This document shows positions 1 through 64,000 of a stretch of DNA of 64,000 nucleotides, one piece after another. The notes beneath the pieces were generated by a model. The model made no database searches, was not told the origin of the DNA, and worked only from the letters and a program-made list of their open reading frames with translations. The position numbers and the translations under genes are program-made. Position 1 is the stretch's first letter. Each line of letters opens with the position of its first letter. This DNA comes from Hufsiella arboris (GTDB lineage Bacteria > Bacteroidota > Bacteroidia > Sphingobacteriales > Sphingobacteriaceae): positions 62,001 to 126,000 of the forward strand of contig NZ_WVHT01000010.1 of NCBI RefSeq assembly GCF_009834875.1, written 5' to 3'.

Positions 1-2
1 TT

Positions 3-713
3 AATGGTGATCGCGGAAGGCTTAATCCTGAACTTATCAAATCTCATATCAACCCGGATAATGTGCATCATCCAAAGTCGAGCCTGGTGGTCCTTGAAAA
101 TACGGTTAACCGGGGCGGCGGCAGTATTTATACCATCGGACAAATAAAGCCTGTCGCTGATCTGTGCAAAGCCGAAGGCTTGAAACTGCATCTCGATGGC
201 GCGCGACTTTTTAATGCATTGGTTGAGACAAATGACGATCCTAAAGAATACGGTAAACTATTTGATGGGATTTCTATCTGCCTTTCGAAAGGGCTCGGCG
301 CTCCGGTAGGCTCGTTGCTGTTAGGAAGTAAGGAAACGATAAAATATGCCCGGAGAGTACGAAAAGTATTGGGCGGAGGCATGCGCCAGGCCGGGTTTCT
401 GGCTGCAGCGGGAATTTATGCTTTAGACAATCATATCGACAGACTCAAAGAAGATCACCGGCATGCTAAAATGCTGGGCGAGGTCCTTACCGGATTGCCT
501 TTTATTAAATCAGTAATGCCGGTGGATACGAACATCGTCATTTTCGAATTGGATGATACGTTCCCGGCTGAAGAATTCGTGATCAAACTGAATGAGCAAA
601 ATGTAAAATGTAACACGTTTGGCCATCAGATGATTCGTTTTGTAACGCATCTGGATGTAAACAGCGAAATGATCGACCAGGTAATAAATGTGCTAAAAAA
701 GATAGATGTTTAG
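3..713 (+). CDS. Threonine aldolase-family PLP lyase (5' end outside window)
   Basis: The reading frame is open from base 3, so the N-terminal part lies outside the window. The visible part matches the beta-eliminating lyase / low-specificity L-threonine aldolase fold-type I family, which splits threonine into glycine and acetaldehyde with PLP. Visible landmarks are a VLENT motif after the HHPKSS stretch, the LHLDGARLFNA motif whose Asp should contact the PLP ring, and SKGLGAPVG, whose Lys is the expected Schiff-base residue. The C-terminal small domain runs to the TAG at 711-713 and looks complete. The gene reads toward the minus-strand pentapeptide gene, with a GC-rich hairpin between them. 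Substrate preference cannot be told from this part. Confidence 0.85.
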   Translation, partial: NGDRGRLNPELIKSHINPDNVHHPKSSLVVLENTVNRGGGSIYTIGQIKPVADLCKAEGLKLHLDGARLFNALVETNDDPKEYGKLFDGISICLSKGLGAPVGSLLLGSKETIKYARRVRKVLGGGMRQAGFLAAAGIYALDNHIDRLKEDHRHAKMLGEVLTGLPFIKSVMPVDTNIVIFELDDTFPAEEFVIKLNEQNVKCNTFGHQMIRFVTHLDVNSEMIDQVINVLKKIDV

Positions 714-754
714 TATGGTAAGCAATCCTTATCGATCCTTATGTACATTCGTTT

Positions 755-773
755 TGCCGGACGCGGTCCGGCA
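755..773. terminator. GC-rich hairpin between convergent genes
   Basis: Perfect 8-bp stem TGCCGGAC / GTCCGGCA with a 3-nt GCG loop, in the gap between the threonine aldolase-like gene and the convergent pentapeptide gene. There is no clean T-run directly after the stem on either strand, so it may be a weak or Rho-assisted terminator rather than a classical intrinsic one. Confidence 0.4.
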
Positions 774-863
774 TCTGTAAATCGTTTTAATTTCTATCGG
801 ATTCGTTTCCCGAAAAGTGCATAACTGGGTTTGCGGCCCGATAATTATCGATGCATCACTTCT

Positions 864-1421
864 TCAGTCGATCAAAATATTAAACGTGTCAAGCAATCCC
901 GAAAGGTTATTATTTGAAAACCTGGCCTTCGTTATAGAATTTTTACCCGGATCGATCGAGAAATGTACTGCGCTCCGGAAATCACAGCCGTCCAGAACAG
1001 ACTGGTCAAAAATTGCTCCCGAAAGATCGCAGTTTCCGAATATCGAACCGCTCATGTCGCTTTCTGAAAAATCCACGTCGACCAGTTTGCAGTCATTGAA
1101 CGAAGTGTTTTTTAGTTTAAGTCTATAAAACGAGGAATAGCTTAGCATGCAATTGCTGAACATAAATGAAAGAAGGAAAGTATGGCAATGTTGAAAATGC
1201 AGGCCGAGAAGCTTGCAATTTTTAAAGCTTACTTCCCTGAACGCGGCACCCCTTAGTTTAGCCATGCTCAGGTCGCAGTTTTCGAATATGCAATCAGTAA
1301 AATAGAAACCCGACAGGTCATAATTGCTTAGCTGGCAACCGTCGAACCTGCATTTTTCATATTCTCCCTTAACCAGCGGTTTTGAATTGCCTGTATAAGT
1401 TTTGTTTTCAAAAGATTCCAT
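864..1421 (-). CDS. Pentapeptide-repeat protein
   Basis: Protein of 185 residues if translation starts at the Met of MESFENKTY at 1421. The frame stays open further upstream, but that extension runs through a genomic palindromic repeat and looks non-coding. From residue 20 to about 165 it consists of degenerate five-residue units of the A(D/N)LxX type (for example CQLSNYDLSGFYFTDCIF and CKLVDVDFSESDMSGSIF), expected to fold as a right-handed quadrilateral beta-helix. It resembles the stand-alone pentapeptide proteins of Bacteroidota that are relatives of Qnr/Mcb gyrase-protecting proteins. That relationship gives no proof of quinolone resistance here. No signal peptide, so probably cytoplasmic. 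Confidence 0.8.
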   Translation of the reverse strand: MESFENKTYTGNSKPLVKGEYEKCRFDGCQLSNYDLSGFYFTDCIFENCDLSMAKLRGAAFREVSFKNCKLLGLHFQHCHTFLLSFMFSNCMLSYSSFYRLKLKNTSFNDCKLVDVDFSESDMSGSIFGNCDLSGAIFDQSVLDGCDFRSAVHFSIDPGKNSITKARFSNNNLSGLLDTFNILID

Positions 1422-1475
1422 ACTGTTCTCTGGTGATAAATTATGCTTTACAATCCGTTGATAGCTCGCTGACGG

Positions 1476-1500
1476 CCTACCTGCTTGACCAGTAGGCAGG
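1476..1500. repeat. Imperfect palindrome of the CCTGCC/GGCAGG type
   Basis: A 25-bp near-palindrome beginning CCTACCTGC and ending GTAGGCAGG. When translated it gives the PTGQAG string. I recall similar palindromes scattered between genes in related Bacteroidota; the copy number in this genome cannot be seen here. Confidence 0.5.
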
Positions 1501-1766
1501 CAAATTTTTGGCATTATGGATACACGGATAAAGTTTGTTGGCATTTTGCAGGTCGGCATGAAATCCGGCGAGCGGTGGGTCGAAAAGAAATGCGGGCCAC
1601 GCGTTTGACTTTGCGGCTGAAGCTTATTTCTTTTCTTGACTTTTTGCCCACTTTTTCGTCAAGGAAACCGACCAAAGGGAGCTCATGAAAGCCTTTGAAA
1701 AACAATTAATAACCTGAATAAAAGTGGGTGCCTCGCGGCGTAGAGCGGTCCCTCAAATCTGTCGCC

Positions 1767-1788
1767 ATGGTGTGTCCGCACGCACCAT
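1767..1788. repeat. Hairpin repeat, copy 1 (ATGGTG...CACCAT)
   Basis: Inverted repeat ATGGTGTG-TCCG-CACGCACCAT, nearly identical to the copy at 1829-1852 but lacking two bases of the left arm. Same orientation, 62 bp apart. Confidence 0.65.
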
Positions 1789-1828
1789 CAAGTAACGTAA
1801 TTCAGGTTGATCTTAGGATGCTATTGCC

Positions 1829-1852
1829 ATGGTGCGTGTCCGCACGCACCAT
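1829..1852. repeat. Hairpin repeat, copy 2 (perfect 10-bp stem)
   Basis: Perfect inverted repeat ATGGTGCGTG-TCCG-CACGCACCAT, a stem of ten base pairs with a four-base loop. It is preceded by the same GCC trinucleotide as copy 1. No T-run follows, so a terminator role is not supported. It looks like a small dispersed palindromic element. Confidence 0.65.
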
Positions 1853-1954
1853 TTGGTATTTGCGCTTGCTTCCAAACTAGTCATAACTTTCTTTGCGGTC
1901 ATAAAGCTATTTCACAAGATTTAATACCTCAGCAGTTACTTACCCCTCGGTAGA

Positions 1955-2530
1955 TTATACTTTACTGATAACAATCAGCCCTGTCGACCAGTTCAACCTG
2001 GTTTGTTGAATGCCTTGGATTGCAGCCAGCTTTTCAACAAGTTGTTCCGCATTCTCATCATGGCCTGCCGGCCAGTTTGGCTGAGGCAGCATATCATCTA
2101 TAATGTATAGGCCGCCCTTTTTTAAAAGACTAAGCGTCTCCTCCAGGATTTCATACTTTCCCGGCCAGGCATCAGCGAATATCAGGTCGAAACGTTTGTC
2201 CTGGTTGTTAAGGATCCAGTTTTTTGCGTCTTCACAGACAAATGTCAGGCGATGATCGTCCGCAAACATGTCCTGCGCTACCTGCTGGAACTCCGGACTA
2301 TTGTCAATGGAAATGATCGTTGAATCCTGGTCCATTCCCTCAATGAGCCAGCTAAGTGAAAGTCCGGTGCCGGTGCCGATTTCAAGTATTGACCCTCCAG
2401 GTTTCGACGCTGCCAGGGTTCGTAAAAGGCTTCCTGTTTGAAGGTCGGAAGGCATGGAGAAATTTAATTCTGATGATCTGCGCTGGATTTCTTTTAAAAT
2501 CTTCGGTGATACGGCCGGTAAATCATTCAT
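1955..2530 (-). CDS. Class I SAM-dependent methyltransferase (O-methyltransferase type)
   Basis: Protein of 191 residues with a Rossmann methyltransferase core. Motif I is ILEIGTGTGLS (residues 48-58), the acidic residue after strand 2 is in IISIDNSPE, and FDLIFADAWPGKYE and GGLYIIDDMLPQ follow in order. The layout matches the Methyltransf_24 / catechol-O-methyltransferase-like family, which methylates small molecules using SAM. It is the last minus-strand gene next to the polysaccharide locus, separated from the glycosyltransferase upstream by about 80 bp, so it may or may not belong to the same transcript. The substrate is unknown. Confidence 0.8.
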   Translation of the reverse strand: MNDLPAVSPKILKEIQRRSSELNFSMPSDLQTGSLLRTLAASKPGGSILEIGTGTGLSLSWLIEGMDQDSTIISIDNSPEFQQVAQDMFADDHRLTFVCEDAKNWILNNQDKRFDLIFADAWPGKYEILEETLSLLKKGGLYIIDDMLPQPNWPAGHDENAEQLVEKLAAIQGIQQTRLNWSTGLIVISKV

Positions 2531-2608
2531 GGTAATTGATCTTCTGTGTCCTAAAGTATAAAACTTCCGTGAAAATATTGATAAGCTAAAGACGGATCAA
2601 TTAAGATT

Positions 2609-3985
2609 TTAAATGATCGTTTTTACAAAGCTGTAAATAAGGATAAATGCCAAAACTGTTTTTACAATATAACTTTCAACGTGATTAGAGCCTCGCGCTT
2701 GTTGTTTTGATACTTTTATAACTTTATGGAAAAGAGCCGTTTGCTTGTCCACCATCTCTTTACTGTCATAGTTGGCAAGGATGGACTCGGGTATAACGTT
2801 TCGCTTTAAATGAAGTGTTTTGAAACCATCCATACGGCTGATGATTTTATGAGTCATATCGCCAAGTGAGTCAGACTTGTCGATGCCGACAACTATTCCG
2901 GCTTTACTTTCTTCAATGATCTTTTTAACAAGGCTTTTGTTGCTGAAGACTGAAAATATTGGTGTACCCGAAAATATATTATTGTAGATCTTCGAAGCGT
3001 TATAATCGATATCTATGGAGCCGGGAATAAACAAGATATCGGCATTCTGTAAAGTAGAAAGTGCAGAAAGATAAGGTATGCGTTGCGGAATTTCAGTTAC
3101 ATTTTTTTCAATGCCTAACTTCCTTGCTAACGTCTGAACCGGCTTTAGGCTGGCTCCTTGGCTATAACTGGTGCCAATAAAGTAAAAATGATACTCGTCG
3201 TGATTTTCAATGGACTTAATGAACGCGAAGAAAAACGCCTGGATAACCGGTAGAAAATATTGATTAAGAACACCAATATAAACCACATTGATTTTGCCCT
3301 TCGTTTTATCGATAATCGAATAAGGAACGTTTTCGTCACTCACCACCTTAAAGTCATTTCGCGATGCTCCGAAAGGCAGAAGGAGGTTGGGCTTTCCTGC
3401 GGTTTCCGGGTAACGCTCGTTAAGCGTATCGATATAAGCCTGCGATACAGACAATATTCCGTCAAGATGAGGCGCGGTATACGCTTCAAGAAACTTATCC
3501 AATTTATAGGAAAACCAGAATTTTGCAGGCCTGTTACTTTTAGGCTTGTTCAAATGGAAATCATTTCTCCACGGATCCTGCATGTCAAGGATAAAAGGAA
3601 CTCCATACTGTTTTTTCCAATGGCGCCCTAATGTGCAAACCTGGAACAGCGATGTAGAAAATAGTATGAGATCAAACTGTTCTGTTTTTAATAACTTATC
3701 TCCGGCTCTTTTAAAATAATAAAGAGATCTCAGTGCGAGACTTCCCAGGCCGATTAAACGCGTGAGTTTTGATGGCAAGGCCTTCACTTTAATTATTCGG
3801 ATATTTTCCGGAATGGTATTTTCAAGAAGGTTGTCACGGTAACCCGACACATATTTTTCGTCAACACACATAATCACCGGTTCCCAGCCTTTATCCCTGT
3901 AATAAGGTAAACTCATGCGGACACGATGCATGTCGGGAGCATTGATGGGGGCAAAGTGTGGTGTGATGATTAAAAGCTTCTTCAA
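2609..3985 (-). CDS. GT4-type glycosyltransferase with hydrophobic C-terminal tail
   Basis: Protein of 458 residues. The N-terminal domain starts KKLLIITPHFAPINAPDMHR, and the C-terminal half carries the GT-B donor-site region (VVYIGVLNQYF, then IPYLSALSTLQNADILFIPG and YNASKIYNNIFSGTPIFSV). It is clearly paralogous to the product of 15235-16521, sharing the PHFxPxN, HRxR and GWEP elements and the SK-Y segment. It probably adds one sugar to the lipid-linked repeat unit at the inner membrane. Unlike the paralog it ends in a hydrophobic helix (about residues 443-458), a possible membrane tether. It lies 3 bp downstream of the deacetylase gene. Donor and linkage are unknown. Confidence 0.8.
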   Translation of the reverse strand: MKKLLIITPHFAPINAPDMHRVRMSLPYYRDKGWEPVIMCVDEKYVSGYRDNLLENTIPENIRIIKVKALPSKLTRLIGLGSLALRSLYYFKRAGDKLLKTEQFDLILFSTSLFQVCTLGRHWKKQYGVPFILDMQDPWRNDFHLNKPKSNRPAKFWFSYKLDKFLEAYTAPHLDGILSVSQAYIDTLNERYPETAGKPNLLLPFGASRNDFKVVSDENVPYSIIDKTKGKINVVYIGVLNQYFLPVIQAFFFAFIKSIENHDEYHFYFIGTSYSQGASLKPVQTLARKLGIEKNVTEIPQRIPYLSALSTLQNADILFIPGSIDIDYNASKIYNNIFSGTPIFSVFSNKSLVKKIIEESKAGIVVGIDKSDSLGDMTHKIISRMDGFKTLHLKRNVIPESILANYDSKEMVDKQTALFHKVIKVSKQQARGSNHVESYIVKTVLAFILIYSFVKTII

Positions 3986-3988
3986 ATT

Positions 3989-4717
3989 CTATCTCTTTAT
4001 AGCATCATAAAAGCATCTGAACCACGAATAGGTTTTTGATAATTTCCTTATCATCGACTCTTTAGTATCCGATTGATGTATTCCTATACGTCTAAGCGTG
4101 TAACGGTTTTGAAACGCCCGGTAGATGCACAAACCATACAAATAACCTGCCGACTTCATTAGCTTGCGATAATTTTGCGGCACCGACGAGTAAGGATACG
4201 CTATTGAATAAACCGGTTTTTGTAAAATGCCTTCAAGTATAGTTTTAGAAGTGACAAGTTCCTCAAGACATTTAACTTCGCTTTCCTCCGCAAGCCGGAT
4301 ATGATGATAAGAATGACTGCCAATTTCCATCCCCGCCTTTGCAAGCGTTTCTAACTGTCCCTGGTCCATGAGCTTCACTTCGGCTGTATTGAACTCGTCG
4401 ATATCCCAGGAGTTATTGTTGCCCATGTGGAACACAGGCATGTAAAATACTCCCCGCATTTTGCGTCTTATTAATTCGGGAATCGCAAAATCAAATAAGG
4501 CTGCGCTGCAGTCGTCAAAACTAATTATAACGGATTTTTTTAATATGGCGTTATCGGCGTTTTTACGAATAAGATCTTCAAAAACGATAGTTGTATAGCC
4601 CTGGCTTTCAATGCAGTCGAGCAGTAGTTTGAATTTTGCATTATCAATGCACATGAGTTTTCCCGATGGATCGGGATTTTTACCTACATGATGCAGCATC
4701 AGAATTGGAATGTTCAT
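3989..4717 (-). CDS. Polysaccharide deacetylase (NodB-type, CE4)
   Basis: Starting at the Met of MNIPILMLHHVG the protein has 242 residues; an upstream in-frame Met at 4768 would add 17 residues without family character. CE4 landmarks are visible: metal-binding Asp pair in VIISFDDCSAA (motif 1), GSHSYHH supplying the two His ligands (motif 2), and AYPYSS (motif 3). These enzymes remove N- or O-acetyl groups from sugar polymers. Motif 1 normally reads TFDDG, and here a Cys replaces the Gly. There is no clear signal peptide, so it may act in the cytoplasm on lipid-linked intermediates or be exported in an unrecognised way. It sits between a divergent methyltransferase and a GT4 gene. Confidence 0.8.
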   Translation of the reverse strand: MNIPILMLHHVGKNPDPSGKLMCIDNAKFKLLLDCIESQGYTTIVFEDLIRKNADNAILKKSVIISFDDCSAALFDFAIPELIRRKMRGVFYMPVFHMGNNNSWDIDEFNTAEVKLMDQGQLETLAKAGMEIGSHSYHHIRLAEESEVKCLEELVTSKTILEGILQKPVYSIAYPYSSVPQNYRKLMKSAGYLYGLCIYRAFQNRYTLRRIGIHQSDTKESMIRKLSKTYSWFRCFYDAIKR

Positions 4718-4983
4718 AAAACAGAATTGAAGCGGGCGACTAAACCAGGCCTGAGATTTCATCCCCAAGGGCCGATGTTTTACCTAATATTATCGTATAG
4801 AAATTTCCCCCGCCAAAATTAAAGGGTCAAAATATTGTTACGCTAAAAGAGTCCGCTTGCACGATAGCGGGTGAAAGGGAGAATAGTGCGCGTTTTGTGG
4901 ATTTGGATTCCCGGTTTAGGAATTAAGCCGATTTCGGAAAGACATTACCTTGGTTAAGGGCTTTTATATTATTTTTAACGGCT

Positions 4984-5634
4984 ATGAAACAACTGTTTAT
5001 CGATAGGTCTTTAGGTAAAATTCGTTCATTATTGCATAGGCTGGTACTGGGTAAAATGGGATTCGGGAACAGGGTGTCCCGCAGTATCTGGGAAAAGCAA
5101 TTTGCGGGAACAGCCTGGGATTATCTGAATGATCCTGAAGAAGCGAGACACTACCTGCAGATCGTTGAGTTTTATAGGAAATATGGGGACTCTGGAAATG
5201 TGTTGGATATAGGATGTGGAAAAGGCGTTCTTTACAATTACCTGGAAAAAGATCTTTTAGCGGAAAAATATATTGGTATCGATATATCTCAGAATGCAGT
5301 ATCAGCGGCTCAAAAACAATATCCTGGAGTTTTCTTCCGGCAAGCCGACTTTGAACATCAGCGGCTCAATGAAACAGCGGATGTCATTATTTTCAATGAA
5401 ACGCTCTATTATTTCAACAGGCCTTTGGCTAAATTGAAAGAATGTGAAGCTAGTAATCTGAATGCTAATGGCGTTTTTATAATATCAATGTGTGATTTTT
5501 CAAATCATTCCATCATCTGGGAGCAGCTTGAAAAAAGTTACACTTTATTAGACGAAAAAGAGATTATAAATAGCAATGGCCAGAAATGGTATGTCAAAGT
5601 TCTGAAGCCTCAACCGCCTGATACTAACTACTAA
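4984..5634 (+). CDS. Class I SAM-dependent methyltransferase
   Basis: Protein of 216 residues with a UbiE/Methyltransf_11-like core. Motif I is NVLDIGCGKGVLYNYL (near residue 75), the acidic turn is in YIGIDISQNAV, and ADVIIFNETLYYF is the post-I/motif II region. It is the only plus-strand gene inside the polysaccharide locus, divergent from the deacetylase gene (about 270 bp between start codons) and convergent with the acetyltransferase gene (7 bp between stops). Location suggests methylation of a sugar or of a capping residue of the glycan; that is inference. The last codons fall inside a TAC-rich microsatellite. Confidence 0.8.
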   Translation: MKQLFIDRSLGKIRSLLHRLVLGKMGFGNRVSRSIWEKQFAGTAWDYLNDPEEARHYLQIVEFYRKYGDSGNVLDIGCGKGVLYNYLEKDLLAEKYIGIDISQNAVSAAQKQYPGVFFRQADFEHQRLNETADVIIFNETLYYFNRPLAKLKECEASNLNANGVFIISMCDFSNHSIIWEQLEKSYTLLDEKEIINSNGQKWYVKVLKPQPPDTNY

Positions 5635-5653
5635 CCACTTACTACTTACTACT
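5623..5653. repeat. ACTAACTACT-type microsatellite across two convergent stop codons
   Basis: A low-complexity run of ACT/TAC units covers the stop codons of both convergent genes (methyltransferase on plus, acetyltransferase on minus) and supplies their last three to five codons. A similar tract occurs at 46387-46411. Confidence 0.6.
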
Positions 5654-6229
5654 CAAAACTCTCTCCCTGACTCTCACCGCAGGATTGCCCTGGTATATCC
5701 CGAAAGCGTCCAGGTTCTTAGTAGCAATAGAGCCGACAGTTAAGATCGAGTGTGATCCGGCCGTGACCCCCGGACAAACAACCGCGCGGGCTCCGATCCA
5801 GGACCCTTCTTCTAAAACGATTTCCTTTGTGATCAGATCGAAATTGACAGATTTATAGTTATGATTTCCAGTTAAGAGCATAGCATCCTGGGAAACACAG
5901 ACATTCTTTCCGATGCGGACATATGCCAGGTTCTCGATATAGCAGTCGGCAAGCCACGAATGATCATCAATGCTCAATTTCCACGGTGCCTTGATATAAA
6001 TACCGGGTTTTATACGTACGTCCCGGCCGATCTTCGCGCCGAAAAGTTTTAGTATTGCTTCAATAATCACGCTGAATGGAATAATACCCGAGCGTATAAA
6101 AACCACACTAACAAGATACCATAAGAATATTTTGACGGATGATGCTCCCCGGTCGTAATCACCGGTTTCGAAATCTTTTCGTAATTGAACTTTATTCAGG
6201 TCCGTTTCGTTTCTATTCTCCATTTCCAA
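5642..6229 (-). CDS. WcaF-like left-handed beta-helix acetyltransferase
   Basis: Protein of 195 residues resembling the putative colanic acid acetyltransferases (WcaF group) of the hexapeptide-repeat family, which transfer acetyl from acetyl-CoA to sugar hydroxyls. It has an N-terminal hydrophobic segment (about residues 33-60, FLWYLVSVVFIRSG...), then hexapeptide turns (IGRDVRIKPG, IGKNVCVSQDA, IGARAVVCPGVTAG). The NHNY segment contains the probable catalytic His, and IYQGNPAVRVRER is the family C-terminal hallmark. It is 18 bp downstream of the exosortase gene and probably cotranscribed with it. It likely decorates the exopolysaccharide. Confidence 0.85.
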   Translation of the reverse strand: MEMENRNETDLNKVQLRKDFETGDYDRGASSVKIFLWYLVSVVFIRSGIIPFSVIIEAILKLFGAKIGRDVRIKPGIYIKAPWKLSIDDHSWLADCYIENLAYVRIGKNVCVSQDAMLLTGNHNYKSVNFDLITKEIVLEEGSWIGARAVVCPGVTAGSHSILTVGSIATKNLDAFGIYQGNPAVRVRERVLSSK

Positions 6230-6247
6230 TTCCCAGTTCTTCGTTTC

Positions 6248-6814
6248 TTACTCCACCGTCTTTTTAATCCGCGCATCCTTCCTCACGATCCACCAATACA
6301 TCACCCCAAGCAAAATCACATAAAGCACGATATTAAACAGCGTATGATGGTCCATCCCCAGCGAAACCTTGTTCCAGTAAAGCGACAAAAGCACAAAACG
6401 AATAATATTCAAAACCTGGATCAGGATCAATCCAAGTACAAGAAACAGCCACTTATCTTTAAACGGCTTTGGCCAGGCCAGCACAAACGCGGTAAAAAAA
6501 CTCATAACCCCGTAACCAAGGCATGAATAAATGAGAATAATTCCTCCATGTCCGGGAACACTCAGAACTGTATCTGTCGTCATCGACGAATAACCCAATA
6601 GGCTGAGTATCTTAGCAGATAAAAACAGCAGAATATGTCTGAACCAACGGATATAGTTCAGGTGCTCATCTAGAAAAGGAAAATATAATCCTCCTTTTGC
6701 CGTGATTCCGATATATAACAGGTTGAACCAGTATAATCCGGCAAACAGTATCAGGAATAAAACAGCAAAGCGGGTTGCAGGATCCTTGAACCACTTATTT
6801 CTTAACATCGTCAA
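6248..6814 (-). CDS. xrtY: Exosortase, XrtY-like (EPS-associated)
   Basis: Integral membrane protein of 188 residues with about six hydrophobic segments. The three exosortase/archaeosortase catalytic residues are in place: Cys98 in IYSCLGYG, Arg139 in LNIIRF and His156 or His157 in MDHHTLFN. Exosortases are membrane transpeptidase-like enzymes that recognise a C-terminal tripartite signal (short motif, transmembrane helix, basic cluster) on secreted proteins and cleave or transfer them. Its start overlaps the preceding glycosyltransferase by 20 bp, indicating translational coupling. The neighbourhood (XYAG1-like glycosyltransferase, Wzy-like protein, Wzc/Wza) is the one I associate with exosortase Y of Sphingobacteria; the subtype assignment is from memory. 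The candidate substrate is the protein at 39782-40168. Confidence 0.82.
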   Translation of the reverse strand: MTMLRNKWFKDPATRFAVLFLILFAGLYWFNLLYIGITAKGGLYFPFLDEHLNYIRWFRHILLFLSAKILSLLGYSSMTTDTVLSVPGHGGIILIYSCLGYGVMSFFTAFVLAWPKPFKDKWLFLVLGLILIQVLNIIRFVLLSLYWNKVSLGMDHHTLFNIVLYVILLGVMYWWIVRKDARIKKTVE

Positions 6815-7670
6815 TATGACTCTTTTTATTTAACAGCTCATCAATCTTCACATCCACGATAAGCCGAAACCAGAAGCCTTGCAGGAAATGAAATAACACG
6901 CCATTCTTACCATCAAGTATGCCAAGTTTAATGATCATCCTGTAGAACAGGTAAAAAAACGGGCGGACATACAGGGGGAGCTTCCACCAGATATTTTTAA
7001 GAAAAGCGATGCGTTCATCCGGGTTGCCAAACAAATTTCGCTTAACCGATTGCGCCCGAACGGCGTTCATTCGCTCGATTTCTTCATGGGCTACCAGGTC
7101 GCTGTAGCGGTTGTGTTTAGAGATCCAGAAACTGATCTCGTTCTCCTTCAGGTTTTCTTCCAGGATATGCCCGTCTTTCCAGGTCACAGTTTTCCCCGGC
7201 ACAATAAACCGGTGATCCATGTTTTCGTTCAGGTCGGATTTGCCGACACCGGTACGAAACATCTTCAAAAGATATTTTGGGTAATAACCTCCGAACCGCA
7301 GCCATTTCCCCTTAAAGAAGTTTTTACGGTTGAAGTAAATGCCGTCTGTATCCCTGTAATCAGCGTCATTGAAATTTTGCAGCCGTTCAAATAGTTCTGG
7401 TGTAACGATCTGATCCGCATCCAAACCGATTGTCCATGGCGTTTCAATATTAAACTGTTTCAATGCCGCGGCCCACTGCTTGGGATGATTTTCAAAAGGA
7501 TGATAAGCGACTTGCGCTCCGTACTCTTCACATATAGTTAATGTTTCATCGGTGCTGCCAGAATCGAGTATATAAACGTGAGCTTCCAGCCCTTTGATCG
7601 ATTTAAGGAGGCGGGGGAGGTGAAGCTGTTCGTTGAAGGTTAATATAACGAAGGAAAAGTGTAGATTCAT
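6795..7670 (-). CDS. GT2-family glycosyltransferase (WaaE/KdtX-like)
   Basis: Protein of 291 residues with a GT-A fold. It begins FSFVILTFNEQLHLPRLL, followed by YILDSGSTDET and IGLDADQIV, the latter being the metal- and nucleotide-sugar-binding acidic motif. The long C-terminal part with FNRKNFFKGKWLRFGGYYP resembles LPS-core/EPS beta-glycosyltransferases of the WaaE type, which transfer a hexose from a nucleotide sugar. The gene is 8 bp downstream of the XYAG1-like gene and overlaps the exosortase gene. A C-terminal aromatic/hydrophobic stretch (about 245-275) suggests membrane association. Confidence 0.85.
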   Translation of the reverse strand: MNLHFSFVILTFNEQLHLPRLLKSIKGLEAHVYILDSGSTDETLTICEEYGAQVAYHPFENHPKQWAAALKQFNIETPWTIGLDADQIVTPELFERLQNFNDADYRDTDGIYFNRKNFFKGKWLRFGGYYPKYLLKMFRTGVGKSDLNENMDHRFIVPGKTVTWKDGHILEENLKENEISFWISKHNRYSDLVAHEEIERMNAVRAQSVKRNLFGNPDERIAFLKNIWWKLPLYVRPFFYLFYRMIIKLGILDGKNGVLFHFLQGFWFRLIVDVKIDELLNKKSHIDDVKK

Positions 7671-7678
7671 CGGGATAT

Positions 7679-8980
7679 TTACTGCGCGTAATTGTTAACC
7701 GAATTATACAGTTGAAGATATTTGCTGGTTAATGCTTTTTCTTCAAAATCTGACTTGATTTTTGATGGCGCCGCTTTCCGAATTTCTTGAAGTTTCTCAC
7801 GATTTTTATTGACATCTAAAAGCGTCTCACGAATATTTTGAACGTTGACTGAACTGACCCATCCGAAGTCATTTTCTTTCACATAGTCGGATAGACCCAC
7901 CCGATTGCTCACTAATACAGCTGTGCCCATCGCAAGGCTTTCGATGACCACATTCGCGAAGTTTTCGTCGTAGGAGGGCAGTATTAATAGGTCATGATTT
8001 TTAAGTATGTCCCATTTCTCATCCTGATCAACCTGACCTATCCAATGGATACGCGGTTCGAGACCTGATGATTTACTCTTGCTTTTTAATGTCTCAACGT
8101 AGCTCTCATCTCCTGAGCCCGCGACAGTAAGAATCCAGCTGATTTGCAGTTCGCTAAGAGCATCAAACAATAGATCAAGCCCTTTTTTTTCTTCTATGCG
8201 TGAAAGAAATAATAGCCTTAAAGGTTGTTCCTCTGATTCATAACTAATAGATGGTACTTGCTCGTTTCGAACACGAGGTATCTTAACAAAGTTCGGAATG
8301 ATGGTAATACTTTTCGGATGTTCTACGAGATGCAGGATGTCTCCTTTTTCCTTTTCACTGGTCACATGAAAATGGCAGTATTCAAGTAAAGTCTTCCCGA
8401 GAAACCGGTGGATGTTATCCTTGACGCCCGCGTTGCGATTGCCGAATGAATATCCGCTTAACGTTCCTCTTGGACTAAGAATAACCGGCGTATTTTTCCA
8501 TTTCGCAATCAGACAGGAGAAGATTGAAACAAGGTTCCACCAAGCGTGAATGTGAACGATCGGTTTGGCCGGAGTGCCGTCACTGCGAGGCATGAAGCAG
8601 TCTCTCTCTCTAATCTTTTTTTTATAAATTTTGGGTTGCTTAAGCTTCTTCCATAAACCCCAATATAAAGCCGGGCTAAAATGCGTATGGTCTTTCGTTA
8701 AGCGTTTAAAATAGGTAACAGGAACGCCATCTACATATGTGGTTTTCCCTGGCTCAACGTTCAGCTCCTGCAGGCCGTTTGCGGTCGAGGTCAGGACCTC
8801 AACCGTCACCGGACTGAGCGCTTGTTCGTCCTCTGGCGTGGGAGTCAAGGTGGATGTCACACTGAGCGCAGTCAAAGTGCCAGCCTTAACCAACTCTTCA
8901 CATAATTTCGATACCGACATCGTTGGCCCACCATATATGTAAGCAGGCTTGTAGGAAGCGGAAATTTGGAAGATTTTCAT
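7679..8980 (-). CDS. GT4 glycosyltransferase, XrtY-associated XYAG1-like, with in-frame repeat insertions
   Basis: Protein of 433 residues. The start KIFQISASYKPAYIYGGPT, the segment LTSTANGLQELNVEPG and TKDHTHFSPALYW match what I recall of the XYAG1 glycosyltransferases that accompany exosortase Y. HIHAWWN and a GT4 donor region (LLFLSRIEEKKGLDLL, then SYDENFANVVIESLAMGTAVLVS) follow. Two segments look foreign. Residues about 35-59 are encoded by two copies of the TGTCAnnCTGAGCG genomic repeat, and residues about 122-137 (ERDCFMPRSDG) by the CGTCACTGCGAGGCA repeat. Both keep the frame. They sit before the TANG strand and before the HIHAWW strand, possibly in surface loops. Whether the enzyme still works is unknown. 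Confidence 0.82.
   Translation of the reverse strand: MKIFQISASYKPAYIYGGPTMSVSKLCEELVKAGTLTALSVTSTLTPTPEDEQALSPVTVEVLTSTANGLQELNVEPGKTTYVDGVPVTYFKRLTKDHTHFSPALYWGLWKKLKQPKIYKKKIRERDCFMPRSDGTPAKPIVHIHAWWNLVSIFSCLIAKWKNTPVILSPRGTLSGYSFGNRNAGVKDNIHRFLGKTLLEYCHFHVTSEKEKGDILHLVEHPKSITIIPNFVKIPRVRNEQVPSISYESEEQPLRLLFLSRIEEKKGLDLLFDALSELQISWILTVAGSGDESYVETLKSKSKSSGLEPRIHWIGQVDQDEKWDILKNHDLLILPSYDENFANVVIESLAMGTAVLVSNRVGLSDYVKENDFGWVSSVNVQNIRETLLDVNKNREKLQEIRKAAPSKIKSDFEEKALTSKYLQLYNSVNNYAQ
8578..8606. repeat. CGTCACTGCGAGGCA repeat inside a CDS
   Basis: A 29-bp stretch matching the intergenic repeat seen at 32119-32143, 40238-40263 and 40291-40318 (core CGTCAnTGCGAGGnAnnAAGCAnTC). Here it lies inside the XYAG1-like glycosyltransferase and is translated, in minus-strand sense, as part of the ERDCFMPRSDG segment. 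Confidence 0.75.
8803..8879. repeat. Two direct TGTCAnnCTGAGCG repeat units inside a CDS
   Basis: One divergent unit at about 8803-8822 and one near-canonical unit at 8855-8879 (TGTCACACTGAGCGCAGTC), both in the same direction. They encode an extra segment of roughly 25 residues near the N-terminus of the XYAG1-like glycosyltransferase. The same family occurs at 10873-10963, 31195-31217 and 43634-43674. Confidence 0.75.
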
Positions 8981-9020
8981 TTATGGTGCAAGGACAGGCA
9001 GTGTGTTATTAAAGATCAAC

Positions 9021-10433
9021 TTATCTTTTTACAATGATGCCAAAAGACTTGAGGGCGTAAAATACCAGGAACATGCTAATATAACTCCAGAAAATAGCGT
9101 TAAAAATAAATTCAAAGCTATTGCCCCGCCAGAATATTTGAAAAAGGCCGGTAAACATTACTGCCGTACCTAGAAAGTATCCTCCGAAAATCGATTCGGC
9201 TTTAATAGATATCTTCTGTGCAAGGAACCCATATAAAAAAAGTCCAACCCATACACCGATCATGCCCCCGGATAGGTAGCAATCAACTATGTAGGCTGGC
9301 TTTGCGGAAACAACAGCGTCTTCGCTTACAACACCGGCAGCATATACGCGTTGCATAACGAGTTCTTCTGTAACCGGTTTAGAAAGCCATATAGCTCGTG
9401 GTATGATCGCTTCTGCTGATTGCTTTAAAAGGCTGAAGTGATAAAAAGGGACTTGTTGAGGTGTGGATTTCGCAAACTGAGTAAACATCTCGATTTCGGA
9501 GATACGGCTGGTCAGGAAAGCCCAGTTATCTTTTCTGATATCTTGCTGCAAATTTTCATTGTTAAAAACGGCATCTAATGCCTTATCCCTTGCAAGCTGT
9601 GACGATTCACCTGAAAAAGCGCTTTGACGAAAAACTGCTATGAATGTTGGCAGCACAACAAAAAGCGCAATCAATGCGGCGCCGAAAACAGGGTATACTT
9701 TTTTCCCGTAAAGCGGTATCAAAAAGATTCCTAGTAGTAACACGCTTACAATGATTGGTTCCTTAAAACCAGAGATAAGGGCCTGTAAGAAGTTTAAAAC
9801 AAACAAACCGGCGCTGACTACCGTATTTCCTTTTCGGTTTTCTCGGAGTGAGTAAGCAAGCGATAATGTGCCGGCTACAAAACTCAAACCTGTTGCCTGC
9901 ACACTGAACTGTGACAGGGCGCCCACCGATCTGAACACATAACTTAAAGGAAGGCTAAGCAACGCCATTTTAAGCAGGAAATTGCTCATTGAATCGACGT
10001 GAAGAGAATATTTGTTTTCTATTGGGTAACTCATCGCGCTGATAAGGCCGTGCGCCAGCGCTGCATGCCCCAATACGTAGTAACGTTGACAGCGCGCAAT
10101 GTCTGCAAGCGCACCCGTTGTATCATATTCTGTACCTACATAGGTAAAATACTCGTAGCCCAATGTATTCATGTAGTAGAATATAGAGGTGCAGGCCATG
10201 TACCCGGCAAATATAATATGCGTTAACAGAAACGGTCTTAACAGTTGCTGTTCCGCAGGCAGGTCAGTTGGAAGTTTTTTCAGTTTACCGGTAAACGAGA
10301 TATAAAATATATAAAAAGATCCCATCCATGCTGTCAGGTAGGATGCATTTGGGAAATCCATAAGCAGCAGCGCCAATATAAATGGAAAGTACAGGATTAA
10401 ATACTTAAGTGGATTGCTATTATCCTTGTTCAT
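9021..10433 (-). CDS. Wzy-like / O-antigen-ligase-like membrane protein (XrtY-associated)
   Basis: Protein of 470 residues made of many hydrophobic segments (about ten or more), beginning with YLILYFPFILALLLMDFP. A large loop between residues about 270 and 385 contains PFYHFSLLKQSAEAIIPRAI and is probably periplasmic. This layout is that of Wzy polymerases and O-antigen ligases, which join or transfer lipid-linked glycans on the periplasmic face. A family with this name is known to travel with exosortase Y. The start overlaps the upstream glycosyltransferase stop by 14 bp. Whether it polymerises repeat units or ligates glycan to another acceptor cannot be decided from sequence alone. Confidence 0.78.
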   Translation of the reverse strand: MNKDNSNPLKYLILYFPFILALLLMDFPNASYLTAWMGSFYIFYISFTGKLKKLPTDLPAEQQLLRPFLLTHIIFAGYMACTSIFYYMNTLGYEYFTYVGTEYDTTGALADIARCQRYYVLGHAALAHGLISAMSYPIENKYSLHVDSMSNFLLKMALLSLPLSYVFRSVGALSQFSVQATGLSFVAGTLSLAYSLRENRKGNTVVSAGLFVLNFLQALISGFKEPIIVSVLLLGIFLIPLYGKKVYPVFGAALIALFVVLPTFIAVFRQSAFSGESSQLARDKALDAVFNNENLQQDIRKDNWAFLTSRISEIEMFTQFAKSTPQQVPFYHFSLLKQSAEAIIPRAIWLSKPVTEELVMQRVYAAGVVSEDAVVSAKPAYIVDCYLSGGMIGVWVGLFLYGFLAQKISIKAESIFGGYFLGTAVMFTGLFQIFWRGNSFEFIFNAIFWSYISMFLVFYALKSFGIIVKR

Positions 10434-11676
10434 TCAATTCTTTAACGAAAACTTGTACTTGTTTTTTAAAACTCCAGTCGCCGATAATCTTATTTGAAAC
10501 GCGCCCCATTTGTTGCAACACTTTCTTGTTAGATAATAAAGCCAATTTATCTATGAGGTCAGCCAAATCTCCATTCCTGAATATATATCCATTTTCGGCA
10601 TTCTTCACAAGATCAACGGAACAGCCGACTTTATCGGATACAAGTACCGCTTTCCCTGCCGCCATAGCCTCATTAACAGCTAATCCCCATGTTTCGCCCG
10701 GGCCCTTAGACGGCAAGCAAAAAAGATCACAGGCCTGGTAAACTACGGGCATTTGTGTCTGGTTTTGGAAATCCATGAAATGTATAGTTGATTTCTGTGG
10801 GCTATTTGCTGCTTTCTGCTTTAAGCTTTCTTCTAAAATCCCATTACCCACAAACAGCAGGCGAATACTTCTTGTCTCGCTGAGCGGAGTCGAAGCGCCA
10901 ACCTCAATTTCTTTTGTCGCACCCATCAATCGCGAAGTGAATGTCATGCTAAGCGGAGACAAACTACCATTCCCAAGTTTAATGAACGCTTCCATCAACA
11001 ATTCCGGATCTTTTTTTGGCTCGAGTTTTCCGGCAAACAGGATCAAAATGTCTTCCTCTTTAATATCCAGGTTTTCACGAAGCTTTCTTGCTTCATCGTT
11101 TCTGTTCTTTGAAAACCGATTATTGTCGATGGCATGCGGAGCAAAAACCAGCCGCGATTCCTTTAATCCGTATTTCAGGTAGTAAGCTTTATTCGCGGTA
11201 CCTACATAAAATACTTTATCTACATGCTGGTACACCCAGCGAAGTAAAAGGCTTTTTGCGATATTTTTTAGCCCACTGCTTTCATCCAGTAAAGTCGAAT
11301 CGCCGCGAAACCAAACCGGGACTTTTCCTTTAAAATATCGCATGACTTTGAGATGGGACGCATAACTCCAGCCATAAACAAGGATCGCATCGGGTTTGAA
11401 ATCTTTTAGCCGATGAATGATCTCCGGATTTTGTATCCCCTTAAAATGGTGGCTGCCCGGATCCGCTGCGGTGTTTTTTAAAAACTCGTAAGCATAGCCA
11501 TCTAATAAAGGCAGATCCCAGGCAATGGTTTTACCGAAATCCGGATCGTGCTTTGGTTTATTGCCTTCTTCTCCCCAAGTATAGAATACCTTTATGTTCG
11601 CTTTTTTAGCAAGAAAACGGAATACCGGTGCGTAGTATTGAATTGGATGAGTTGTGACTATTGCTAATTTCTTCAA
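10420..11676 (-). CDS. GT4-family glycosyltransferase with an in-frame repeat insertion
   Basis: Protein of 418 residues with GT-B fold landmarks: LAIVTTHPIQYYAPVFRFL at the N-terminus, LILFAGKLEPKKDPELLMEA, LLFVGNGILEESL, and GPGETWGLAVNEAMAAGKAV, whose Glu is the conserved donor-site residue. Between FIKLGN and IRLLFVGNG there is an extra segment of about 35 residues (236-270) that GT4 enzymes lack. Its DNA contains two direct copies of the TGTCnnGCTnAGCGGAG genomic repeat. The insertion falls between two core strands, so the fold may tolerate it as a loop. It overlaps the Wzy-like gene and is 11 bp downstream of the acyltransferase gene. Confidence 0.83.
   Translation of the reverse strand: MKKLAIVTTHPIQYYAPVFRFLAKKANIKVFYTWGEEGNKPKHDPDFGKTIAWDLPLLDGYAYEFLKNTAADPGSHHFKGIQNPEIIHRLKDFKPDAILVYGWSYASHLKVMRYFKGKVPVWFRGDSTLLDESSGLKNIAKSLLLRWVYQHVDKVFYVGTANKAYYLKYGLKESRLVFAPHAIDNNRFSKNRNDEARKLRENLDIKEEDILILFAGKLEPKKDPELLMEAFIKLGNGSLSPLSMTFTSRLMGATKEIEVGASTPLSETRSIRLLFVGNGILEESLKQKAANSPQKSTIHFMDFQNQTQMPVVYQACDLFCLPSKGPGETWGLAVNEAMAAGKAVLVSDKVGCSVDLVKNAENGYIFRNGDLADLIDKLALLSNKKVLQQMGRVSNKIIGDWSFKKQVQVFVKELNEQG
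10873..10963. repeat. Two direct TGTCnnGCTnAGCGGAG units inside a CDS
   Basis: Units at 10873-10895 (TGTCTCGCTGAGCGGAGTC) and 10942-10963 (TGTCATGCTAAGCGGAGAC), same orientation, 69 bp apart. Together they account for the extra segment in the GT4 glycosyltransferase that contains them. Confidence 0.75.
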
Positions 11677-11687
11677 CCTACGATCAA

Positions 11688-12752
11688 CTAGTTGGACAAC
11701 GTTATTTTACTTCGGCTTGGGAAATACCTATCTCTCAAACTTAAAAATGGATATTCAACGATTTTACTAAAAGCAATACCGGTGATAAAACAAATTAAAA
11801 GGTAGATAGGTAAGTACAAAATCTCGCTTTTAAAAATTAGATGGATACGTTGTGCAATAACGCCGAGCGCTGGATGTATGAGATAGATTGAATATGAAAA
11901 TTGTCCCAGATAGGCTAATCTTCGAATCATTTTGTTGTGTTCCAAATATTTTCCATTCATTAAAATCAGAATCACAAAGCCAAAAGCTATTGAGTTTAAG
12001 CTTAAATAAATCAAATTCAATATTCTGTAATCTCTTAAGAAGATATAATTTGAAATAATTATCAGCAAACTTGTCGTTAAGATGATTTTCTTATATCTCA
12101 TCAAAAACTTGAAAAGTTTATTTTGAGTGAAAAAGCTTAAATAAATTACCACACCGAAAAATATTGAATCCAATCGCCCGTGCGTCATTTGAAAATCTCG
12201 TTTCCAGTCTTCTTGATAATGAGTATAATTATAAAACCTAAAACAGATACTAAAAATTAGCAATGCTGAGTATATAACTAAGATCCATTTAAAGTCAAAT
12301 TTTTTATAATAGATTAGAATCACAGACAATATGCAGAGCAAAATATAAAAATGTTCTTCAAAACTTAGCGACCAAAACCAGACCCTACTTGAATAAGAGG
12401 TGTAATTCGATAAGAAAAAAGCATCACTAAGCATGCCTTTCCAGGAAAAACGATGTGTAAAATATTGATATACACAGGCGATTGTTAAGAAAATATAATA
12501 GGAAGGGTAGATCTTAAAACCCCTTCTGATCAAAAAAAGTTTGGGATTAAAAGATTTGTATTTGGTATACTCATTAATAATTAAGCCCGATACCAAAAAT
12601 CCACTTAACACAAAGAATAATTCTACACCTAAATACCCAGGGCTAATCAAGTTATAATAAGGGCGTTCGCACTTAATATCCGAATGACTTAATAATACAA
12701 TTAAAATGGCGATAAATCTTAAAAAATCAAGACTTTGGTTTCTTTGTAGCAT
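11688..12752 (-). CDS. Acyltransferase 3 family membrane protein (OafA/WecH type)
   Basis: Protein of 354 residues with about ten transmembrane helices. The N-terminal signature QSLDFLRFIAILIVLLSHSD carries the family His, and GVELFFVLSGFLVSGLI and FLIRRGFKIYPSYY follow. These proteins O-acetylate or O-acylate exported polysaccharides at the inner membrane. There is no SGNH extension, so the protein is the membrane-only form. The DNA is visibly AT-richer than the flanking housekeeping genes. It is downstream of the GMC oxidoreductase gene and 11 bp upstream of a GT4 gene. Confidence 0.87.
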   Translation of the reverse strand: MLQRNQSLDFLRFIAILIVLLSHSDIKCERPYYNLISPGYLGVELFFVLSGFLVSGLIINEYTKYKSFNPKLFLIRRGFKIYPSYYIFLTIACVYQYFTHRFSWKGMLSDAFFLSNYTSYSSRVWFWSLSFEEHFYILLCILSVILIYYKKFDFKWILVIYSALLIFSICFRFYNYTHYQEDWKRDFQMTHGRLDSIFFGVVIYLSFFTQNKLFKFLMRYKKIILTTSLLIIISNYIFLRDYRILNLIYLSLNSIAFGFVILILMNGKYLEHNKMIRRLAYLGQFSYSIYLIHPALGVIAQRIHLIFKSEILYLPIYLLICFITGIAFSKIVEYPFLSLRDRYFPSRSKITLSN

Positions 12753-12803
12753 GAGCGTGTAACGGGATTAGGTTGGTGTTGATCAATTCTTTAAAGCTAT
12801 TGT

Positions 12804-14351
12804 TTAATTATTTTGTTTAAGATGGTCTGCCAACCTATTGCATAATGCGAGTAAGGTGAGAGTGGGATTAGAGTGCGAACCTGTTGGAAACACAGCAGTA
12901 CTCGCTACAAATAAGTTTTGAGTATCCCAAACTTTTAGATTCTGGTCTACAATGCCATTTTCAGCTTTTTTGCTCATCTTGCAACCACCCATATGATGGT
13001 TTACGTCTGAAAGCAGCAACTTCCATCCCGAATTATCAGGATCGATCTCCGGCCTTATAATTACTTTTCCGAAGCCTAATCGTTCTAATTCTTCCTTTAC
13101 AATTGAGGTAGCAGCTAAAACAGTGTTCCAGGTAGGTCTACTAATGTCCCAATGTACTTCCAATTTTGGCAATCCCATTTCATCAGAAATATCGCTTAAA
13201 CGTAAATAGCTTGTGTCAATAGCATTCTGTTCAACCATCAGCGAAATTTCAGGAGTAGTTTTAATCTTATAGAAAAAAGATTGTAAACTATAAGCATATG
13301 CGCTTAAAGCAAATTTTGGTAAAAAAGGTACCAGTGATAAGGCTTTTTTTAGATCAAATTTCTTCAAAAGAGCTTTAACCTTTTCATATAGATCAAAATC
13401 AGATGGTGGACTAAACAAGATACTTACAGAGCAGTTTAATAAGCTTGATTTTAATCTCGTTTTCTCAGCCAGACTTAATCTTAGCGATATTTTTTGATGA
13501 TTAATATGATGTGTGTTAAAATACCGCTGTAATTTGAATTGTTTTTCTGTTTCAACATAACCAACAGTAATGCATGGATGATCCATGAAACCTTTTCCAA
13601 GTAACTGGAAATTATTATGTTTAGCGAATAGATTAGAGTGATTTAACAAAAGCCGGTTACATTCTACTGCTCCGCCTGCCAAAATTAGATTTTTAACGTC
13701 AAGCGTCTTTCGGAATCCATCGAAGTTTATGAGTTCGATCTTTTGAACGCTTTCTCCGCTATGACAGAGATTAGATACAGTAGCATTGTACAACACAAAC
13801 ACATGCTTTTCAAGATGCTTTTGATAAAGTTTTTTGAAGTTGGGTTCTTTGGCCCATTTAGAAACATGATAGCTTATTAGGGTGTCATTAAAACCAGGGT
13901 CCCGCAATTTAATTCTTGACAGAATTTCTGGCCCATAATAGTCATTGTCGTGGATACCCATAAAAGCATTCGCGGCTTTATAATGTGGTTCAAGATCTGC
14001 CAATTCAATTGGCCAGGAATCTACATCTTCTCTAGATGGATGACTGAAATCAATTGCGGAAAAAGGAAGCGACTGACCGCCCCAAGCCAATGTTGTTCCG
14101 CCTACCGCACGTTTTCTACCCCAGCTAATGCCTCCCATCGGTAAACCTGTAGAGATTACATCATTAAGCGCCTGATAACGTTCTTCTAAATCAAACAATC
14201 CACTTTCAATTAGGAGAACTTTATATCCAGAGTTGGACAAGTTTACAGCTAAAAATATTCCTGCTGCGCCTGCGCCAACTATTGTATAGTCGAAATTTTC
14301 GGGAATATTTAGTGTTAACGAATCTTCAAACCTATGAAAAGGCATAATCAA
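12804..14351 (-). CDS. GMC-family FAD-dependent oxidoreductase
   Basis: Protein of 515 residues. The ADP-binding motif is YTIVGAGAAGIFLAVNLSNS (residues about 22-41), with IESG at the end of strand 2, a GGTTLAWGGQ segment, and LAGGAVECNRLLL before the substrate domain. The C-terminal GMC_oxred_C region has HHMGGCKM and TGSHSNPTLTLLAL, which carry the usual catalytic His pair region. GMC enzymes oxidise alcohols or sugars. The start codon overlaps the aldo-keto reductase gene by 20 bp, so the two are probably coupled and may act on the same sugar or aglycone. The exact substrate is unknown; placement in the glycan locus points to a sugar or lipid-linked sugar. Confidence 0.85.
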   Translation of the reverse strand: MIMPFHRFEDSLTLNIPENFDYTIVGAGAAGIFLAVNLSNSGYKVLLIESGLFDLEERYQALNDVISTGLPMGGISWGRKRAVGGTTLAWGGQSLPFSAIDFSHPSREDVDSWPIELADLEPHYKAANAFMGIHDNDYYGPEILSRIKLRDPGFNDTLISYHVSKWAKEPNFKKLYQKHLEKHVFVLYNATVSNLCHSGESVQKIELINFDGFRKTLDVKNLILAGGAVECNRLLLNHSNLFAKHNNFQLLGKGFMDHPCITVGYVETEKQFKLQRYFNTHHINHQKISLRLSLAEKTRLKSSLLNCSVSILFSPPSDFDLYEKVKALLKKFDLKKALSLVPFLPKFALSAYAYSLQSFFYKIKTTPEISLMVEQNAIDTSYLRLSDISDEMGLPKLEVHWDISRPTWNTVLAATSIVKEELERLGFGKVIIRPEIDPDNSGWKLLLSDVNHHMGGCKMSKKAENGIVDQNLKVWDTQNLFVASTAVFPTGSHSNPTLTLLALCNRLADHLKQNN

Positions 14352-15216
14352 TCTCTTGTTTTAAATCAACCTTGCTCCAGGTTTCGAACCGTGTCAATTG
14401 CTTTAGATTTTCTTCCAGGTGTATCGGCGATGTGGTAGAGAACAGAATTTTTCCGGATGGATTTTTTCTGTGTTCGTGCGACAATATAATGCCGGCAAGC
14501 TCGGGTTTGGTAAATTTATCGTTGGTATTTATCTGAGATAAACCTTTTAATACGCTATGGTAGATGTGAGTTTTGTCAGGATGCTGTAATACAAAATCAT
14601 CTGACCTGGTATCATGAGGGCTGTTTTCATATTGTATGACATCCCAAATATTAAGATTCTTTTCTCTGGCTGTATTATGGAAATTTGTTGCTAAACCAAG
14701 TTTCGCAATTCTTCCGTCTTCCTTTAGCGAAATTAAAAAAGCTAATGCATCTTCCGTTAAAAATTCACTCAGTCCTTCATGGAGTAAAAAACAATCGATA
14801 TAATCCGTTTGAAGATTTTCAAGGCTTTGCTTAAAGCTCTTTTCTATTTCTTTACGTTCTATTATTCTCGGGAGGAGGTCGTGTTGTTCCGGTTTCAGAT
14901 CCAAACTACCGGCAGACGCATGATTGACTCCTTTCAATTTGTACTTAAGCCAAAGCATTAGATTGAGGGGCAAACGCGAAGGCTTTATTTCGCTTAAACC
15001 AAATTTTGTCGTTACTATTACTTCACTGCGCTTGTTTTTTATAAATGTTCCAAGAATGCGTTCAGAATATCCTTTACTGTACACCGGTGCAGTATCGAAA
15101 TAACGTATCCCCGAGATATAGGCTTTATCCAAAATAGTCAACGCAGAGCGCAAATCTTTTTGGCTTGCCAAGGCTACACAACCAAAACCGAAGTGTTGGT
15201 TGATTAAATCGCTCAT
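14332..15216 (-). CDS. Aldo/keto reductase
   Basis: Protein of 294 residues of the AKR superfamily ((beta/alpha)8 barrel, NAD(P)H). Catalytic residues can be placed: Asp and Tyr in RYFDTAPVYSKGYSE, Lys in EVIVTTKFG, and His in DCFLLHEGL. The second half (ILFSTTSPIHLEENLKQL) contains the cofactor-binding end of the barrel. It lies 18 bp downstream of a GT4 gene and overlaps the GMC oxidoreductase gene by 20 bp. A reductase/oxidase pair inside a polysaccharide locus suggests conversion of a sugar nucleotide or a glycan modification. This is inference. Confidence 0.85.
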   Translation of the reverse strand: MSDLINQHFGFGCVALASQKDLRSALTILDKAYISGIRYFDTAPVYSKGYSERILGTFIKNKRSEVIVTTKFGLSEIKPSRLPLNLMLWLKYKLKGVNHASAGSLDLKPEQHDLLPRIIERKEIEKSFKQSLENLQTDYIDCFLLHEGLSEFLTEDALAFLISLKEDGRIAKLGLATNFHNTAREKNLNIWDVIQYENSPHDTRSDDFVLQHPDKTHIYHSVLKGLSQINTNDKFTKPELAGIILSHEHRKNPSGKILFSTTSPIHLEENLKQLTRFETWSKVDLKQEIDYAFS

Positions 15217-15234
15217 AAAAGTTTATGGTTTAAT

Positions 15235-16521
15235 TTAACTTGGTTTATTTGATATAGCTTTAGCCAGCGCATCTGCGAGAATACTAGTCACATTTTTCGC
15301 CGAATAAGCATCAAAAGCTTTCTGATTGATTTGACTGGCATCAAACGTTTCCCTAAAGGCTAGGAAGCTTGTCCACTTATTTAATAAAAATTTACCAATC
15401 TTATCTAAACCTGCTTCCCCATCAAACGTAAGTGTGAGGCCAGCTCCGGTACTTTCAATTACTTTACATGCCGAACTAGCCTGGTGAAGCACAGCAAAAA
15501 CAGGTTTTTGACTTAATACCGCCTGATAAACTTTTGAAGGGGTATAATGCGCTTCGGTACTCCCAATGATAAACGCTCCATCGGAAGCATTTAAATGTGT
15601 AAGTACCTCTAAATAAGGAATACGTTTTGGGTATTCAAAAATAACGCTTTCCCAAAGTCCGTATTTCGAAGCCAGCGCTTTAATATTATATGATTGAGCA
15701 TCATTGGGTGAATAACCACTTCCAATAAAATGGATTCGTATATTTTCGAAATGTTTCAGGTTGGCAGCTAATACTTTAAGGACTTCTTCAAGTGGTTTAT
15801 AGGCTTTTGGTAACATAGCACCGGCATACACGAAGTCGAAGGTGCCGGGTTCCTTTTTGAAGAGATAAGGTTTTAAGCCCAACCGTTCAACCATTAAGTG
15901 ATCTTCTGCTTCGCCGCCATAAGGCATAGACGCAGTGACTACTTTATTTTTTAAATGCGGGTTGCGTTCAAGCACCGCCTCGTAATATCCCGGAGCCACT
16001 CCGGTAATCAGGCTTACTTTTTTTACCGCCAGGGGTTCAAGCCATTCGCCTAATTTCATACTGCCATAGGCTTTGCTGATCTTCTTTTCAGTTCCTGGCC
16101 ACCGGTGCACCCATGGGTCGATATAATCAATGCCATATGGAATACCGGTCTTACGTGATATTATCGGGCCAAGTAGAGCGGCAAAATTGGACGGAATCGG
16201 AATGTATAAGAAATCTATTTTTTCGCTGCTGCAAAGGAAAAGAATTCTTTTAAGCATTTGTCTGAAGCCACGAATGCCAATATCGCCAATCAAACGGATA
16301 TTCTTTGTGCTGCTAGCGGCGACTTTTTCAATACGCAGGCTGGCTGGTAATAATTTTACAAGATTAGGATCTAAAGCCTCTTCATAATAAGCTTCGTCCA
16401 CAGTAACGATAATCGGTTCCCAGCCGAATTCAGGCAGATGCTTAGCAAATAAGCGGCTGCGGTGTACTGCCGCAAGATTAGATGGTGGAAAATGAGGGGA
16501 AACGATGATTACTTTTTTCAA
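15235..16521 (-). CDS. GT4-type glycosyltransferase (paralog of 2609-3985)
   Basis: Protein of 428 residues. It opens KKVIIVSPHFPPSNLAAVHR, then GWEPIIVTVDEAYYEEAL, matching the product of 2609-3985 segment by segment. The C-terminal domain has FVYAGAMLPKAYKPLEEVL, RIPYLEVLTHLNASDGAFI and YTPSKVYQAVLSQKPVFAV. Such enzymes transfer a sugar from a nucleotide donor to a lipid-linked acceptor. The gene is 2 bp downstream of the GT4 gene at 16524-17630. Unlike the paralog it lacks the C-terminal hydrophobic tail. Confidence 0.82.
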   Translation of the reverse strand: MKKVIIVSPHFPPSNLAAVHRSRLFAKHLPEFGWEPIIVTVDEAYYEEALDPNLVKLLPASLRIEKVAASSTKNIRLIGDIGIRGFRQMLKRILFLCSSEKIDFLYIPIPSNFAALLGPIISRKTGIPYGIDYIDPWVHRWPGTEKKISKAYGSMKLGEWLEPLAVKKVSLITGVAPGYYEAVLERNPHLKNKVVTASMPYGGEAEDHLMVERLGLKPYLFKKEPGTFDFVYAGAMLPKAYKPLEEVLKVLAANLKHFENIRIHFIGSGYSPNDAQSYNIKALASKYGLWESVIFEYPKRIPYLEVLTHLNASDGAFIIGSTEAHYTPSKVYQAVLSQKPVFAVLHQASSACKVIESTGAGLTLTFDGEAGLDKIGKFLLNKWTSFLAFRETFDASQINQKAFDAYSAKNVTSILADALAKAISNKPS

Positions 16522-16523
16522 TA

Positions 16524-17630
16524 TTAAAGCGAATCAATAAGGGGGGTTAATTTATTGAGTATTTGTGAATGAGTGGGAGAAGATTTAGCGATCAATTCAG
16601 TCTGTCGTATTGCTTCGTCAATTTTTTGCTGATCAAATGCTTCTGATTTTATCAGCTCAACGATTTCTGACGGGTTGTTACCGACTAAAATCTGGCCTTC
16701 TTTCCATTCGTATCCACGAGTACCTATAGCAGTTGAAATTATGGGCAAACCTAGTCCCAAGGCCTTGCCTAATTTTGTGCTTACTCCCCTGGAATAGTAA
16801 AATGCAAGATTTAAAAAGAACGACCAGGTTCCGACCTCCGCGCGAAGGTCATCTTCTTCTAAAAACCCGAGGTAACGAATAAATGGATACTTGACTGGCA
16901 GGGTTTCACCTCCACCTCCAATCAATACAAAATCTACGGCAATATTTTCTTGTTGTAGTTTATTTGCAATTGCCTCTATTGCGTAATAATTTGGATGATG
17001 CGTCATATCGCCAATAAAGCCGATTCTGCCTCTTTTAGGGGTATGTTTGATGGTTGTTGCTGTGATGACACGTGGGATCATCATTGTTTGCTTAGCATTC
17101 AGCCATTTTTCTATAGCATCTTCAACCGGAGAAACAGTTAAAACTAGATCGATATAGTCCTTTTTATAACTCGCCTCTTTTTTTAGCAAGTTTCCAAGCT
17201 TGTAAGATGAGGTTATCCGTTTGAGTAATGGTTGACTGGAGTTAAAACGTGTAAAATTATGAACAAAGTCCCCGGAATCGTTTCCATGGGAAAGCATGAT
17301 AACTTTCGCTAGATTTCCAAATCGTTGCTTGACAATTTTGGTCAAATTCATCGTTTGGGTCATATTGAAGGCAAAAACTGTAGGTTCCAATACCTGGATT
17401 TTCTCAATCTTAGCCAAAAACTCTTTTTCTGAATATAAGTTATATGCATCGACTCCTAATTTTGCAGTAATTTTAAAAGCAAAGTCTTTTCGGAATTTTA
17501 CTTCTATAACCTCTACATCATAACCGACTTTGAAAAGGTTTAAAAATTCAACTGTACAAAGTTTTACACCGCCTTCGGCATTGTTGGAGCTGATATATCT
17601 TTGGTCAGTGATGAAATAGCATTTTTTCAT
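16524..17630 (-). CDS. GT4-like glycosyltransferase
   Basis: Protein of 368 residues. The N-terminus reads KKCYFITDQRYISSNNAEGG, with the glycine loop of GT-B enzymes in EGGVKLCTVEFL. The C-terminal domain includes RIGFIGDMTHHPNYYAIEAI and then FYYSRGVSTKLGKALGLGLP, typical of the donor-binding half of GT4 enzymes. It probably adds one sugar in the repeat unit. The gene starts after an AT-rich 100-bp gap and is followed at 2 bp by the next GT4 gene, suggesting a new sub-operon or an old insertion boundary. Confidence 0.8.
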   Translation of the reverse strand: MKKCYFITDQRYISSNNAEGGVKLCTVEFLNLFKVGYDVEVIEVKFRKDFAFKITAKLGVDAYNLYSEKEFLAKIEKIQVLEPTVFAFNMTQTMNLTKIVKQRFGNLAKVIMLSHGNDSGDFVHNFTRFNSSQPLLKRITSSYKLGNLLKKEASYKKDYIDLVLTVSPVEDAIEKWLNAKQTMMIPRVITATTIKHTPKRGRIGFIGDMTHHPNYYAIEAIANKLQQENIAVDFVLIGGGGETLPVKYPFIRYLGFLEEDDLRAEVGTWSFFLNLAFYYSRGVSTKLGKALGLGLPIISTAIGTRGYEWKEGQILVGNNPSEIVELIKSEAFDQQKIDEAIRQTELIAKSSPTHSQILNKLTPLIDSL

Positions 17631-17732
17631 GTTGGAGTAAATAGGCAGTAATTTTTAGATTATGAATAAAATCGCATTCAATAAAATTTATCGGATAATT
17701 CCTATAAGCCTAATTTAAATACCAAGAAATTT

Positions 17733-18695
17733 TTAATGATTTATCAAATTATAGAAATATTCTCTGTACCCAGAGTGAACTTTTACAAAAGGATGGACTT
17801 TCTCAATATAATCTAGATAATATAAATTCCTGGCCCATGCACAATAGTGCTCCGCAACTAGAGAACTGTAAAGGTTAGCGTCAAAGGTTGGATGCTGTGT
17901 ATGCATCCTGTAAGACACATCAACTGTATCGAGCATTGGAAAGCAATCTCCTAGTTTTTGAAGTGCCATACATTGGACGGTTTGACTTTGTGTCCAGTTG
18001 TTTTTTGATATTAGACCATGGGATAGTATCTCTTCCAAGTACTTGAAGACTATTTTTTTGTTGGGAAACAGTACCAACCCTGCGTTGAATTGATATGGTA
18101 TTGATTTATTTAGGTAGCGTTCCATATCTTCACTGGAATATGAATATGCTGGACCCCGATCAACGTTGTAAAAACTATTAACGCTTCCATTTTTGATCAG
18201 TTGCTCTATGAAATCAGGTTCAAGAAAATATGGATTATTAAAAAATAAAATGTCGGTGTCGACCTGAAGACAATAGCGTGTTTTGCAAAAAAAAGCCAGG
18301 TCAGTCGATTGCAAGTTAACATTTGCTTTTTCTCTGAATTTTTTTAGGTTAGAAAAATTATTTTGTAAATAATATTCATTAATAATTCGGTCAGCTTCTT
18401 GTCTAACTATGATTTTGACTCCTAAAAAAGATGTTTCTAATAACTTAATATCAGATGCAGTCAATGAGCCGTCATCATGTATTTCCAACGGATATTTGAT
18501 AGAAAGAAACCTGTAAAGACTCTTCAACGTAGCTAGGGCCATATTTATTGAATTGTGACTTGTAAGTACAGAAATCGTCAACAATTCAGATTCGTCAAGT
18601 TTATATGAGATAGTATTTGCCAGTTGAACATTGAAACGTCTTATGTAAAATCTTCGAATGAGGTTATAGTATTTTGTTTTTAACCAGTTATACAT
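17733..18695 (-). CDS. Probable GT-A-type glycosyltransferase
   Basis: Protein of 320 residues, not firmly recognised. Features consistent with a GT-A transferase are LLTISVLTSHNSINMALATL near the N-terminus, LEIHDDGSL, and CLQVDTDILFFNNP, a D-x-D metal/nucleotide motif followed by hydrophobic residues. QFNAGLVLFP and a late WTQSQTVQCMAL segment resemble the acceptor side of GT8-like enzymes. It is similar in layout to the product of 19675-20595. It sits among glycosyltransferases with 29 bp to the gene upstream. Function beyond sugar transfer cannot be given. Confidence 0.62.
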   Translation of the reverse strand: MYNWLKTKYYNLIRRFYIRRFNVQLANTISYKLDESELLTISVLTSHNSINMALATLKSLYRFLSIKYPLEIHDDGSLTASDIKLLETSFLGVKIIVRQEADRIINEYYLQNNFSNLKKFREKANVNLQSTDLAFFCKTRYCLQVDTDILFFNNPYFLEPDFIEQLIKNGSVNSFYNVDRGPAYSYSSEDMERYLNKSIPYQFNAGLVLFPNKKIVFKYLEEILSHGLISKNNWTQSQTVQCMALQKLGDCFPMLDTVDVSYRMHTQHPTFDANLYSSLVAEHYCAWARNLYYLDYIEKVHPFVKVHSGYREYFYNLINH

Positions 18696-18724
18696 TTATT
18701 TAAGAGAACAGTGTTTTTTCAAAA

Positions 18725-19690
18725 TTAATTGATAATGTTTTTTATTTGTTTGGTTAGTTTCCAGCCAAGTAAACGTACCATTTTTTTAGTAATGCCGCCA
18801 GCTTGAAAACCTATGGTGGGTTTGGTCAGCTTGTTAATCTTCTCTGATGCAATATTGATCAAGTCTGAATTAGCTGGGTAATTTTCGTATATGAAATTTT
18901 GAAGCATGTTTGCACATGACAATTTTACTTTTTGATCCTCGGGGAAAAGTTTTAGGGCCTGGTCTATACCAGATATTAATGATGATAAATTTGAACGCTG
19001 ATACTGCCAACCAATTATTCTGGAAGACAGCCCTCCAATACCGGACCTGTAAAAAAATGTAGCTTTATCATTGTATAAAATATGACCAGCATCTGCGAAA
19101 ATCCTGCAATAAAAATCGAAATCGTCATTTAGAGTCAGATCTTCATTCCACAAACCAGCGCTGGCGATAAGTTTGCGTGGGACAAATACTCGCCCCGGCG
19201 GTGTCATATGTCTAGAAAACATCCAATAATCGGCTATCCACTGATAAAAAGTTAAATTTTCTTTTATAATGAACTGATCCTTAGTAAACGATTCTATTTT
19301 ATTGTTGTAAAATCTTCCCCATGAGGAAACTACAACATCGTCGGTTGAACCGCTAATCATGTTGACTTGAGATTGTATAAAATCTGGTTGCACATAGTCA
19401 TCCGCGTCGAAAAATACAATATATTTCCCACTGCTTTCTTGATAAGCTTGATTCCTGGCTGCCGACGCGCCTTTTCTTAATGCCTTGAAAATCTTCAGCC
19501 TGGAGTCCTTAAATTTCGAAATCTTCTCCCAGCTATCATCGGTCGACGAGTCGTCGACAATTATTATCTCGATGTTGCTATGCGACTGATTTAAGAGGCT
19601 ATCGAGAGTCGTTTCAATATAGGAGGATGCATTGTAGCATGGGATGCAGATGGAAACTGAATTCTCTTCACAAGTCAGACTTTTTTCCAT
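18725..19690 (-). CDS. GT2-family glycosyltransferase
   Basis: Protein of 321 residues with a canonical GT2 N-terminal domain: VSICIPCYNASSYIETTLDSL, IIIVDDSSTDDSW, GASAARNQA and YIVFFDADDYVQP (D-x-D), followed by DDFDFYCRI containing the catalytic-base region. It should transfer a sugar with inversion to a lipid-linked intermediate at the cytoplasmic face. The start overlaps the upstream gene (19675-20595) by 16 bp. Confidence 0.88.
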   Translation of the reverse strand: MEKSLTCEENSVSICIPCYNASSYIETTLDSLLNQSHSNIEIIIVDDSSTDDSWEKISKFKDSRLKIFKALRKGASAARNQAYQESSGKYIVFFDADDYVQPDFIQSQVNMISGSTDDVVVSSWGRFYNNKIESFTKDQFIIKENLTFYQWIADYWMFSRHMTPPGRVFVPRKLIASAGLWNEDLTLNDDFDFYCRIFADAGHILYNDKATFFYRSGIGGLSSRIIGWQYQRSNLSSLISGIDQALKLFPEDQKVKLSCANMLQNFIYENYPANSDLINIASEKINKLTKPTIGFQAGGITKKMVRLLGWKLTKQIKNIIN

Positions 19691-20595
19691 GCGATATTGA
19701 AATAATCCTTTTTTGATAGATCAACATAATGTTGCAGCGTACCTTTACAGGTGTTAACATCTTTTTCAGATGGATTAACGATATAATCATTTGAATTTAA
19801 GACAACAGAAGGTGTACTTCCTATAATCATAGCTGAGAGGGCCTGCTCCAAATAATACGATTTACCTTCACTATTTTCGAGTTCATCAACCCAGTATTCA
19901 AGCTTTTCCCAATTAATATTATTACTTTTTAAACCGATGGCGCCAACATTTACAAGATCGGGAATTACGGTATTACAGATTGCTTCAAGTTTTGCTTTTG
20001 GATAGCCGTAAGATTCCATGCAGTCTACCATATGTAGTGTAAGCTGAGGGTTTTTTAGCCATGCAATTAGTTCCTCGGGTTCAGCCCAAAATAGCATATC
20101 GGAATCAAGTACCAGTTTGAACTCCGGCCCGCCGTCGAATAAATGTACATCTGTAAGCTTTTTTATATGAGGATATTCAGCTCGCTTACGATTCAAAACC
20201 GGGAACGTTGTTTTAGGCAGATAGTTAGCGATCTTATTTTCAATTGTCTTACTATCAATAATGATGGCTCCGGGCAACTGGCGTTTTACCCGAGAAATTA
20301 ATTCTGCATCAAAACTGCCATCGTCTACCAGATATATGCAGAATTTTTCGTTACAGTATTTTGAAAGCGACTTTAAACAGAATAAGGTTTGATATAAATA
20401 TTTTTTTCCTGTTAAAAAGTAAATCGGTAAACCATCATGAAAGCATTTTATTGGGGAAAAAGAATAACTTGCGCTTTCCATTTCTGTTTTACCAGCCAGC
20501 ATTTGCTCGTAAGCTTTTTTTCCTCCAAAACGATTCATTTCCTGCCAACGAAACTTTGGTTCCCGATAGATTTTATCTACTAATTTTTGGAACAT
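19675..20595 (-). CDS. Probable GT-A-type glycosyltransferase
   Basis: Protein of 306 residues. After a basic N-terminal stretch, GLPIYFLTGKKYLYQTLFCL and CIYLVDDGSFDAEL form a GT-A-like start. FKLVLDSDMLFWAEP supplies a D-x-D motif, and SYYLEQALSAMIIG is a later conserved-looking helix. It resembles the product of 17733-18695 in order of elements. It overlaps both neighbours (16 bp each), so it is tightly coupled within the glycosyltransferase run. Donor and acceptor are unknown. Confidence 0.65.
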   Translation of the reverse strand: MFQKLVDKIYREPKFRWQEMNRFGGKKAYEQMLAGKTEMESASYSFSPIKCFHDGLPIYFLTGKKYLYQTLFCLKSLSKYCNEKFCIYLVDDGSFDAELISRVKRQLPGAIIIDSKTIENKIANYLPKTTFPVLNRKRAEYPHIKKLTDVHLFDGGPEFKLVLDSDMLFWAEPEELIAWLKNPQLTLHMVDCMESYGYPKAKLEAICNTVIPDLVNVGAIGLKSNNINWEKLEYWVDELENSEGKSYYLEQALSAMIIGSTPSVVLNSNDYIVNPSEKDVNTCKGTLQHYVDLSKKDYFNIAWKKV

Positions 20596-21740
20596 TTTAT
20601 AGAATCATAGGTAAATAGCAATTCTGATAAAAGCTTCAAATGTATTGTTTCTGGATTAAAATAATTGTTGAACTCTGTGATTTTGACATTAGCTTTTTCA
20701 AAAATGTCAGAATTATCAATAATATGCTTTAAGCTTTCCAATTCGTAGCTTTCAATATACAATGGCCATTTATTTTTGATACTCCAATTTCCTAAAGCAG
20801 ACTCTTTTGGTGCAATAGTAATTGTAGCAATACCTAATCGAGTATATTGAATAAATTTACTTGGGAAACAGGTTTTTATCCATGGCATTTCGTCAATCTT
20901 TTCGGGATAAGGAATAATGCATGCATCGCAATTTTCTAGAAGATATTGATTAGATTCATCAGCGGTTTCAAACAGCTCTCTGTATGTGACATTTTTGTAT
21001 TTGGTACATAAAAATCTGGCTTGTTCGTTATTGCCAATTAAATGCAATGAAATAGCCATTTCCTCTAATAATGCAGATAATTTGTCGAGGTAAGGAATAA
21101 TCTCAGTATATAAGGAACCGGAGTATCCAATAGATAAAATTTTTGACTGCTTTCTTAGAGAAGCTTGAGTCAATGCAACGATCTCACCCGGAATAGGGTA
21201 TAGTATTTCGAATTTTTGCGAATACTCTGGCCAGTTATCTTTGAAGGCTTCTGAAGCGATAAAAACTTTCTTACTTGCATCCAATATCTTTTCAGTATTT
21301 AGTTTCATTAAATACGATGACTTATGGTTATGCAATTCAAGAGTATCATCGTGAAAAAAACTTATCAATGGAATTTGTGTCTTTTCCTGAACAAACGCGC
21401 AAAATGGCGCTAAAAAATCTCCGTATACATATCCAACCAAATTTGTTATCTGATATTCTTCTATGATTTGTTTAACATGGTTGTTAAAATAATCCCAAAA
21501 TCTTATTTTTTGCGAAACGCCGGTTGCATGGTATGGGGGATAATACCATTTTCTGTTCGGAAGTAAATGAACGGTAAAGTTGTTGTCTAACTTTTTTTTT
21601 CTTCGTTGATACGAATTATGGTCAGTTACAACATGAATGCTGTGTCCTTCATCTACCAACTTTTTAAAGTGCCTGAAAAAAACAACCTCACTAGCGTAAG
21701 TATCTAACGGAAGCATTTCAGAAATAAAGAGGATGTTCAT
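20580..21740 (-). CDS. GT4-like glycosyltransferase
   Basis: Protein of 386 residues with a GT-B layout. MNILFISEMLPLDTYASEVV is the first strand and loop, and VGYVYGDFLAPFCAFVQ and PLISFFHDDTLELHNHK follow in the acceptor domain. ILSIGYSGSLYTEIIPYLDKL starts the donor domain, with SKFIQYTRLGIATITIA near the end where GT4 enzymes keep the donor phosphate contacts. The usual E-x7-E motif is not obvious, so the subfamily is uncertain. Confidence 0.72.
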   Translation of the reverse strand: MNILFISEMLPLDTYASEVVFFRHFKKLVDEGHSIHVVTDHNSYQRRKKKLDNNFTVHLLPNRKWYYPPYHATGVSQKIRFWDYFNNHVKQIIEEYQITNLVGYVYGDFLAPFCAFVQEKTQIPLISFFHDDTLELHNHKSSYLMKLNTEKILDASKKVFIASEAFKDNWPEYSQKFEILYPIPGEIVALTQASLRKQSKILSIGYSGSLYTEIIPYLDKLSALLEEMAISLHLIGNNEQARFLCTKYKNVTYRELFETADESNQYLLENCDACIIPYPEKIDEMPWIKTCFPSKFIQYTRLGIATITIAPKESALGNWSIKNKWPLYIESYELESLKHIIDNSDIFEKANVKITEFNNYFNPETIHLKLLSELLFTYDSIKCSKN

Positions 21741-21760
21741 TTTAAATCCTGAATTTGATC

Positions 21761-22729
21761 TCAGTTCTTTATTTCCCTGATAATTTTGTTAGTAATCCGT
21801 TTTGCCAATGAAACACTCGGTATTTGAAAAGGATATTTAGAATTATAATAATTTATGCTGTTATAGTCATGACTGTTCTCTTTTTGAAGATCATAAAGGT
21901 AATCTGTATACAGTTTTATCATTTCTGGCCTGTTTTCAAATGTAAACCGCCCATCCGCTCTTGGCATAAGTTGCTTTAAAAATTTATCAAAACTACTGAA
22001 ATGATAAAAGAATAAATCTTCAGTATCATTTACTTTGAAATTTCCACCGATGAGTTTGATTGAACGGTCGTGAAGATTCCAGTATGCTGCGTTTAACCCT
22101 GGATGTTCAGCAACAGTCACATCTTTAAAAAGCAAGGGTACAAGATTAAACCATATCTGATCAGTGAAGTAACCTTCTTTAAGATCGATGACGCATTTTT
22201 CTGCCAATCGCTCACACCACCAGTTCAGAAATTTATCGGAAGATCCAGATCTTTTTAGTCCAAGAAACCCTAGATTATAAATGCCATGATTCAAAAAGAG
22301 ATTCTCGCCGGGAAATAAACCGTCAAACGGGATCGGCTCTAAAATGTGAGGAGTTAAAAGTATAGAAGTATTTTCCCAAAATTGTTCGAAGGCATTAATC
22401 GGCCGATATACTTTAATATCAGGGTCAAAATAATATACAGTGCTGGCACCGGTGTGTTTAAACAAGTATTTAAAAGCGACACCTTTGATAGCTGTGTTAA
22501 ACTCTACAACATTATAGTTTTCCAGTTGCCACTGCAGGTTAGGAATATCTAATTCATCTGGAGTGATAACCTTTTCAAAGCCCAATCCAGCATAATTAAT
22601 CTGATCTGATTTTTCATCAGCAAGAAATAGATAAACCGGAACTGCATTCTGGCTTTTAATGGACTTTAATAAAACAAGTGCTTTATTCAGGTAATTATTG
22701 GAACAAATAGTAAATGCAATTGTGCTCAT
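21761..22729 (-). CDS. GT-A-type glycosyltransferase (DPD-motif family)
   Basis: Protein of 322 residues. IAFTICSNNYLNKALVLLKS, then VYYFDPDIKVYRPINAFEQF and SILLTPHILEPIPFDG match a widespread GT8-like family in surface polysaccharide loci in which D-P-D is the metal-binding motif. NLGFLGLKRSGSSDKFLNWW and FTDQIWFNLVPLLF are the following conserved blocks. It transfers a sugar from a nucleotide donor. It lies 6 bp after the GT2 gene upstream. Confidence 0.75.
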   Translation of the reverse strand: MSTIAFTICSNNYLNKALVLLKSIKSQNAVPVYLFLADEKSDQINYAGLGFEKVITPDELDIPNLQWQLENYNVVEFNTAIKGVAFKYLFKHTGASTVYYFDPDIKVYRPINAFEQFWENTSILLTPHILEPIPFDGLFPGENLFLNHGIYNLGFLGLKRSGSSDKFLNWWCERLAEKCVIDLKEGYFTDQIWFNLVPLLFKDVTVAEHPGLNAAYWNLHDRSIKLIGGNFKVNDTEDLFFYHFSSFDKFLKQLMPRADGRFTFENRPEMIKLYTDYLYDLQKENSHDYNSINYYNSKYPFQIPSVSLAKRITNKIIREIKN

Positions 22730-22735
22730 AGGTAT

Positions 22736-23548
22736 TTATTTAACTATCCGACGCAAAGGGTTAATCAAAAAATTCCCCAATTTGTAATCCAGTGAATTCT
22801 TGTACATTCTAGTCAACTGTGAGTTTTTGCGCTTTACGAGTATCGGGTCATCCCAATATTTTTCGTAGAGGCTTTTGTATTTGTTATAAATATAATTTCT
22901 AAGCTCTCTTGAATGTTCATCCTTTATGGCTTGGAGCATCGACTCGTTTTTTATCCTATAAAAAAAAACTGTCTCCTCTAAAAAATGAACTTTATCTTGT
23001 TCGGTTAGTAATTGCAGCCAAAAATCCCAATCCTCGTAACCTGATTTCATGCTTTCATCATAGCCGTTGGTATTATCAAAATCTTTCTTTCGATAGATAG
23101 CTGAACAGTAGATTAAATTCCCTTCAAGTAAGCCATGATATGAATATGTTTCGAGTTCCCATTTGCAGTTAACCGCGCCAAATTTAATTGCATTGCCATA
23201 TACAAGTTTAATGTGATCATTCGCAAACAGTACTTTTTTTGCACTTCCAAGATATGAACTGCTTATGTAATCATCTGCGTCAAGTGGCAAAATAAACTCT
23301 CCTTTTGCAATCTTAATACCGGCATTCCTTGCGGAACTTAACCCACCATTTTCTTTTTTCAGATATACAAAACGTCGATCTTTTTTAACCCATTCAAGTG
23401 CTATCTTCTCGGTGTTATCGGGTGAACCGTCATCTACTATTATGCATTCCCAATTGAAGTGAGTTTGACTAAGTACCGATTGCAATGTTTCAGATAGGAA
23501 TTGTGCCTGATTATAGCAAGGTACGATAATTGAAAAGTCAGGACTCAT
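22736..23548 (-). CDS. GT2-family glycosyltransferase
   Basis: Protein of 270 residues: FSIIVPCYNQAQFLSETLQS, CIIVDDGSPDNT, GLSSARNAGI, FILPLDADDYIS (D-x-D) and YEDWDFWLQL, all in the order of inverting GT2 enzymes. The C-terminal part is short and basic. The gene overlaps the upstream GT2 gene by 4 bp (ATGA-type junction), which indicates cotranslation. It probably adds a residue of the same repeat unit. Confidence 0.88.
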   Translation of the reverse strand: MSPDFSIIVPCYNQAQFLSETLQSVLSQTHFNWECIIVDDGSPDNTEKIALEWVKKDRRFVYLKKENGGLSSARNAGIKIAKGEFILPLDADDYISSSYLGSAKKVLFANDHIKLVYGNAIKFGAVNCKWELETYSYHGLLEGNLIYCSAIYRKKDFDNTNGYDESMKSGYEDWDFWLQLLTEQDKVHFLEETVFFYRIKNESMLQAIKDEHSRELRNYIYNKYKSLYEKYWDDPILVKRKNSQLTRMYKNSLDYKLGNFLINPLRRIVK

Positions 23549-24462
23549 AAAAAAGAAGCTAACTTAAAAGCCAGTTTGTATTTCAGTTTTGTGTTAGGCA
23601 AATTTTGAAGAAGGCCCAATATTTTATGAATAGGAGTATTTATTTTTTTTGAAAGCTCTAGTACTATAACGAATACCAAGCTGGCGGTATCCTTATTGAA
23701 AATTCCCCATTTAATCCTTTGGATAATCTGATGACCCCACTTAGATAAGTTGCTTGTAGTTCGTAATAACTCAAACATTTTTATTGTAGGAACAGCAATG
23801 TTCTCATTCGAGAAAGTACTTTGGAGAGTGTGGATGCGATAATAAAATAACCTGGCGTCGATAGAAGCGAATCTTTTTCCAGACAATAAAAGCTTCAGCC
23901 ACAAATGATAATCTTCGACATTCTGGATAGTAGGATTCTCTTCAAATCCATTAACCGTTAATATCGCCTCTTTTTTTACAAGGACTGATAAAATTGGAAT
24001 TTGGTTACCGCTGATAAATAGACCAATATCATTTTGACTCCATTCATTTTTCACGAGTACGTTAAAGTCGGTTGCAACTTTTTCTTGTAGCGCATATCCT
24101 TGTGAAAAAACAAGATCTGTTTCAGGATGATTCGCAAGAAAGTCTGTTTGAATTTTAAGCTTTTCAGGATTCCATAAGTCGTCGGCGTCCAAAAATGCGA
24201 GGTAAGATCCATTACTATTTTCAATCCCCAGGTTTCTCGCTTTACCTTGTTTTCCATTTTCCTGGAAATAATATCGAATTCGATCATCAGTGGCGGCGAT
24301 CTTTTTTACAATATCCGCTGTTGTATCGGAAGATCCATCGTCAATTATAATTAGTTCCCAATTCTCATAGGTTTGCACTATTACACTATTGATACTCTCC
24401 CGGATATAACGTTCGGCATTGTAGGCAGGCATAATAACAGATACTATAGGCTCTTTTTTCAA
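23545..24462 (-). CDS. GT2-family glycosyltransferase
   Basis: Protein of 305 residues with GT2 hallmarks VSVIMPAYNAERYIRESINS, LIIIDDGSSDTTADIV, GKARNLGIE, YLAFLDADDLWNPEKL and VEDYHLWLKLL. A C-terminal region of basic and hydrophobic residues follows (about 225-305). It overlaps the upstream WbsX-like gene by 4 bp and the downstream GT2 gene by 4 bp, making a tightly coupled trio. Confidence 0.88.
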   Translation of the reverse strand: MKKEPIVSVIMPAYNAERYIRESINSVIVQTYENWELIIIDDGSSDTTADIVKKIAATDDRIRYYFQENGKQGKARNLGIENSNGSYLAFLDADDLWNPEKLKIQTDFLANHPETDLVFSQGYALQEKVATDFNVLVKNEWSQNDIGLFISGNQIPILSVLVKKEAILTVNGFEENPTIQNVEDYHLWLKLLLSGKRFASIDARLFYYRIHTLQSTFSNENIAVPTIKMFELLRTTSNLSKWGHQIIQRIKWGIFNKDTASLVFVIVLELSKKINTPIHKILGLLQNLPNTKLKYKLAFKLASFL

Positions 24463-25577
24463 CCGACCACTTCCTTTAACTTTTCAAGATACTGCCTTCC
24501 AAACTTTGCGTCAGGTTCAAGATAATTACCTTCCGCCCATTCGTTCCATGATTTAATAATGAGAATTCTTTTATCCTCGTTATTTGCTTTTACATAGTCT
24601 GCAGCTTGTCGTAAGTGCCTTTTCCATAAATCAGGGGTTGAATTGTGGAAAACGAGACCTTTTGTTCCTGACCGCGCCGTGTTATCCCAATTTGGAATGA
24701 CACATGGGAAATAATCATAATCGAACTTTTCTTTTGGAAGCAAGTAATTAATTGCCTTTTCATATTCAACAATTATTGGTTTCTTACGAACTTCAAGATT
24801 GATTTCAGGATGGCCAAAAACTTTATTTTTAATTTTTTTATAAACTTTCTCAACGGGATTGGCAGACTCGTAATACTTTGCCGTATAGTACCTCATAGTA
24901 GAAAATTCAGAGCCAATTACACCGTCAAAACCATTTTTATCCGGATTCCAATCTGCAGGGCATCTTGAGGCCAACAGGTAGATACCCGGCAACCCGGCTT
25001 TATGAGCGCAATCTCGTATCGTGTCCGTAAACAACTTTAAATCAGGTATGGAGCCCGGCATATATACATTAAATACTGGCTTTCCTTCTATGCAAATATA
25101 CCTTGGATCCTGGAAGGCGGACAGCAAGTAGTCGAAATGAGAAACGTAATCGTCCTTTCCCGGATAAGTCTGTTCAATTAATACACCCGGGTTTGTATTT
25201 CCAAACCATATACCTTTCCATGTTTCATTTGCCCAGCATAAACAGAAAGGAAAATCGGGCTCATTTGAATTTAATATGTTTTGAAGGGGGCGCTCTAGTA
25301 AAGTTTTTCCGTTACCAAACCAATAGTGGTAATAAATGAAGCCTTCAATTCCGTAATCAGCCGCCAATTCCGCCTGCTGTCTCTGAACTTCCTGCACTCT
25401 TAAATCATAATAACCAAGTTCAGTTGGAAAACGAGGTTGATAATGATCCTGAAAAAGTGGTTTGGCTTTAGTTACATTTGTCCACTCGGTAAAACCTTTT
25501 CCCCACCAATTATCGTTTTCCGGAATAGGGTGATATTGGGGAAGGTAATATGCTAGAGCGCGAAACATAAATTTCAA
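24459..25577 (-). CDS. WbsX-like glycosyltransferase / GH99-like domain protein
   Basis: Protein of 372 residues of the WbsX family. Visible signatures are LAYYLPQYHPIPENDNWWG, GFTEWTNVTKAKPLF, FIYYHYWFGNGKTLLERPL, CLCWANETW and IIKSWNEWAEGNYLEPD. WbsX proteins occur in O-antigen and capsule loci and carry a GH99-like TIM-barrel. They are usually annotated as glycosyltransferases, but a glycosidase-type activity has not been excluded. A start three residues later is possible. It lies 13 bp downstream of the GT gene at 25591-27150. Confidence 0.87.
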   Translation of the reverse strand: MKFMFRALAYYLPQYHPIPENDNWWGKGFTEWTNVTKAKPLFQDHYQPRFPTELGYYDLRVQEVQRQQAELAADYGIEGFIYYHYWFGNGKTLLERPLQNILNSNEPDFPFCLCWANETWKGIWFGNTNPGVLIEQTYPGKDDYVSHFDYLLSAFQDPRYICIEGKPVFNVYMPGSIPDLKLFTDTIRDCAHKAGLPGIYLLASRCPADWNPDKNGFDGVIGSEFSTMRYYTAKYYESANPVEKVYKKIKNKVFGHPEINLEVRKKPIIVEYEKAINYLLPKEKFDYDYFPCVIPNWDNTARSGTKGLVFHNSTPDLWKRHLRQAADYVKANNEDKRILIIKSWNEWAEGNYLEPDAKFGRQYLEKLKEVVG

Positions 25578-25590
25578 ATTTATAGGAAGA

Positions 25591-27150
25591 TTAAAAGAGA
25601 TTAATTAGACGAATTCGTGTAGGTAAAAAAAGAAAATCTAAAATCTTCTTTCTTCCGATCTCTTTAAGGCTTCTACCTGTTTGAATAAAATAAAATACCT
25701 GCTTTAAGCGATTTATGAAATTCAGATCAACATATCTTATTAGCGGAGGAATACTGTAGTGAAAATCAAGTAAGCTTAATGCTGTCTCGTTAGATCCAAA
25801 GTAATGTTTTGACTTTTTTGATATTGTTGTTATGTGCTTTATATTTCTAGCTTTACAATAAAAGCTTGAAACCCATTTTTGCCAATTTGCTTTTGTATAT
25901 TCAACTGATAGCAGGGAATATTGATCGTCCTGAATGTCTTTAAATGCGACATCATCTTTTAATAAATTGTCAAGCTTGTTAATCCATTCATTTGCATCGG
26001 AAGCGTACTCAAACGGATACCTGCTCTTGAAAAATTTTGAAAGAAAGAATGGCGAAGGCATTAAATGGATTGTCTTCCCCAATAAGCCAGCTTGCAGCAT
26101 TGCTGTAAATGATGCAAAGGGAAAGCTTTCAATGTATAAATCACAAGCTTGCTCATATATGGCAAGATCATCTTTGCTAACTAAACCTAAATATGTGATT
26201 CGAGGGTGGTCATATCTAACTGCAAGCTCATCTTCCTTGCCAATACCAGCTATTACCAGCCTGGCAACTGGATTTTTATCGAGCACCGTGATTGCACATG
26301 CAAAAAAATTATGGCGTTCGCTGGGGGTAAACTTATAAGCAGCGCCTGTAGACAAAAGTATTTTTTCATTCGAGCTTAGACCAAGAATATTCCTAGCAGT
26401 TGATGTATCATATTTCCTCTCGTTAGAGGTTATTTCAACAGGAATAGGAATAAAACATTGGTTTCTACTACCTCGGCGTTCTTCGTCAACTTCGATGCAG
26501 GATGGTCTTATCTGTAATGTTATATCTGAAACCGACATGCCAACTGAAAAAATGTGATCGGCATGATTCATAAAAGCAATCGGTGGCAAGTCGTCAACTG
26601 AATATGCAATGACTGGAATTATATCGTCAGGATGTATATGTAATATTATCAAGTCGAAGCTTTTTGAAATTACTCTTAAAGATTCTGCCCTGCTTAAAAT
26701 AGATGACTCTACGTCTAGGCAATGAAATTTAAAAAGCAAATGATTAGTCTCATGTAAAAGCGATGGTAAGGGATCAACTTGTGATGTAAGAACCAAACCA
26801 TGAGTGTTTTCGGGATCATTTTTTATCCAATTTGTTAACAGCCTGGTATGCCCACCAGTTTCGTAAATTGTAGTAGCTATATGTAATATTTTTAAACCGT
26901 TACTTTTATCGATATCATTTACAAAAACAAAATCTTCCTTTTCATTTGTTAAGTTCTTGCCAATTTGAATAAGTAGGCTTTCTAATTTCCAGTTTGTATA
27001 ATAACCAGTGCAATTGCCATATGCAAACGTTGCCAAATCTTTTAATAAATGTGTGGCTGAAGAAAATTTACCTCGATCTATCAACCGTTCAGCCGATTTT
27101 AGGCAATTATCAAAATAAATTTTATTTCGAAATATGTACTCTTTACTCAT
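25591..27150 (-). CDS. Large GT4-like glycosyltransferase with N-terminal extension
   Basis: Starting at MSKEYIFRNK (27150) the protein has 519 residues; an upstream Met at 27186 would extend it deeper into the aminotransferase gene and is less likely. The first 90 residues are a helical extension. LKILHIATTIYETGGHTRLL is the glycine-rich GT-B start. LILHIHPDDIIPVIAY and FMNHADHIF sit in the acceptor domain, and EKILLSTGAAYKFTPSERHN and LYIESFPFASFTAMLQAGLL in the donor domain. The architecture resembles large GT4-like enzymes such as cytoplasmic SPINDLY-unrelated glycan synthases. Its donor is unknown. It overlaps the aminotransferase gene by 8 bp. Confidence 0.7.
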   Translation of the reverse strand: MSKEYIFRNKIYFDNCLKSAERLIDRGKFSSATHLLKDLATFAYGNCTGYYTNWKLESLLIQIGKNLTNEKEDFVFVNDIDKSNGLKILHIATTIYETGGHTRLLTNWIKNDPENTHGLVLTSQVDPLPSLLHETNHLLFKFHCLDVESSILSRAESLRVISKSFDLIILHIHPDDIIPVIAYSVDDLPPIAFMNHADHIFSVGMSVSDITLQIRPSCIEVDEERRGSRNQCFIPIPVEITSNERKYDTSTARNILGLSSNEKILLSTGAAYKFTPSERHNFFACAITVLDKNPVARLVIAGIGKEDELAVRYDHPRITYLGLVSKDDLAIYEQACDLYIESFPFASFTAMLQAGLLGKTIHLMPSPFFLSKFFKSRYPFEYASDANEWINKLDNLLKDDVAFKDIQDDQYSLLSVEYTKANWQKWVSSFYCKARNIKHITTISKKSKHYFGSNETALSLLDFHYSIPPLIRYVDLNFINRLKQVFYFIQTGRSLKEIGRKKILDFLFLPTRIRLINLF

Positions 27151-28249
27151 TGCAAAAACTGCAAGTTTTGCTACAGATAAACTCAACCTGTCTTTCAGTC
27201 ATTCCAGGCCAAATTGGTAAACTTAGACAAGTATCTGCTAACTCTTCCGAGATTGGAAAATCACCTTTTATAAAACCAAGATATTGATAAGCCTTCTGCA
27301 AATGTGGCGGGATTGGGTAATGTATTAACGTGCCAATGCCATGATCCGCCAAACGGTGTTGAAGTTCATCGCGTTTATTAGTTCTAATCACATATAAGTG
27401 ATAAACATGTGTAGCGTGCTTATGAATTTCAGGCAAGGTAATTCCCGGGACGTCTTTTAAATATTCATTGTACCAAGCCGCGATTTGTTGCCGTTGCGTG
27501 GTCCATTCTCTAAGGTATTTTAACTTAATGGAAAGAAATCCGGCCTGACATTCATCCAACCTCATGTTGTGGCCGATTATATCATTGACATACTTCTTAT
27601 TTGATCCGTAATTTCTCAAAGACATTGCTTTTTCAGCAAGTTCTTTGTCATCCGTAGTTATAGCTCCGGCATCGCCAAAAGCGCCAAGATTTTTTCCGGG
27701 GTAAAAGCTGGTGCCGTTAATATTACCCCAACTTCCAGTTAACTTTCCCTTAAATGCTGCACCCTGCGACTGAGCGTTGTCTTCAATCACAAACAAATTA
27801 TGTTTTTCGGCGATTGTCTTGATACTTTCCATTTCGCAGGCTTGTCCATATAAGTGGACCGGCATGATCGCTTTTGTTTTTGGCGTTATCGCAGCCTCGA
27901 TCAGTGACGGGTCGAGATTATAGGTTTTTATATCCGGTTCAACGAAAACGGGTGTTGCACCTACGTAAGATACGGCTAAAACTGTAGCAATGTATGTGTT
28001 TGATGGCACGATCACCTCATCGCCAAAGCCGATATTTAACGTCTTTAACGCAATATGAAGTGCGTCAAGGCCGTTACTTAACCCAACGCAATACCCCGTT
28101 TGGTTGAAGTTTGCGTATTGTTCTTCAAATGTTTTTACCCGATTGCCCAAAATGTACCAGGCATCGTCAAAAAAATCCTCGAAAGCAGCTGTTATCTCAG
28201 ATTTAATACGCTTATTAATATGGTCGAATGAAAGGAATGGTATATTCAC
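27143..28249 (-). CDS. Sugar-nucleotide aminotransferase, QdtB/FdtB-like (DegT/DnrJ/EryC1)
   Basis: Protein of 368 residues, a PLP-dependent DegT-family enzyme. The PLP lysine is expected in SFYPGKNLGAFGDAGAI. Other blocks are NQTGYCVGLSNGLDALHIAL, VIVPSNTYIATVLAVSY, MPVHLYGQACEM and VIEDNAQSQGA. The SFYPGKNLGA form, together with the adjacent QdtA-like isomerase, points to a 3-aminotransferase making dTDP-3-amino-3,6-dideoxy-glucose or -galactose from the 3-keto sugar. It is 1 bp from the N-formyltransferase gene. The dTDP-glucose synthase and dehydratase (rmlA, rmlB) that would feed it are not in the window. Confidence 0.87.
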   Translation of the reverse strand: MNIPFLSFDHINKRIKSEITAAFEDFFDDAWYILGNRVKTFEEQYANFNQTGYCVGLSNGLDALHIALKTLNIGFGDEVIVPSNTYIATVLAVSYVGATPVFVEPDIKTYNLDPSLIEAAITPKTKAIMPVHLYGQACEMESIKTIAEKHNLFVIEDNAQSQGAAFKGKLTGSWGNINGTSFYPGKNLGAFGDAGAITTDDKELAEKAMSLRNYGSNKKYVNDIIGHNMRLDECQAGFLSIKLKYLREWTTQRQQIAAWYNEYLKDVPGITLPEIHKHATHVYHLYVIRTNKRDELQHRLADHGIGTLIHYPIPPHLQKAYQYLGFIKGDFPISEELADTCLSLPIWPGMTERQVEFICSKTCSFCNE

Positions 28250-28250
28250 G

Positions 28251-29444
28251 TTAATAGTAGCTGTTTAAGAGTTCAATAACGGCGGAGTTACCGTATTCTA
28301 CAGCATAATCAAAAATATTCTTCCCCGAGTCATCTGGCTTCTGCAACTCAGGACTTTGAGTTAGTATAAAACTCAAGAGCTCTAGATTATTAGTTTTGCT
28401 TGCAGCAGTCATCGTATACATCGCGGCTGTGGTACCTTTGTAATTAGCTGTGTTAATATCCCAGTCGTTATTTAGTAAATACTTTACAAAATCTGTTTGA
28501 AGATGGTAGCATGCTATGATTAGCGCATCCCAGCCTTGCTTGGAGCGAATATTCAAAGGGTAACCATTTTGGCTCAAATATTCGATTTGGTCAATGTCAC
28601 CGGTTTTGGCTGCGTTCCATAACTCATCTTCTTTATCAACGTATAACCCTACCTGGTAATCAATGGTATTAAGAACTTTGTAAAAGTCGTCTTCCTGATC
28701 AACAGTCCCCGGTTTTCCTTTTGTAGGCACGGACAGCAATATCGACTTGTAAATTTTTCGGTCATGTACTATCGGCAATTGGTAATCTCTAAATATTAAT
28801 GATCTTATTTGATTATGAATTTCAAAGGCCGTTTTATTTAAGTTGATTTTTAAATTGCCGAAATCAATAGTTTTCTTTGAATAATAGCTGCTGCCAATTA
28901 TTGATTGGGTAAAACAATCCCTGTTTTCGGAAACTAGAGCTGCGAATTGTTTTTTTATTAAGTCAATTCCCGCCTGTAAGTATTTTTCATAAAGCTGCCT
29001 TGCTGTTAGCTCTAAATTTATGGGGATGATTTGTTGATCAATGATATCACCGGTATCAATGCCAGAATCGATTTTATGTAATGTAACACCGGTCTCAATT
29101 TCGCCATTACGTATTGGCAAAATCGATGTAAACATGCCTTTGTAAGCGGGTAGTTTAGAAAAATGAATGTTAAAAAGCTTGTCGGTTTTAAAAAACTCCG
29201 GTTGTATTATTTTATCAAATTCAAGTGAAAGAAAAAGAAGGTTAGCAATTTCATAAACATCTGTTAGTTGAACAACGGGTATATTATTTTTTTTACAATA
29301 ATGACGTAAAGAAGGCTGCCAGTTATTTACACCATCATCAGTAGAATTAGCTATTGCGATTACTTCTAGGTCAGGGAAATTTGATTGAATATATTGCAAG
29401 ACTTCAACCGCTATCAAATTTTTCCCGGCTACGCAGATTGTCAT
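28251..29444 (-). CDS. Sugar N-formyltransferase with C-terminal ankyrin repeats (QdtF-like)
   Basis: Protein of 397 residues. Residues 1-200 form the formyltransferase domain using N10-formyltetrahydrofolate. The catalytic Asn-His pair is Asn92/His94 in LFNIHFSKLPAYKG, and the acidic partner is in SGIDTGDII (about Asp130). Residues about 265-397 form ankyrin repeats (DELWNAAKTGDIDQIEYL, GWDALIIACYHLQTDFVKYL, GKNIFDYAVEYGNSAVIELL). An N-formyltransferase with an ankyrin tail is known from Providencia (QdtF, acting on dTDP-Qui3N), where the ankyrin part holds an extra nucleotide-sugar site. Between the isomerase and aminotransferase genes, this enzyme most likely makes the 3-formamido sugar. 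Overlap with the isomerase gene is 4 bp. Confidence 0.87.
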   Translation of the reverse strand: MTICVAGKNLIAVEVLQYIQSNFPDLEVIAIANSTDDGVNNWQPSLRHYCKKNNIPVVQLTDVYEIANLLFLSLEFDKIIQPEFFKTDKLFNIHFSKLPAYKGMFTSILPIRNGEIETGVTLHKIDSGIDTGDIIDQQIIPINLELTARQLYEKYLQAGIDLIKKQFAALVSENRDCFTQSIIGSSYYSKKTIDFGNLKINLNKTAFEIHNQIRSLIFRDYQLPIVHDRKIYKSILLSVPTKGKPGTVDQEDDFYKVLNTIDYQVGLYVDKEDELWNAAKTGDIDQIEYLSQNGYPLNIRSKQGWDALIIACYHLQTDFVKYLLNNDWDINTANYKGTTAAMYTMTAASKTNNLELLSFILTQSPELQKPDDSGKNIFDYAVEYGNSAVIELLNSYY

Positions 29445-29851
29445 TTTTCTATCGCAAAATAGTTTATAAACTGATTGTAATCGCGAATATAATCCGCCTC
29501 GTCGTATTCATTTGAAGCAATTACTAACTGGACAGCGCTGTGCGAATATTGCATAGTGTGCCAGCAAAGTTTAGGTAAATATAAGCCCACGTCCGGGCTT
29601 TCAAGTTTGAATTCCGCTCTTGAACCATCTATCAATTCAGTCGTAATTCGAATATTTCCTGAGACAGCCACCAAAACAAGTTCTTTGTCAATGTTAGCAT
29701 GTCCGCCTCTTTTAATACTTTGCGGGGTATAGTAGGTCCAATAGGTTCTCTTAATAGAGAAAGGTATGTTTTCAAATTCCTGGCCAACTGAAATGAAGCC
29801 AAGCTCGGATGATCCTATCGACTCAAATTGAATGAGGTAAGGCTGGCTCAT
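29441..29851 (-). CDS. dTDP-4-keto-6-deoxyhexose 3,4-ketoisomerase (QdtA/FdtA-like cupin)
   Basis: Protein of 136 residues, a single cupin of the WxcM/FdtA family. The landmarks are FSIKRTYWTYYTPQ, followed by RGGHANIDKELVLVAVSGNI, holding the conserved Arg and His of the active site, and YLPKLCWHTMQYS. The family moves the keto group of dTDP-4-keto-6-deoxyglucose to C3, giving the substrate of the adjacent aminotransferase. Whether the product has gluco (QdtA) or galacto (FdtA) configuration cannot be decided by eye. The gene starts 29 bp inside the 3' end of wzt. Confidence 0.83.
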   Translation of the reverse strand: MSQPYLIQFESIGSSELGFISVGQEFENIPFSIKRTYWTYYTPQSIKRGGHANIDKELVLVAVSGNIRITTELIDGSRAEFKLESPDVGLYLPKLCWHTMQYSHSAVQLVIASNEYDEADYIRDYNQFINYFAIEK

Positions 29852-31124
29852 AATTGTTTTCAGAATATTCCAAATTGTATTTTATCTCAGGCCGTATAAC
29901 ACCAGGTAATATGTTGTTATTTGAGCCGAAACTTTCATTAAGTATTTCAAATTGTATAAAATCATCAACGGTAAATAATGCGTAACGTTGATCTTCTCCG
30001 AAAATCAGATTGAATTTGTAAATTCCTGCATTTATCAAATTTGAGGGAATAACCCCCTCAACAACATAATATCCTTGTTTCGAATCCTTATGTATGGTTA
30101 TAAGTTTAGCGTGATGAAATACAGCAACATCATCAATGGTGCGAAGCTCAAAAGTAGTGTCTAGGTTAATGCCGGATTTTGAGTTATAAAATTTTATTTT
30201 AAAGCTAAAACCCGATGAAATTGAAATTTCATTTCCGTTTAACGGCAAAACAGAAAATGAAAGAATACGAATATCGTCATTTCCAGGAGCTTCTTCTAAC
30301 TTACCGGTATGGTGGAATGAGGAAATAGAATTATTAAGGCTTTGGTAATAATTAATGGCCTCCAGGTGGTTTCCTGAAAAAGTAAGTCCACCATTTTTTA
30401 AGACAATTCCTTTTGTACAAAGCTGCTTTACAGCTGCCATATTATGACTTACAAACAAAACTGTCCGTCCTTCTCCCTTACTCACATCACCCATTTTTCC
30501 TAAACATTTTTTCTGGAATTCTGCATCTCCAACAGCTAACACCTCGTCTACAATCAGTATTTCCGATTCAAGGTGTGCAGCAACAGCGAAGGCCAGGCGT
30601 ACATACATTCCGGAAGAATAGCGTTTTACAGGTGTATCGATGTAACGTTCCACACCAGCAAAATCGACAATCTCATCGAACTTTCGTTTAATCTCTTCTT
30701 TGCGCATGCCCAGGATAGCGCCGTTCAAAAAAATATTTTCCCGTCCGCTCAGGTCGGGGTGAAAGCCGGTACCCACTTCCAATAAACTTGCTACACGTCC
30801 TTTAACTTTTACGGCGCCGGTAGTAGGGGATGTAACCCGGCTCAGGATTTTGAGTAAGGTACTTTTTCCTGCGCCATTGCGTCCGATGATTCCTACCGCA
30901 TCACCTTGCTGGATATCAAAGTTAATATCCCGAAGACTCCAAACGTATTCGCTTTCGCCTTTGCTGGTACGGTCGTTCGCTTCGCCGATTTTTAAATAGG
31001 GATTTTCTTTCCCACGAACGGTGTGCCACCAACGATTAATGTCATGCGACAGCGAACCAGTGCCGATTTGGCCGAGGCGGTATTGCTTGCTTAGGTTTTC
31101 TACTTTGATGACGGTATTACTCAC
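29823..31124 (-). CDS. wzt: ABC exporter ATPase with Wzt-type C-terminal domain
   Basis: Protein of 433 residues. Residues 1-250 are the nucleotide-binding domain: Walker A GRNGAGKST (81-89), signature YSSGMYVRLAFAVAAHL (a variant of LSGGQ typical of polysaccharide exporters), and Walker B ILIVDEVLAVGD. Residues about 265-410 are a beta-rich C-terminal domain as in Wzt, which in O-antigen exporters recognises the terminal cap of the finished glycan. The partner permease gene lies 94 bp upstream. The presence of the C-domain suggests export of a capped, pre-assembled chain. Confidence 0.9.
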   Translation of the reverse strand: MSNTVIKVENLSKQYRLGQIGTGSLSHDINRWWHTVRGKENPYLKIGEANDRTSKGESEYVWSLRDINFDIQQGDAVGIIGRNGAGKSTLLKILSRVTSPTTGAVKVKGRVASLLEVGTGFHPDLSGRENIFLNGAILGMRKEEIKRKFDEIVDFAGVERYIDTPVKRYSSGMYVRLAFAVAAHLESEILIVDEVLAVGDAEFQKKCLGKMGDVSKGEGRTVLFVSHNMAAVKQLCTKGIVLKNGGLTFSGNHLEAINYYQSLNNSISSFHHTGKLEEAPGNDDIRILSFSVLPLNGNEISISSGFSFKIKFYNSKSGINLDTTFELRTIDDVAVFHHAKLITIHKDSKQGYYVVEGVIPSNLINAGIYKFNLIFGEDQRYALFTVDDFIQFEILNESFGSNNNILPGVIRPEIKYNLEYSENNYEPALPHSI

Positions 31125-31194
31125 TTATTAATCGGTTATTTGTTCTCTCAAATACTTTAAGAGAGTGATATTTTTAATCTATTTCGCTGTCAAT

Positions 31195-31217
31195 GCTTAG
31201 ACTCCGCTCAGCATGAC
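31195..31217. repeat. GACTCCGCTCAGCATGACA repeat (minus orientation)
   Basis: Reverse-complement copy of the TGTCATGCTnAGCGGAGTC family, just after the wzm stop codon in the wzm-wzt gap. It is nearly identical to the copy at 10942-10963 found inside a coding region. Confidence 0.65.
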
Positions 31218-31218
31218 A

Positions 31219-32091
31219 TTAAACAGTATCCATGAACGTTTTTTCCACCTTATTAAAAAGGATAGCTCCGACAAACAGAACAACAAACATAAACGCAATA
31301 CTGTAAATCATGGCATTAGGGTCAACAGTTCCTTTACCAAATAATGCAAAACGAAACGCTTCTGTCACTGCGGTTAAAGGATTCAGGTCGATCACCCATT
31401 TATAGCTCTTATTCCGTAAATAAGAAAGCGGGTAGGCGATAGGTGTGATATACATGCCCAACTGCACGGCAAATCCTAAAAGAACGGTGAAGTCACGATA
31501 CTTGGTGGTAACGGACGAAATGATGATTCCCATGCCGAGGCCTATGCCAGCCATTAACGCAAGTATTAAAGGAATCGTTAACCAATACCAGCTTAAATGA
31601 ATCGGGTAACCGTTAAACTGCATATAGATCATCACGACCAGCAACAGTAAAAACTGGATGCCAAATTTTACGATATTGGATATCACAACCGATAAGGGAA
31701 TAACCAGCCTTGGGAAATAAACTTTTCCAAATATAGCGGCATTGGATGTGAATGTGTTAGAAGTACTTGTCAGACAGGTCGAAAAATAATTCCAGATGGT
31801 AATGCCTGACATGTAAAAAAGTGTAGGGTTAATACCGTCGGTTGGTATTTTCGCAATCTTACCGAAGACAAGTAAAAACATGATCGTTGTCAGGATCGGC
31901 TGAATGAAGTGCCACACCGGCCCTAAGACAGTTTGCTTGTATTGGGCTACGAAATCCCGGCGGACAAATAACCACATCAGGTCTCGATAATGCCAAACAT
32001 CTTGAAGATGCAGGTCGAGAAGGTTGGTTTTGGGTTTTATCTCCAGGTCCCAGTGTTCTTCTTGTGTTTTTATGTTTTCTGCGGTTTGCAT
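31219..32091 (-). CDS. wzm: ABC polysaccharide exporter permease
   Basis: Protein of 290 residues of the ABC-2 (TagG/Wzm) family. A cytoplasmic N-terminus ends in LWLFVRRDFVAQYKQTVLGP, the conserved amphipathic interface motif, followed by six hydrophobic segments (for example PILTTIMFLLVFGKI, IQFLLLLVVMIYM, VLLGFAVQLGMYITPI) and an LNPLTAVTEAFRFALFG motif near the C-terminus. With the Wzt-type ATPase it should carry undecaprenyl-linked glycan across the inner membrane. It is separated from the downstream wzt by a short repeat-bearing gap. Confidence 0.9.
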   Translation of the reverse strand: MQTAENIKTQEEHWDLEIKPKTNLLDLHLQDVWHYRDLMWLFVRRDFVAQYKQTVLGPVWHFIQPILTTIMFLLVFGKIAKIPTDGINPTLFYMSGITIWNYFSTCLTSTSNTFTSNAAIFGKVYFPRLVIPLSVVISNIVKFGIQFLLLLVVMIYMQFNGYPIHLSWYWLTIPLILALMAGIGLGMGIIISSVTTKYRDFTVLLGFAVQLGMYITPIAYPLSYLRNKSYKWVIDLNPLTAVTEAFRFALFGKGTVDPNAMIYSIAFMFVVLFVGAILFNKVEKTFMDTV

Positions 32092-32118
32092 TTGTTGTTT
32101 AAATCAGGTGATAATTCA

Positions 32119-32143
32119 GATTGCTTTGTACCTCGCAATGACG
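32119..32143. repeat. CGTCATTGCGAGG repeat (minus orientation)
   Basis: Intergenic copy of the CGTCAnTGCGAGGnAnnAAGCAnTC family between a GT4 gene and wzm. The same family occurs inside the glycosyltransferase at 8578-8606 and twice near 40.25 kb. Confidence 0.7.
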
Positions 32144-32149
32144 GACGAT

Positions 32150-33247
32150 TCATGCAACCAGTAAATCGGAAATCTTTTCCCTGTACTGCTCAAAACCATA
32201 TTTTTCGAAAATTGCTGCTTGTATATCGACCGGATTTAATTGTCGGCTTAGCAGTTTTGAAGTTATTTCTTCGATACTTTTGGGATCGCGGTTATCGCAA
32301 AGCATGCCTGTTTGATTTTCAATAACAGCATCGGCGCTTCCGTCCCGGTTTCCGGCCAGGGATGGAGTTCCACAAGCACCCGCTTCAATAAAAGAAATAC
32401 CGAATCCTTCGCCTTCGCTGGGCATTACAAAAGCATCGGCTAATTGATAATGGTCGCTCAATTCTTCATCGGTAACGAACCCGGTTAGCGTAACATGCTT
32501 CTGAACGCCGGTTTCTTTGATCAATTTTTCAATACGTTCTTTTTCAGCTTCGTCAGCTTTTCCCCCAATCAGGTAATGTAGATCGGGATGCTTTTCCAAA
32601 AGAGCAGGTAGGATTTCAATAACCTTATCGTAACCTTTATATTGTTCCGAAGATGACAAACGAGCCAGGGTGAATAAGACCGGTTGATCGCGAAGCTGAT
32701 ATCTTTCCTTTAAATATTGAGGTTTTGAATTCAGTTCGACCTTCGGAAAAAATGGATCAAGGCAATTTGGAAAAACGATAATTTTCCGAGATTCGACCTT
32801 ATGTTTTTCAATAAGCTGTTGTTTGGTGAATCTGCTGACCGCCAAAATCACGTTTGCGTCAGCTAAGGTTTTTTTTTGTATGCTGCTTAGGGGCCGCCAA
32901 ACCTCTATTCCATGCGCATGGATGATCACTTTAAGCGAAGGCTTCAGCCATTTGGCGATAACTGAGATTACTGCCAAATTTATATGGCTTAATACCAAAA
33001 TGTCTTTTTTCAGTGCCTGGCTGATACTTTTTATCGTGAACAACAGTTTCTTTCCTTTAAAGCCTTCAAACCTATTAGTAGCAATGTATTTTTCGTTTGC
33101 GGATTTATCGAGCAGCACGTTCGCTTTTACCTTAATCTTATTGTCGATATGAAGATTATCTAGTACTTTCAACCAGGCGCGATTCACTTTCTCGATACCT
33201 CCTGTCTGGCTGAAACAGCTTAACCCCACATACAGGACCTTTTTCAA
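32150..33247 (-). CDS. GT4-family glycosyltransferase
   Basis: Protein of 365 residues. KVLYVGLSCFSQTGGIEKVN is the GT4 start with its glycine loop, IHAHGIEVW sits in the acceptor domain, and VLFTLARLSSSEQYKGYDKV, LTGFVTDEELSDHYQLADAF and MPSEGEGFGISFIEAGACGT, with the E-x7-E donor motif, lie in the donor domain. This is one of the best preserved GT4 enzymes of the locus. Its start overlaps the AsnB gene stop by 4 bp. Confidence 0.9.
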   Translation of the reverse strand: MKKVLYVGLSCFSQTGGIEKVNRAWLKVLDNLHIDNKIKVKANVLLDKSANEKYIATNRFEGFKGKKLLFTIKSISQALKKDILVLSHINLAVISVIAKWLKPSLKVIIHAHGIEVWRPLSSIQKKTLADANVILAVSRFTKQQLIEKHKVESRKIIVFPNCLDPFFPKVELNSKPQYLKERYQLRDQPVLFTLARLSSSEQYKGYDKVIEILPALLEKHPDLHYLIGGKADEAEKERIEKLIKETGVQKHVTLTGFVTDEELSDHYQLADAFVMPSEGEGFGISFIEAGACGTPSLAGNRDGSADAVIENQTGMLCDNRDPKSIEEITSKLLSRQLNPVDIQAAIFEKYGFEQYREKISDLLVA

Positions 33248-35058
33248 GCAGCGTTTTCTTCAAACTTTCTCATTACCAGTAAACTCATGGGTTTCGACCA
33301 GTGAATTTTACCAGCTTCAAAACCACGGAGCATTGATTCGACTTCTGCGTTGTTTTTATAACTATTCTTCAACTGTCTATAGGCGTCATTCTCCTGCAGC
33401 CATTCCTGGAAAGGGAAGGTAAAACCCATCTTCGGCCGGTTCCAAACCTGCTCGGGAAGAAGATTTCCGAAAGCGTTGATTAGGAGATGCTTTGCGGGTT
33501 TTGCCGGATCAAACACAACCTTTTCGTCCAGGTTGTTTGCGATTTCGACTAAATTGTCATCAAGGAAGGGAACACGTATTTCAAGTCCGTGCTGCATGCT
33601 CATAAAATCAGCGTCTTTCAGCAATTGGTTTTGCATGAAATAATTCTGCTCGTACCAGGCGGCAAGCTGTCCGTTCCAGCATCCAGGTTTCAGGCTTACC
33701 GGTTCAGGCAATCCATCCAGAACTTTTTCCTGTGTGCAGCCATTGATTCCTGCTATGTTCTTAATTTGCTGCGGATTGAAAAGTCCTCTCAGGAATAGAT
33801 ATTCGTAGATACTATTCGTCGTATTTTTTAAATACCCAGCTCTTTTTAAAGCGTCTTTGCCTGTTAATGCAGCGGCAAATTGAATCGATTTACGCCATGA
33901 ACGTGCCATCGGGATTTTCTGGACACGTTTAAATGAAGGGTAGCCGCCGAAAAGTTCGTCGGCACCGATACCCGATAATACGGCTGTGAGTCCCGCGTCA
34001 TGAGCAGCCTTTGACACGAACCAGGAATTGATTCCGTCCGTAGTAGGCTGATCCATTCCATCTAAAATCTGCTGAAGATAGCGGTGAAAATCTTTCTTCG
34101 TAATTTCCGAGGATATATGTTGTCCTGGCAGTTTATCACTTACCAATTTTTGATAACTCTTTTCGGAAAAGCGAGCCTCTGGAAAATGGAGCGAAACAGT
34201 CAGTAAATTATTCCCCTGGTATTTAGCAGCTTGCAAGGCCAGGAGCGAACTGTCGATTCCGCCGCTTAAAAAAACACCGATCGAGGCATCTGAGACAAGT
34301 TGCCGCCGTATGGCGCGGTCAAGGTAATCGTCAACCAGTTGCTGAGTTTCAGCCAGGTCCGTATGTAACTTAGTATGGCTTTCTTCCTTGTAACTGCGTA
34401 AAACTGTTTCGCCCGATCTGAAATTATATTTGAGGAAATGCCCTTTCGAAAGCATAAATACATCTTTCAGCGTTGTCATTGGAGCGGGAAGATGGCCGCA
34501 GCTTAAGAACGCGGTTTTCCATTCACTCGGTTCCAGGTGAATTGGTGCTTTTTTAAAAGCTTTCACTTCGGAAGCGAATACCAGTTCCTGGTCTTTCTGA
34601 TAGTAATATAATGGCTTGATACCTTGCTGATCACGCACGAGATAAAGGCATTGTTGATTTTTATCAAGCAATCCGAAGGCAAACATACCTTTGAACATCG
34701 CAAAACAAGAGTTTCCCCATTCCTGGTAGGCATGCAGGATCACCTCTGTATCCGAGGTGCTTTTGAATTGATGCCCGATTTTTACCAGTTCACTTTTCAG
34801 TTCAGGAAAATTGTAGATCTCTCCGTTAAATACGATAGCTATTCTCTCATCGGGAGCAAACATCGGTTGATGTCCGGCCGGCGATAGATCGAGCAGCGAC
34901 AGGCGCCTATGACTAAGAGCAACCGGGAGTTCTTCGTCCGAATAATAACCGGCATCGTCCGGACCGCCGTGTGCCTGGATATCCGCCATAGCTTTAACAA
35001 ACTCGTAAAGCTGCTCTTTCGAATATTTTTTAGAAACTATTCCGGCAATTCTGCACAT
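33244..35058 (-). CDS. asnB: Glutamine-dependent asparagine synthase-like amidotransferase
   Basis: Protein of 604 residues. The N-terminal glutaminase domain has the nucleophile Cys2 (MCRIAGIV), HRRLSLLDLSPAGHQPM and IVFNGEIYNFPEL. The synthetase domain has the PPi loop GVFLSGGIDSSLLALQ and LSGIGADELFGGYPSF. AsnB converts aspartate to asparagine, but AsnB-like enzymes in exosortase-linked EPS loci are thought to amidate a sugar acid or another locus-specific substrate. It is the first gene after the 610-bp repeat gap following the antiterminator gene, and heads the biosynthetic block. Confidence 0.88.
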   Translation of the reverse strand: MCRIAGIVSKKYSKEQLYEFVKAMADIQAHGGPDDAGYYSDEELPVALSHRRLSLLDLSPAGHQPMFAPDERIAIVFNGEIYNFPELKSELVKIGHQFKSTSDTEVILHAYQEWGNSCFAMFKGMFAFGLLDKNQQCLYLVRDQQGIKPLYYYQKDQELVFASEVKAFKKAPIHLEPSEWKTAFLSCGHLPAPMTTLKDVFMLSKGHFLKYNFRSGETVLRSYKEESHTKLHTDLAETQQLVDDYLDRAIRRQLVSDASIGVFLSGGIDSSLLALQAAKYQGNNLLTVSLHFPEARFSEKSYQKLVSDKLPGQHISSEITKKDFHRYLQQILDGMDQPTTDGINSWFVSKAAHDAGLTAVLSGIGADELFGGYPSFKRVQKIPMARSWRKSIQFAAALTGKDALKRAGYLKNTTNSIYEYLFLRGLFNPQQIKNIAGINGCTQEKVLDGLPEPVSLKPGCWNGQLAAWYEQNYFMQNQLLKDADFMSMQHGLEIRVPFLDDNLVEIANNLDEKVVFDPAKPAKHLLINAFGNLLPEQVWNRPKMGFTFPFQEWLQENDAYRQLKNSYKNNAEVESMLRGFEAGKIHWSKPMSLLVMRKFEENAA

Positions 35059-35093
35059 ATTGTTTTTTATTTCGTTGTGTCATTTCGACGACC

Positions 35094-35146
35094 CGTCATT
35101 TCGACCTTAGGAGAAATCTGCCTTAGTTTAGGTAGATTCCTCGTCG
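35094..35146. repeat. CGTCATTTCGA / GGAGAAATCT palindromic unit, copy 1
   Basis: Starts CGTCATTTCGACC and contains GGAGAAATCT followed 17 bp later by AGATTCCTCGTCG, an inverted arrangement. Shares all blocks with copy 2 at 35337-35407, but its right outer arm is missing. Confidence 0.65.
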
Positions 35147-35336
35147 CCGATGTCACCCTGAGGCACTCGAAGGGTAGACGTCAGGCCCCGTAAAGACTAA
35201 TCATTCCCTAACTCCTCACGCACCACTCTTCGAGAACCTCAGAGTGACCAATCACGCGGTCCGGGCACAGCTTCGCCGCGTCAGTCCCATTTCTGACTTT
35301 TTAGAATTCTGAATCAAATCAGAACGAAGTATTATT

Positions 35337-35407
35337 CGTCATTTCGACGACAGGAGAAATCTGGCTTAGCCTGGATAGATTTCTCGTCGTACCTCCTCGA
35401 AATGACG
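35337..35407. repeat. CGTCATTTCGA...TCGAAATGACG palindromic unit, copy 2
   Basis: A 71-bp nested palindrome: outer arms CGTCATTTCGA / TCGAAATGACG and inner arms AGAAATCT / AGATTTCT. As RNA it would form a long two-part stem. It appears to be a dispersed palindromic element. Confidence 0.7.
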
Positions 35408-35452
35408 AAGATGCATTCGAAAGCCTCACTCTCGAAAACCTCATGTTGCATT

Positions 35453-35660
35453 TCTTTCGGTCTCCGGTCTCATTGCTTCCGGACCTCTCGTCTTCCGGAC
35501 TTTCAGCTTCCCAACTTCCTGTCTTTCGGACTTTCTCGTCTTCCTGACTTTCAGCTTTCCGACTTCCGGACCTCTCGTCTTCCCGACTTTTTTCAGCTTT
35601 CGGACTTTCGGACCTTCTCGTCTTCCGGACTTTCAGCTTCCCGACTTTCGGACTTCCAAA
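35453..35660. repeat. Degenerate TC-rich tandem array (CTTCCGGACTTTCAG units)
   Basis: About 200 bp of imperfect units such as TCGTCTTCCGGACTTTCAGC and CTTCCCGACTTTCGGAC. Units differ in length and spacing, so this is neither a CRISPR nor a regular minisatellite. Read on the minus strand it is purine-rich, in the untranslated stretch between the antiterminator gene and asnB. Confidence 0.6.
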
Positions 35661-35668
35661 TTTACCGC

Positions 35669-36160
35669 CTATTCTACAAACGCCGCCGGCAACTGCACAA
35701 CCACACTCTGTCCCACATGGTCGATGCGGATAAGCAGCTTCTTACGTGAAGAACGGCTGATAAGTTCACCTTTTAAGCCTTTTAAAGGGCCTGCATTGAT
35801 GATTATTTCTTCCCCTTTTTCGAACTCTCTGTCTGTCAGTTCGATATCTTCTTCGCTCGCCAGTAATAATTTCAAGGCTTCGATCTGCCGCTCCGGCATC
35901 GAGGCAATTTTCCCCGAAAAGTACAGGAAACGACATACCCCGTTTGTCATCAGCACTTCGGCGTGTTGCTTAGCATTTATATTCACAAATAAGTAGGAAG
36001 GAATTAATGGCTCATCAATCCATTTTTTCCGGTCGCTCCATTGCTTTAATGTTTTCCTCAGCGGGAGATAACTCTCGATTCCCTTCGCACTAAGCAATTC
36101 ATGTGCCCTTTTTTCCGCTCGCGGGTTTGTATATACAGGATACCACTTTTTCTCTTCCAC
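35669..36160 (-). CDS. UpxY/RfaH-like NusG-family transcription antiterminator
   Basis: Protein of 163 residues. The NGN domain begins KKWYPVYTNPRAEKRAHELL and continues to PLIPSYLFVNI. The KOW domain near residue 115 contains GEEIIINAGPLKGLKGELI. Specialised NusG paralogs of this type (UpxY in Bacteroides, RfaH in enterobacteria) ride with RNA polymerase to allow full transcription of very long polysaccharide operons. Its place near the head of a 35-kb minus-strand locus fits exactly. It follows the tyrosine-kinase gene by about 100 bp. Confidence 0.9.
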   Translation of the reverse strand: MEEKKWYPVYTNPRAEKRAHELLSAKGIESYLPLRKTLKQWSDRKKWIDEPLIPSYLFVNINAKQHAEVLMTNGVCRFLYFSGKIASMPERQIEALKLLLASEEDIELTDREFEKGEEIIINAGPLKGLKGELISRSSRKKLLIRIDHVGQSVVVQLPAAFVE

Positions 36161-36168
36161 TTTTTTTA

Positions 36169-36256
36169 GTTATCAGTTGTCAGCTTTGAGCTATCAGCCA
36201 TGAGCTATGAACCATCAACCATGAACCATCAACTATGATTTACGGTCTATCAACCA
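36169..36256. repeat. ATCAACCATGAACC-type low-complexity repeat
   Basis: Short degenerate units (AGCTATCAGCCATGAGCTATGAACCATCAACCATGAACC in two pieces) fill the gap between the kinase and antiterminator genes. The tract is simple-sequence in nature, and no gene is supported. Confidence 0.55.
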
Positions 36257-36261
36257 TTTCC

Positions 36262-38670
36262 CTATCCTCTGCTCCCCCTCTTCCAAAACTCCCACCACTT
36301 CTTATCATCCTCATAATAGCCGGCTCCCGAATATCCCGAGTAATCAGAATAGTAATACGTATTGCCGCTTCCACGTGAGTAATCAGTCGTGTAGATGTTC
36401 GCGTGTAACGCATCATCGCCAAATGCATTCAATACAATCGCGACGTTCGTCAGGCCGTATTCCCGGGAAATTCTTTCCGGTACAGAAGCTGCCCGGTTTT
36501 GCGAAATACCTGAGCGAAGCACGAACAGGTTAATGTCAGAATTCCGGATCATCGGTACCGCGTCAGAAACCAGTCCCACCGGAGCTGTGTCGAACAATAC
36601 GTAATCATAACGGTCCTGCAGGATCGCGAATAATTCAACCATTTTATCGCTGTGTAATAGCTCCGAAGGATTCGGCGGAATTGGCCCCGAGGAGATGAAA
36701 TCAATACCATGTGAAGTATTGTGTTCGATAATTTCATCCAATCCGTATTTACCCGACAGGTAATTGCTCAAGCCTTTTTTATTGTCTGTATCGAAAGCCT
36801 TATGCAGTTTTGATTTTCGCAGATCCGCTGCAACCAGTAATACTTTTTTATCGATAAGTGCAAGCGTTACGGCAAGATTAAGGGTGATAAATGATTTTCC
36901 CTCACCGGAGATTTCGGATGTTACGCAGATGATCTTGCTTTTTTTATGGCTTGCCATAAAACTAAGATTTGTGCGCACTGAACGTACTGATTCCGCAAAT
37001 ACCGATTTCGGTTTCTCTACTGATAGAACCTGCTTGCTGTTCTGGTCGATATATTCCGGGAATTTCCTGATCACTCCAATAATAGGTGTGGTGGTCAATC
37101 CTTCAACTGCTTCCTTATCATAGATGTATGGATTGAGAATACGGATTAGTAATATCAGTCCGGCACCTGCTGCCAGTCCCGCTAGTAAAGCCGAAATATA
37201 GATCTGCCGTGGCACAGGTGAAATTGGGAAGAATGAAGGTTGTGCAAGGTTTACGATCGTTGCGCCGGGAACAATTGCCGCCGCGCTGATCTGTGATTCC
37301 AGTTTTTTCTCTGAAAGATAGGAGTAGACCTTCTGGTTGATATCAAATTTGGATTGCAGGGTTGCAAACTCTTTTTGTGTTCCGGGCAGCCGGTTCAGGT
37401 TTTGATTAACCTGGGCAATCTGGGCATCAATATACCTGATGGTCTTTTGATTTCGCTCGTGCAGCGAATTGATATTATTGCGTATGGCTTGTTTGATCTC
37501 GTTAATTTGCCGGTCAAGGTCCTTTATAGGGGCCGACTCCGGGTTGAACTGCGTCAGTTTCTGTTCGCGGTTGGCGATAAGAGAATTTAATTGAGTCACA
37601 AGGCCTCCGAGCAGGGAGCCTATTTCACCTTCAAGGTCAAAATTGATCTGTATGCGCTGCTTGTTACCGGCGATCTGTGTCTCCAGTTGACGAATGCCAA
37701 GCTCGGCGATATTCAACTCTGTTTTTTGCTTTTCAAAGTCGCCTAGTTTGCCGACTGCCATTTGTGTATTGGTGTTCAGGTCAACGACATTATTTTGTGT
37801 TTTATAGCGTGCCAGGTCTGTACCGGAAGCCGCGACCTGTTCATTCAAAAATTCCAGTTGGCTGTCTATAAAGTCGATGGTCTGCTGTGCTCCCTTGCGC
37901 CGTTGGCTGGCATCGTAAGTGACGTATTCCTTCATCACAGCGTTAAGGATGTCAGCTGCAAACACCGGGTTCTGGTCGGTATTGCTTAGGTTCATCACAT
38001 TGGTGAACTTCGCTGCTTCCATGGTATTGATGCCGAATGCCCGGCCCATGAAATCGTATTTGGAATTGAACTTGAAGCTGTATTGCCCGGATGAGGGAAC
38101 CGGCGTAGTAACCCGGAAGATCATGTTTCCCTCGCTGATATCCTGCCCGTAACGATAGGTTTTATAGCTTTTTGATCCCGATACACCGAGCTTAAAGCTC
38201 GTACTGCTCACAGAACTGATGTCATATATTGCGCGGCTGAAGTTTACCGAATCCTGTTTGGCGATGTCAACTGTAAACGGTACGGTTGGATAAAGTTCCG
38301 TTGTCCGTACCCGCCCCTTAAGAAAATAAGAAACTTTGTAATTCAGCCTGCCTATTGCGTTTAATATTACATCATTCGATTTGATCACATAACTTTCCGC
38401 CTTGATCTTATCGGTAAAATTGCCCATCGACGAGTAATCGGGACTGGTACGAACGGCATTAGATAAAGCGCCTTGTTTATCATCGAATTTCAAAGACGCG
38501 AAGGTCATATATACCGGCGGTGTATACCAGATATAAAGCCAGGCTATAACCAGTGAAATGACTAAACATCCGGCGATCCAGTACCAGCGGCTGAGGAACA
38601 CCTTGATAATCTTCCAGAAATCAATACTCTGGCTGGCGGTCTTTTTTACCGTTTCAGTAGTTTGATCCAT
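36262..38670 (-). CDS. wzc: Wzc-like polysaccharide co-polymerase with BY-kinase domain
   Basis: Protein of 802 residues. The N-terminal Wzz domain has one transmembrane segment near residues 30-50 (WYWIAGCLVISLVIAWLYIW), a long periplasmic coiled-coil with a GNVR-type end (LPGTQKEFATLQSKFDINQK) and a second transmembrane segment (YISALLAGLAAGAGLILLI). The cytoplasmic BY-kinase has Walker A GEGKS at about 589-593, Walker A' VLLVAADLRKS and Walker B VLFDTAP near 692-697. The tail (about 760-786) carries nine tyrosines for autophosphorylation. It controls chain length and export with Wza. No cognate phosphatase gene is in the window. It is 2 bp downstream of wza. Confidence 0.92.
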   Translation of the reverse strand: MDQTTETVKKTASQSIDFWKIIKVFLSRWYWIAGCLVISLVIAWLYIWYTPPVYMTFASLKFDDKQGALSNAVRTSPDYSSMGNFTDKIKAESYVIKSNDVILNAIGRLNYKVSYFLKGRVRTTELYPTVPFTVDIAKQDSVNFSRAIYDISSVSSTSFKLGVSGSKSYKTYRYGQDISEGNMIFRVTTPVPSSGQYSFKFNSKYDFMGRAFGINTMEAAKFTNVMNLSNTDQNPVFAADILNAVMKEYVTYDASQRRKGAQQTIDFIDSQLEFLNEQVAASGTDLARYKTQNNVVDLNTNTQMAVGKLGDFEKQKTELNIAELGIRQLETQIAGNKQRIQINFDLEGEIGSLLGGLVTQLNSLIANREQKLTQFNPESAPIKDLDRQINEIKQAIRNNINSLHERNQKTIRYIDAQIAQVNQNLNRLPGTQKEFATLQSKFDINQKVYSYLSEKKLESQISAAAIVPGATIVNLAQPSFFPISPVPRQIYISALLAGLAAGAGLILLIRILNPYIYDKEAVEGLTTTPIIGVIRKFPEYIDQNSKQVLSVEKPKSVFAESVRSVRTNLSFMASHKKSKIICVTSEISGEGKSFITLNLAVTLALIDKKVLLVAADLRKSKLHKAFDTDNKKGLSNYLSGKYGLDEIIEHNTSHGIDFISSGPIPPNPSELLHSDKMVELFAILQDRYDYVLFDTAPVGLVSDAVPMIRNSDINLFVLRSGISQNRAASVPERISREYGLTNVAIVLNAFGDDALHANIYTTDYSRGSGNTYYYSDYSGYSGAGYYEDDKKWWEFWKRGSRG

Positions 38671-38672
38671 GC

Positions 38673-39482
38673 TTACAGGCGTGAAAATGTTAAAATAACT
38701 AAGGCAAGATTGACAATCGTCAGCAGAGGCTGAACAATGGTATTGATGTTCTGTACTTTCGAATTTAAGGCCGCCGACTTGGTAGGCTGTATATAAACGA
38801 TATCGTCATTTTGCAAAACCAGTTTCTTGCTGGCCAGGCTGTTGATATCGTTCAGGTTCACGTAAATAATTTCAGGGTTGGCACGGTCGCCGCGTATGAT
38901 CTTTACCGTCTTCGGGTCGGCAGTGGCGCTGATTCCGCCGGCTTCGCCGATAATGTCTATTAAAGTAGTATTGTCTTTAGTTAAAAGGTAGTTTCCCTGT
39001 TTGCTGAACTCGCCCAGCAGGGTTACTTTAAGGTTGACTACAGTTAGCTGGATGATAGGATTTTTTAATAGCTTTTTCTCATAGAGGTCCTGAATCTTCA
39101 TGGTCGCCTGCCTGCGGCTGAGTCCGGCTACTTCAACTTTTCCGATCGCCGGTAAATTAACGCTTCCGTCCTGTTCAACGGGATAAGTGACTGAGTTGGA
39201 GTTATTGCCAGGAGTAGCACTCGCTGTAGTGGTAGCAGCTCCTGTACTTCCGAATTCCTGGTTCTGCAGGTTTTGGATTGCAAGCAGGTCATTGGCTTTT
39301 ATTTTATACCAGCTGTCGCTTTCTCCGTGATCGTTAACTACATAAACATGTTTAATGGTATCCGTGACGAGGTCACTGGGCGCGGTGAAAAGCGCCTGTT
39401 TTTTCCTGACAGCACAGGAACTGAGAAAAACTGTGATAATGCTGAATAATAATAATGTCGTCTTAACCTTTAACCGAACCAT
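38673..39482 (-). CDS. wza: Wza-like polysaccharide export lipoprotein
   Basis: Protein of 269 residues. The signal peptide ends in a lipobox (VFLSSCAVRKK), giving an outer-membrane lipoprotein. The Poly_export domain (WYKIKANDLLAIQN, then VEQDGSVNLPAIGKVEVAGL) is followed by an SLBB domain (VTLLGEFSKQGNYLLTKDNT). A hydrophobic C-terminal helix (PLLTIVNLALVILTFSRL) probably spans the outer membrane. It forms the exit channel that docks on Wzc. First gene of the minus-strand EPS transcript, divergent from the putative exosortase substrate with about 300 bp between them. Confidence 0.92.
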   Translation of the reverse strand: MVRLKVKTTLLLFSIITVFLSSCAVRKKQALFTAPSDLVTDTIKHVYVVNDHGESDSWYKIKANDLLAIQNLQNQEFGSTGAATTTASATPGNNSNSVTYPVEQDGSVNLPAIGKVEVAGLSRRQATMKIQDLYEKKLLKNPIIQLTVVNLKVTLLGEFSKQGNYLLTKDNTTLIDIIGEAGGISATADPKTVKIIRGDRANPEIIYVNLNDINSLASKKLVLQNDDIVYIQPTKSAALNSKVQNINTIVQPLLTIVNLALVILTFSRL

Positions 39483-39781
39483 CTAAATACAAAAATTCCC
39501 CCCGCTAAGATGCTTAAAATTTTAAAATTAAGTGTTTAAAAATTTAATTTCTTGGAGCGGAACAAAAATCAAACCTTATTCGGATGCACTCTTTTAATTA
39601 CGGGAATTGTGTAGAACTGTGAATTATTTTCTCAAATTGATTAGAAGTTTCCCCTTTCGATAAAAGCTCTTTAGCGATAAAATTTAAGACGACTATGTTG
39701 ATTTGCCTTAATCAGTTTGTTAACTGATTTTTGCGAAATATTTCCACGATGGCATAAAAAATGCAGGAAGTGGGCGAGCTT
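39483..39781. promoter_or_regulatory. Divergent intergenic region between wza and the sorting-tail protein
   Basis: About 300 bp, very AT-rich, between two divergent starts. It must hold the promoters of both the EPS operon and the small secreted protein gene. No clean TAnnTTTG element was found on either strand, so a different sigma factor or an activator may be used. Confidence 0.45.
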
Positions 39782-40168
39782 ATGAAAAGATTTCTATCGG
39801 TATTCATTCTTTTCTTTTTAGTATTGCTGAGTGAAAAAGGGTTTTCGCAAACCCCTCCTCCCGCACCTGATGGCTACGTTTATTATGCAAGTTTTGTCGA
39901 TGGAAATCCTTGCGATGGGACAGGAACTGGATGTACCTATTATACATATCGCAAAAGAGTGGGAGCTAGTTGGTCATACATGGACATTGTAGCTGATTGT
40001 CCTCCTTCTGGTTATCATAATACTAATGCCGATGCCGATGGAACTCCTACTGGACCCGCAAATTTTGAACCTTGTCCTGAAACAAGTGTTCCTCTTGACA
40101 ATTATATCTACATCCTGGTTGTAATTGCTGCTGGCTTTGGTTTTTATAAACTAAAACGCATTATCTAA
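39782..40168 (+). CDS. Small secreted protein with PID-CTERM-like sorting tail, candidate exosortase substrate
   Basis: Starting at the second Met (MKRFLSVFILFFLVLLSEKG) the protein has 128 residues with a standard signal peptide ending near GFSQ. An ATG seven codons earlier is possible but would put an acidic stretch before the signal peptide. The mature part (about 80 residues) is rich in Pro, Gly and Tyr and has four Cys (NPCDG, GTGCTYY, ADCPPSG, EPCPE), probably two disulfides. The C-terminus is a tripartite sorting signal: VPLDN motif, hydrophobic helix YIYILVVIAAGFGFY, and basic end KLKRII, closely resembling PID-CTERM tails of Bacteroidota. It is divergent from wza and followed by a strong terminator. 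It is the only such tail seen in this window. Confidence 0.85.
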   Translation: MKRFLSVFILFFLVLLSEKGFSQTPPPAPDGYVYYASFVDGNPCDGTGTGCTYYTYRKRVGASWSYMDIVADCPPSGYHNTNADADGTPTGPANFEPCPETSVPLDNYIYILVVIAAGFGFYKLKRII

Positions 40169-40194
40169 GATATTTAACTAAACTTGTCATAGTT

Positions 40195-40223
40195 AACCTG
40201 CTGGGTGCCCGGCAGGTTTTTTT
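40195..40223 (+). terminator. Intrinsic terminator of the sorting-tail protein gene
   Basis: Stem AACCTGCTGG / CCGGCAGGTT with a short GTGC-type loop, followed by a run of seven T (40217-40223, partly shared with the stem). It sits 27 bp after the stop codon, a classical Rho-independent terminator, so the substrate gene is probably monocistronic. Confidence 0.85.
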
Positions 40224-40237
40224 ATGCCCTGCGTTTT

Positions 40238-40263
40238 CGTCACTGCGAGGCACAAAGCAGTCC
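40238..40263. repeat. CGTCACTGCGAGGCA repeat, intergenic copy
   Basis: Same family as 8578-8606 and 32119-32143, reading CGTCACTGCGAGGCACAAAG and then CAGTC. Confidence 0.65.
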
Positions 40264-40290
40264 CCCTTATCGCACATCATCCTTCCAATT

Positions 40291-40318
40291 CATCACGGCG
40301 AGGCAAGAAGCAGTCTCC
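40291..40318. repeat. CATCACGGCGAGGCAAGAAG repeat, diverged intergenic copy
   Basis: Second, slightly diverged copy, 53 bp after the one at 40238 and in the same orientation. Confidence 0.6.
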
Positions 40319-40481
40319 AAGCTCACCGCACGTCACGGCGTAAGCGTGGAAAGGAGAGGTCTCAAACAAATAAGCGCCATTCGAATGATCAACGTTCCGC
40401 TTTAGCATTTAGCAAAATCTATCCAGCGTTTGAGGGCGGTTAGGTGGGTGATCATTTTCAAGCCAAACGTTAAATCTACCC

Positions 40482-40513
40482 GTTCGTCTTGCTGAACTTG
40501 ATTCAGCATCTTA
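40482..40513. repeat. TTCGTCnTGCTGAACTTGATTCAGCA repeat, copy 1
   Basis: Contains the inverted repeat TGCTGAA-CTTGA-TTCAGCA and is followed by TCTTA. Near-identical to the copy at 40655-40687. Confidence 0.65.
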
Positions 40514-40654
40514 TCATGCCGGAAGGCATACAGTCGCAACCCAATTACGCGATTATGTTTGTCATCCTGAGGAACGAAGGATCCACACTTAAGACTTAAC
40601 AGTATATTCCGTTGCGTGAGGACACGCACCGGGGAATTGTGATGACTTTCTTTA

Positions 40655-40687
40655 CGTTCGTCCTGCTGAACTTAATTCAGCATCTTA
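40655..40687. repeat. TTCGTCnTGCTGAACTTAATTCAGCA repeat, copy 2
   Basis: Second copy with the same 7-bp arms TGCTGAA / TTCAGCA, in the same orientation and followed by TCTTA. Confidence 0.65.
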
Positions 40688-40821
40688 ATATTCTAATTCG
40701 AAGACTACACGGTAATAAATCTACTTGGTTCGGAAAGTCTGCCTGTCCCGTTGCATCGTTCTGATCCTGGTGTAGCGGCAAGCGATGTCAGGTACTCACC
40801 ATTTTCCATTTCCTATTCCCC

Positions 40822-42405
40822 TCACTTAAACTCCGACGTCGTATGGAAACTCACCTCCGGGAAATCCTGTTTCGCCAGGTTGATCACCCAGTCATTCTCC
40901 GCAAGGAAAACGGTATTTCCTTCTTTATCATAAGCGATATTTGAGGCCCTGCGACGCTCCATGTCGGTCAGTTGGTTTTTATTCGTCGACGTGACCCAGC
41001 TTGATTTCCGGTAGTTAAGCATGCGGAAGGCCGCCTTCGCGCCGTATTCATGCTCGAGGCGGAAACTGATTACCTCGAATTGCAGTTCGCCAACAGCACC
41101 GACAAGCTTCCGGTTACCCGGCTGCTGGATGAATAACTGCGCAACCCCTTCTTCGGTTAATTGTTGTATCCCTTTCTCCAGCTGTTTGGTCTTGAACGGA
41201 TCGCGGTTTTCCAGTTCCTTAAAGATCTCCGGTGAGAAACTGGGAATACCTTTGAACTGCAGTTGTTCGCCCTCAGTAAGTGTATCGCCGATCTTGAAGT
41301 TACCGCTGTCGTAGAGGCCGACCACGTCGCCGGGATATGCGGTTTCAACCAGGCTTTTCTCATTCGCCATAAAGTCCATCGGGTTGGCGAATTTTAGCTT
41401 TTTCTTTAACCGGGTATGGTAATAAAAAGTGTTTCTCTCGAATTTGCCTGAACATATACGCAAAAAGGCGATACGGTCACGGTGATTCGGGTCGAGGTTC
41501 GCGTGGATCTTAAATACAAAGCCTGTGAACTTCGAATCGCTGGCTTTTACGTCACGTTCCTCAGCTTCCCGGCTTTTTGGACTTGGAGCAATGTCGATGA
41601 AAGTGTCGAGCAGTTCTCGTACACCGAAATTATTGATAGCACTTCCGAAGAAGACCGGCGCGAGCAGGCCCTCGAGATAGAGCTCTTTGTCGACGTCTCC
41701 GTAAATTCCTTCAACCAGCTCCAGGTCGTTTTTTAATTGCTTGATATCTGATTCTTTCAGGTGCTCCGCAATTGCCTCGTCATCCAGGTTGTTCACTTTG
41801 ACGATCGACTCGGCAACTTTGGTTTTGCTGGCTTCGAACAGGTTCAGCTCTTTATGATAACGGTTATAAACCCCCTTGAATGTGTAGCCTTGCCCGATCG
41901 GCCATGAAAGAGGGCAGAGGCTGATGCTCAGTTTATTCTCTATTTCGTCGAGCAGGTCGAAGGCGTCTTTACCTTCGCGGTCCATTTTATTGATAAAAAT
42001 GATCACCGGTGTGTTCCGCATCCGGCAAACCTGCATGAGCTTTTCGGTCTGTTCCTCAACTCCCTTAACGCTGTCCACAACAAGGATAACACTATCGACA
42101 GCCGAGAGCGTCCGGTAAGTATCTTCCGCGAAATCCTTGTGGCCCGGCGTATCCAGGATGTTTATGCGTTTTCCGCGATACTCGAATCCCATCACGGAAG
42201 TCGCGACCGAAATTCCACGCTGCTTCTCAATTTCCATAAAATCGGAAGTGGTGTTCTGATTGGCTTTGTTGCGCTTAATGGCTCCCGCCGTGTTAATCGC
42301 ACCACCAAACAACAGGAACTTTTCGGTTAAAGTCGTTTTACCTGCATCCGGGTGACTGATAATAGCAAAGGTTTTCCGTTTTTCAATTTCGGGACTGAGA
42401 TCCAT
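40822..42405 (-). CDS. prfC: Peptide chain release factor 3 (RF3)
   Basis: Protein of 527 residues, the usual length for RF3, a translational GTPase that recycles RF1/RF2 from the ribosome after termination. The G domain shows [20 protein letters not shown] (P-loop), [15 protein letters not shown] (switch region), [16 protein letters not shown] (G3) and [11 protein letters not shown] (G4). Domains II and III follow with MNTHGxx-like [18 protein letters not shown], a hallmark of RF3. It marks the return to housekeeping genes. A possible -7 element TATCTTTG lies on the minus strand at 42518-42525, without a clear -33 partner. Confidence 0.96.
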
Positions 42406-42590
42406 ATAAAAATAAAATGCGTGATCGTTAAAGGAATTGAAGGGCTTTCCTTTTACCCGAAGCGAGTCTGCCGGAGTAAACTTTTGTAGATAAAAATGTA
42501 TCTGCCCTCATGGGCGGCAAAGATAAGATAAATTTTATCCTTTGTAAATGAATTGCTTAATCCTGATAGGAAGATGACCAGTACTAACCG

Positions 42591-43382
42591 CTAAATCTGC
42601 GAATACCTTGTCGGCACCAGGAACGTTCGCGTTATCTTACGGATGATCTTCGCGTCTGTATAATCAGGCAGGGCGCTGATACGTTTCCAGTCTGGATCTT
42701 TGCCAAATTTACCCCAGCTTTCATCGTGGTCTTTCATGTCGTCAAATACCAGCATATAGGTGAGGTTGGGCAATTTGTTCCCGATCAGCGTTTCGCCAAA
42801 GAACACGGGCGTCAGGCCGGTTCGTTTGAAGATATCAATTTCGCCCATGTCGTTAAACATACTGATCTTTTTCTTCCCGGCGCTTTCTGTGGGGCTTTCG
42901 TAGCAGCGTAACTCAAATATGCGATCCTTTTTCTCAGGTACAACAATTTGGGAGAAACCGGTAAACGATTTAAGGAAAGAGCTTTCGAAATGATCGTAAG
43001 CAGTGGCTTGTGCCGAAGCTTCCAGGTAAGGCGCTGCCGCGTGCAGGTATTGCTTATCGGCCTTAAGTTTTTGTGTTGCGCCAATAAACTCTTCCATACT
43101 CTTATAAGGAATAATCACATAAATTTTCGTCTGTCCTTCAGGCTGTTGTTCTGTGAAAACACCGATTGTCTTACTTCCTAACCTGTTCAGTGCCGGGATC
43201 GCCGCTTTCTCCAAATAATCTTCAGTAAGTTTTTGCTGGTCCGTGTTCTTAAATGTATAAACTCTGAGCTCATAGAATTCCCCGTTTTGCTTAGGTGTAC
43301 TGCTTGGTCTGGCAATAGCACAACTAAAACCGGCTAAAAGAAACGTTAGAATAATGGATTGAAAGAAGCGTCTTGATTTCAT
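42591..43382 (-). CDS. NIPSNAP-family secreted protein
   Basis: Protein of 263 residues. The signal peptide (FFQSIILTFLLAGFSCAIA) is followed by two NIPSNAP ferredoxin-like domains. The first starts YELRVYTFKNTDQQKLTEDY and the second RIFELRCYESPTESAGKKKI. The Cys at the end of the hydrophobic core could be a lipid-attachment site, but the preceding residues are not a canonical lipobox. The family's biochemical role in bacteria is not established. Its promoter is probably the TTTG/TATCTTTA pair at 43416-43446. Confidence 0.85.
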   Translation of the reverse strand: MKSRRFFQSIILTFLLAGFSCAIARPSSTPKQNGEFYELRVYTFKNTDQQKLTEDYLEKAAIPALNRLGSKTIGVFTEQQPEGQTKIYVIIPYKSMEEFIGATQKLKADKQYLHAAAPYLEASAQATAYDHFESSFLKSFTGFSQIVVPEKKDRIFELRCYESPTESAGKKKISMFNDMGEIDIFKRTGLTPVFFGETLIGNKLPNLTYMLVFDDMKDHDESWGKFGKDPDWKRISALPDYTDAKIIRKITRTFLVPTRYSQI

Positions 43383-43415
43383 TATGAATTGTTTGCTATA
43401 GGTACTGGCTACCGT

Positions 43416-43446
43416 TAAAGATAGCAGTTACAGTTCAAGCTGCAAA
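43416..43446 (-). promoter_or_regulatory. Candidate Bacteroidota promoter for the NIPSNAP gene
   Basis: On the minus strand, TTTG (43443-43446) is followed 19 bp later by TATCTTTA (43416-43423), one base off the TAnnTTTG consensus. The expected start of transcription leaves a leader of about 25-30 nt before the ATG at 43382. Confidence 0.4.
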
Positions 43447-43633
43447 CACTTGCAAGCTTTTTAAATAAATGAAGAGTTAGGTTTTCGTTGAATCGGAGGC
43501 TATAACTGTAATTGAGTTTAACGATGGTATAAACCACCCATCTTCAGTTTGCCTGGTAAGTGCCAAAAATCAGGAAACAGCTTTGCTTTTTAGCCCCGAT
43601 AGCTACGGTTACCCCGGAATGAAGTGTTGGGGC

Positions 43634-43674
43634 AAAAAATGTCACGCTGAGGCGCTCGAAGCGTGGCATTTTTT
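43634..43674. terminator. Bidirectional hairpin terminator built from a dispersed repeat
   Basis: Arms AAAAAATGTCACGC and GCGTGGCATTTTTT pair along 14 positions (one G-T), with a short loop containing the repeat core TGAGGCGCTCGAA. The A-run before and T-run after make it usable in both directions. Its core belongs to the TGTCAnnCTGAGnG family that also occurs inside coding regions at 8855 and 10873. Confidence 0.65.
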
Positions 43675-43871
43675 GTATGAATTAAGAAAATTACTATTCT
43701 TCGACGGCCTCAGGCTGACCGTATTTGCTTAACTAATGATATTGGAATAACGCCTTTTGAATATGCCTGCGGAGTATAAGCAGGAGCAAACGTTAATCCT
43801 TAAAAAGACACTGCGCTCCAAAAAGAAATACCTCATCATTAGCAAGGACACCAATAATGAGGCAAATGTCA

Positions 43872-44273
43872 TTATTTCCTCAAATAGATTTCCTCAACAC
43901 CATCAGAAGCTATCGCACCAATATAGATCGTTAATTTCTTTTTTTCTACGTTAAGGAGATAAGACGGCATGTAAGAATCGTCGTCAAACGTTATTTTATA
44001 TTCGGCGACATCATTATTAACCGACAAGTTAACTTTTTCTACCTTATAAGTGCTTTTTTGAACAAGTTTATCGCCGTAATATTTTTCAAAATAATTATCT
44101 GAAATCTTGACAATATTTCCCTGGCCGGCGGGAATATCCGGTGAGGCTCCCTTCACCTGGAGGCCGTTTACCTGGCGTAGTTCCCATGTTCCGGTTAAGC
44201 TGGAAGAACTCTCTTCCTTTTTACATGCGGACAAAGCAAAAAATAAAACTGTTGAAAGTAAAATAAATCTCAT
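43872..44273 (-). CDS. Small lipocalin-like lipoprotein, unknown function
   Basis: Protein of 133 residues. The signal peptide ends in a lipobox (LLSTVLFFALSACKKEES), so an envelope lipoprotein is expected. The body begins LTGTWELRQVNG, like the first strand of lipocalin-type/DUF lipoproteins common in Bacteroidota, and is beta-rich (KLVQKSTYKVEKVNLSVNN). I do not recognise a specific function. It follows another lipoprotein gene on the same strand with a 55-bp gap. Confidence 0.75.
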   Translation of the reverse strand: MRFILLSTVLFFALSACKKEESSSSLTGTWELRQVNGLQVKGASPDIPAGQGNIVKISDNYFEKYYGDKLVQKSTYKVEKVNLSVNNDVAEYKITFDDDSYMPSYLLNVEKKKLTIYIGAIASDGVEEIYLRK

Positions 44274-44328
44274 AGTATGTAATTAGTTATATTTTAAAAG
44301 TAGTAAAAGTATAACGTTCAGACAATTT

Positions 44329-45147
44329 TTAATCAATTTTTCTAAAAACAGCGAGCTCTTCTTTCGCTGAGTCATACAGATACAACCGGTTATTTTCGAT
44401 CTTATAAGTTCTGGAAATTGTTAAGGTATTTTTAAACCTGCTTTCTAAGTCACCCGGGCAGGCCATCATGGTGCCGATCATCCTTGTAAACAAGATTCCG
44501 TTAGCTTCATTTACAATAGTTCCGCCGATGCCATTGCACCCGCTGTTTCCACCGAACTCGCTTTTGTCAATGTGAATTTCCAGGCCGGGACGGTTTCGCG
44601 AGTATTCATTTTCAAGCACCTGTTTTCCCTGGATCGTTTCAATCGTCCAGATATCATTAAGCCGGTAGTCCGGTATAAATGTTCCGCAGCCGCTCAGTGT
44701 AAGGAATTCGCGCTCAGTTTTCTTTTTTACCTGTACGGTCACCTTGAAAGGGGATTTTTCGCCCGACATGGCGTTGACACAACTGTCACGGCTAACAGTA
44801 AATATCATTTCATCACGATCAGACTGAACATGGTAACGGCGGATATCCGCATCCATCGCCCGTTCCGGTTGTTTAAATAGAAAAAGCAATGAGTCCTTTC
44901 CCAGCTGCTTAAGTTTGACCGACTCCTCACGAATAATTTCAAGTGACCAGAACGGCTCTGTTCCTGAGGCCAGGAATGTGACTCCTTCAGCCTGTTTCTT
45001 CATAAAGAATGCCTGTTTATTTACCGGTTCGCCGGCTTCTTTATTTTGTGACGAGTCTATGCTGGTGTTGAAGGCTTTTCCTACTTTTCCTTTGCTAGCG
45101 CAGGAAACCAGGATTACAGATAAGAAAATAAAGTACCAGGATTTCAT
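44329..45147 (-). CDS. META-domain / COG3650-type lipoprotein
   Basis: Protein of 272 residues with a lipobox (LSVILVSCASKGK). The N-terminal half contains FLASGTEPFWSLEI and the paired Cys region of COG3650-type envelope proteins. The C-terminal half is a META (HslJ-like) domain with LNDIWTIETIQGK, GCNGIGGTIV and MACPGDLESRF. HslJ-like proteins are linked with envelope stress and motility or antibiotic tolerance, but no activity is known. It probably resides in the outer membrane facing the periplasm. Confidence 0.83.
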   Translation of the reverse strand: MKSWYFIFLSVILVSCASKGKVGKAFNTSIDSSQNKEAGEPVNKQAFFMKKQAEGVTFLASGTEPFWSLEIIREESVKLKQLGKDSLLFLFKQPERAMDADIRRYHVQSDRDEMIFTVSRDSCVNAMSGEKSPFKVTVQVKKKTEREFLTLSGCGTFIPDYRLNDIWTIETIQGKQVLENEYSRNRPGLEIHIDKSEFGGNSGCNGIGGTIVNEANGILFTRMIGTMMACPGDLESRFKNTLTISRTYKIENNRLYLYDSAKEELAVFRKID

Positions 45148-45459
45148 TGTGATTAGTTTTACAATAAACCCCTGCCCGTGATTTTGGTTTCATTAGCTTA
45201 TGCCGGTCTGAAACTAACGCCTGTACAGCCTGCCTGCTATGGCAGATATCAGCGGGTAACGGGAATAAACGCAAATTCTCACACGAAATTTCGCTGAAAA
45301 ATAATGTTTAATTTTTGGTGCAGACACCCGAGCTGTTCGGAAGATATTAGTTATTCACTAAAAAGGCAAAACCAGTGTCATATCGTATCTGCAGAATTTG
45401 GAGCGATTTAGTTAAACCCAATCTTCCGAACATCTTTGAAGAAGACACTTACAATAATT
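45148..45459. other. 312-bp gap with a 12-bp inverted-repeat pair
   Basis: No gene seen between fmt and the META lipoprotein gene. The notable content is a perfect 12-bp inverted repeat at 45334-45345 and 45421-45432, plus a small CTGCCTGC/GGCAG palindrome near 45228. Confidence 0.55.
45334..45432. repeat. 99-bp segment bounded by perfect 12-bp inverted repeats
   Basis: TGTTCGGAAGAT (45334-45345) and its exact reverse complement ATCTTCCGAACA (45421-45432). The interior is AT-rich and non-coding. No flanking target-site duplication is evident. It could be a remnant of a miniature element or a long-range RNA stem after fmt. Confidence 0.5.
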
Positions 45460-46374
45460 TTAAAGTCGGATTCCCCTCAAAAACTCTTCAATGCCCATTC
45501 GTTTTTTGCCTTCCATCTGTACTTCCAGTACACATATAAAGCCATCATTGCAGGCAAACTTCAGATGGTTCTTTCCATCACTTAGAAATCCTCCCGGCAA
45601 AATTCCAGGCTCTTTAACTTCCATTTCCGCCTTAAATATTTTAAAGTTCTTTTCCTGGAACGTTGTATAAGCGGTAGGATAAGGGCTTAATCCCCGGATC
45701 TGGTCGTAAACCTTTTTTACGGGGTTCATCCAGCTGATCTCGCAATCCTCTTTAAAAATTTTGGGCGCATGTTTCAGCTCACCCTCGATGTACTCGGATT
45801 GGGGAGTTTCTTCATAATCTCCATCGGCGATAGCCTGCACGGTTTTAACGAGCAGGGCCGACCCTGTATTCATCAGCTTGTCGTGGACAGTCCCTGCAGT
45901 ATCGTTATCTTCAATGGCAACGGTTTCTGCCAGCAGGATGTCGCCGGTATCGATTTCGTGCTTCAGCAAAAAAGTTGTTACGCCGGTTTCGGTCTCTCCG
46001 TTGATCACCGACCAGTTTATAGGAGCGGCACCCCTGTATTGCGGCAGCAATGATGCATGAAGATTAACGGTTCCTTTCGGCGGCATGTTCCAGACAACTT
46101 CCGGCAGCATGCGGAAAGCAACCACGACCTGCAACTCTGCATTAAGCGACTGCAGCTCACTGATAAAATCCGGATCCTTTAATTTAACGGGCTGCAGGAT
46201 TTTCAGGCTGTTCTCAATAGCGTATATCTTAACAGCCGACTCGTTCATCTTTTGCCCGCGGCCTGCAGGTTTGTCCGGCGCCGTAACGACAGCTGCAATA
46301 TCAAATCCGGCTTTAACTAAGGCGTCTAAAGAAGCGACGGCAAATTCGGGCGTACCCATGAATATTACTTTCAT
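45460..46374 (-). CDS. fmt: Methionyl-tRNA formyltransferase
   Basis: Protein of 304 residues, normal for Fmt, which formylates Met-tRNAfMet with N10-formyl-THF so that translation can start. KVIFMGTPEFAVASLDALVK, APDKPAGRGQKM, the catalytic block VNLHASLLPQYRGAAPINW (Asn and His) and HEIDTGDILLAE (Asp) are all present. The C-terminal OB-fold-like domain follows (LSPYPTAYTTFQ, then FACNDGFICVLEVQ). It lies downstream of namZ, with an ACTACT microsatellite in the 32-bp gap. Confidence 0.96.
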   Translation of the reverse strand: MKVIFMGTPEFAVASLDALVKAGFDIAAVVTAPDKPAGRGQKMNESAVKIYAIENSLKILQPVKLKDPDFISELQSLNAELQVVVAFRMLPEVVWNMPPKGTVNLHASLLPQYRGAAPINWSVINGETETGVTTFLLKHEIDTGDILLAETVAIEDNDTAGTVHDKLMNTGSALLVKTVQAIADGDYEETPQSEYIEGELKHAPKIFKEDCEISWMNPVKKVYDQIRGLSPYPTAYTTFQEKNFKIFKAEMEVKEPGILPGGFLSDGKNHLKFACNDGFICVLEVQMEGKKRMGIEEFLRGIRL

Positions 46375-46386
46375 ATACTTAAAGGC

Positions 46387-46411
46387 TACTAACTACTATC
46401 TACTAATTACT
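46387..46411. repeat. ACTAACTACT-type microsatellite
   Basis: Simple ACT/TAC tract between fmt and namZ, overlapping the last codons of namZ. Same kind as 5623-5653. Confidence 0.5.
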
Positions 46412-47666
46412 GATAAAGCAAATACTTCTTTCTCATTAGTTTATACCGCGACAAGCCCGGCTCCCAGCTTTCCCTGATCTGCGCTTCGGTTTTACCGGCA
46501 ATGATCTGTTCTTTAAAATCTTTGGTTCCGGCAAGCTTATCAATATTTCCCATCTGGTTGCTCTGTTTGTAATCAAAGAATTTCTCTTTATACGGATAAG
46601 CCTTATAGAAATCAATCATCCACTGAATGTTGATCTTACCGCTTTTATAAATATTGTTAAGATTATATTTCCGGTAGTCGATACCATAGCAAGCTTTATC
46701 CTGGTGCAGCGGTGTTTCGCTCATGCCCGGCAAACTTACGGGGGTAAAGCTGAATTTATATTTTCCTTTTAGTTCCGGGTTTCCCAACACGGTAAACGGG
46801 AACTGCGTGCCGCGTCCCTGGCTGATAACGGTTCCCTCAAACAAACATAAGGTTGGATAAAGAATGATTGATTGCTGTGAATTAAGGTTAGGTGAGGGTT
46901 TTACTGGTAAAGTATAGTGCATATTATGCGCATAGTTGGCGACCTTTATCACCCTGATTTTACACTGAGCCTTATTTGTCAGCCATCCTTCTCCGTTTAG
47001 CATTTGCGCGAATTCTCCGATCGTTAGCCCGTGCGTAATCGGTATCGGGAACTGCCCGATTCCTGACTTCAGCGACATGTCAAGTATTGGTCCGTCGACA
47101 CTGAAACCATTTGGATTGGGCCGGTCAAAAATGATCAGTTCTTTGTTGTTTTCGGCGCAAGCTTCCATAACCCGCGCCAGGGTATTGATGTAAGTATAGA
47201 AACGGGCACCAACATCCTGAACATCAAAGATCATCAGATCAACATCGGCAAGTTCTTCTTTTGTCGGTTTTTCATGTTTCCCGTAAAGCGATATAACCGG
47301 GATCCCGGTTTTTTCATCAACACTGTTATCAACTTTAGCGCCGTTACTGGCATTTCCGCGAAAACCATGCTCCGGACCGAAAATCTTAACGACAGAAACA
47401 CCAAGGGCAACCAGGCTGTCGACACTTGGCTTACTGCCTATGATCGAAGTTGGGTTCACAACCATGCCGATTTTTTTTCCTTTTAATAGTGGAAGATAGC
47501 TTGCTGTCTGGTCCGCGCCGGTAATGATCTTTCCTTTAATAGCGGGCTTGTCTATCGCGTTAACGTTTACTTTACGCGGGTCGGGGACACCTGTACCCAA
47601 AACGACCTGCGCGTTTAATGATTTGAAACTAAGCGCGGTAAGAAGAAGGACGCCGATTTTTTTCAT
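46407..47666 (-). CDS. namZ: DUF1343 exo-beta-N-acetylmuramidase (NamZ-like)
   Basis: Protein of 419 residues with an N-terminal signal peptide (KKIGVLLLTALSFKSLNAQ). The family core is visible in GKKIGMVVNPTSIIGSKPSV, FGPEHGFRGNASNGAKVD, LMIFDVQDVGARFYTYINTL and IIFDRPNPNGFSVDGPILD. NamZ removes terminal MurNAc from peptidoglycan fragments during cell-wall recycling, and is typically periplasmic or secreted in Bacteroidota. It is divergent from the LolC/E-like permease gene with 61 bp between starts. Confidence 0.88.
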   Translation of the reverse strand: MKKIGVLLLTALSFKSLNAQVVLGTGVPDPRKVNVNAIDKPAIKGKIITGADQTASYLPLLKGKKIGMVVNPTSIIGSKPSVDSLVALGVSVVKIFGPEHGFRGNASNGAKVDNSVDEKTGIPVISLYGKHEKPTKEELADVDLMIFDVQDVGARFYTYINTLARVMEACAENNKELIIFDRPNPNGFSVDGPILDMSLKSGIGQFPIPITHGLTIGEFAQMLNGEGWLTNKAQCKIRVIKVANYAHNMHYTLPVKPSPNLNSQQSIILYPTLCLFEGTVISQGRGTQFPFTVLGNPELKGKYKFSFTPVSLPGMSETPLHQDKACYGIDYRKYNLNNIYKSGKINIQWMIDFYKAYPYKEKFFDYKQSNQMGNIDKLAGTKDFKEQIIAGKTEAQIRESWEPGLSRYKLMRKKYLLYQ

Positions 47667-47694
47667 GCCAAAATGTATTGTTCGCTTATTCGGT

Positions 47695-47702
47695 TATATT
47701 TG
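47695..47702 (+). promoter_or_regulatory. Candidate -7 element (TATATTTG) for the LolC/E-like gene
   Basis: An exact match to the Bacteroidota TAnnTTTG -7 consensus 25 bp before the TTG start at 47728. A TTG at 47678-47680 is the nearest -33-like match but the spacing (14 bp) is short, so the promoter is only partly supported. Confidence 0.45.
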
Positions 47703-47727
47703 CTAAAGTACAAAAATACCGTTCAGC

Positions 47728-48948
47728 TTGAATCTGCCTTCATTTATTGCCGGTCGAATAACGTTTAAAAGCCAGCGTTCGTTCTCAAAACTCAGTGTCC
47801 GCATTGCCATATTGGGCATCATGCTGGGATTAGGCGTAATGATCATATCCGTAGCCATTGTTAAAGGCTTTAAGGGTGAGATCACATCTAAAATTCGCGG
47901 GTTTGCCGGAGATATCATCATTAATAAATTTGATCTAAACACCTCGCAGGAGAACAGCAAGATTCATTTAACAGCCGATACACTTCAAAATTTACAGCAT
48001 TTACGGGGAGTTGAATTGGTGCAGCCCTATGCCAGTAAGCCGGGTATTATCAATGTGAATAACGAAGTAGAAGGGGTGGTATTGAAAGGCGTCGACAAGA
48101 ATTATAACTGGCAGTATTTCAAAAGTATCATGGTCAACGGCCGGGCAATTAATTTCTCCGATCCCGAAAAATCAAAGCAGGAAATACTTATCTCACAATA
48201 CACCGCTAACCGGCTTAAGCTTAAAACCGGCGACGATTTCCTGATGTATTTCGTGCAGCAGCCCTTACGGAAACGAAAGTTTACCATTGTCGGCATTTAT
48301 GATCTGGGAGTAGAAGATGTGGACCGTATGTACGTGATCGGCGATCTATCGCTTATCCAGCGTCTTAATAACTGGCAAGACAACGAAGTTGGCGGGTATG
48401 AGATCCGGATACATGATTTTAACAAGCTTGAAAAAGTGTCTGCCAGCGTGGCTGATAACCTTCCGTTTAATATTAAATCGTACCCGGTAACCGAATATTA
48501 CCCAACGATCTTTCAATGGCTTTCCCTTCTCGATGTGAATACCCAGGTGATCCTGGTATTAATGCTTGCTGTGGCAGTTATCAATATGATTTCAGCGCTG
48601 CTCATTATTATTCTCGAACGAACCAATATGATCGGTATTTTAAAAGCGCTCGGGTCCTCTAACTGGAAAATACGGCAGATATTTCTGTATAACGCCGCTT
48701 ACCTGATAAGCCTGGGAATGATCCTTGGCAATGCGCTGGGGCTTGGATTTTGTCTCCTTCAGGCGAAGACTCACCTATTTAAACTGGATGAAGCTTCGTA
48801 TTACATGAACTTTGTTCCCGTTGAACTGGATCTTACCGACGTGCTGCTTTTAAATATCGGTACGCTGATTTTCTGTATGCTCGCGCTATTGCTTCCATCC
48901 GTACTGGTAAGCCGGATATCGCCGGTTAAGGCGATTGCGTTTAAGTAG
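47728..48948 (+). CDS. LolC/E-like ABC transporter permease (FtsX family)
   Basis: Protein of 406 residues with a TTG start. One transmembrane helix near the N-terminus (IAILGIMLGLGVMIISVAIV) precedes a large periplasmic domain (about residues 45-265), and three helices sit near the C-terminus (VILVLMLAVAVINMISALLI, YLISLGMILGNALGLGFCLL, LLLNIGTLIFCMLALLLPSV). This is the LolC/LolE lipoprotein-releasing layout. No ATPase (LolD) gene is next to it. A decayed copy of its 3' end lies at about 50055-50205. Confidence 0.87.
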   Translation: MNLPSFIAGRITFKSQRSFSKLSVRIAILGIMLGLGVMIISVAIVKGFKGEITSKIRGFAGDIIINKFDLNTSQENSKIHLTADTLQNLQHLRGVELVQPYASKPGIINVNNEVEGVVLKGVDKNYNWQYFKSIMVNGRAINFSDPEKSKQEILISQYTANRLKLKTGDDFLMYFVQQPLRKRKFTIVGIYDLGVEDVDRMYVIGDLSLIQRLNNWQDNEVGGYEIRIHDFNKLEKVSASVADNLPFNIKSYPVTEYYPTIFQWLSLLDVNTQVILVLMLAVAVINMISALLIIILERTNMIGILKALGSSNWKIRQIFLYNAAYLISLGMILGNALGLGFCLLQAKTHLFKLDEASYYMNFVPVELDLTDVLLLNIGTLIFCMLALLLPSVLVSRISPVKAIAFK

Positions 48949-49036
48949 GATAAATTACGTCGATTTATCAAATTTCCCAATAAGTACAAATTTTACACAA
49001 ACTGTTTCCTGGTCATCTGCTATTTGACATTACTGT

Positions 49037-49044
49037 TAAATTTG
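49037..49044 (+). promoter_or_regulatory. -7 element TAAATTTG of the first lipoprotein gene
   Basis: Exact TAnnTTTG match 28 bp before the ATG at 49073. In the duplicated copy the same place reads TAAATTTA, with the conserved last G lost. Confidence 0.5.
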
Positions 49045-49072
49045 ATTGTAATTATCTGTTAAACTTTTACTT

Positions 49073-50029
49073 ATGAAAAAAATATTATCACTTCTTGTGG
49101 TCTGCGCTATGATCGCAGCTGCTTGTAAAAAAGATTCAGGTAAACTAGAAAATAAGCCGGACGAAACAGCGACCGTTAAAAAATTTCCGGTGTCATTTAA
49201 ATTGTCTGGTTTCACGTCTGATGTTGGGACGTTTCCTGCACAAGGAGTAAGAAAGGGGCAGACTGTTTCAGACTTAAGTGATGATATCAAGTATCTTTAT
49301 TGCTATGTATCAAAGGATAACGATTCCTTAAAATTGTTTAATATGGTCAAACAATCATATTCTTCAGATCCGGATAATTTTGGGCTTTTACTGGATACTC
49401 TACCTGCAGGCAAATATCAGGTATATTTAATAGGTTCAAACCGCTCAGATGTAGATGTAGCGTTTATAGAAGGTGAGGACCCTTATTTGCGGCCGGGCGT
49501 TTATTTAGATTTTACCAAAAGACCCGTTACCGAAGATATGGGAGATAACTTTTATAAAAAAATTTATTTAACTGTTAACGAGGCTGCAGTCACCAATGTA
49601 ACACTTAATCGGTTCGTTGGGAAGGTGAACGTTAAAGCTTTGGATGCAATTCCTGAAGGTGTTTCTAAAGTAAAAGTTAATTTCAGCACGAATGAGTATT
49701 CATATAATTTAAACTCAGGCAAAGGGGTAAATTATCCTGGTGGTAGCCAGCCTGTTCGAACTATTGAATACATTATCAAACCCGAGGACGTCGGTAAAAA
49801 AGATCTGACCTTGAGTTTTTATTATTGGGACGGTGGCGGAATTGAACTTTATACATACAATTCCGCGGGTGATGAAATTGAGGAAAAATTTGTAAGTACC
49901 GGCTTTAAGCTGGCGAAGAACAGTATTGTGACATTTTCAGGAAAGTTTTTTTCAATTGACCAGGCATTTAACATAAATGTAAACAACCAATGGGGACCGG
50001 AAACAAACCAGGGATTTGAATATCCTTAA
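49073..50029 (+). CDS. Lipoprotein, FimB/Mfa2-like, tandem copy 1
   Basis: Protein of 318 residues. Signal peptide and lipobox KKILSLLVVCAMIAAACKKD. The body is beta-rich, and conserved blocks shared with copy 2 are LPAGKYQVYLIGSNR, RFVGKVNVKALDAIPEGVSK, IKPEDVGKKDLTLS and, at the end, NNQWGPETNQGFEYP. The arrangement (KVNVKALDAIP strand, then a G-E-I linker and LAKNSIVTFSGKFF) is reminiscent of FimB/Mfa2-type fimbrial anchor lipoproteins. That assignment is tentative. It is expected to be surface-exposed or in the outer membrane. Confidence 0.7.
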   Translation: MKKILSLLVVCAMIAAACKKDSGKLENKPDETATVKKFPVSFKLSGFTSDVGTFPAQGVRKGQTVSDLSDDIKYLYCYVSKDNDSLKLFNMVKQSYSSDPDNFGLLLDTLPAGKYQVYLIGSNRSDVDVAFIEGEDPYLRPGVYLDFTKRPVTEDMGDNFYKKIYLTVNEAAVTNVTLNRFVGKVNVKALDAIPEGVSKVKVNFSTNEYSYNLNSGKGVNYPGGSQPVRTIEYIIKPEDVGKKDLTLSFYYWDGGGIELYTYNSAGDEIEEKFVSTGFKLAKNSIVTFSGKFFSIDQAFNINVNNQWGPETNQGFEYP

Positions 50030-50054
50030 AAAACAGTATTGGAATATTAGGACA

Positions 50055-50205
50055 ATAGTTTTTATCCTATAAACTTTGCTTAAATTAATCTCTACTCGGC
50101 GACTGCTACTGCTTAGTCTCCGTACATTGACATCTGAAATGCTTTTGCCATCATCTATGCTTGTTAGTAACATCTAGCCGGTAAAGGCCATTGCGTTTAT
50201 CAGGC
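50055..50205 (+). pseudogene. Decayed 3' fragment of the LolC/E-like permease gene
   Basis: The non-coding gap between the two lipoprotein genes aligns with the last ~145 bp of the permease gene. ATAAACTTTG matches ATGAACTTTG of the gene at 48805, and near 50178 GCCGGTAAAGGCCATTGCGT matches the gene's GCCGGTTAAGGCGATTGCGT. Many substitutions and small indels break the frame. It was evidently carried along in the duplication and is no longer under selection. Confidence 0.6.
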
Positions 50206-51302
50206 AGGAAAGTATGTTGATTTATCAAATTTCTCAATAAGTACAAATTTTACACAGACTGTTTCCTGATCATTTACTTTTTGACATTTACTGTTAAATT
50301 TAATTGTAACTATCTGTTAAACTTTTACTTATGAAAAAAATACTATCACTTCTTGTAGTCTGTGTTATGATCGCAGCTGCTTGTAAAAAAGATTCAGGTA
50401 AACTAGAAAATAAGCCGGACGGAACAGCGACCGGTCAAAAATTTCCGGTGTCATTTAAGGTGTCGGAATTTTCATCAAACGTAAGCCCATTTCCGGCCCA
50501 AGGCAATCATAAAGGGCAAAAAGTGTCCGGCCTGAGTGACCAAATCAAATACCTTTATTATTACGTAGCGAAGGAGAGTGATTCATTGACCATGCTTAAA
50601 AGCATTAAGCAGGTTTATTCTACAAACCCGGATTCTCCCGATAATTACGACTTTGGTTTTTTACAGGATACGCTGCCTGCAGGCAAATACCAGATTTATA
50701 TAATAGGGTCCAACAGGCCTGATGCAGACGTTTATTTTATCAAAGAAGAACAAATCTACACACCGCCGGGAGTTTACCTGGATTTTACAAACTGGGATGA
50801 AACCAATGATATTGGAGACAACTTTTATAAAAAGTTGCATTTGACGGTTACTCAGGCTTCTCCAAATGAAGTTAAGCTGGATCGCCTTGTTGGAAAAGTT
50901 AATGTTAAGGCGTTAGACGCAATTCCCCAGGGTATTTCAAAAGTGAAAGTCTGCTTTGGCACCGGAAGCTTTCTGTTCGATCTTGGTTCCGGTAACGGGA
51001 TTTATCATTCTGGTTCAATACCATTTAGAACAATTGAATATTTGATAAAACCCGAAGATATAGGTAAAAAAGATCTGACCCTAAGTACTTATTTCTGGGA
51101 AGCCGGTGTTTCTGTAAATCTTTACATCTACAATGCAGCGGGCGAAGAAATTGATCATAAATTCGTAAGCAACGGTGTCAGTCTCAAGAAAAATACTATG
51201 GTAACATTTTCAGGAAAGTTTTTCTCTCTGGGTCAGGGGTTTCGTGTAACTTTAAATGACCAATGGGGGCCGGAAACAAACCAGGGTTTTGAATATCCCT
51301 GA
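50069..51302 (+). repeat. Tandem duplication, unit 2
   Basis: Second unit, containing the permease-gene remnant, the duplicated upstream region (about 50206-50330) and the second lipoprotein gene. Confidence 0.75.
50331..51302 (+). CDS. Lipoprotein, FimB/Mfa2-like, tandem copy 2
   Basis: Protein of 323 residues, paralog of 49073-50029. The signal peptide and first 30 residues are almost identical (KKILSLLVVCVMIAAACKKD), while the middle has diverged (VSEFSSNVSPFPAQGNHKGQ versus LSGFTSDVGTFPAQGVRKGQ). The end NDQWGPETNQGFEYP is again nearly identical. Function as for copy 1, uncertain. Its promoter copy has lost the final G of the -7 element. It converges with mazG with a 4-bp gap. Confidence 0.7.
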   Translation: MKKILSLLVVCVMIAAACKKDSGKLENKPDGTATGQKFPVSFKVSEFSSNVSPFPAQGNHKGQKVSGLSDQIKYLYYYVAKESDSLTMLKSIKQVYSTNPDSPDNYDFGFLQDTLPAGKYQIYIIGSNRPDADVYFIKEEQIYTPPGVYLDFTNWDETNDIGDNFYKKLHLTVTQASPNEVKLDRLVGKVNVKALDAIPQGISKVKVCFGTGSFLFDLGSGNGIYHSGSIPFRTIEYLIKPEDIGKKDLTLSTYFWEAGVSVNLYIYNAAGEEIDHKFVSNGVSLKKNTMVTFSGKFFSLGQGFRVTLNDQWGPETNQGFEYP

Positions 51303-51306
51303 TTAA

Positions 51307-52113
51307 CTATAGTCCTTTAGCTTCGTTCCAGAAAACATCCATCTCAGCGAGCGTCATATCTTTGAGACTTTTCCCAAGCTGGCCGGCTTTGCTTTCGAGA
51401 TATTGGAATCGTTTGATGAATTTTTTATTTGTTTTTTCGAGTGCGTCTTCCGGATTGATGTTAACAAAGCGAGCATAGTTGATTAAAGAGAACAGGAGGT
51501 CGCCGAACTCGCCTTCCGCTTTTTCTTTATCAATGTCTTTATCATCTGTAACATTAAACTCATCTCTGAATTCACGCATTTCTTCTTCAACCTTTTCCCA
51601 AACCTGGCTTTTTTCCTCCCAGTCGAAACCTACGCCCCGGGCTTTTTCCTGTATGCGGGAAGCCTTTACTAATGCCGGTAGTGAGCCTGGTACGCCTTCC
51701 AGCACCGACCGGTTTCCTTCCTTTAGTTTCAGTTGCTCCCAGTTTCGTTTAACATCGGTTTCATCGGCAACTTCTACGTCACCGTAAATATGTGGATGCC
51801 TGTGGACAAGCTTATCGCAGATGCCGTTTAATACGTCTATAATAGTAAATTCGCCGGTTTCAGAAGCAATCCTCGCGTAAAAGACGAGGTGCAGCATAAT
51901 GTCGCCGATCTCTTTTTTAACCTCCTGCAGATCACCTTCCAGGATGGAGTCGGAAAGTTCATAAGTTTCTTCTATGGTGAGATGCCTTAAGCTTTCCATG
52001 GTTTGCTTTTTATCCCATGGGCATTGCTCGCGCAAAGTATTCATGATTGTAAGCAGTCGCTCAAAAGCGGATGCAGGAGTATAAGCGGTTTCTGGAGCAA
52101 TGTTTTGCGGCAT
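51307..52113 (-). CDS. mazG: Nucleoside triphosphate pyrophosphohydrolase
   Basis: Protein of 268 residues with tandem MazG all-alpha domains, like E. coli MazG. The first has LREQCPWDKKQTMESLRHLT and TIEETYELSDSILEG with KKEIGDIMLHLVFYA, supplying the Mg-binding Glu/Asp residues. The second has KVEEEMREFRDEFN and EGEFGDLLFSLINYAR. It hydrolyses (d)NTPs to monophosphates, cleaning aberrant nucleotides and tempering the stringent response. It is transcribed away from the GNAT gene upstream with a 39-bp gap. Confidence 0.94.
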   Translation of the reverse strand: MPQNIAPETAYTPASAFERLLTIMNTLREQCPWDKKQTMESLRHLTIEETYELSDSILEGDLQEVKKEIGDIMLHLVFYARIASETGEFTIIDVLNGICDKLVHRHPHIYGDVEVADETDVKRNWEQLKLKEGNRSVLEGVPGSLPALVKASRIQEKARGVGFDWEEKSQVWEKVEEEMREFRDEFNVTDDKDIDKEKAEGEFGDLLFSLINYARFVNINPEDALEKTNKKFIKRFQYLESKAGQLGKSLKDMTLAEMDVFWNEAKGL

Positions 52114-52152
52114 GGTGAGAATATTTGCTGTAAAAATACAAAATGAGAATTG

Positions 52153-52602
52153 TCAGAGAGATCCTGATTGGTATTCTTCATAGCTTAACTCAAAACGAGT
52201 TTCGCCGTTAGGATGTAATCCGGTTTGGATCCAGCCTTTTTTGTGATAAAACAACTCGGCGCGTGTGCCCGGTGCCGTGCTAAGCCAGATAGTTTCGGTT
52301 GTTTCGCCGAAGTACCAGTTGAGCATCATGCTGAGAAGTTTCGATCCGATGCCTGACTTTTCATAATTAGGGTGGACGAAAAGCGCCCAAACACTATGAC
52401 CCTCAAGGTCGGCGATTGAAAAACCGACAATCTTTTTATCGATTTCGCATACCCAGCCCTTTCCTCGGCGACTTATGTAGTCGGCAACGTCGCTATCAGG
52501 TACCACAGACGGATCGGACAGTTGGTTTTCCTTCACGCTGTTCCTTACGATCTGCATTCCTGCAATGTCAGCAGGCTCGGATTCTCTGAATAATTGCCGC
52601 AT
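52153..52602 (-). CDS. GNAT-family N-acetyltransferase
   Basis: Protein of 149 residues with the GNAT core. The acetyl-CoA pyrophosphate loop is in VHPNYEKSGIGSKLLSMML (Q/RxxGxG/A-like), preceded by VGFSIADLEGHSVWALFV and followed by ETIWLSTAPGTRAELFYHKK, the strand-5 / Tyr-containing end. Substrate unknown. It probably shares a transcript with mazG downstream. Confidence 0.87.
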   Translation of the reverse strand: MRQLFRESEPADIAGMQIVRNSVKENQLSDPSVVPDSDVADYISRRGKGWVCEIDKKIVGFSIADLEGHSVWALFVHPNYEKSGIGSKLLSMMLNWYFGETTETIWLSTAPGTRAELFYHKKGWIQTGLHPNGETRFELSYEEYQSGSL

Positions 52603-52632
52603 AAACTCTTAATGCTTACAATTGGTAAGCTT

Positions 52633-54903
52633 TTAATTCGTTCCTGATAACGAAAACGGAACGTCTGACGCCTTAATGCCACGCTGTTTATTAGGTTGAG
52701 ACGACATGCCGAAATCAAGTGTTATACCTTTCATAATTCCTGAATGGCTGATCCAGCTCGGGGAATAAACTGCATTGTTAACTTTTAGTTGACTAACATA
52801 GCGGTTCGCTTCCGAATTTTGTGCCGCCTGTATGTTAAGCGTTTTACCATTTTCGAGTTTGATAGTTACGTTTTTAAATAGCGGCGCTCCCAGAACATAT
52901 TGATCTGAGGCCGGCGTTACAGGATAAAATCCCAAGGCCGAAAATACATACCATGCCGATGTTTGTCCATTATCTTCATCGCCGCAATATCCGTCGGGTG
53001 TAGCTTTGTACAAACGGTTGATCGCCTCGCGTACCCAATACTGGGTTTTCCAGGGCTGGTTAGCGTAATTGTACAAATAGATCATGTGCTGGATCGGCTG
53101 ATTCCCATGAGCGTACTGGCCCATATTGGCAATTTGCATTTCCCGGATCTCATGGATAACGCTGCCGTAATAGCTATCATCAAACACAGGCGGAAGCAAG
53201 AAAACAGAATCAAGTTTATTGGCGAATTTCTCTTTTCCACCCATCAGGTTAACCAAACCTTGTATATCATGAAACACGCTCCATGTATAATGCCAGCTGT
53301 TTCCTTCGGTGAACGCGTCGCCCCACTTAAATGGATTGAACGGCGACTGGAAACTTCCGTCCTTATTTTTTCCGCGCATCAGGCCGGTAGAGGGATCGAA
53401 CAGGTTTTTATAGTTCATCGCCCGCTTTTTATAAATACCAATTTCCGACTCGGGCTTGCCCAAGGCTTTCCCTAATTCATAGATCGCGAAATCATCATAG
53501 GCATATTCAAGCGTTCTTGCTGCATTTTCGTTGATCTTTACATCGTACGGTACGTAACCTAATGAATTATAATACTCGACACCTTTTCTTCCGACAGCCT
53601 CAAGCGGGCCCTCATTATTTGCATCCTTGATCAGAGCTTTGTAAAGTGTTTCTATATCGTAACCTCTTAATCCCTTTAAGTAAGCCTCAGCGGCAACGGA
53701 CGCGGAGTTATTACCAACCATCACATCCCGGTAACCAGGACTTGACCATTCCGGCAGCCAGCCACCTTCTTTATAATCGTTGATAAGTCCTTCCTGCATT
53801 TCTTTGCAAATTGACGGAAACAGCAAGTTCAGCAGCGGATATTCCGCACGAAACGTATCCCAAAAGCCAGTTCCGGCAAACAGGTAACCGGCTTCTGTTT
53901 TTCCGTTATATGGACTGTAATGCACGATTTTTCCATTGTTGTTTATTTCATAATGCTTTTGCGGAAACAACATTGTGCGGTACAGGCATGAGTAAAACGT
54001 TTGAATCTGTTCAGGTGAACCGCCGTTTACGCTGATGCGGCTCAGTTGTTTATTCCAGACCGCCTTAGCTTTTGTTTTGACTGTTTCGAATGAATCATTG
54101 CCAATTTCTTTCAGATTCTGTTCGGCCTGTTCAACACTGATAAATGAAGATGCGACCCTGGCGGTAACTTTTTCATTGATGCTTGTTTTAAATCCAACTA
54201 CAGCTCCCGCGTGCTGGTCGGTTAGTTCTGTTTTACCTGTCAGCTTATAATCTTTGTCCCACACATCCTGGTAAGTAAATGGCTTACTGAACTGGATAAC
54301 GAAATAGTTTTTAAAATCTTTGGAAACACCGCCGCTGTTACGGGTTGTGTAGCCAATGATCTTATTTTCAGACGGAATAATTTTAACGTATGACCCTTTG
54401 TCGAAAGCATCGATTATCACGTACGAGCTGTCACTTTTCGGGAAAGTGAACTGAAAACTCGCAGCCCTTTCGGTTGGTGCGATTTCCGTGGTAATGTTGT
54501 GATCTGCGAGGTAGACTTTGTAATAGTAGGGATTTGACGTCTCAGCTTTATGTGAAAACCAGCTTGCGCGCTCCTTTTCTTTCAATTGTAACTTGCCGGT
54601 GATTGGCATCAGGGAAAACTGACCGTAATCGTTCATCCATGGAGAGGGTTGATGAGTCTGTTTGAAACCCACAATCTTATCCGCATCGTAAGTGTATGCC
54701 CATCCATTTCCCATATTCCCGGTTTGGGGTGTCCAGAAATTCATCCCCCAGGGCAATCCTATTGCCGGATATGTATTGCCGTTCGATAAATCGGGTTTTG
54801 ACTGGGTTCCCATTAGCGGGTTAATCAGATCTACGGGGCTGCTTGTTTGCGCAACAGCCGCAGAAATCAGAAATAGGAGGGGTACAAAGGATAGTTTCTT
54901 CAT
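52633..54903 (-). CDS. GH92-family alpha-mannosidase
   Basis: Starting at MKKLSFVPLLFLISAAVAQT the protein has 756 residues with a signal peptide; an upstream Met at 54972 would put 23 extra residues before it. GH92 signatures are DLINPLMGTQSKPDLSNGNT, FWDTFRAEYPLLNLL, YPVTPASDQYVLGAPLF and GYCGDEDNGQTSAWYVFSAL, the last carrying the catalytic acid region. GH92 enzymes are Ca-dependent exo-alpha-mannosidases acting on fungal or host mannans and N-glycans. There is no SusC/SusD pair nearby, so it is an isolated enzyme rather than part of a utilisation locus. Confidence 0.92.
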   Translation of the reverse strand: MKKLSFVPLLFLISAAVAQTSSPVDLINPLMGTQSKPDLSNGNTYPAIGLPWGMNFWTPQTGNMGNGWAYTYDADKIVGFKQTHQPSPWMNDYGQFSLMPITGKLQLKEKERASWFSHKAETSNPYYYKVYLADHNITTEIAPTERAASFQFTFPKSDSSYVIIDAFDKGSYVKIIPSENKIIGYTTRNSGGVSKDFKNYFVIQFSKPFTYQDVWDKDYKLTGKTELTDQHAGAVVGFKTSINEKVTARVASSFISVEQAEQNLKEIGNDSFETVKTKAKAVWNKQLSRISVNGGSPEQIQTFYSCLYRTMLFPQKHYEINNNGKIVHYSPYNGKTEAGYLFAGTGFWDTFRAEYPLLNLLFPSICKEMQEGLINDYKEGGWLPEWSSPGYRDVMVGNNSASVAAEAYLKGLRGYDIETLYKALIKDANNEGPLEAVGRKGVEYYNSLGYVPYDVKINENAARTLEYAYDDFAIYELGKALGKPESEIGIYKKRAMNYKNLFDPSTGLMRGKNKDGSFQSPFNPFKWGDAFTEGNSWHYTWSVFHDIQGLVNLMGGKEKFANKLDSVFLLPPVFDDSYYGSVIHEIREMQIANMGQYAHGNQPIQHMIYLYNYANQPWKTQYWVREAINRLYKATPDGYCGDEDNGQTSAWYVFSALGFYPVTPASDQYVLGAPLFKNVTIKLENGKTLNIQAAQNSEANRYVSQLKVNNAVYSPSWISHSGIMKGITLDFGMSSQPNKQRGIKASDVPFSLSGTN

Positions 54904-55012
54904 GATAAAATGAATAAGATCAGCGAATATAGTGATGTGAATGTAATTTAAAATGACAAAAGGTAAATACATCGCTTTGAAACAAAAGGGTTACTCCGCT
55001 TATTAATAAAGC

Positions 55013-55639
55013 ATGAAAATTACTTATCTACTCGTAATTTGTTTGATGTTAACAGCGTTATCATCAGTTGCGCAAAGTGACTCGACTAAAAAAAAAGCAT
55101 TTCTTTACACTTCTAATGGCATCGGGTTTAGTTTCCCTGTTGGTGGAAGCGATGTATTGAAACCTAAGTTTTCAACCAGTTTGGGATTGAATATTAATCT
55201 TGGAAAAAAAGGTTGGTTCTTATATCCGAAATTAAACCTGCAAGTTTTTAGGTATGACCAGCAGATTAGTGAGCCAGGTTATAACTACGCAATTCAGAAG
55301 GGAAGGGCGACAACTTATCTGGTAAACGTTGCGGCCGGGTATCGATTGTCTCAAGATAAGTTTACTTTTTATCCTTTTCTTGGAGCGGGAGGCGGAATGA
55401 TCATCGCACCAAGAATACGGGTAGATGCGAATAACCAGGCGATCCTTGAATCGGTTACTATCTGGACACCCGGTTTTGAAGGTGGGTTCGGCGCTGAGTA
55501 TGCTATCGGGCAAATAAAGCTTTTTGCAGAAGGCAGTTATCAAACCGGCACCAAGAAAATTGAAGACAAACGATTCAGCGCTGTGCCGGTCTTCGTAGGT
55601 ATCAAATCAAATATCAGCGGGATTTTTGCAAAAAAATAG
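55013..55639 (+). CDS. Outer-membrane beta-barrel protein (porin-family)
   Basis: Protein of 208 residues. Signal peptide (YLLVICLMLTALSSVAQS), then a series of amphipathic strands with aromatic residues (GWFLYPKLNLQVFRYDQQ, TTYLVNVAAGYRLSQDKF, TFYPFLGAGGGMIIAPRI, EGGFGAEYAIGQIKLFAEGS), as in the OmpW/outer-membrane barrel families of Bacteroidota. No enzymatic motif. It probably forms an eight-stranded barrel in the outer membrane. It converges with the DUF1801 gene with an 8-bp gap. Confidence 0.83.
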   Translation: MKITYLLVICLMLTALSSVAQSDSTKKKAFLYTSNGIGFSFPVGGSDVLKPKFSTSLGLNINLGKKGWFLYPKLNLQVFRYDQQISEPGYNYAIQKGRATTYLVNVAAGYRLSQDKFTFYPFLGAGGGMIIAPRIRVDANNQAILESVTIWTPGFEGGFGAEYAIGQIKLFAEGSYQTGTKKIEDKRFSAVPVFVGIKSNISGIFAKK

Positions 55640-55647
55640 TAGCTGCG

Positions 55648-56100
55648 TTAGCGTTTTACATGCTTCTCATAATGGGCGATCCATTCATCCGGAGTTATTT
55701 TTGTACAAAGTTCACCTAACAAAGCAACAGGAATTTCTGCGGGCTTTTTAAACCGGATGCAACATTTACCTATATCGGGCTTTTTACCTGTAAGTATCGT
55801 GTACTGTTCAGTCAACCAGTTTAACAAATCGTTGTCGTAAAATCCCGAATAGTAAAATGAAATGTAGTTTTTCTGCGATGCGAGCGATATAAAAGGTAGT
55901 GGATCTTTTGGATTACAATGATAGCCCGGCGGATAGATTTTATGAGGCACAACATAACACAGCATCCCGTAATTCATTATTTCCTCAAAACCGGCTGGCA
56001 GGTTTTTTATAATCACCTCGCGAATGGCAGCGATCACCTCTTTTCGGTCGGCAGGTAATTCCGATATATACTCTACGGCTGAATTGGCTTTTGATTGCAT
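55648..56100 (-). CDS. DUF1801-domain protein
   Basis: Protein of 150 residues of the DUF1801/YdhG-like fold (SHOCT-free iron-sulfur-unrelated cytoplasmic family). SAVEYISELPADRKEVIAAI and GFEEIMNYGMLCYVVPHKIY are the conserved parts, followed by SLASQKNYISFYYSGFYDN. Biochemical role unknown. It is 2 bp downstream of the winged-helix gene, the last of a three-gene operon with TfoX-like and AlkZ-like genes. Confidence 0.8.
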   Translation of the reverse strand: MQSKANSAVEYISELPADRKEVIAAIREVIIKNLPAGFEEIMNYGMLCYVVPHKIYPPGYHCNPKDPLPFISLASQKNYISFYYSGFYDNDLLNWLTEQYTILTGKKPDIGKCCIRFKKPAEIPVALLGELCTKITPDEWIAHYEKHVKR

Positions 56101-56102
56101 GG

Positions 56103-57179
56103 TTATTCGGTTAATTGAAGTCTTCTGCCAAAAAAATCAGTATACGCTTTTGCTGCTCTTAAAACTGCTTTTTTCTTTAACTGGCTAAGTTTATCAAGAT
56201 AAGGAAGTTTCATCGATATTACTTTTCCATTGTCATTTTGCTTCCACCAGCCGCCCATTAAACCATCAATAACAATTATATGAAAAAAAGTAGAGGTTGC
56301 CGGATGGTTGTCCACTGTCGAATTGCTGGATAACACACTCCTGTCTTTGTAGCTAATGCCGTATTCATCGTAGTCGGGCAGCAAAAAAGTACGTTTCGTC
56401 AAGGATGAAGACACTATTTCGTTGGAGCTAAAAACATAACTTTTCCCCTCAATCGTTTCCGTGATAAATGTTTTATCAAGACTTGCAATACCTTTTTTGC
56501 AGTCAGTTATGCTTAACCCGCTCCACCATGAAAGATCATGTACCGTGGCCGGGCCGCGACTGCTAAAATACCGGCGGCACAGTTGAAATAGCGCTTCATC
56601 ATTCGTCAGCGGCGGTGCCGACGGCGCACGTTCGTCGGTCAACGCGTAGGTGAATTGCTTGCCTCGTCTGGGGCCGCTGCAGATCAGATTTTGCAGCTCA
56701 GCATTCATTACGATGTAGGCCAATCTCATTCCATCCGTAACGTTCGTAATGGTGCTTAGTTTCTCTTTTAGTTCGTTGCGTGTTCGATACCGTCTGTTTT
56801 CAAGATTCCGGATAAGCAGGTCATTGCAACTATTTAATATTTTGCTATCCAGTTCCGTTTTTCGATACATAAACGCGTTAAATGCCTGAACACGCGGGGC
56901 GGTTAAGGCGACAAGCCACCTGATGTCTTCCGGAGTAACAAAATGCCAGGTGGGCCTCATCAGGTGTGTCCGCAGAATTTTACCTTCATTAAAAGCTTGC
57001 TCAACGAGATTGTCAGTCGAGTCCGGAAGGCGCAAGCCAATAGCCCATTTCGCCATTGCATATTCCTGGGACTGCATCGCCAGCATCCACGAAACAATTT
57101 CCTCTGGTTTTTTAAAAGCGGTGGAGCTTATCTGCTGGTTTTGCAGTCGCAAAGAAATAAGATCTTTTACAGTATTCAT
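56103..57179 (-). CDS. Winged-helix DNA-binding domain protein (HTH_42, AlkZ-like)
   Basis: Protein of 358 residues of the HTH_42 family. The hallmark ILRTHLMRPTWHFVTPED is present, and AMQSQEYAMAKWAIGLR carries a Gln-x-Gln pair where AlkZ-type DNA glycosylases have their catalytic QxQ motif. AlkZ enzymes unhook alkylated bases and crosslinks, and many family members are uncharacterised. The nearby alkylation-repair cluster at 59.5-62.3 kb supports a repair role by context only. It overlaps the TfoX-like gene by 4 bp. Confidence 0.83.
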   Translation of the reverse strand: MNTVKDLISLRLQNQQISSTAFKKPEEIVSWMLAMQSQEYAMAKWAIGLRLPDSTDNLVEQAFNEGKILRTHLMRPTWHFVTPEDIRWLVALTAPRVQAFNAFMYRKTELDSKILNSCNDLLIRNLENRRYRTRNELKEKLSTITNVTDGMRLAYIVMNAELQNLICSGPRRGKQFTYALTDERAPSAPPLTNDEALFQLCRRYFSSRGPATVHDLSWWSGLSITDCKKGIASLDKTFITETIEGKSYVFSSNEIVSSSLTKRTFLLPDYDEYGISYKDRSVLSSNSTVDNHPATSTFFHIIVIDGLMGGWWKQNDNGKVISMKLPYLDKLSQLKKKAVLRAAKAYTDFFGRRLQLTE

Positions 57180-57517
57180 CTTTTTTTCGAAGCCTTCGCG
57201 ATCAGGTTAAATTCGAGGGCAAGGCCGACCCAGTAATCAAGTTCTTTAGCCGATTGAATTTGTTCCTTTTCCACGTATACGAAATCTTTCATAGGTCTCT
57301 CGCCCATGGTCATCTGTTTTACGCCCATGCGCCCGGCCATTTCAGCGACCCGCTTAGCACCGATACGGCATAAAAGATCATCGCGGCTGATGCAAACGCA
57401 CATTTTATCGTTTACCATAAAACAAATTCCGCCGAACATGTTCTTTTCGGTTACGTCTTCGACGCGGCTGGCGAGGCCTTCCCTCACCCGGGCGGCTAGT
57501 TGTTCATTATATGGCAT
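57176..57517 (-). CDS. TfoX/Sxy N-terminal domain protein
   Basis: Protein of 113 residues. EKNMFGGICFMVNDKMCVCI and DLLCRIGAKRVAEMAGRMG are the TfoX_N signature. Full-length TfoX/Sxy regulates competence in gamma-proteobacteria, but stand-alone TfoX_N proteins in Bacteroidota have no proven role. It is the first gene of the operon with the winged-helix and DUF1801 genes. Confidence 0.85.
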   Translation of the reverse strand: MPYNEQLAARVREGLASRVEDVTEKNMFGGICFMVNDKMCVCISRDDLLCRIGAKRVAEMAGRMGVKQMTMGERPMKDFVYVEKEQIQSAKELDYWVGLALEFNLIAKASKKR

Positions 57518-57624
57518 GGTGAGCTTTTAAAATCAAATATATTTTATTAACCAAAGCTGGGCGGCATTGCTTTCAATTTGATCATTTTTCTTAAGTCGGC
57601 GATGCATTGTTGTATTTTAGCGCT

Positions 57625-58611
57625 ATGAATTACCGATCATTTAAGGATGTAAAAGTGGCCGAAGTCGGCTTGGGTACCTGGCAACTCGGCAGTGCCGATT
57701 GGGGCATTGTTGATGAAGATTATGCTTTCAAAATATTAAACGCCTACTTAGAAGCCGGCGGAAATTTCATTGATACAGCCGACGTTTACGGCATGGGTGT
57801 AAGTGAAAGTATCATCGGTAAATTTTTAAAAACCATACCCGGCAAAGAAATATATGTGGCGAGCAAACTGGGCCGTAGGCATGATTCACCGAATGGCTGG
57901 CCGCAAAATTTCACTTATGAATCCATGAAGAAGCATGTACAGGATTCACTTAAACACCTGCAGCTCGATCAGTTATTTTTAATTCAGTTACATTGCATCC
58001 CAACTGAAGAGCTTCGTAAAGCGGAAGTTTTTGAGCATTTGCGCAGGTTGCAGTCCGAAGGCTTGATCAGGTATTGGGGTGCGAGTGTTGAAACTTCTGA
58101 GGAAGCGTTAATTTGTCTCGAACAAACGGGCATCGCGTCCTTACAAATTATTTTTAATTTGTTTCGTCAGCATATCGCGGATGAAGTGTTTCAGAAGGCA
58201 GCAGAAAATGAAATCGCGCTGATAGCAAGGGTCCCATTGGCGAGCGGACTGCTAGCAGGAAAGTTTGGCAGCCAAACAGTTTTTTCAGAAAATGATCACC
58301 GGAATTATAACGCAAATGGTGAGCAATTTAATGTTGGAGAAACGTTTTCGGGGATTGAATTTAACAAGGGCGTTGAATTAGCCGGCAAGATTAAACAAAT
58401 TATGCCTGAAGGAAACCTGGCAGAATTGTCACTTCGGTGGATTCTCGATCATCCGCAAATAACAACTGTCATTCCCGGAGCAAGTAAATTATCGCAGGTT
58501 CAGCATAACGTAAGGGCGTCAGAGTTACAGCCGTTAAATAACAACACTCATATAGCTTTGAGAGAGCTGTATGATAAGGAAATTTTTAGTTTGATAAGGG
58601 GCGCTTTTTAA
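57625..58611 (+). CDS. Aldo/keto reductase
   Basis: Protein of 328 residues from the ATG at 57625; a TTG 18 bp earlier is less likely. AKR tetrad residues can be placed: Asp and Tyr in FIDTADVYGMGVSE, Lys in IYVASKLGR and His in LIQLHCIPTEE. The C-terminal NAD(P)H-binding part reads WILDHPQITTVIPGASKLSQ, the usual AKR end. It belongs to the YajO/general-stress AKR type (Gsp69-like) acting on aldehydes or sugars. It is monocistronic or leads the oxygenase gene 47 bp downstream. Confidence 0.9.
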   Translation: MNYRSFKDVKVAEVGLGTWQLGSADWGIVDEDYAFKILNAYLEAGGNFIDTADVYGMGVSESIIGKFLKTIPGKEIYVASKLGRRHDSPNGWPQNFTYESMKKHVQDSLKHLQLDQLFLIQLHCIPTEELRKAEVFEHLRRLQSEGLIRYWGASVETSEEALICLEQTGIASLQIIFNLFRQHIADEVFQKAAENEIALIARVPLASGLLAGKFGSQTVFSENDHRNYNANGEQFNVGETFSGIEFNKGVELAGKIKQIMPEGNLAELSLRWILDHPQITTVIPGASKLSQVQHNVRASELQPLNNNTHIALRELYDKEIFSLIRGAF

Positions 58612-58658
58612 CCGAAGTTTATGCCGTAATAATTAAATTTAAGGCGAATAATTTTACT

Positions 58659-59480
58659 ATGAATATACTAAATGCATCTATAATCGACCTTCTACAGCTG
58701 GCAAAAGATAAAAAACAGGAATACCTAAGTGCCGAACCCTTTCCGAACATTGTGTTTGAAAATTTTTTTGATCCACAAATCTTAAACCAGGTTGCCCAGG
58801 ACTTCCCCGATCTTTCAAAAAAAAGTGATGTTATAAGCTACGATAATCATAACGAAAAAAAATTCGAAGCAAAAGGTGAGAAACATTTTAGCGATACGAC
58901 AAAGCTTCTGGTTCATTATTTAAACTCCCAGCCGTTTCTGGAATTTTTACAGGAACTCACCGGTATTAACGAAACCCTATTGCCTGACCCTTATCTTACA
59001 GGTGGCGGTTACCATGAAATTAAGCCAGGAGGATTATTAAAGGTTCACGCCGACTTTAATAAACATGAGTTTACTAAACTTGACCGCAGGATCAATCTCC
59101 TGGTGTACCTGAATCATGACTGGGAAGAGGCTTATGGAGGACATTTCGAGCTATGGGATAAAAATATGACGAAAGCATACAAGAAGATCTTACCTGTTTT
59201 TAACCGGGTAGCGATATTTTCCACGACGGATTTTTCATTTCATGGCCATCCGGATCCGCTAACATGCCCTGCTGACCGAAGCCGGAGATCTTTGGCGTTA
59301 TATTATTATAGTAACGGCCGACCAAAAAGCGAAATAGATAAAAAGCCGCATTCAACGTTATTCGTAGATCGGGCGGGAATAAAAAACGATACCGTGAAAG
59401 AACCAATAACATTGAAAAGTGTATTGTCCGATTTGACACCGCCGGTAATAACAAGACTAGCAAAACGGATTATTAAATAA
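58659..59480 (+). CDS. 2OG-Fe(II) oxygenase (prolyl-4-hydroxylase-like)
   Basis: Protein of 273 residues with a double-stranded beta-helix oxygenase fold. The iron ligands are His130 and Asp132 in LLKVHADFNKH and His195 in FSFHGHPDPL. The 2-oxoglutarate-binding Arg is in RSRRSLALYYYS. Similar enzymes sit in polysaccharide or LPS regions and hydroxylate small or sugar-linked substrates; the substrate is unknown. Between the AKR gene and the alkylation-repair operon. Confidence 0.85.
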   Translation: MNILNASIIDLLQLAKDKKQEYLSAEPFPNIVFENFFDPQILNQVAQDFPDLSKKSDVISYDNHNEKKFEAKGEKHFSDTTKLLVHYLNSQPFLEFLQELTGINETLLPDPYLTGGGYHEIKPGGLLKVHADFNKHEFTKLDRRINLLVYLNHDWEEAYGGHFELWDKNMTKAYKKILPVFNRVAIFSTTDFSFHGHPDPLTCPADRSRRSLALYYYSNGRPKSEIDKKPHSTLFVDRAGIKNDTVKEPITLKSVLSDLTPPVITRLAKRIIK

Positions 59481-59537
59481 TGCATTTTTTTTAATTAACT
59501 AAGCAAGTTTCGGGTTCATCCGGTTTGCGCTGCCGCC

Positions 59538-59545
59538 TAATTTTG
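59538..59545 (+). promoter_or_regulatory. Candidate -7 element (TAATTTTG) of the alkylation-repair operon
   Basis: Exact match to TAnnTTTG 18 bp before the ATG at 59563, implying a very short leader. No good -33 match at the usual spacing was seen, which would fit activator-dependent transcription. Confidence 0.42.
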
Positions 59546-59562
59546 AGTATAATTTAAATCGG

Positions 59563-60408
59563 ATGGAAACGCAGGAAAAAACAGATTACAGACGAATTGC
59601 ACAGGCAATCGACTACTTGAAATCTAATTTCAGGGAACAGCCGGAACTGGACGAAATAGCTGAAAAAGTCCATTTAAGTCCCTTTCATTTTCAGCGCATG
59701 TTTACTGAATGGGCTGGTATAAGTCCGAAGAAATTTGTTCAATACCTGAGCTTAGAATATGCCAAAAGCATTCTGAAGGAGAAACAGGCCACCTTGTTTG
59801 ACGCCGCATTTGAAACAGGGCTATCAGGAACCAGCCGTCTTCACGACCTGTTCATTAATATCGAGGGAATGACACCGGGCGAGTACAAAAATGGCGGCGA
59901 ACAGCTGTCGATTAATTACAGTTTTGCTGAAAGCCCGTTTGGAACGTTGCTCGTCGCTTCAACCGCTAAAGGGATTTGCTATATGGCTTTTGCTGAAGAT
60001 GAATTACATGCATCTGATGACTTGAGGAAGCGGTTTCCTAATGCCAGGTATCAACAGCTGTTCGACAAGAAACAGGAAAATGCGCTTAACATTTTTAGCC
60101 GCGACTGGACAAAAATTGATGATATCAAGCTCCATTTGAAGGGAACACCGTTCCAGTTAAAAGTTTGGGAAACACTGCTGAAAGTGCCGATGGGAGGCTT
60201 AGTAACTTATTCTACTCTTGCCGGAAACATACAGAATCCTAATGCATGCCGGGCAGTGGGTTCGGCAGTGGGTGATAATCCCGTCGCGTTCCTGATTCCA
60301 TGCCACAGGGTGATCAGGTCAGACGGAGCCCTCGGCGGATATCACTGGGGAACTAACCGAAAAACAGCAATGATCGGTTGGGAAGCGGCACGGGTTAATT
60401 TTCAATAA
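59563..60408 (+). CDS. AraC-type regulator fused to O6-methylguanine-DNA methyltransferase
   Basis: Protein of 281 residues. Residues about 10-110 are an AraC HTH pair (LDEIAEKVHLSPFHFQRMFT, GISPKKFVQYLSLEYAKSIL). Residues about 118-281 are the MGMT domain with the acceptor Cys247 in FLIPCHRVIRSDG. It corresponds to the middle and C-terminal parts of Ada. The N-terminal Ada metal-binding domain is missing from this protein but occurs as a separate gene two genes downstream. It repairs O6-alkylguanine and probably regulates the operon. Confidence 0.92.
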   Translation: METQEKTDYRRIAQAIDYLKSNFREQPELDEIAEKVHLSPFHFQRMFTEWAGISPKKFVQYLSLEYAKSILKEKQATLFDAAFETGLSGTSRLHDLFINIEGMTPGEYKNGGEQLSINYSFAESPFGTLLVASTAKGICYMAFAEDELHASDDLRKRFPNARYQQLFDKKQENALNIFSRDWTKIDDIKLHLKGTPFQLKVWETLLKVPMGGLVTYSTLAGNIQNPNACRAVGSAVGDNPVAFLIPCHRVIRSDGALGGYHWGTNRKTAMIGWEAARVNFQ

Positions 60409-60414
60409 TGCAAG

Positions 60415-61128
60415 ATGGATAATATAATTGAACGGCTGGAAACGGTCGACTGGCAGCTTGTGTGCAGTCAGCTCAATGACAAGGGTTATTCGCAGATAAA
60501 AGGACTTGTAACACCACACGATTGTGATGTTCTCAGGAATCAATATGGAGATCAGCAGTTATTCCGTAAAACGATTACAATGGAGCGCTACCGTTTCGGC
60601 AAGGGCGAGTACAGGTATTATAATTATCCGCTGCCCGAGCTTATTCATCTGATACGGGAAAATGTATATGAAAAGCTGGCGCCTGCTGCAAATAGCTGGA
60701 TGAACGTTCTTCATATCGATCGGCAATATCCGGCTTCACTTAGTGATTTGCAAAGCCTTTGCAGAGCGCACAATCAACATGAACCGACGGTTCTAATACT
60801 TAATTATAAGCAGGGCGGATTTAATACTTTGCACCAGGACTTGTACGGCGACATTTTCTTTCCCTTTCAGCTCGTGCTTTTTTTAAATGAACCAGGTACA
60901 GATTATGAAGGCGGCGAATTTGTCCTTACAGAACAGGTTCCCAGGGCGCAGTCAAAAGCCATCGTTTTGCGGCCAGGGAAGGGTGATGCATTGATCTTTA
61001 CAACCAATTTCCGGCCTGTTAAAGGTAATCACGGATTTTACAGGGCGAATATGAAACATGGAGTTAGTGAAGTTTTAAATGGAAACAGGTATTCCCTGGG
61101 GATCATTTTTCATGATGCTGTAACATGA
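60415..61128 (+). CDS. 2OG-Fe(II) oxygenase of the COG3826 type, Ada-linked
   Basis: Protein of 237 residues. Iron ligands His140 and Asp142 in FNTLHQDLYGD and His215 in NMKHGVSEV; the cosubstrate Arg is probably Arg225 in NGNRYSLGII. This family is often found beside Ada/AlkA and is thought to reverse alkylation lesions or hydroxylate nucleic-acid-linked groups. Activity is not proven for this type. It starts 6 bp after the AraC-MGMT gene and overlaps the next gene by 4 bp. Confidence 0.84.
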   Translation: MDNIIERLETVDWQLVCSQLNDKGYSQIKGLVTPHDCDVLRNQYGDQQLFRKTITMERYRFGKGEYRYYNYPLPELIHLIRENVYEKLAPAANSWMNVLHIDRQYPASLSDLQSLCRAHNQHEPTVLILNYKQGGFNTLHQDLYGDIFFPFQLVLFLNEPGTDYEGGEFVLTEQVPRAQSKAIVLRPGKGDALIFTTNFRPVKGNHGFYRANMKHGVSEVLNGNRYSLGIIFHDAVT

Positions 61129-61391
61129 TAGAGCATATTGCACTGGGAATAGCCAAACTTGAAAGGGCAAGAAACCTCAAAGTGATGATGGACAACGGCG
61201 AAGTAACTTTCGCCGGCAATCGAAACCTGAAAATATTTGGCGGGCTGAAATGCGATTCCGGCAAGCGGATGAAAGTAAAAAACCGGGTATTCTTTCGCAA
61301 TAAAGAAGAAGCATTAAGCCTTGGTTACCGGCCATGCGGACATTGTTTAAAGTCAGAATACATTCTTTGGAAAAAGAACCGGGAAGATTAG
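61125..61391 (+). CDS. Stand-alone Ada-type metal-binding domain protein
   Basis: Protein of 88 residues. Residues about 28-75 match the N-terminal Ada zinc domain: LKIFGGLKCDSGKRM, then RVFFRNKEEALSLGYRPCGH with Cys71 and Cys74. In Ada the zinc ligands are four Cys, one being the methyl-phosphotriester acceptor four residues before the second. Here that position is Gly39 and only three Cys (43, 71, 74) remain. It therefore probably cannot act as the usual methyl acceptor. Coupled by a 4-bp overlap to the oxygenase gene. It converges with the AlkA-like gene with a 4-bp overlap. Confidence 0.85.
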   Translation: MIEHIALGIAKLERARNLKVMMDNGEVTFAGNRNLKIFGGLKCDSGKRMKVKNRVFFRNKEEALSLGYRPCGHCLKSEYILWKKNRED

Positions 61392-62284
61392 GCGAGGCTT
61401 CTCCATAAATAGAAAACAAGGTAACTTTCCCAGCCTTTATACCGGTCGAAAAATTCCTTTATCTTTTCGAGCTCAGTTCGGTTAGCTATAACACCATGAG
61501 TAGTTAAGGCGTTCAGCAGTCCAACATCACCGTGAGGGATGCATGACCGCTCTTTAAGCGACTTCATCAGCGCGTAGTTAGCCGTCCATATACCGATTCC
61601 ACGAATGTTCAGAAGTGTTTTTTGTCGTTCGGCAAGTGATGGTAATGATTTTATGACCTCTTTGTTCAAATCGCCGTTCGAAAATCTTTTTGCCAGTTCA
61701 ATAATATACTCGGCCTTTTTCCCTGAAAACTGCATGCCTTTAAACTCATCAACGGTCGCCAGTTCCAAAACTTGCGGAAGCGGAAAAGTATAATAAACAG
61801 AATCTTCGCATGTTATTGTTCCGCCATATTTCTCTACCAGCCTGCGTTTTAGCTTGTAAGCGAATGACAGGTTTATTTGCTGCCCGATAATACTCCAGCA
61901 AAGTGCTTCAAATAAATCGGGGATAGCAATAAGCCGAAGACCGCGGAACCTTTCAGGCATGTATCGGAATGTTTCATCGCTGGCTAATAGATCATAAAAT
62001 GGCTGTATATCGTGTGAGAGGTCAAACCACTCAGTAATATATTCCTTAATTGCCTGAACACTTTCCCCGTCATCCGGTCCCGCTAATATTTCGACTAAAA
62101 GTTCTTGTTGTTTTTCGCTGATCCTTAATAAGAATTGACTTTGATCTATTACAACCACCTTCGAAATCTCCCTGTTACCAATTTTATGCAGGCAGTCGTC
62201 ATAGTTCCTGTCGAGGAACCAAAGGCACTCATCAAAACTGAAAGAATCCGGGAGTGGAATAACAATGATTTTAGCGGTATGCAT
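61388..62284 (-). CDS. AlkA-like DNA-3-methyladenine glycosylase
   Basis: From MHTAKIIVIPLPDSF the protein has 298 residues; a Met at 62323 would add 13 residues and shrink the divergent promoter gap to 43 bp before the next gene. The HhH-GPD core is LLNIRGIGIWTANYALMKSL and CIPHGDVGLLNAL, the Asp of HGDVG being the expected catalytic residue. EALCWSIIGQQINLSFAYKL precedes it, as in AlkA. It removes 3-methyladenine and other alkylated bases. It is convergent with the Ada-type operon. Confidence 0.87.
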   Translation of the reverse strand: MHTAKIIVIPLPDSFSFDECLWFLDRNYDDCLHKIGNREISKVVVIDQSQFLLRISEKQQELLVEILAGPDDGESVQAIKEYITEWFDLSHDIQPFYDLLASDETFRYMPERFRGLRLIAIPDLFEALCWSIIGQQINLSFAYKLKRRLVEKYGGTITCEDSVYYTFPLPQVLELATVDEFKGMQFSGKKAEYIIELAKRFSNGDLNKEVIKSLPSLAERQKTLLNIRGIGIWTANYALMKSLKERSCIPHGDVGLLNALTTHGVIANRTELEKIKEFFDRYKGWESYLVFYLWRSLA

Positions 62285-62372
62285 TTCCAAAAATAGCCAT
62301 AAAGTACCCGCCGGATAATACACTTTTTGCTACATTCTTAAAACAGTAAAATGCACCGGTTGTAAAGTGTAT

Positions 62373-62588
62373 ATGAAGCGATATTACGTAGAATCATCGG
62401 CCTTAAAAACTCTGGGTTATGATGAAAAGCGAAAAATACTTGAGGTCGAATTTAGAGAGGAGGGAGCAGTATGGCAATATCTGAACGTTTCTAAAGCTGA
62501 CTATAAACGCCTGCTTCAGGCAGAGTCGAAGGGGAATTACTTTGTTACAAGGATCAAAGGAAAACACGCCGAACAACGAATAGGATAG
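62373..62588 (+). CDS. KTSC-domain protein
   Basis: Small protein of 71 residues from the ATG at 62373 (a GTG 6 bp earlier is possible). The whole protein is one KTSC domain: YVESSALKTLGYDEKRKILE, VEFREEGAVWQYLNVSKADY, LLQAESKGNYFVTRIKGKHA. Family members are often fused to or near nucleic-acid enzymes, but the function is unknown. Followed by a strong bidirectional terminator. Confidence 0.85.
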   Translation: MKRYYVESSALKTLGYDEKRKILEVEFREEGAVWQYLNVSKADYKRLLQAESKGNYFVTRIKGKHAEQRIG

Positions 62589-62613
62589 TTGCTGCCGGCT
62601 AACCGTTTCGTTA

Positions 62614-62650
62614 AAATACGCTACCGGCCATTATCGCCTGTAGCGTATTT
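62614..62650. terminator. Bidirectional intrinsic terminator
   Basis: Perfect 11-bp arms AAATACGCTAC (62614-62624) and GTAGCGTATTT (62640-62650), extended by GGC/GCC inside. It lies between the convergent KTSC and fumarylacetoacetate-hydrolase-family genes, with A- and T-rich ends. Confidence 0.8.
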
Positions 62651-62682
62651 ATAAAATTTAGTTACACCCTGTTGTATTCAAA

Positions 62683-63540
62683 TTAGCTTTTAACATAGGC
62701 CTTAACTTCCTGCCGTGCTTCTCCCAAATGTTCAATTCCGAGTTCTACTACGTCTCCAGCCTTTAAATAAACCGGCGGGTTAAAGCCAAGTCCTACGCCG
62801 GCTGGTGTTCCGGTTGAAATGATATCCCCCGGTAATAAAGTCATAAACTGAGAGACGTAAGAAACCAGGAATGGAATTTTAAATATCAAGTTTGCAGTGG
62901 TTCCGTCCTGCATTCTTTTTCCGTTAACATCCAGCCATAATCTGAGGTTGTTAAGGTCGGGAATTTCATCAGGTGTTACCAGGTAAGGCCCTACCGGCGC
63001 AAAAGTGTCGCAGCCTTTACCCTTGTCCCAGGTACCGTTGCGCTCCATCTGAAAAGCGCGTTCTGATACATCGTTATGAAGCACATAACCTGCAATGAAA
63101 CTGCTTGCCTCTTCTTCCGTTACGTAGCTTGCCTTTTTATTGATAACCACGGCGAGTTCAACTTCCCAATCAGTTTTTTCAGAGTTTTTGGGTATGATGA
63201 TCTCATCATATGGTCCTGTAAGTGCCGTAGTACTTTTCATGAAGATCACCGGTTCAGACGGTATCTGGGCATTCGTCTCTTTGGCATGGTCGGCATAATT
63301 TAAGCCTATGCAAACAATTTTTGAAGGCCGTGCTACAGGCGATCCTAAGCGATCTTCCTCACCGATCTTTGTAAGCTCACCTTTATTTTGCGTGATAAAC
63401 TCCGCAAGTTTCTGGAGGCCGTCTTCTTCAAAAAAAGATTCGTTATAGTCATTGCCAATGGCCGAAACGTCATATTTTATTCCATCCAGTACAATTCCCG
63501 GCTTTTCCCGGCCTGGTTTTCCGTAACGTATTAATTTCAT
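62683..63540 (-). CDS. Fumarylacetoacetate hydrolase-family protein (2,4-diketo-3-deoxy-sugar-acid hydrolase-like)
   Basis: Protein of 285 residues. An N-terminal domain (KLIRYGKPGREKPGIVLDG) precedes the FAH fold with IVCIGLNYADHAKETNAQIP, TDWEVELAVVINKKASYVTE (metal-binding Glu pair), DVSERAFQME (Asp), CDTFAPVGPYLV and ISTGTPAGVGLGFNPP. The 285-residue form with this N-terminus matches 2,4-diketo-3-deoxy-L-fuconate/rhamnonate hydrolases, which split the diketo sugar acid to pyruvate and lactate. The SDR gene 5 bp upstream would supply that substrate. Confidence is good for family, moderate for substrate. Confidence 0.85.
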   Translation of the reverse strand: MKLIRYGKPGREKPGIVLDGIKYDVSAIGNDYNESFFEEDGLQKLAEFITQNKGELTKIGEEDRLGSPVARPSKIVCIGLNYADHAKETNAQIPSEPVIFMKSTTALTGPYDEIIIPKNSEKTDWEVELAVVINKKASYVTEEEASSFIAGYVLHNDVSERAFQMERNGTWDKGKGCDTFAPVGPYLVTPDEIPDLNNLRLWLDVNGKRMQDGTTANLIFKIPFLVSYVSQFMTLLPGDIISTGTPAGVGLGFNPPVYLKAGDVVELGIEHLGEARQEVKAYVKS

Positions 63541-63545
63541 TTGAT

Positions 63546-64000
63546 TTAGTTATTAAGTTTAACAAAGCCACCATCAATATGATAATCACAGCCTGTTATA
63601 AATGACGCCTCGTCTGAACAAAGATATAGCATCAGGGTCGCGATTTCTTCAGTTGTTCCCATTCGGCCAATAGGTTGTGAGGCAGACAGTTTTTCAAACA
63701 TTTCTTTTTCCTGTCCGGGATAATTTTTGGCGATAAAACCATCTACGAAAGGAGTGTGGACCCTTGCCGGACATATACAATTACACCGGATATTACTGCT
63801 GAGGTAGTCGCGGGCCACAGATAAGGTCATTGCCTGGACAGCACCTTTGCTCATCGAATACGCAAAGCGATCAGTAATTCCGACAACCGCGGCTATTGAT
63901 GAAAGATTTAAAATGACACCGCCATTGTTTTTTATCATCATTGGCAAAACGACGTGTAACAGGTTGTACGCCCCTTTCACATTAATATTATAAACGCGAT
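63546..64000 (-). CDS. SDR-family dehydrogenase (5' end outside window)
   Basis: The frame is open to the window edge, so the N-terminal NAD-binding motif is not visible. The remaining part has VILNLSSIAAVVGI (catalytic Ser region), AYSMSKGAVQAMTLSVARDY (Tyr-x3-Lys), IRCNCICPARVHTPFVDGFI and the end FITGCDYHIDGGF. This end-form is typical of 2-keto-3-deoxy-L-fuconate dehydrogenases. With the adjacent FAH-family gene it suggests the oxidative branch of L-fucose or a similar deoxysugar-acid pathway. Confidence 0.85.
   Translation of the reverse strand, partial: RVYNINVKGAYNLLHVVLPMMIKNNGGVILNLSSIAAVVGITDRFAYSMSKGAVQAMTLSVARDYLSSNIRCNCICPARVHTPFVDGFIAKNYPGQEKEMFEKLSASQPIGRMGTTEEIATLMLYLCSDEASFITGCDYHIDGGFVKLNN

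Follow-up and report, generated by a model that had tools for sequence, protein, structure and literature searches.

A candidate exosortase Y substrate at the head of a polysaccharide locus of Hufsiella arboris, and its counterparts in Pedobacter

To our knowledge, few or no substrates are known for the exosortases of Bacteroidota, those of XrtF are not known, and which molecule exosortases transfer their substrates to has yet to be settled. Our literature search found no experiment on XrtY or PID-CTERM. In the PEP-CTERM system, PepA turns soluble exopolysaccharide (EPS) into cell-bound EPS and restores flocs (PMC9850573), and in Flavobacterium johnsoniae deletion of XrtF abolished zorbs and cut biofilm formation (PMC10936215). 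Exosortases have been proposed to act as transpeptidases, as sortases do, and the paper that founded the field suggested an EPS-associated nucleophile (PMC1569441).

The window analysed here is a stretch of 64,000 nucleotides (G000:C2:62001-126000) from a nearly complete 4.8-Mb genome in 56 contigs. It carries a small secreted protein, P0001, at the head of an EPS locus that ends in an exosortase gene. The features discussed below are, in window coordinates:

6248-6814, minus strand: exosortase Y, XrtY (NF046083), 212 bits against a cut-off of 160, with CxG (C98), NxxR (R139) and HH (H156/H157)
7679-8980, minus strand: XrtY-associated glycosyltransferase XYAG1 (NF046085), 597 bits against 400
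9021-10433, minus strand: exosortase Y-associated Wzy-like polymerase (NF046084), 669 bits against 420
33244-35058, minus strand: asparagine-synthase-like amidotransferase (TIGR01536), below the cut-off for the XrtA-system amidotransferase TIGR03108
35669-36160, minus strand: NusG-family protein, probably an operon-specific antiterminator, from its family match and synteny in relatives
36262-38670, minus strand: Wzc-like chain-length determinant and tyrosine autokinase, from domain matches
38673-39482, minus strand: Wza-like polysaccharide export protein, first gene of the EPS operon (Poly_export and SLBB; synteny), divergent from P0001
39483-39520, minus strand: promoter-proximal motif of wza, TTTTAAGCATCTT, conserved in relatives
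39750-39765, plus strand: tentative sigma-54-like site, TGGCATAAAAAATGCA, the only exact match in the window, 17-32 bases before the P0001 start codon
39782-40168, plus strand: P0001, candidate XrtY substrate of 128 aa, with a signal peptide, a four-Cys ectodomain and a VPLDN-TM-KLKR tail
40084-40165, plus strand: sorting tail of P0001 (VPLDN, hydrophobic helix, basic end), from the Pedobacter-only tail profile (E=1.1e-8) and alignment

XrtY is the only exosortase match in the genome and lies 33 kb from P0001 in the same locus, where a previous sequence-only reading of this DNA had put it. It keeps C98, R139 and H156/H157, the catalytic cysteine, arginine and histidine that are invariant or nearly so in an alignment of 70 exosortases. 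P0001 is divergent from wza and adjoins it (39482/39782). An ABC-type polysaccharide exporter (Wzm/Wzt-like, 31219-32091 and 29823-31124) sits inside this Wzy/Wza/Wzc-type locus, so that the cluster holds two export routes, as it does in relatives. The XrtY-associated Wzy gene has one in-frame TAA and a reduced score in genomes G104, G139, G190 and G227, possibly through decay or as a second subtype.

P0001 begins with a hydrophobic signal peptide, MKRFLSVFILFFLVLLSEKGFSQ; an in-frame ATG at 39761 offers an alternative start and a protein of 135 aa. By inspection of the translation, four cysteines (C44, C51, C73 and C98) lie between the signal peptide and the C-terminal tail, VPLDNYIYILVVIAAGFGFYKLKRII, in which a P-x-D motif, a hydrophobic helix and basic residues at the very C-terminus make up a tripartite signal. 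The signal peptide, four-Cys ectodomain and VPLDN-helix-KLKR tail described earlier are therefore all present in the translation of 39782-40168. The tail had also been likened to PID-CTERM; the layout stands, but the match to the NCBIfam model PID_CTERM, over residues 103-126 of 128, scores 15.7 bits against a cut-off of 26, and in a genome-wide search 17.7 bits, still below it. The AlphaFold model has confident helices at both ends, the C-terminal one spanning residues 109-127, and an ectodomain of low confidence. No full-length orthologue of P0001 was found among 200 genomes of the family.

A tail profile made from Pedobacter loci, run against 703 ORFs of the window genome, matched P0001 at E=1.1e-8 and a protein on another contig, C55, at E=5e-13. 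A match of this strength to a profile made from Pedobacter loci alone shows that the P0001 tail is not a chance resemblance. The C55 protein (C55:164366; L001:1159-1587; G000:C55:164024-164452) has 142 aa, ends in ...CNVPLDDYVWLLFVAAGGFGLYKIKSTLGH / ...SCNVPLDDYVWLLFVAAGGFGLYKIKSTLGH and is unlinked to the EPS locus. It outscores P0001 on PID_CTERM, at 26.1 bits, just above the cut-off. Our count of tail proteins comes from profile searches with profiles seeded in part with P0001: a wider profile of 36 tails found exactly two proteins in the genome (E 1.7e-13 and 1.1e-10), the next match standing at 0.3. The sequence-only reading had taken P0001 for the single candidate substrate and proposed a genome search for similar C-termini; that search gave one further tail protein, C55, two in total, and both PID_CTERM and the 36-tail profile rule out a single substrate. 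Its one-enzyme, one-substrate arrangement is not supported: this genome has two substrates, and relatives have one to six in linked arrays and others that are unlinked.

Relatives were taken from 201 genomes of the same family, 87 of which have XrtY-type exosortases. In the Pedobacter genomes (g13) matches to PID_CTERM were few, and a nine-tail profile of the form [CV]P[IL]DxY found one to nine tail proteins in nearly all those with a high-scoring XrtY. By genome position these lie 30-45 kb from XrtY, and by gene order they are divergent from, and adjoin, wza-wzc-nusG-asnB. The window and its relatives share one order: substrate<->wza-wzc-nusG-asnB...wzy-XYAG1-XrtY. We also scanned 10 kb on each side of wza in 50 loci from named Pedobacter/Sphingobacteriaceae genomes with a wza product. 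One to six tail proteins lay within 10 kb upstream of wza in 49 of the 50 (180 proteins, almost all divergent from wza), the sole exception being a contig end, and none was found in the 10 kb downstream in any of the 50. The earlier emphasis on the head of the EPS locus was well placed: since tail proteins fill this very place in 49/50 Pedobacter-type loci, the position of P0001 is meaningful.

Array members have in common a Gly-Cys start, a Tyr, further Cys and a CP[LI]DDY tail. Their ectodomains show low pairwise similarity despite the fixed GC start, Cys and tail. Ten array-type proteins, the unlinked C55 protein included, matched no Pfam family and no meaningful NCBIfam family save the PID_CTERM tail of C55. 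One Pedobacter member was modelled by AlphaFold as a small beta fold (pLDDT 83), for which no PDB fold match was found at E<=0.001. In Pedobacter, soil bacteria related to the window organism, the arrays sit at exactly this spot and form a family with no model in the databases checked; their members are therefore probably the partners long sought for XrtY, either holding the sugar coat or displayed on it. Because paralogues in the Pedobacter slot have multiplied into arrays and diverged from one another, what varies and faces outward is probably the ectodomain, with the tail serving as a constant address label.

The P0001 tail conforms to the array type, [CV]P[IL]D-x-Y (E=1.1e-8). When its ectodomain was compared with the arrays, about 1-3% of shuffles did equally well, and the two best matches were both wza-proximal members; the kinship suggested by these sequences is no stronger than suggestive. 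The ectodomain of the C55 protein is clearly related to those of array members (E=8e-10). Any relationship between the P0001 ectodomain and those of Pedobacter is weak at most, so its role may differ from theirs.

Tail proteins and exosortases occur together. With match lists of short frames at E about 0.004, tail proteins were found in 65 of 87 exosortase-positive genomes versus 3 of 114 exosortase-negative ones. The type of tail varies with the exosortase clade: only 4 changes between the three types are required on a tree of 70 exosortases, compared with a mean of 23.2 when shuffled, though both this agreement and the co-occurrence also track organism phylogeny. The window XrtY falls outside the Pedobacter array clade, adjoining that of G012 (89/92 support), yet the tails of the window genome resemble those of Pedobacter. 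Taken together, these sequence comparisons strongly support a functional pairing of XrtY with the tail proteins, and P0001 is very probably an XrtY substrate.

Not all XrtY loci have a tail protein at their head. Genomes of an apparently Mucilaginibacter-like genus (g14) keep the XrtY locus and lack the array, and no tail protein was found at the locus head in G161 or G050. The sequence-only reading had taken homologous XrtY loci without such a protein as evidence against its proposal; g14 supplies them, with the qualification that a single short tail protein is encoded outside the EPS locus in many genomes of this genus. Because Mucilaginibacter-like genomes keep XrtY without the array, a primer or cap tied to the locus is not a requirement. 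The lone g14 tail protein, of 76-92 aa, follows a long conserved secreted protein of up to 1067 aa (L089, L062, L067, L083, L076, L175, L068), and the two are possibly a two-gene unit. In two of these genomes the short tail protein lies near an NlpC/P60-like gene, with a putative counterpart near the C55 gene of the window genome. PID-CTERM proteins also occur directly beside XrtX-like exosortases (L078, L082, L087, L040 and L063, in G074, G150, G179, G047 and G156).

The two sides of the locus head are probably transcribed independently, as wza is preceded by a conserved motif of its own that the substrates lack. The wza-upstream motif TTTTAAGCATCTTTA is present exactly in 10 of 47 regions and with at most two mismatches in 24 of 47, whereas shuffles give about 0.2. 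The 1.9 Mb of these loci contain 10 exact copies, equal to the number of wza regions that hold one, and in 16 Pedobacter loci a TATTTTTG-like box follows the motif after 4-5 bases. It is probably the promoter or operator of the EPS operon. A promoter common to wza and substrates was rejected, the AAGCATCTTTAA motif being found at wza only and absent upstream of substrates. The window genome encodes RpoN. No consistent sigma-54 site was found upstream of 86 homologues, and the wza-substrate intergenic regions of relatives show a mild excess, 8 sites versus 2.4 expected and versus 4 on the other strand; we rejected sigma-54 control as a family trait and keep the window site as tentative. Rfam elements around the locus head were sought and none was found.

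The reading we favour, and consider fairly likely, is that XrtY cleaves proteins of the P0001 type and passes them to the surface or matrix, where they retain, cross-link or decorate EPS. P0001 would be exported by Sec and stay anchored in the inner membrane through its C-terminal helix. XrtY would recognise the [VC]P[LI]DxY motif and cleave the tail, presumably by the Cys-Arg-His chemistry of its family. The cleaved protein would then reach the cell surface or matrix, and its small disulphide-stabilised ectodomain could retain, cross-link or decorate the exopolysaccharide of the locus. By analogy with the PEP-CTERM proteins of floc-forming bacteria, retention or decoration of that polysaccharide on the cell is the most likely role of the tail proteins. 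A bolder form, in which XrtY covalently links fast-diverging mini-proteins from the wza-side arrays to the locus polysaccharide and so gives each strain a protein-tagged glycan coat, with the window as a one-gene version plus an unlinked paralogue, strikes us as speculative and rather improbable.

The sequence-only reading suggested that P0001 may serve the polysaccharide as its own anchor, primer or cap. The chain would then be built on the tail protein or covalently joined to it, XrtY transferring the cleaved C-terminus to the glycan or to the lipid that carries it. This idea draws on the conserved position beside wza, on the sharing of one locus by XrtY and the polymerase, and on the transpeptidation and EPS-associated nucleophile suggested for exosortases (PMC1569441). 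One primer, though, would not be expected to come as two substrates here and one to six highly diverse ones in relatives, and some XrtY loci have no substrate linked to them. Since this genome has two substrates, relatives have arrays and g14 locus heads have none, a surface protein that coats the polysaccharide or keeps it on the cell is more likely than a primer or cap, which we think unlikely. That same diversity, extreme in the ectodomains under a constant tail and accompanied by array growth, would suit diversifying surface recognition or interaction proteins (for instance adhesins, phage-receptor decoys or self-recognition tags) for which the EPS-linked route is no more than a way out of the cell, as would a confident Pedobacter model (pLDDT 83) with no PDB fold match and ten scanned members outside Pfam and NCBIfam families. 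Tight linkage to wza, in place of scattered sites, fits better with a function that concerns the polysaccharide, and the window genome has no array, so we hold this reading to be a little less probable again. Least credible is that the C-terminal helix of P0001 is no exosortase signal and anchors an ordinary small secreted protein in the membrane. Its score below the PID_CTERM cut-off and the lack of an ectodomain homologue in 200 family genomes would fit, but its tail matches those of 180 proteins of relatives (E=1.1e-8) and its gene occupies the slot that they use; we consider this very unlikely.

Several described systems resemble the one favoured here, of small tail proteins passed by XrtY to the cell surface or matrix. 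PID-CTERM (NF046080) is likewise a C-terminal signal of small secreted proteins, made up of a P-[IL]-D motif, a hydrophobic helix and a basic end, and the unlinked C55 paralogue falls just over its cut-off. Its motif is VPIDGG, whereas P0001 and the Pedobacter arrays have [VC]P[LI]D-D/N-Y and are below the cut-off or unseen. The XrtY system is represented by NF046083, NF046084 and NF046085, all over cut-off in the window locus; no substrate model is tied to it among the matched families, and substrate arrays fill that place. PEP-CTERM/XrtA (EpsH) likewise joins an EPS-linked exosortase to a tripartite tail, with a sigma-54 site reported upstream of PEP-CTERM genes (PMC1569441, PMC9850573). It differs in having a PEP motif rather than the P-[LI]-D found here, in Bacteroidota, and in its scattered substrates, which in the relatives of the window are clustered beside wza and have no conserved sigma-54 site. 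XrtF of Flavobacterium is, like XrtY, a Bacteroidota exosortase, and one that affects surface colonisation and biofilm (PMC10936215), but it is a separate family: the window enzyme scores 41.8 bits on the XrtF model against a cut-off of 90. With a small substrate that has a soluble ectodomain, its enzyme and the polysaccharide genes all in one place, the question of the transfer target becomes directly testable in culturable Pedobacter, whose arrays are a ready set of natural variants.
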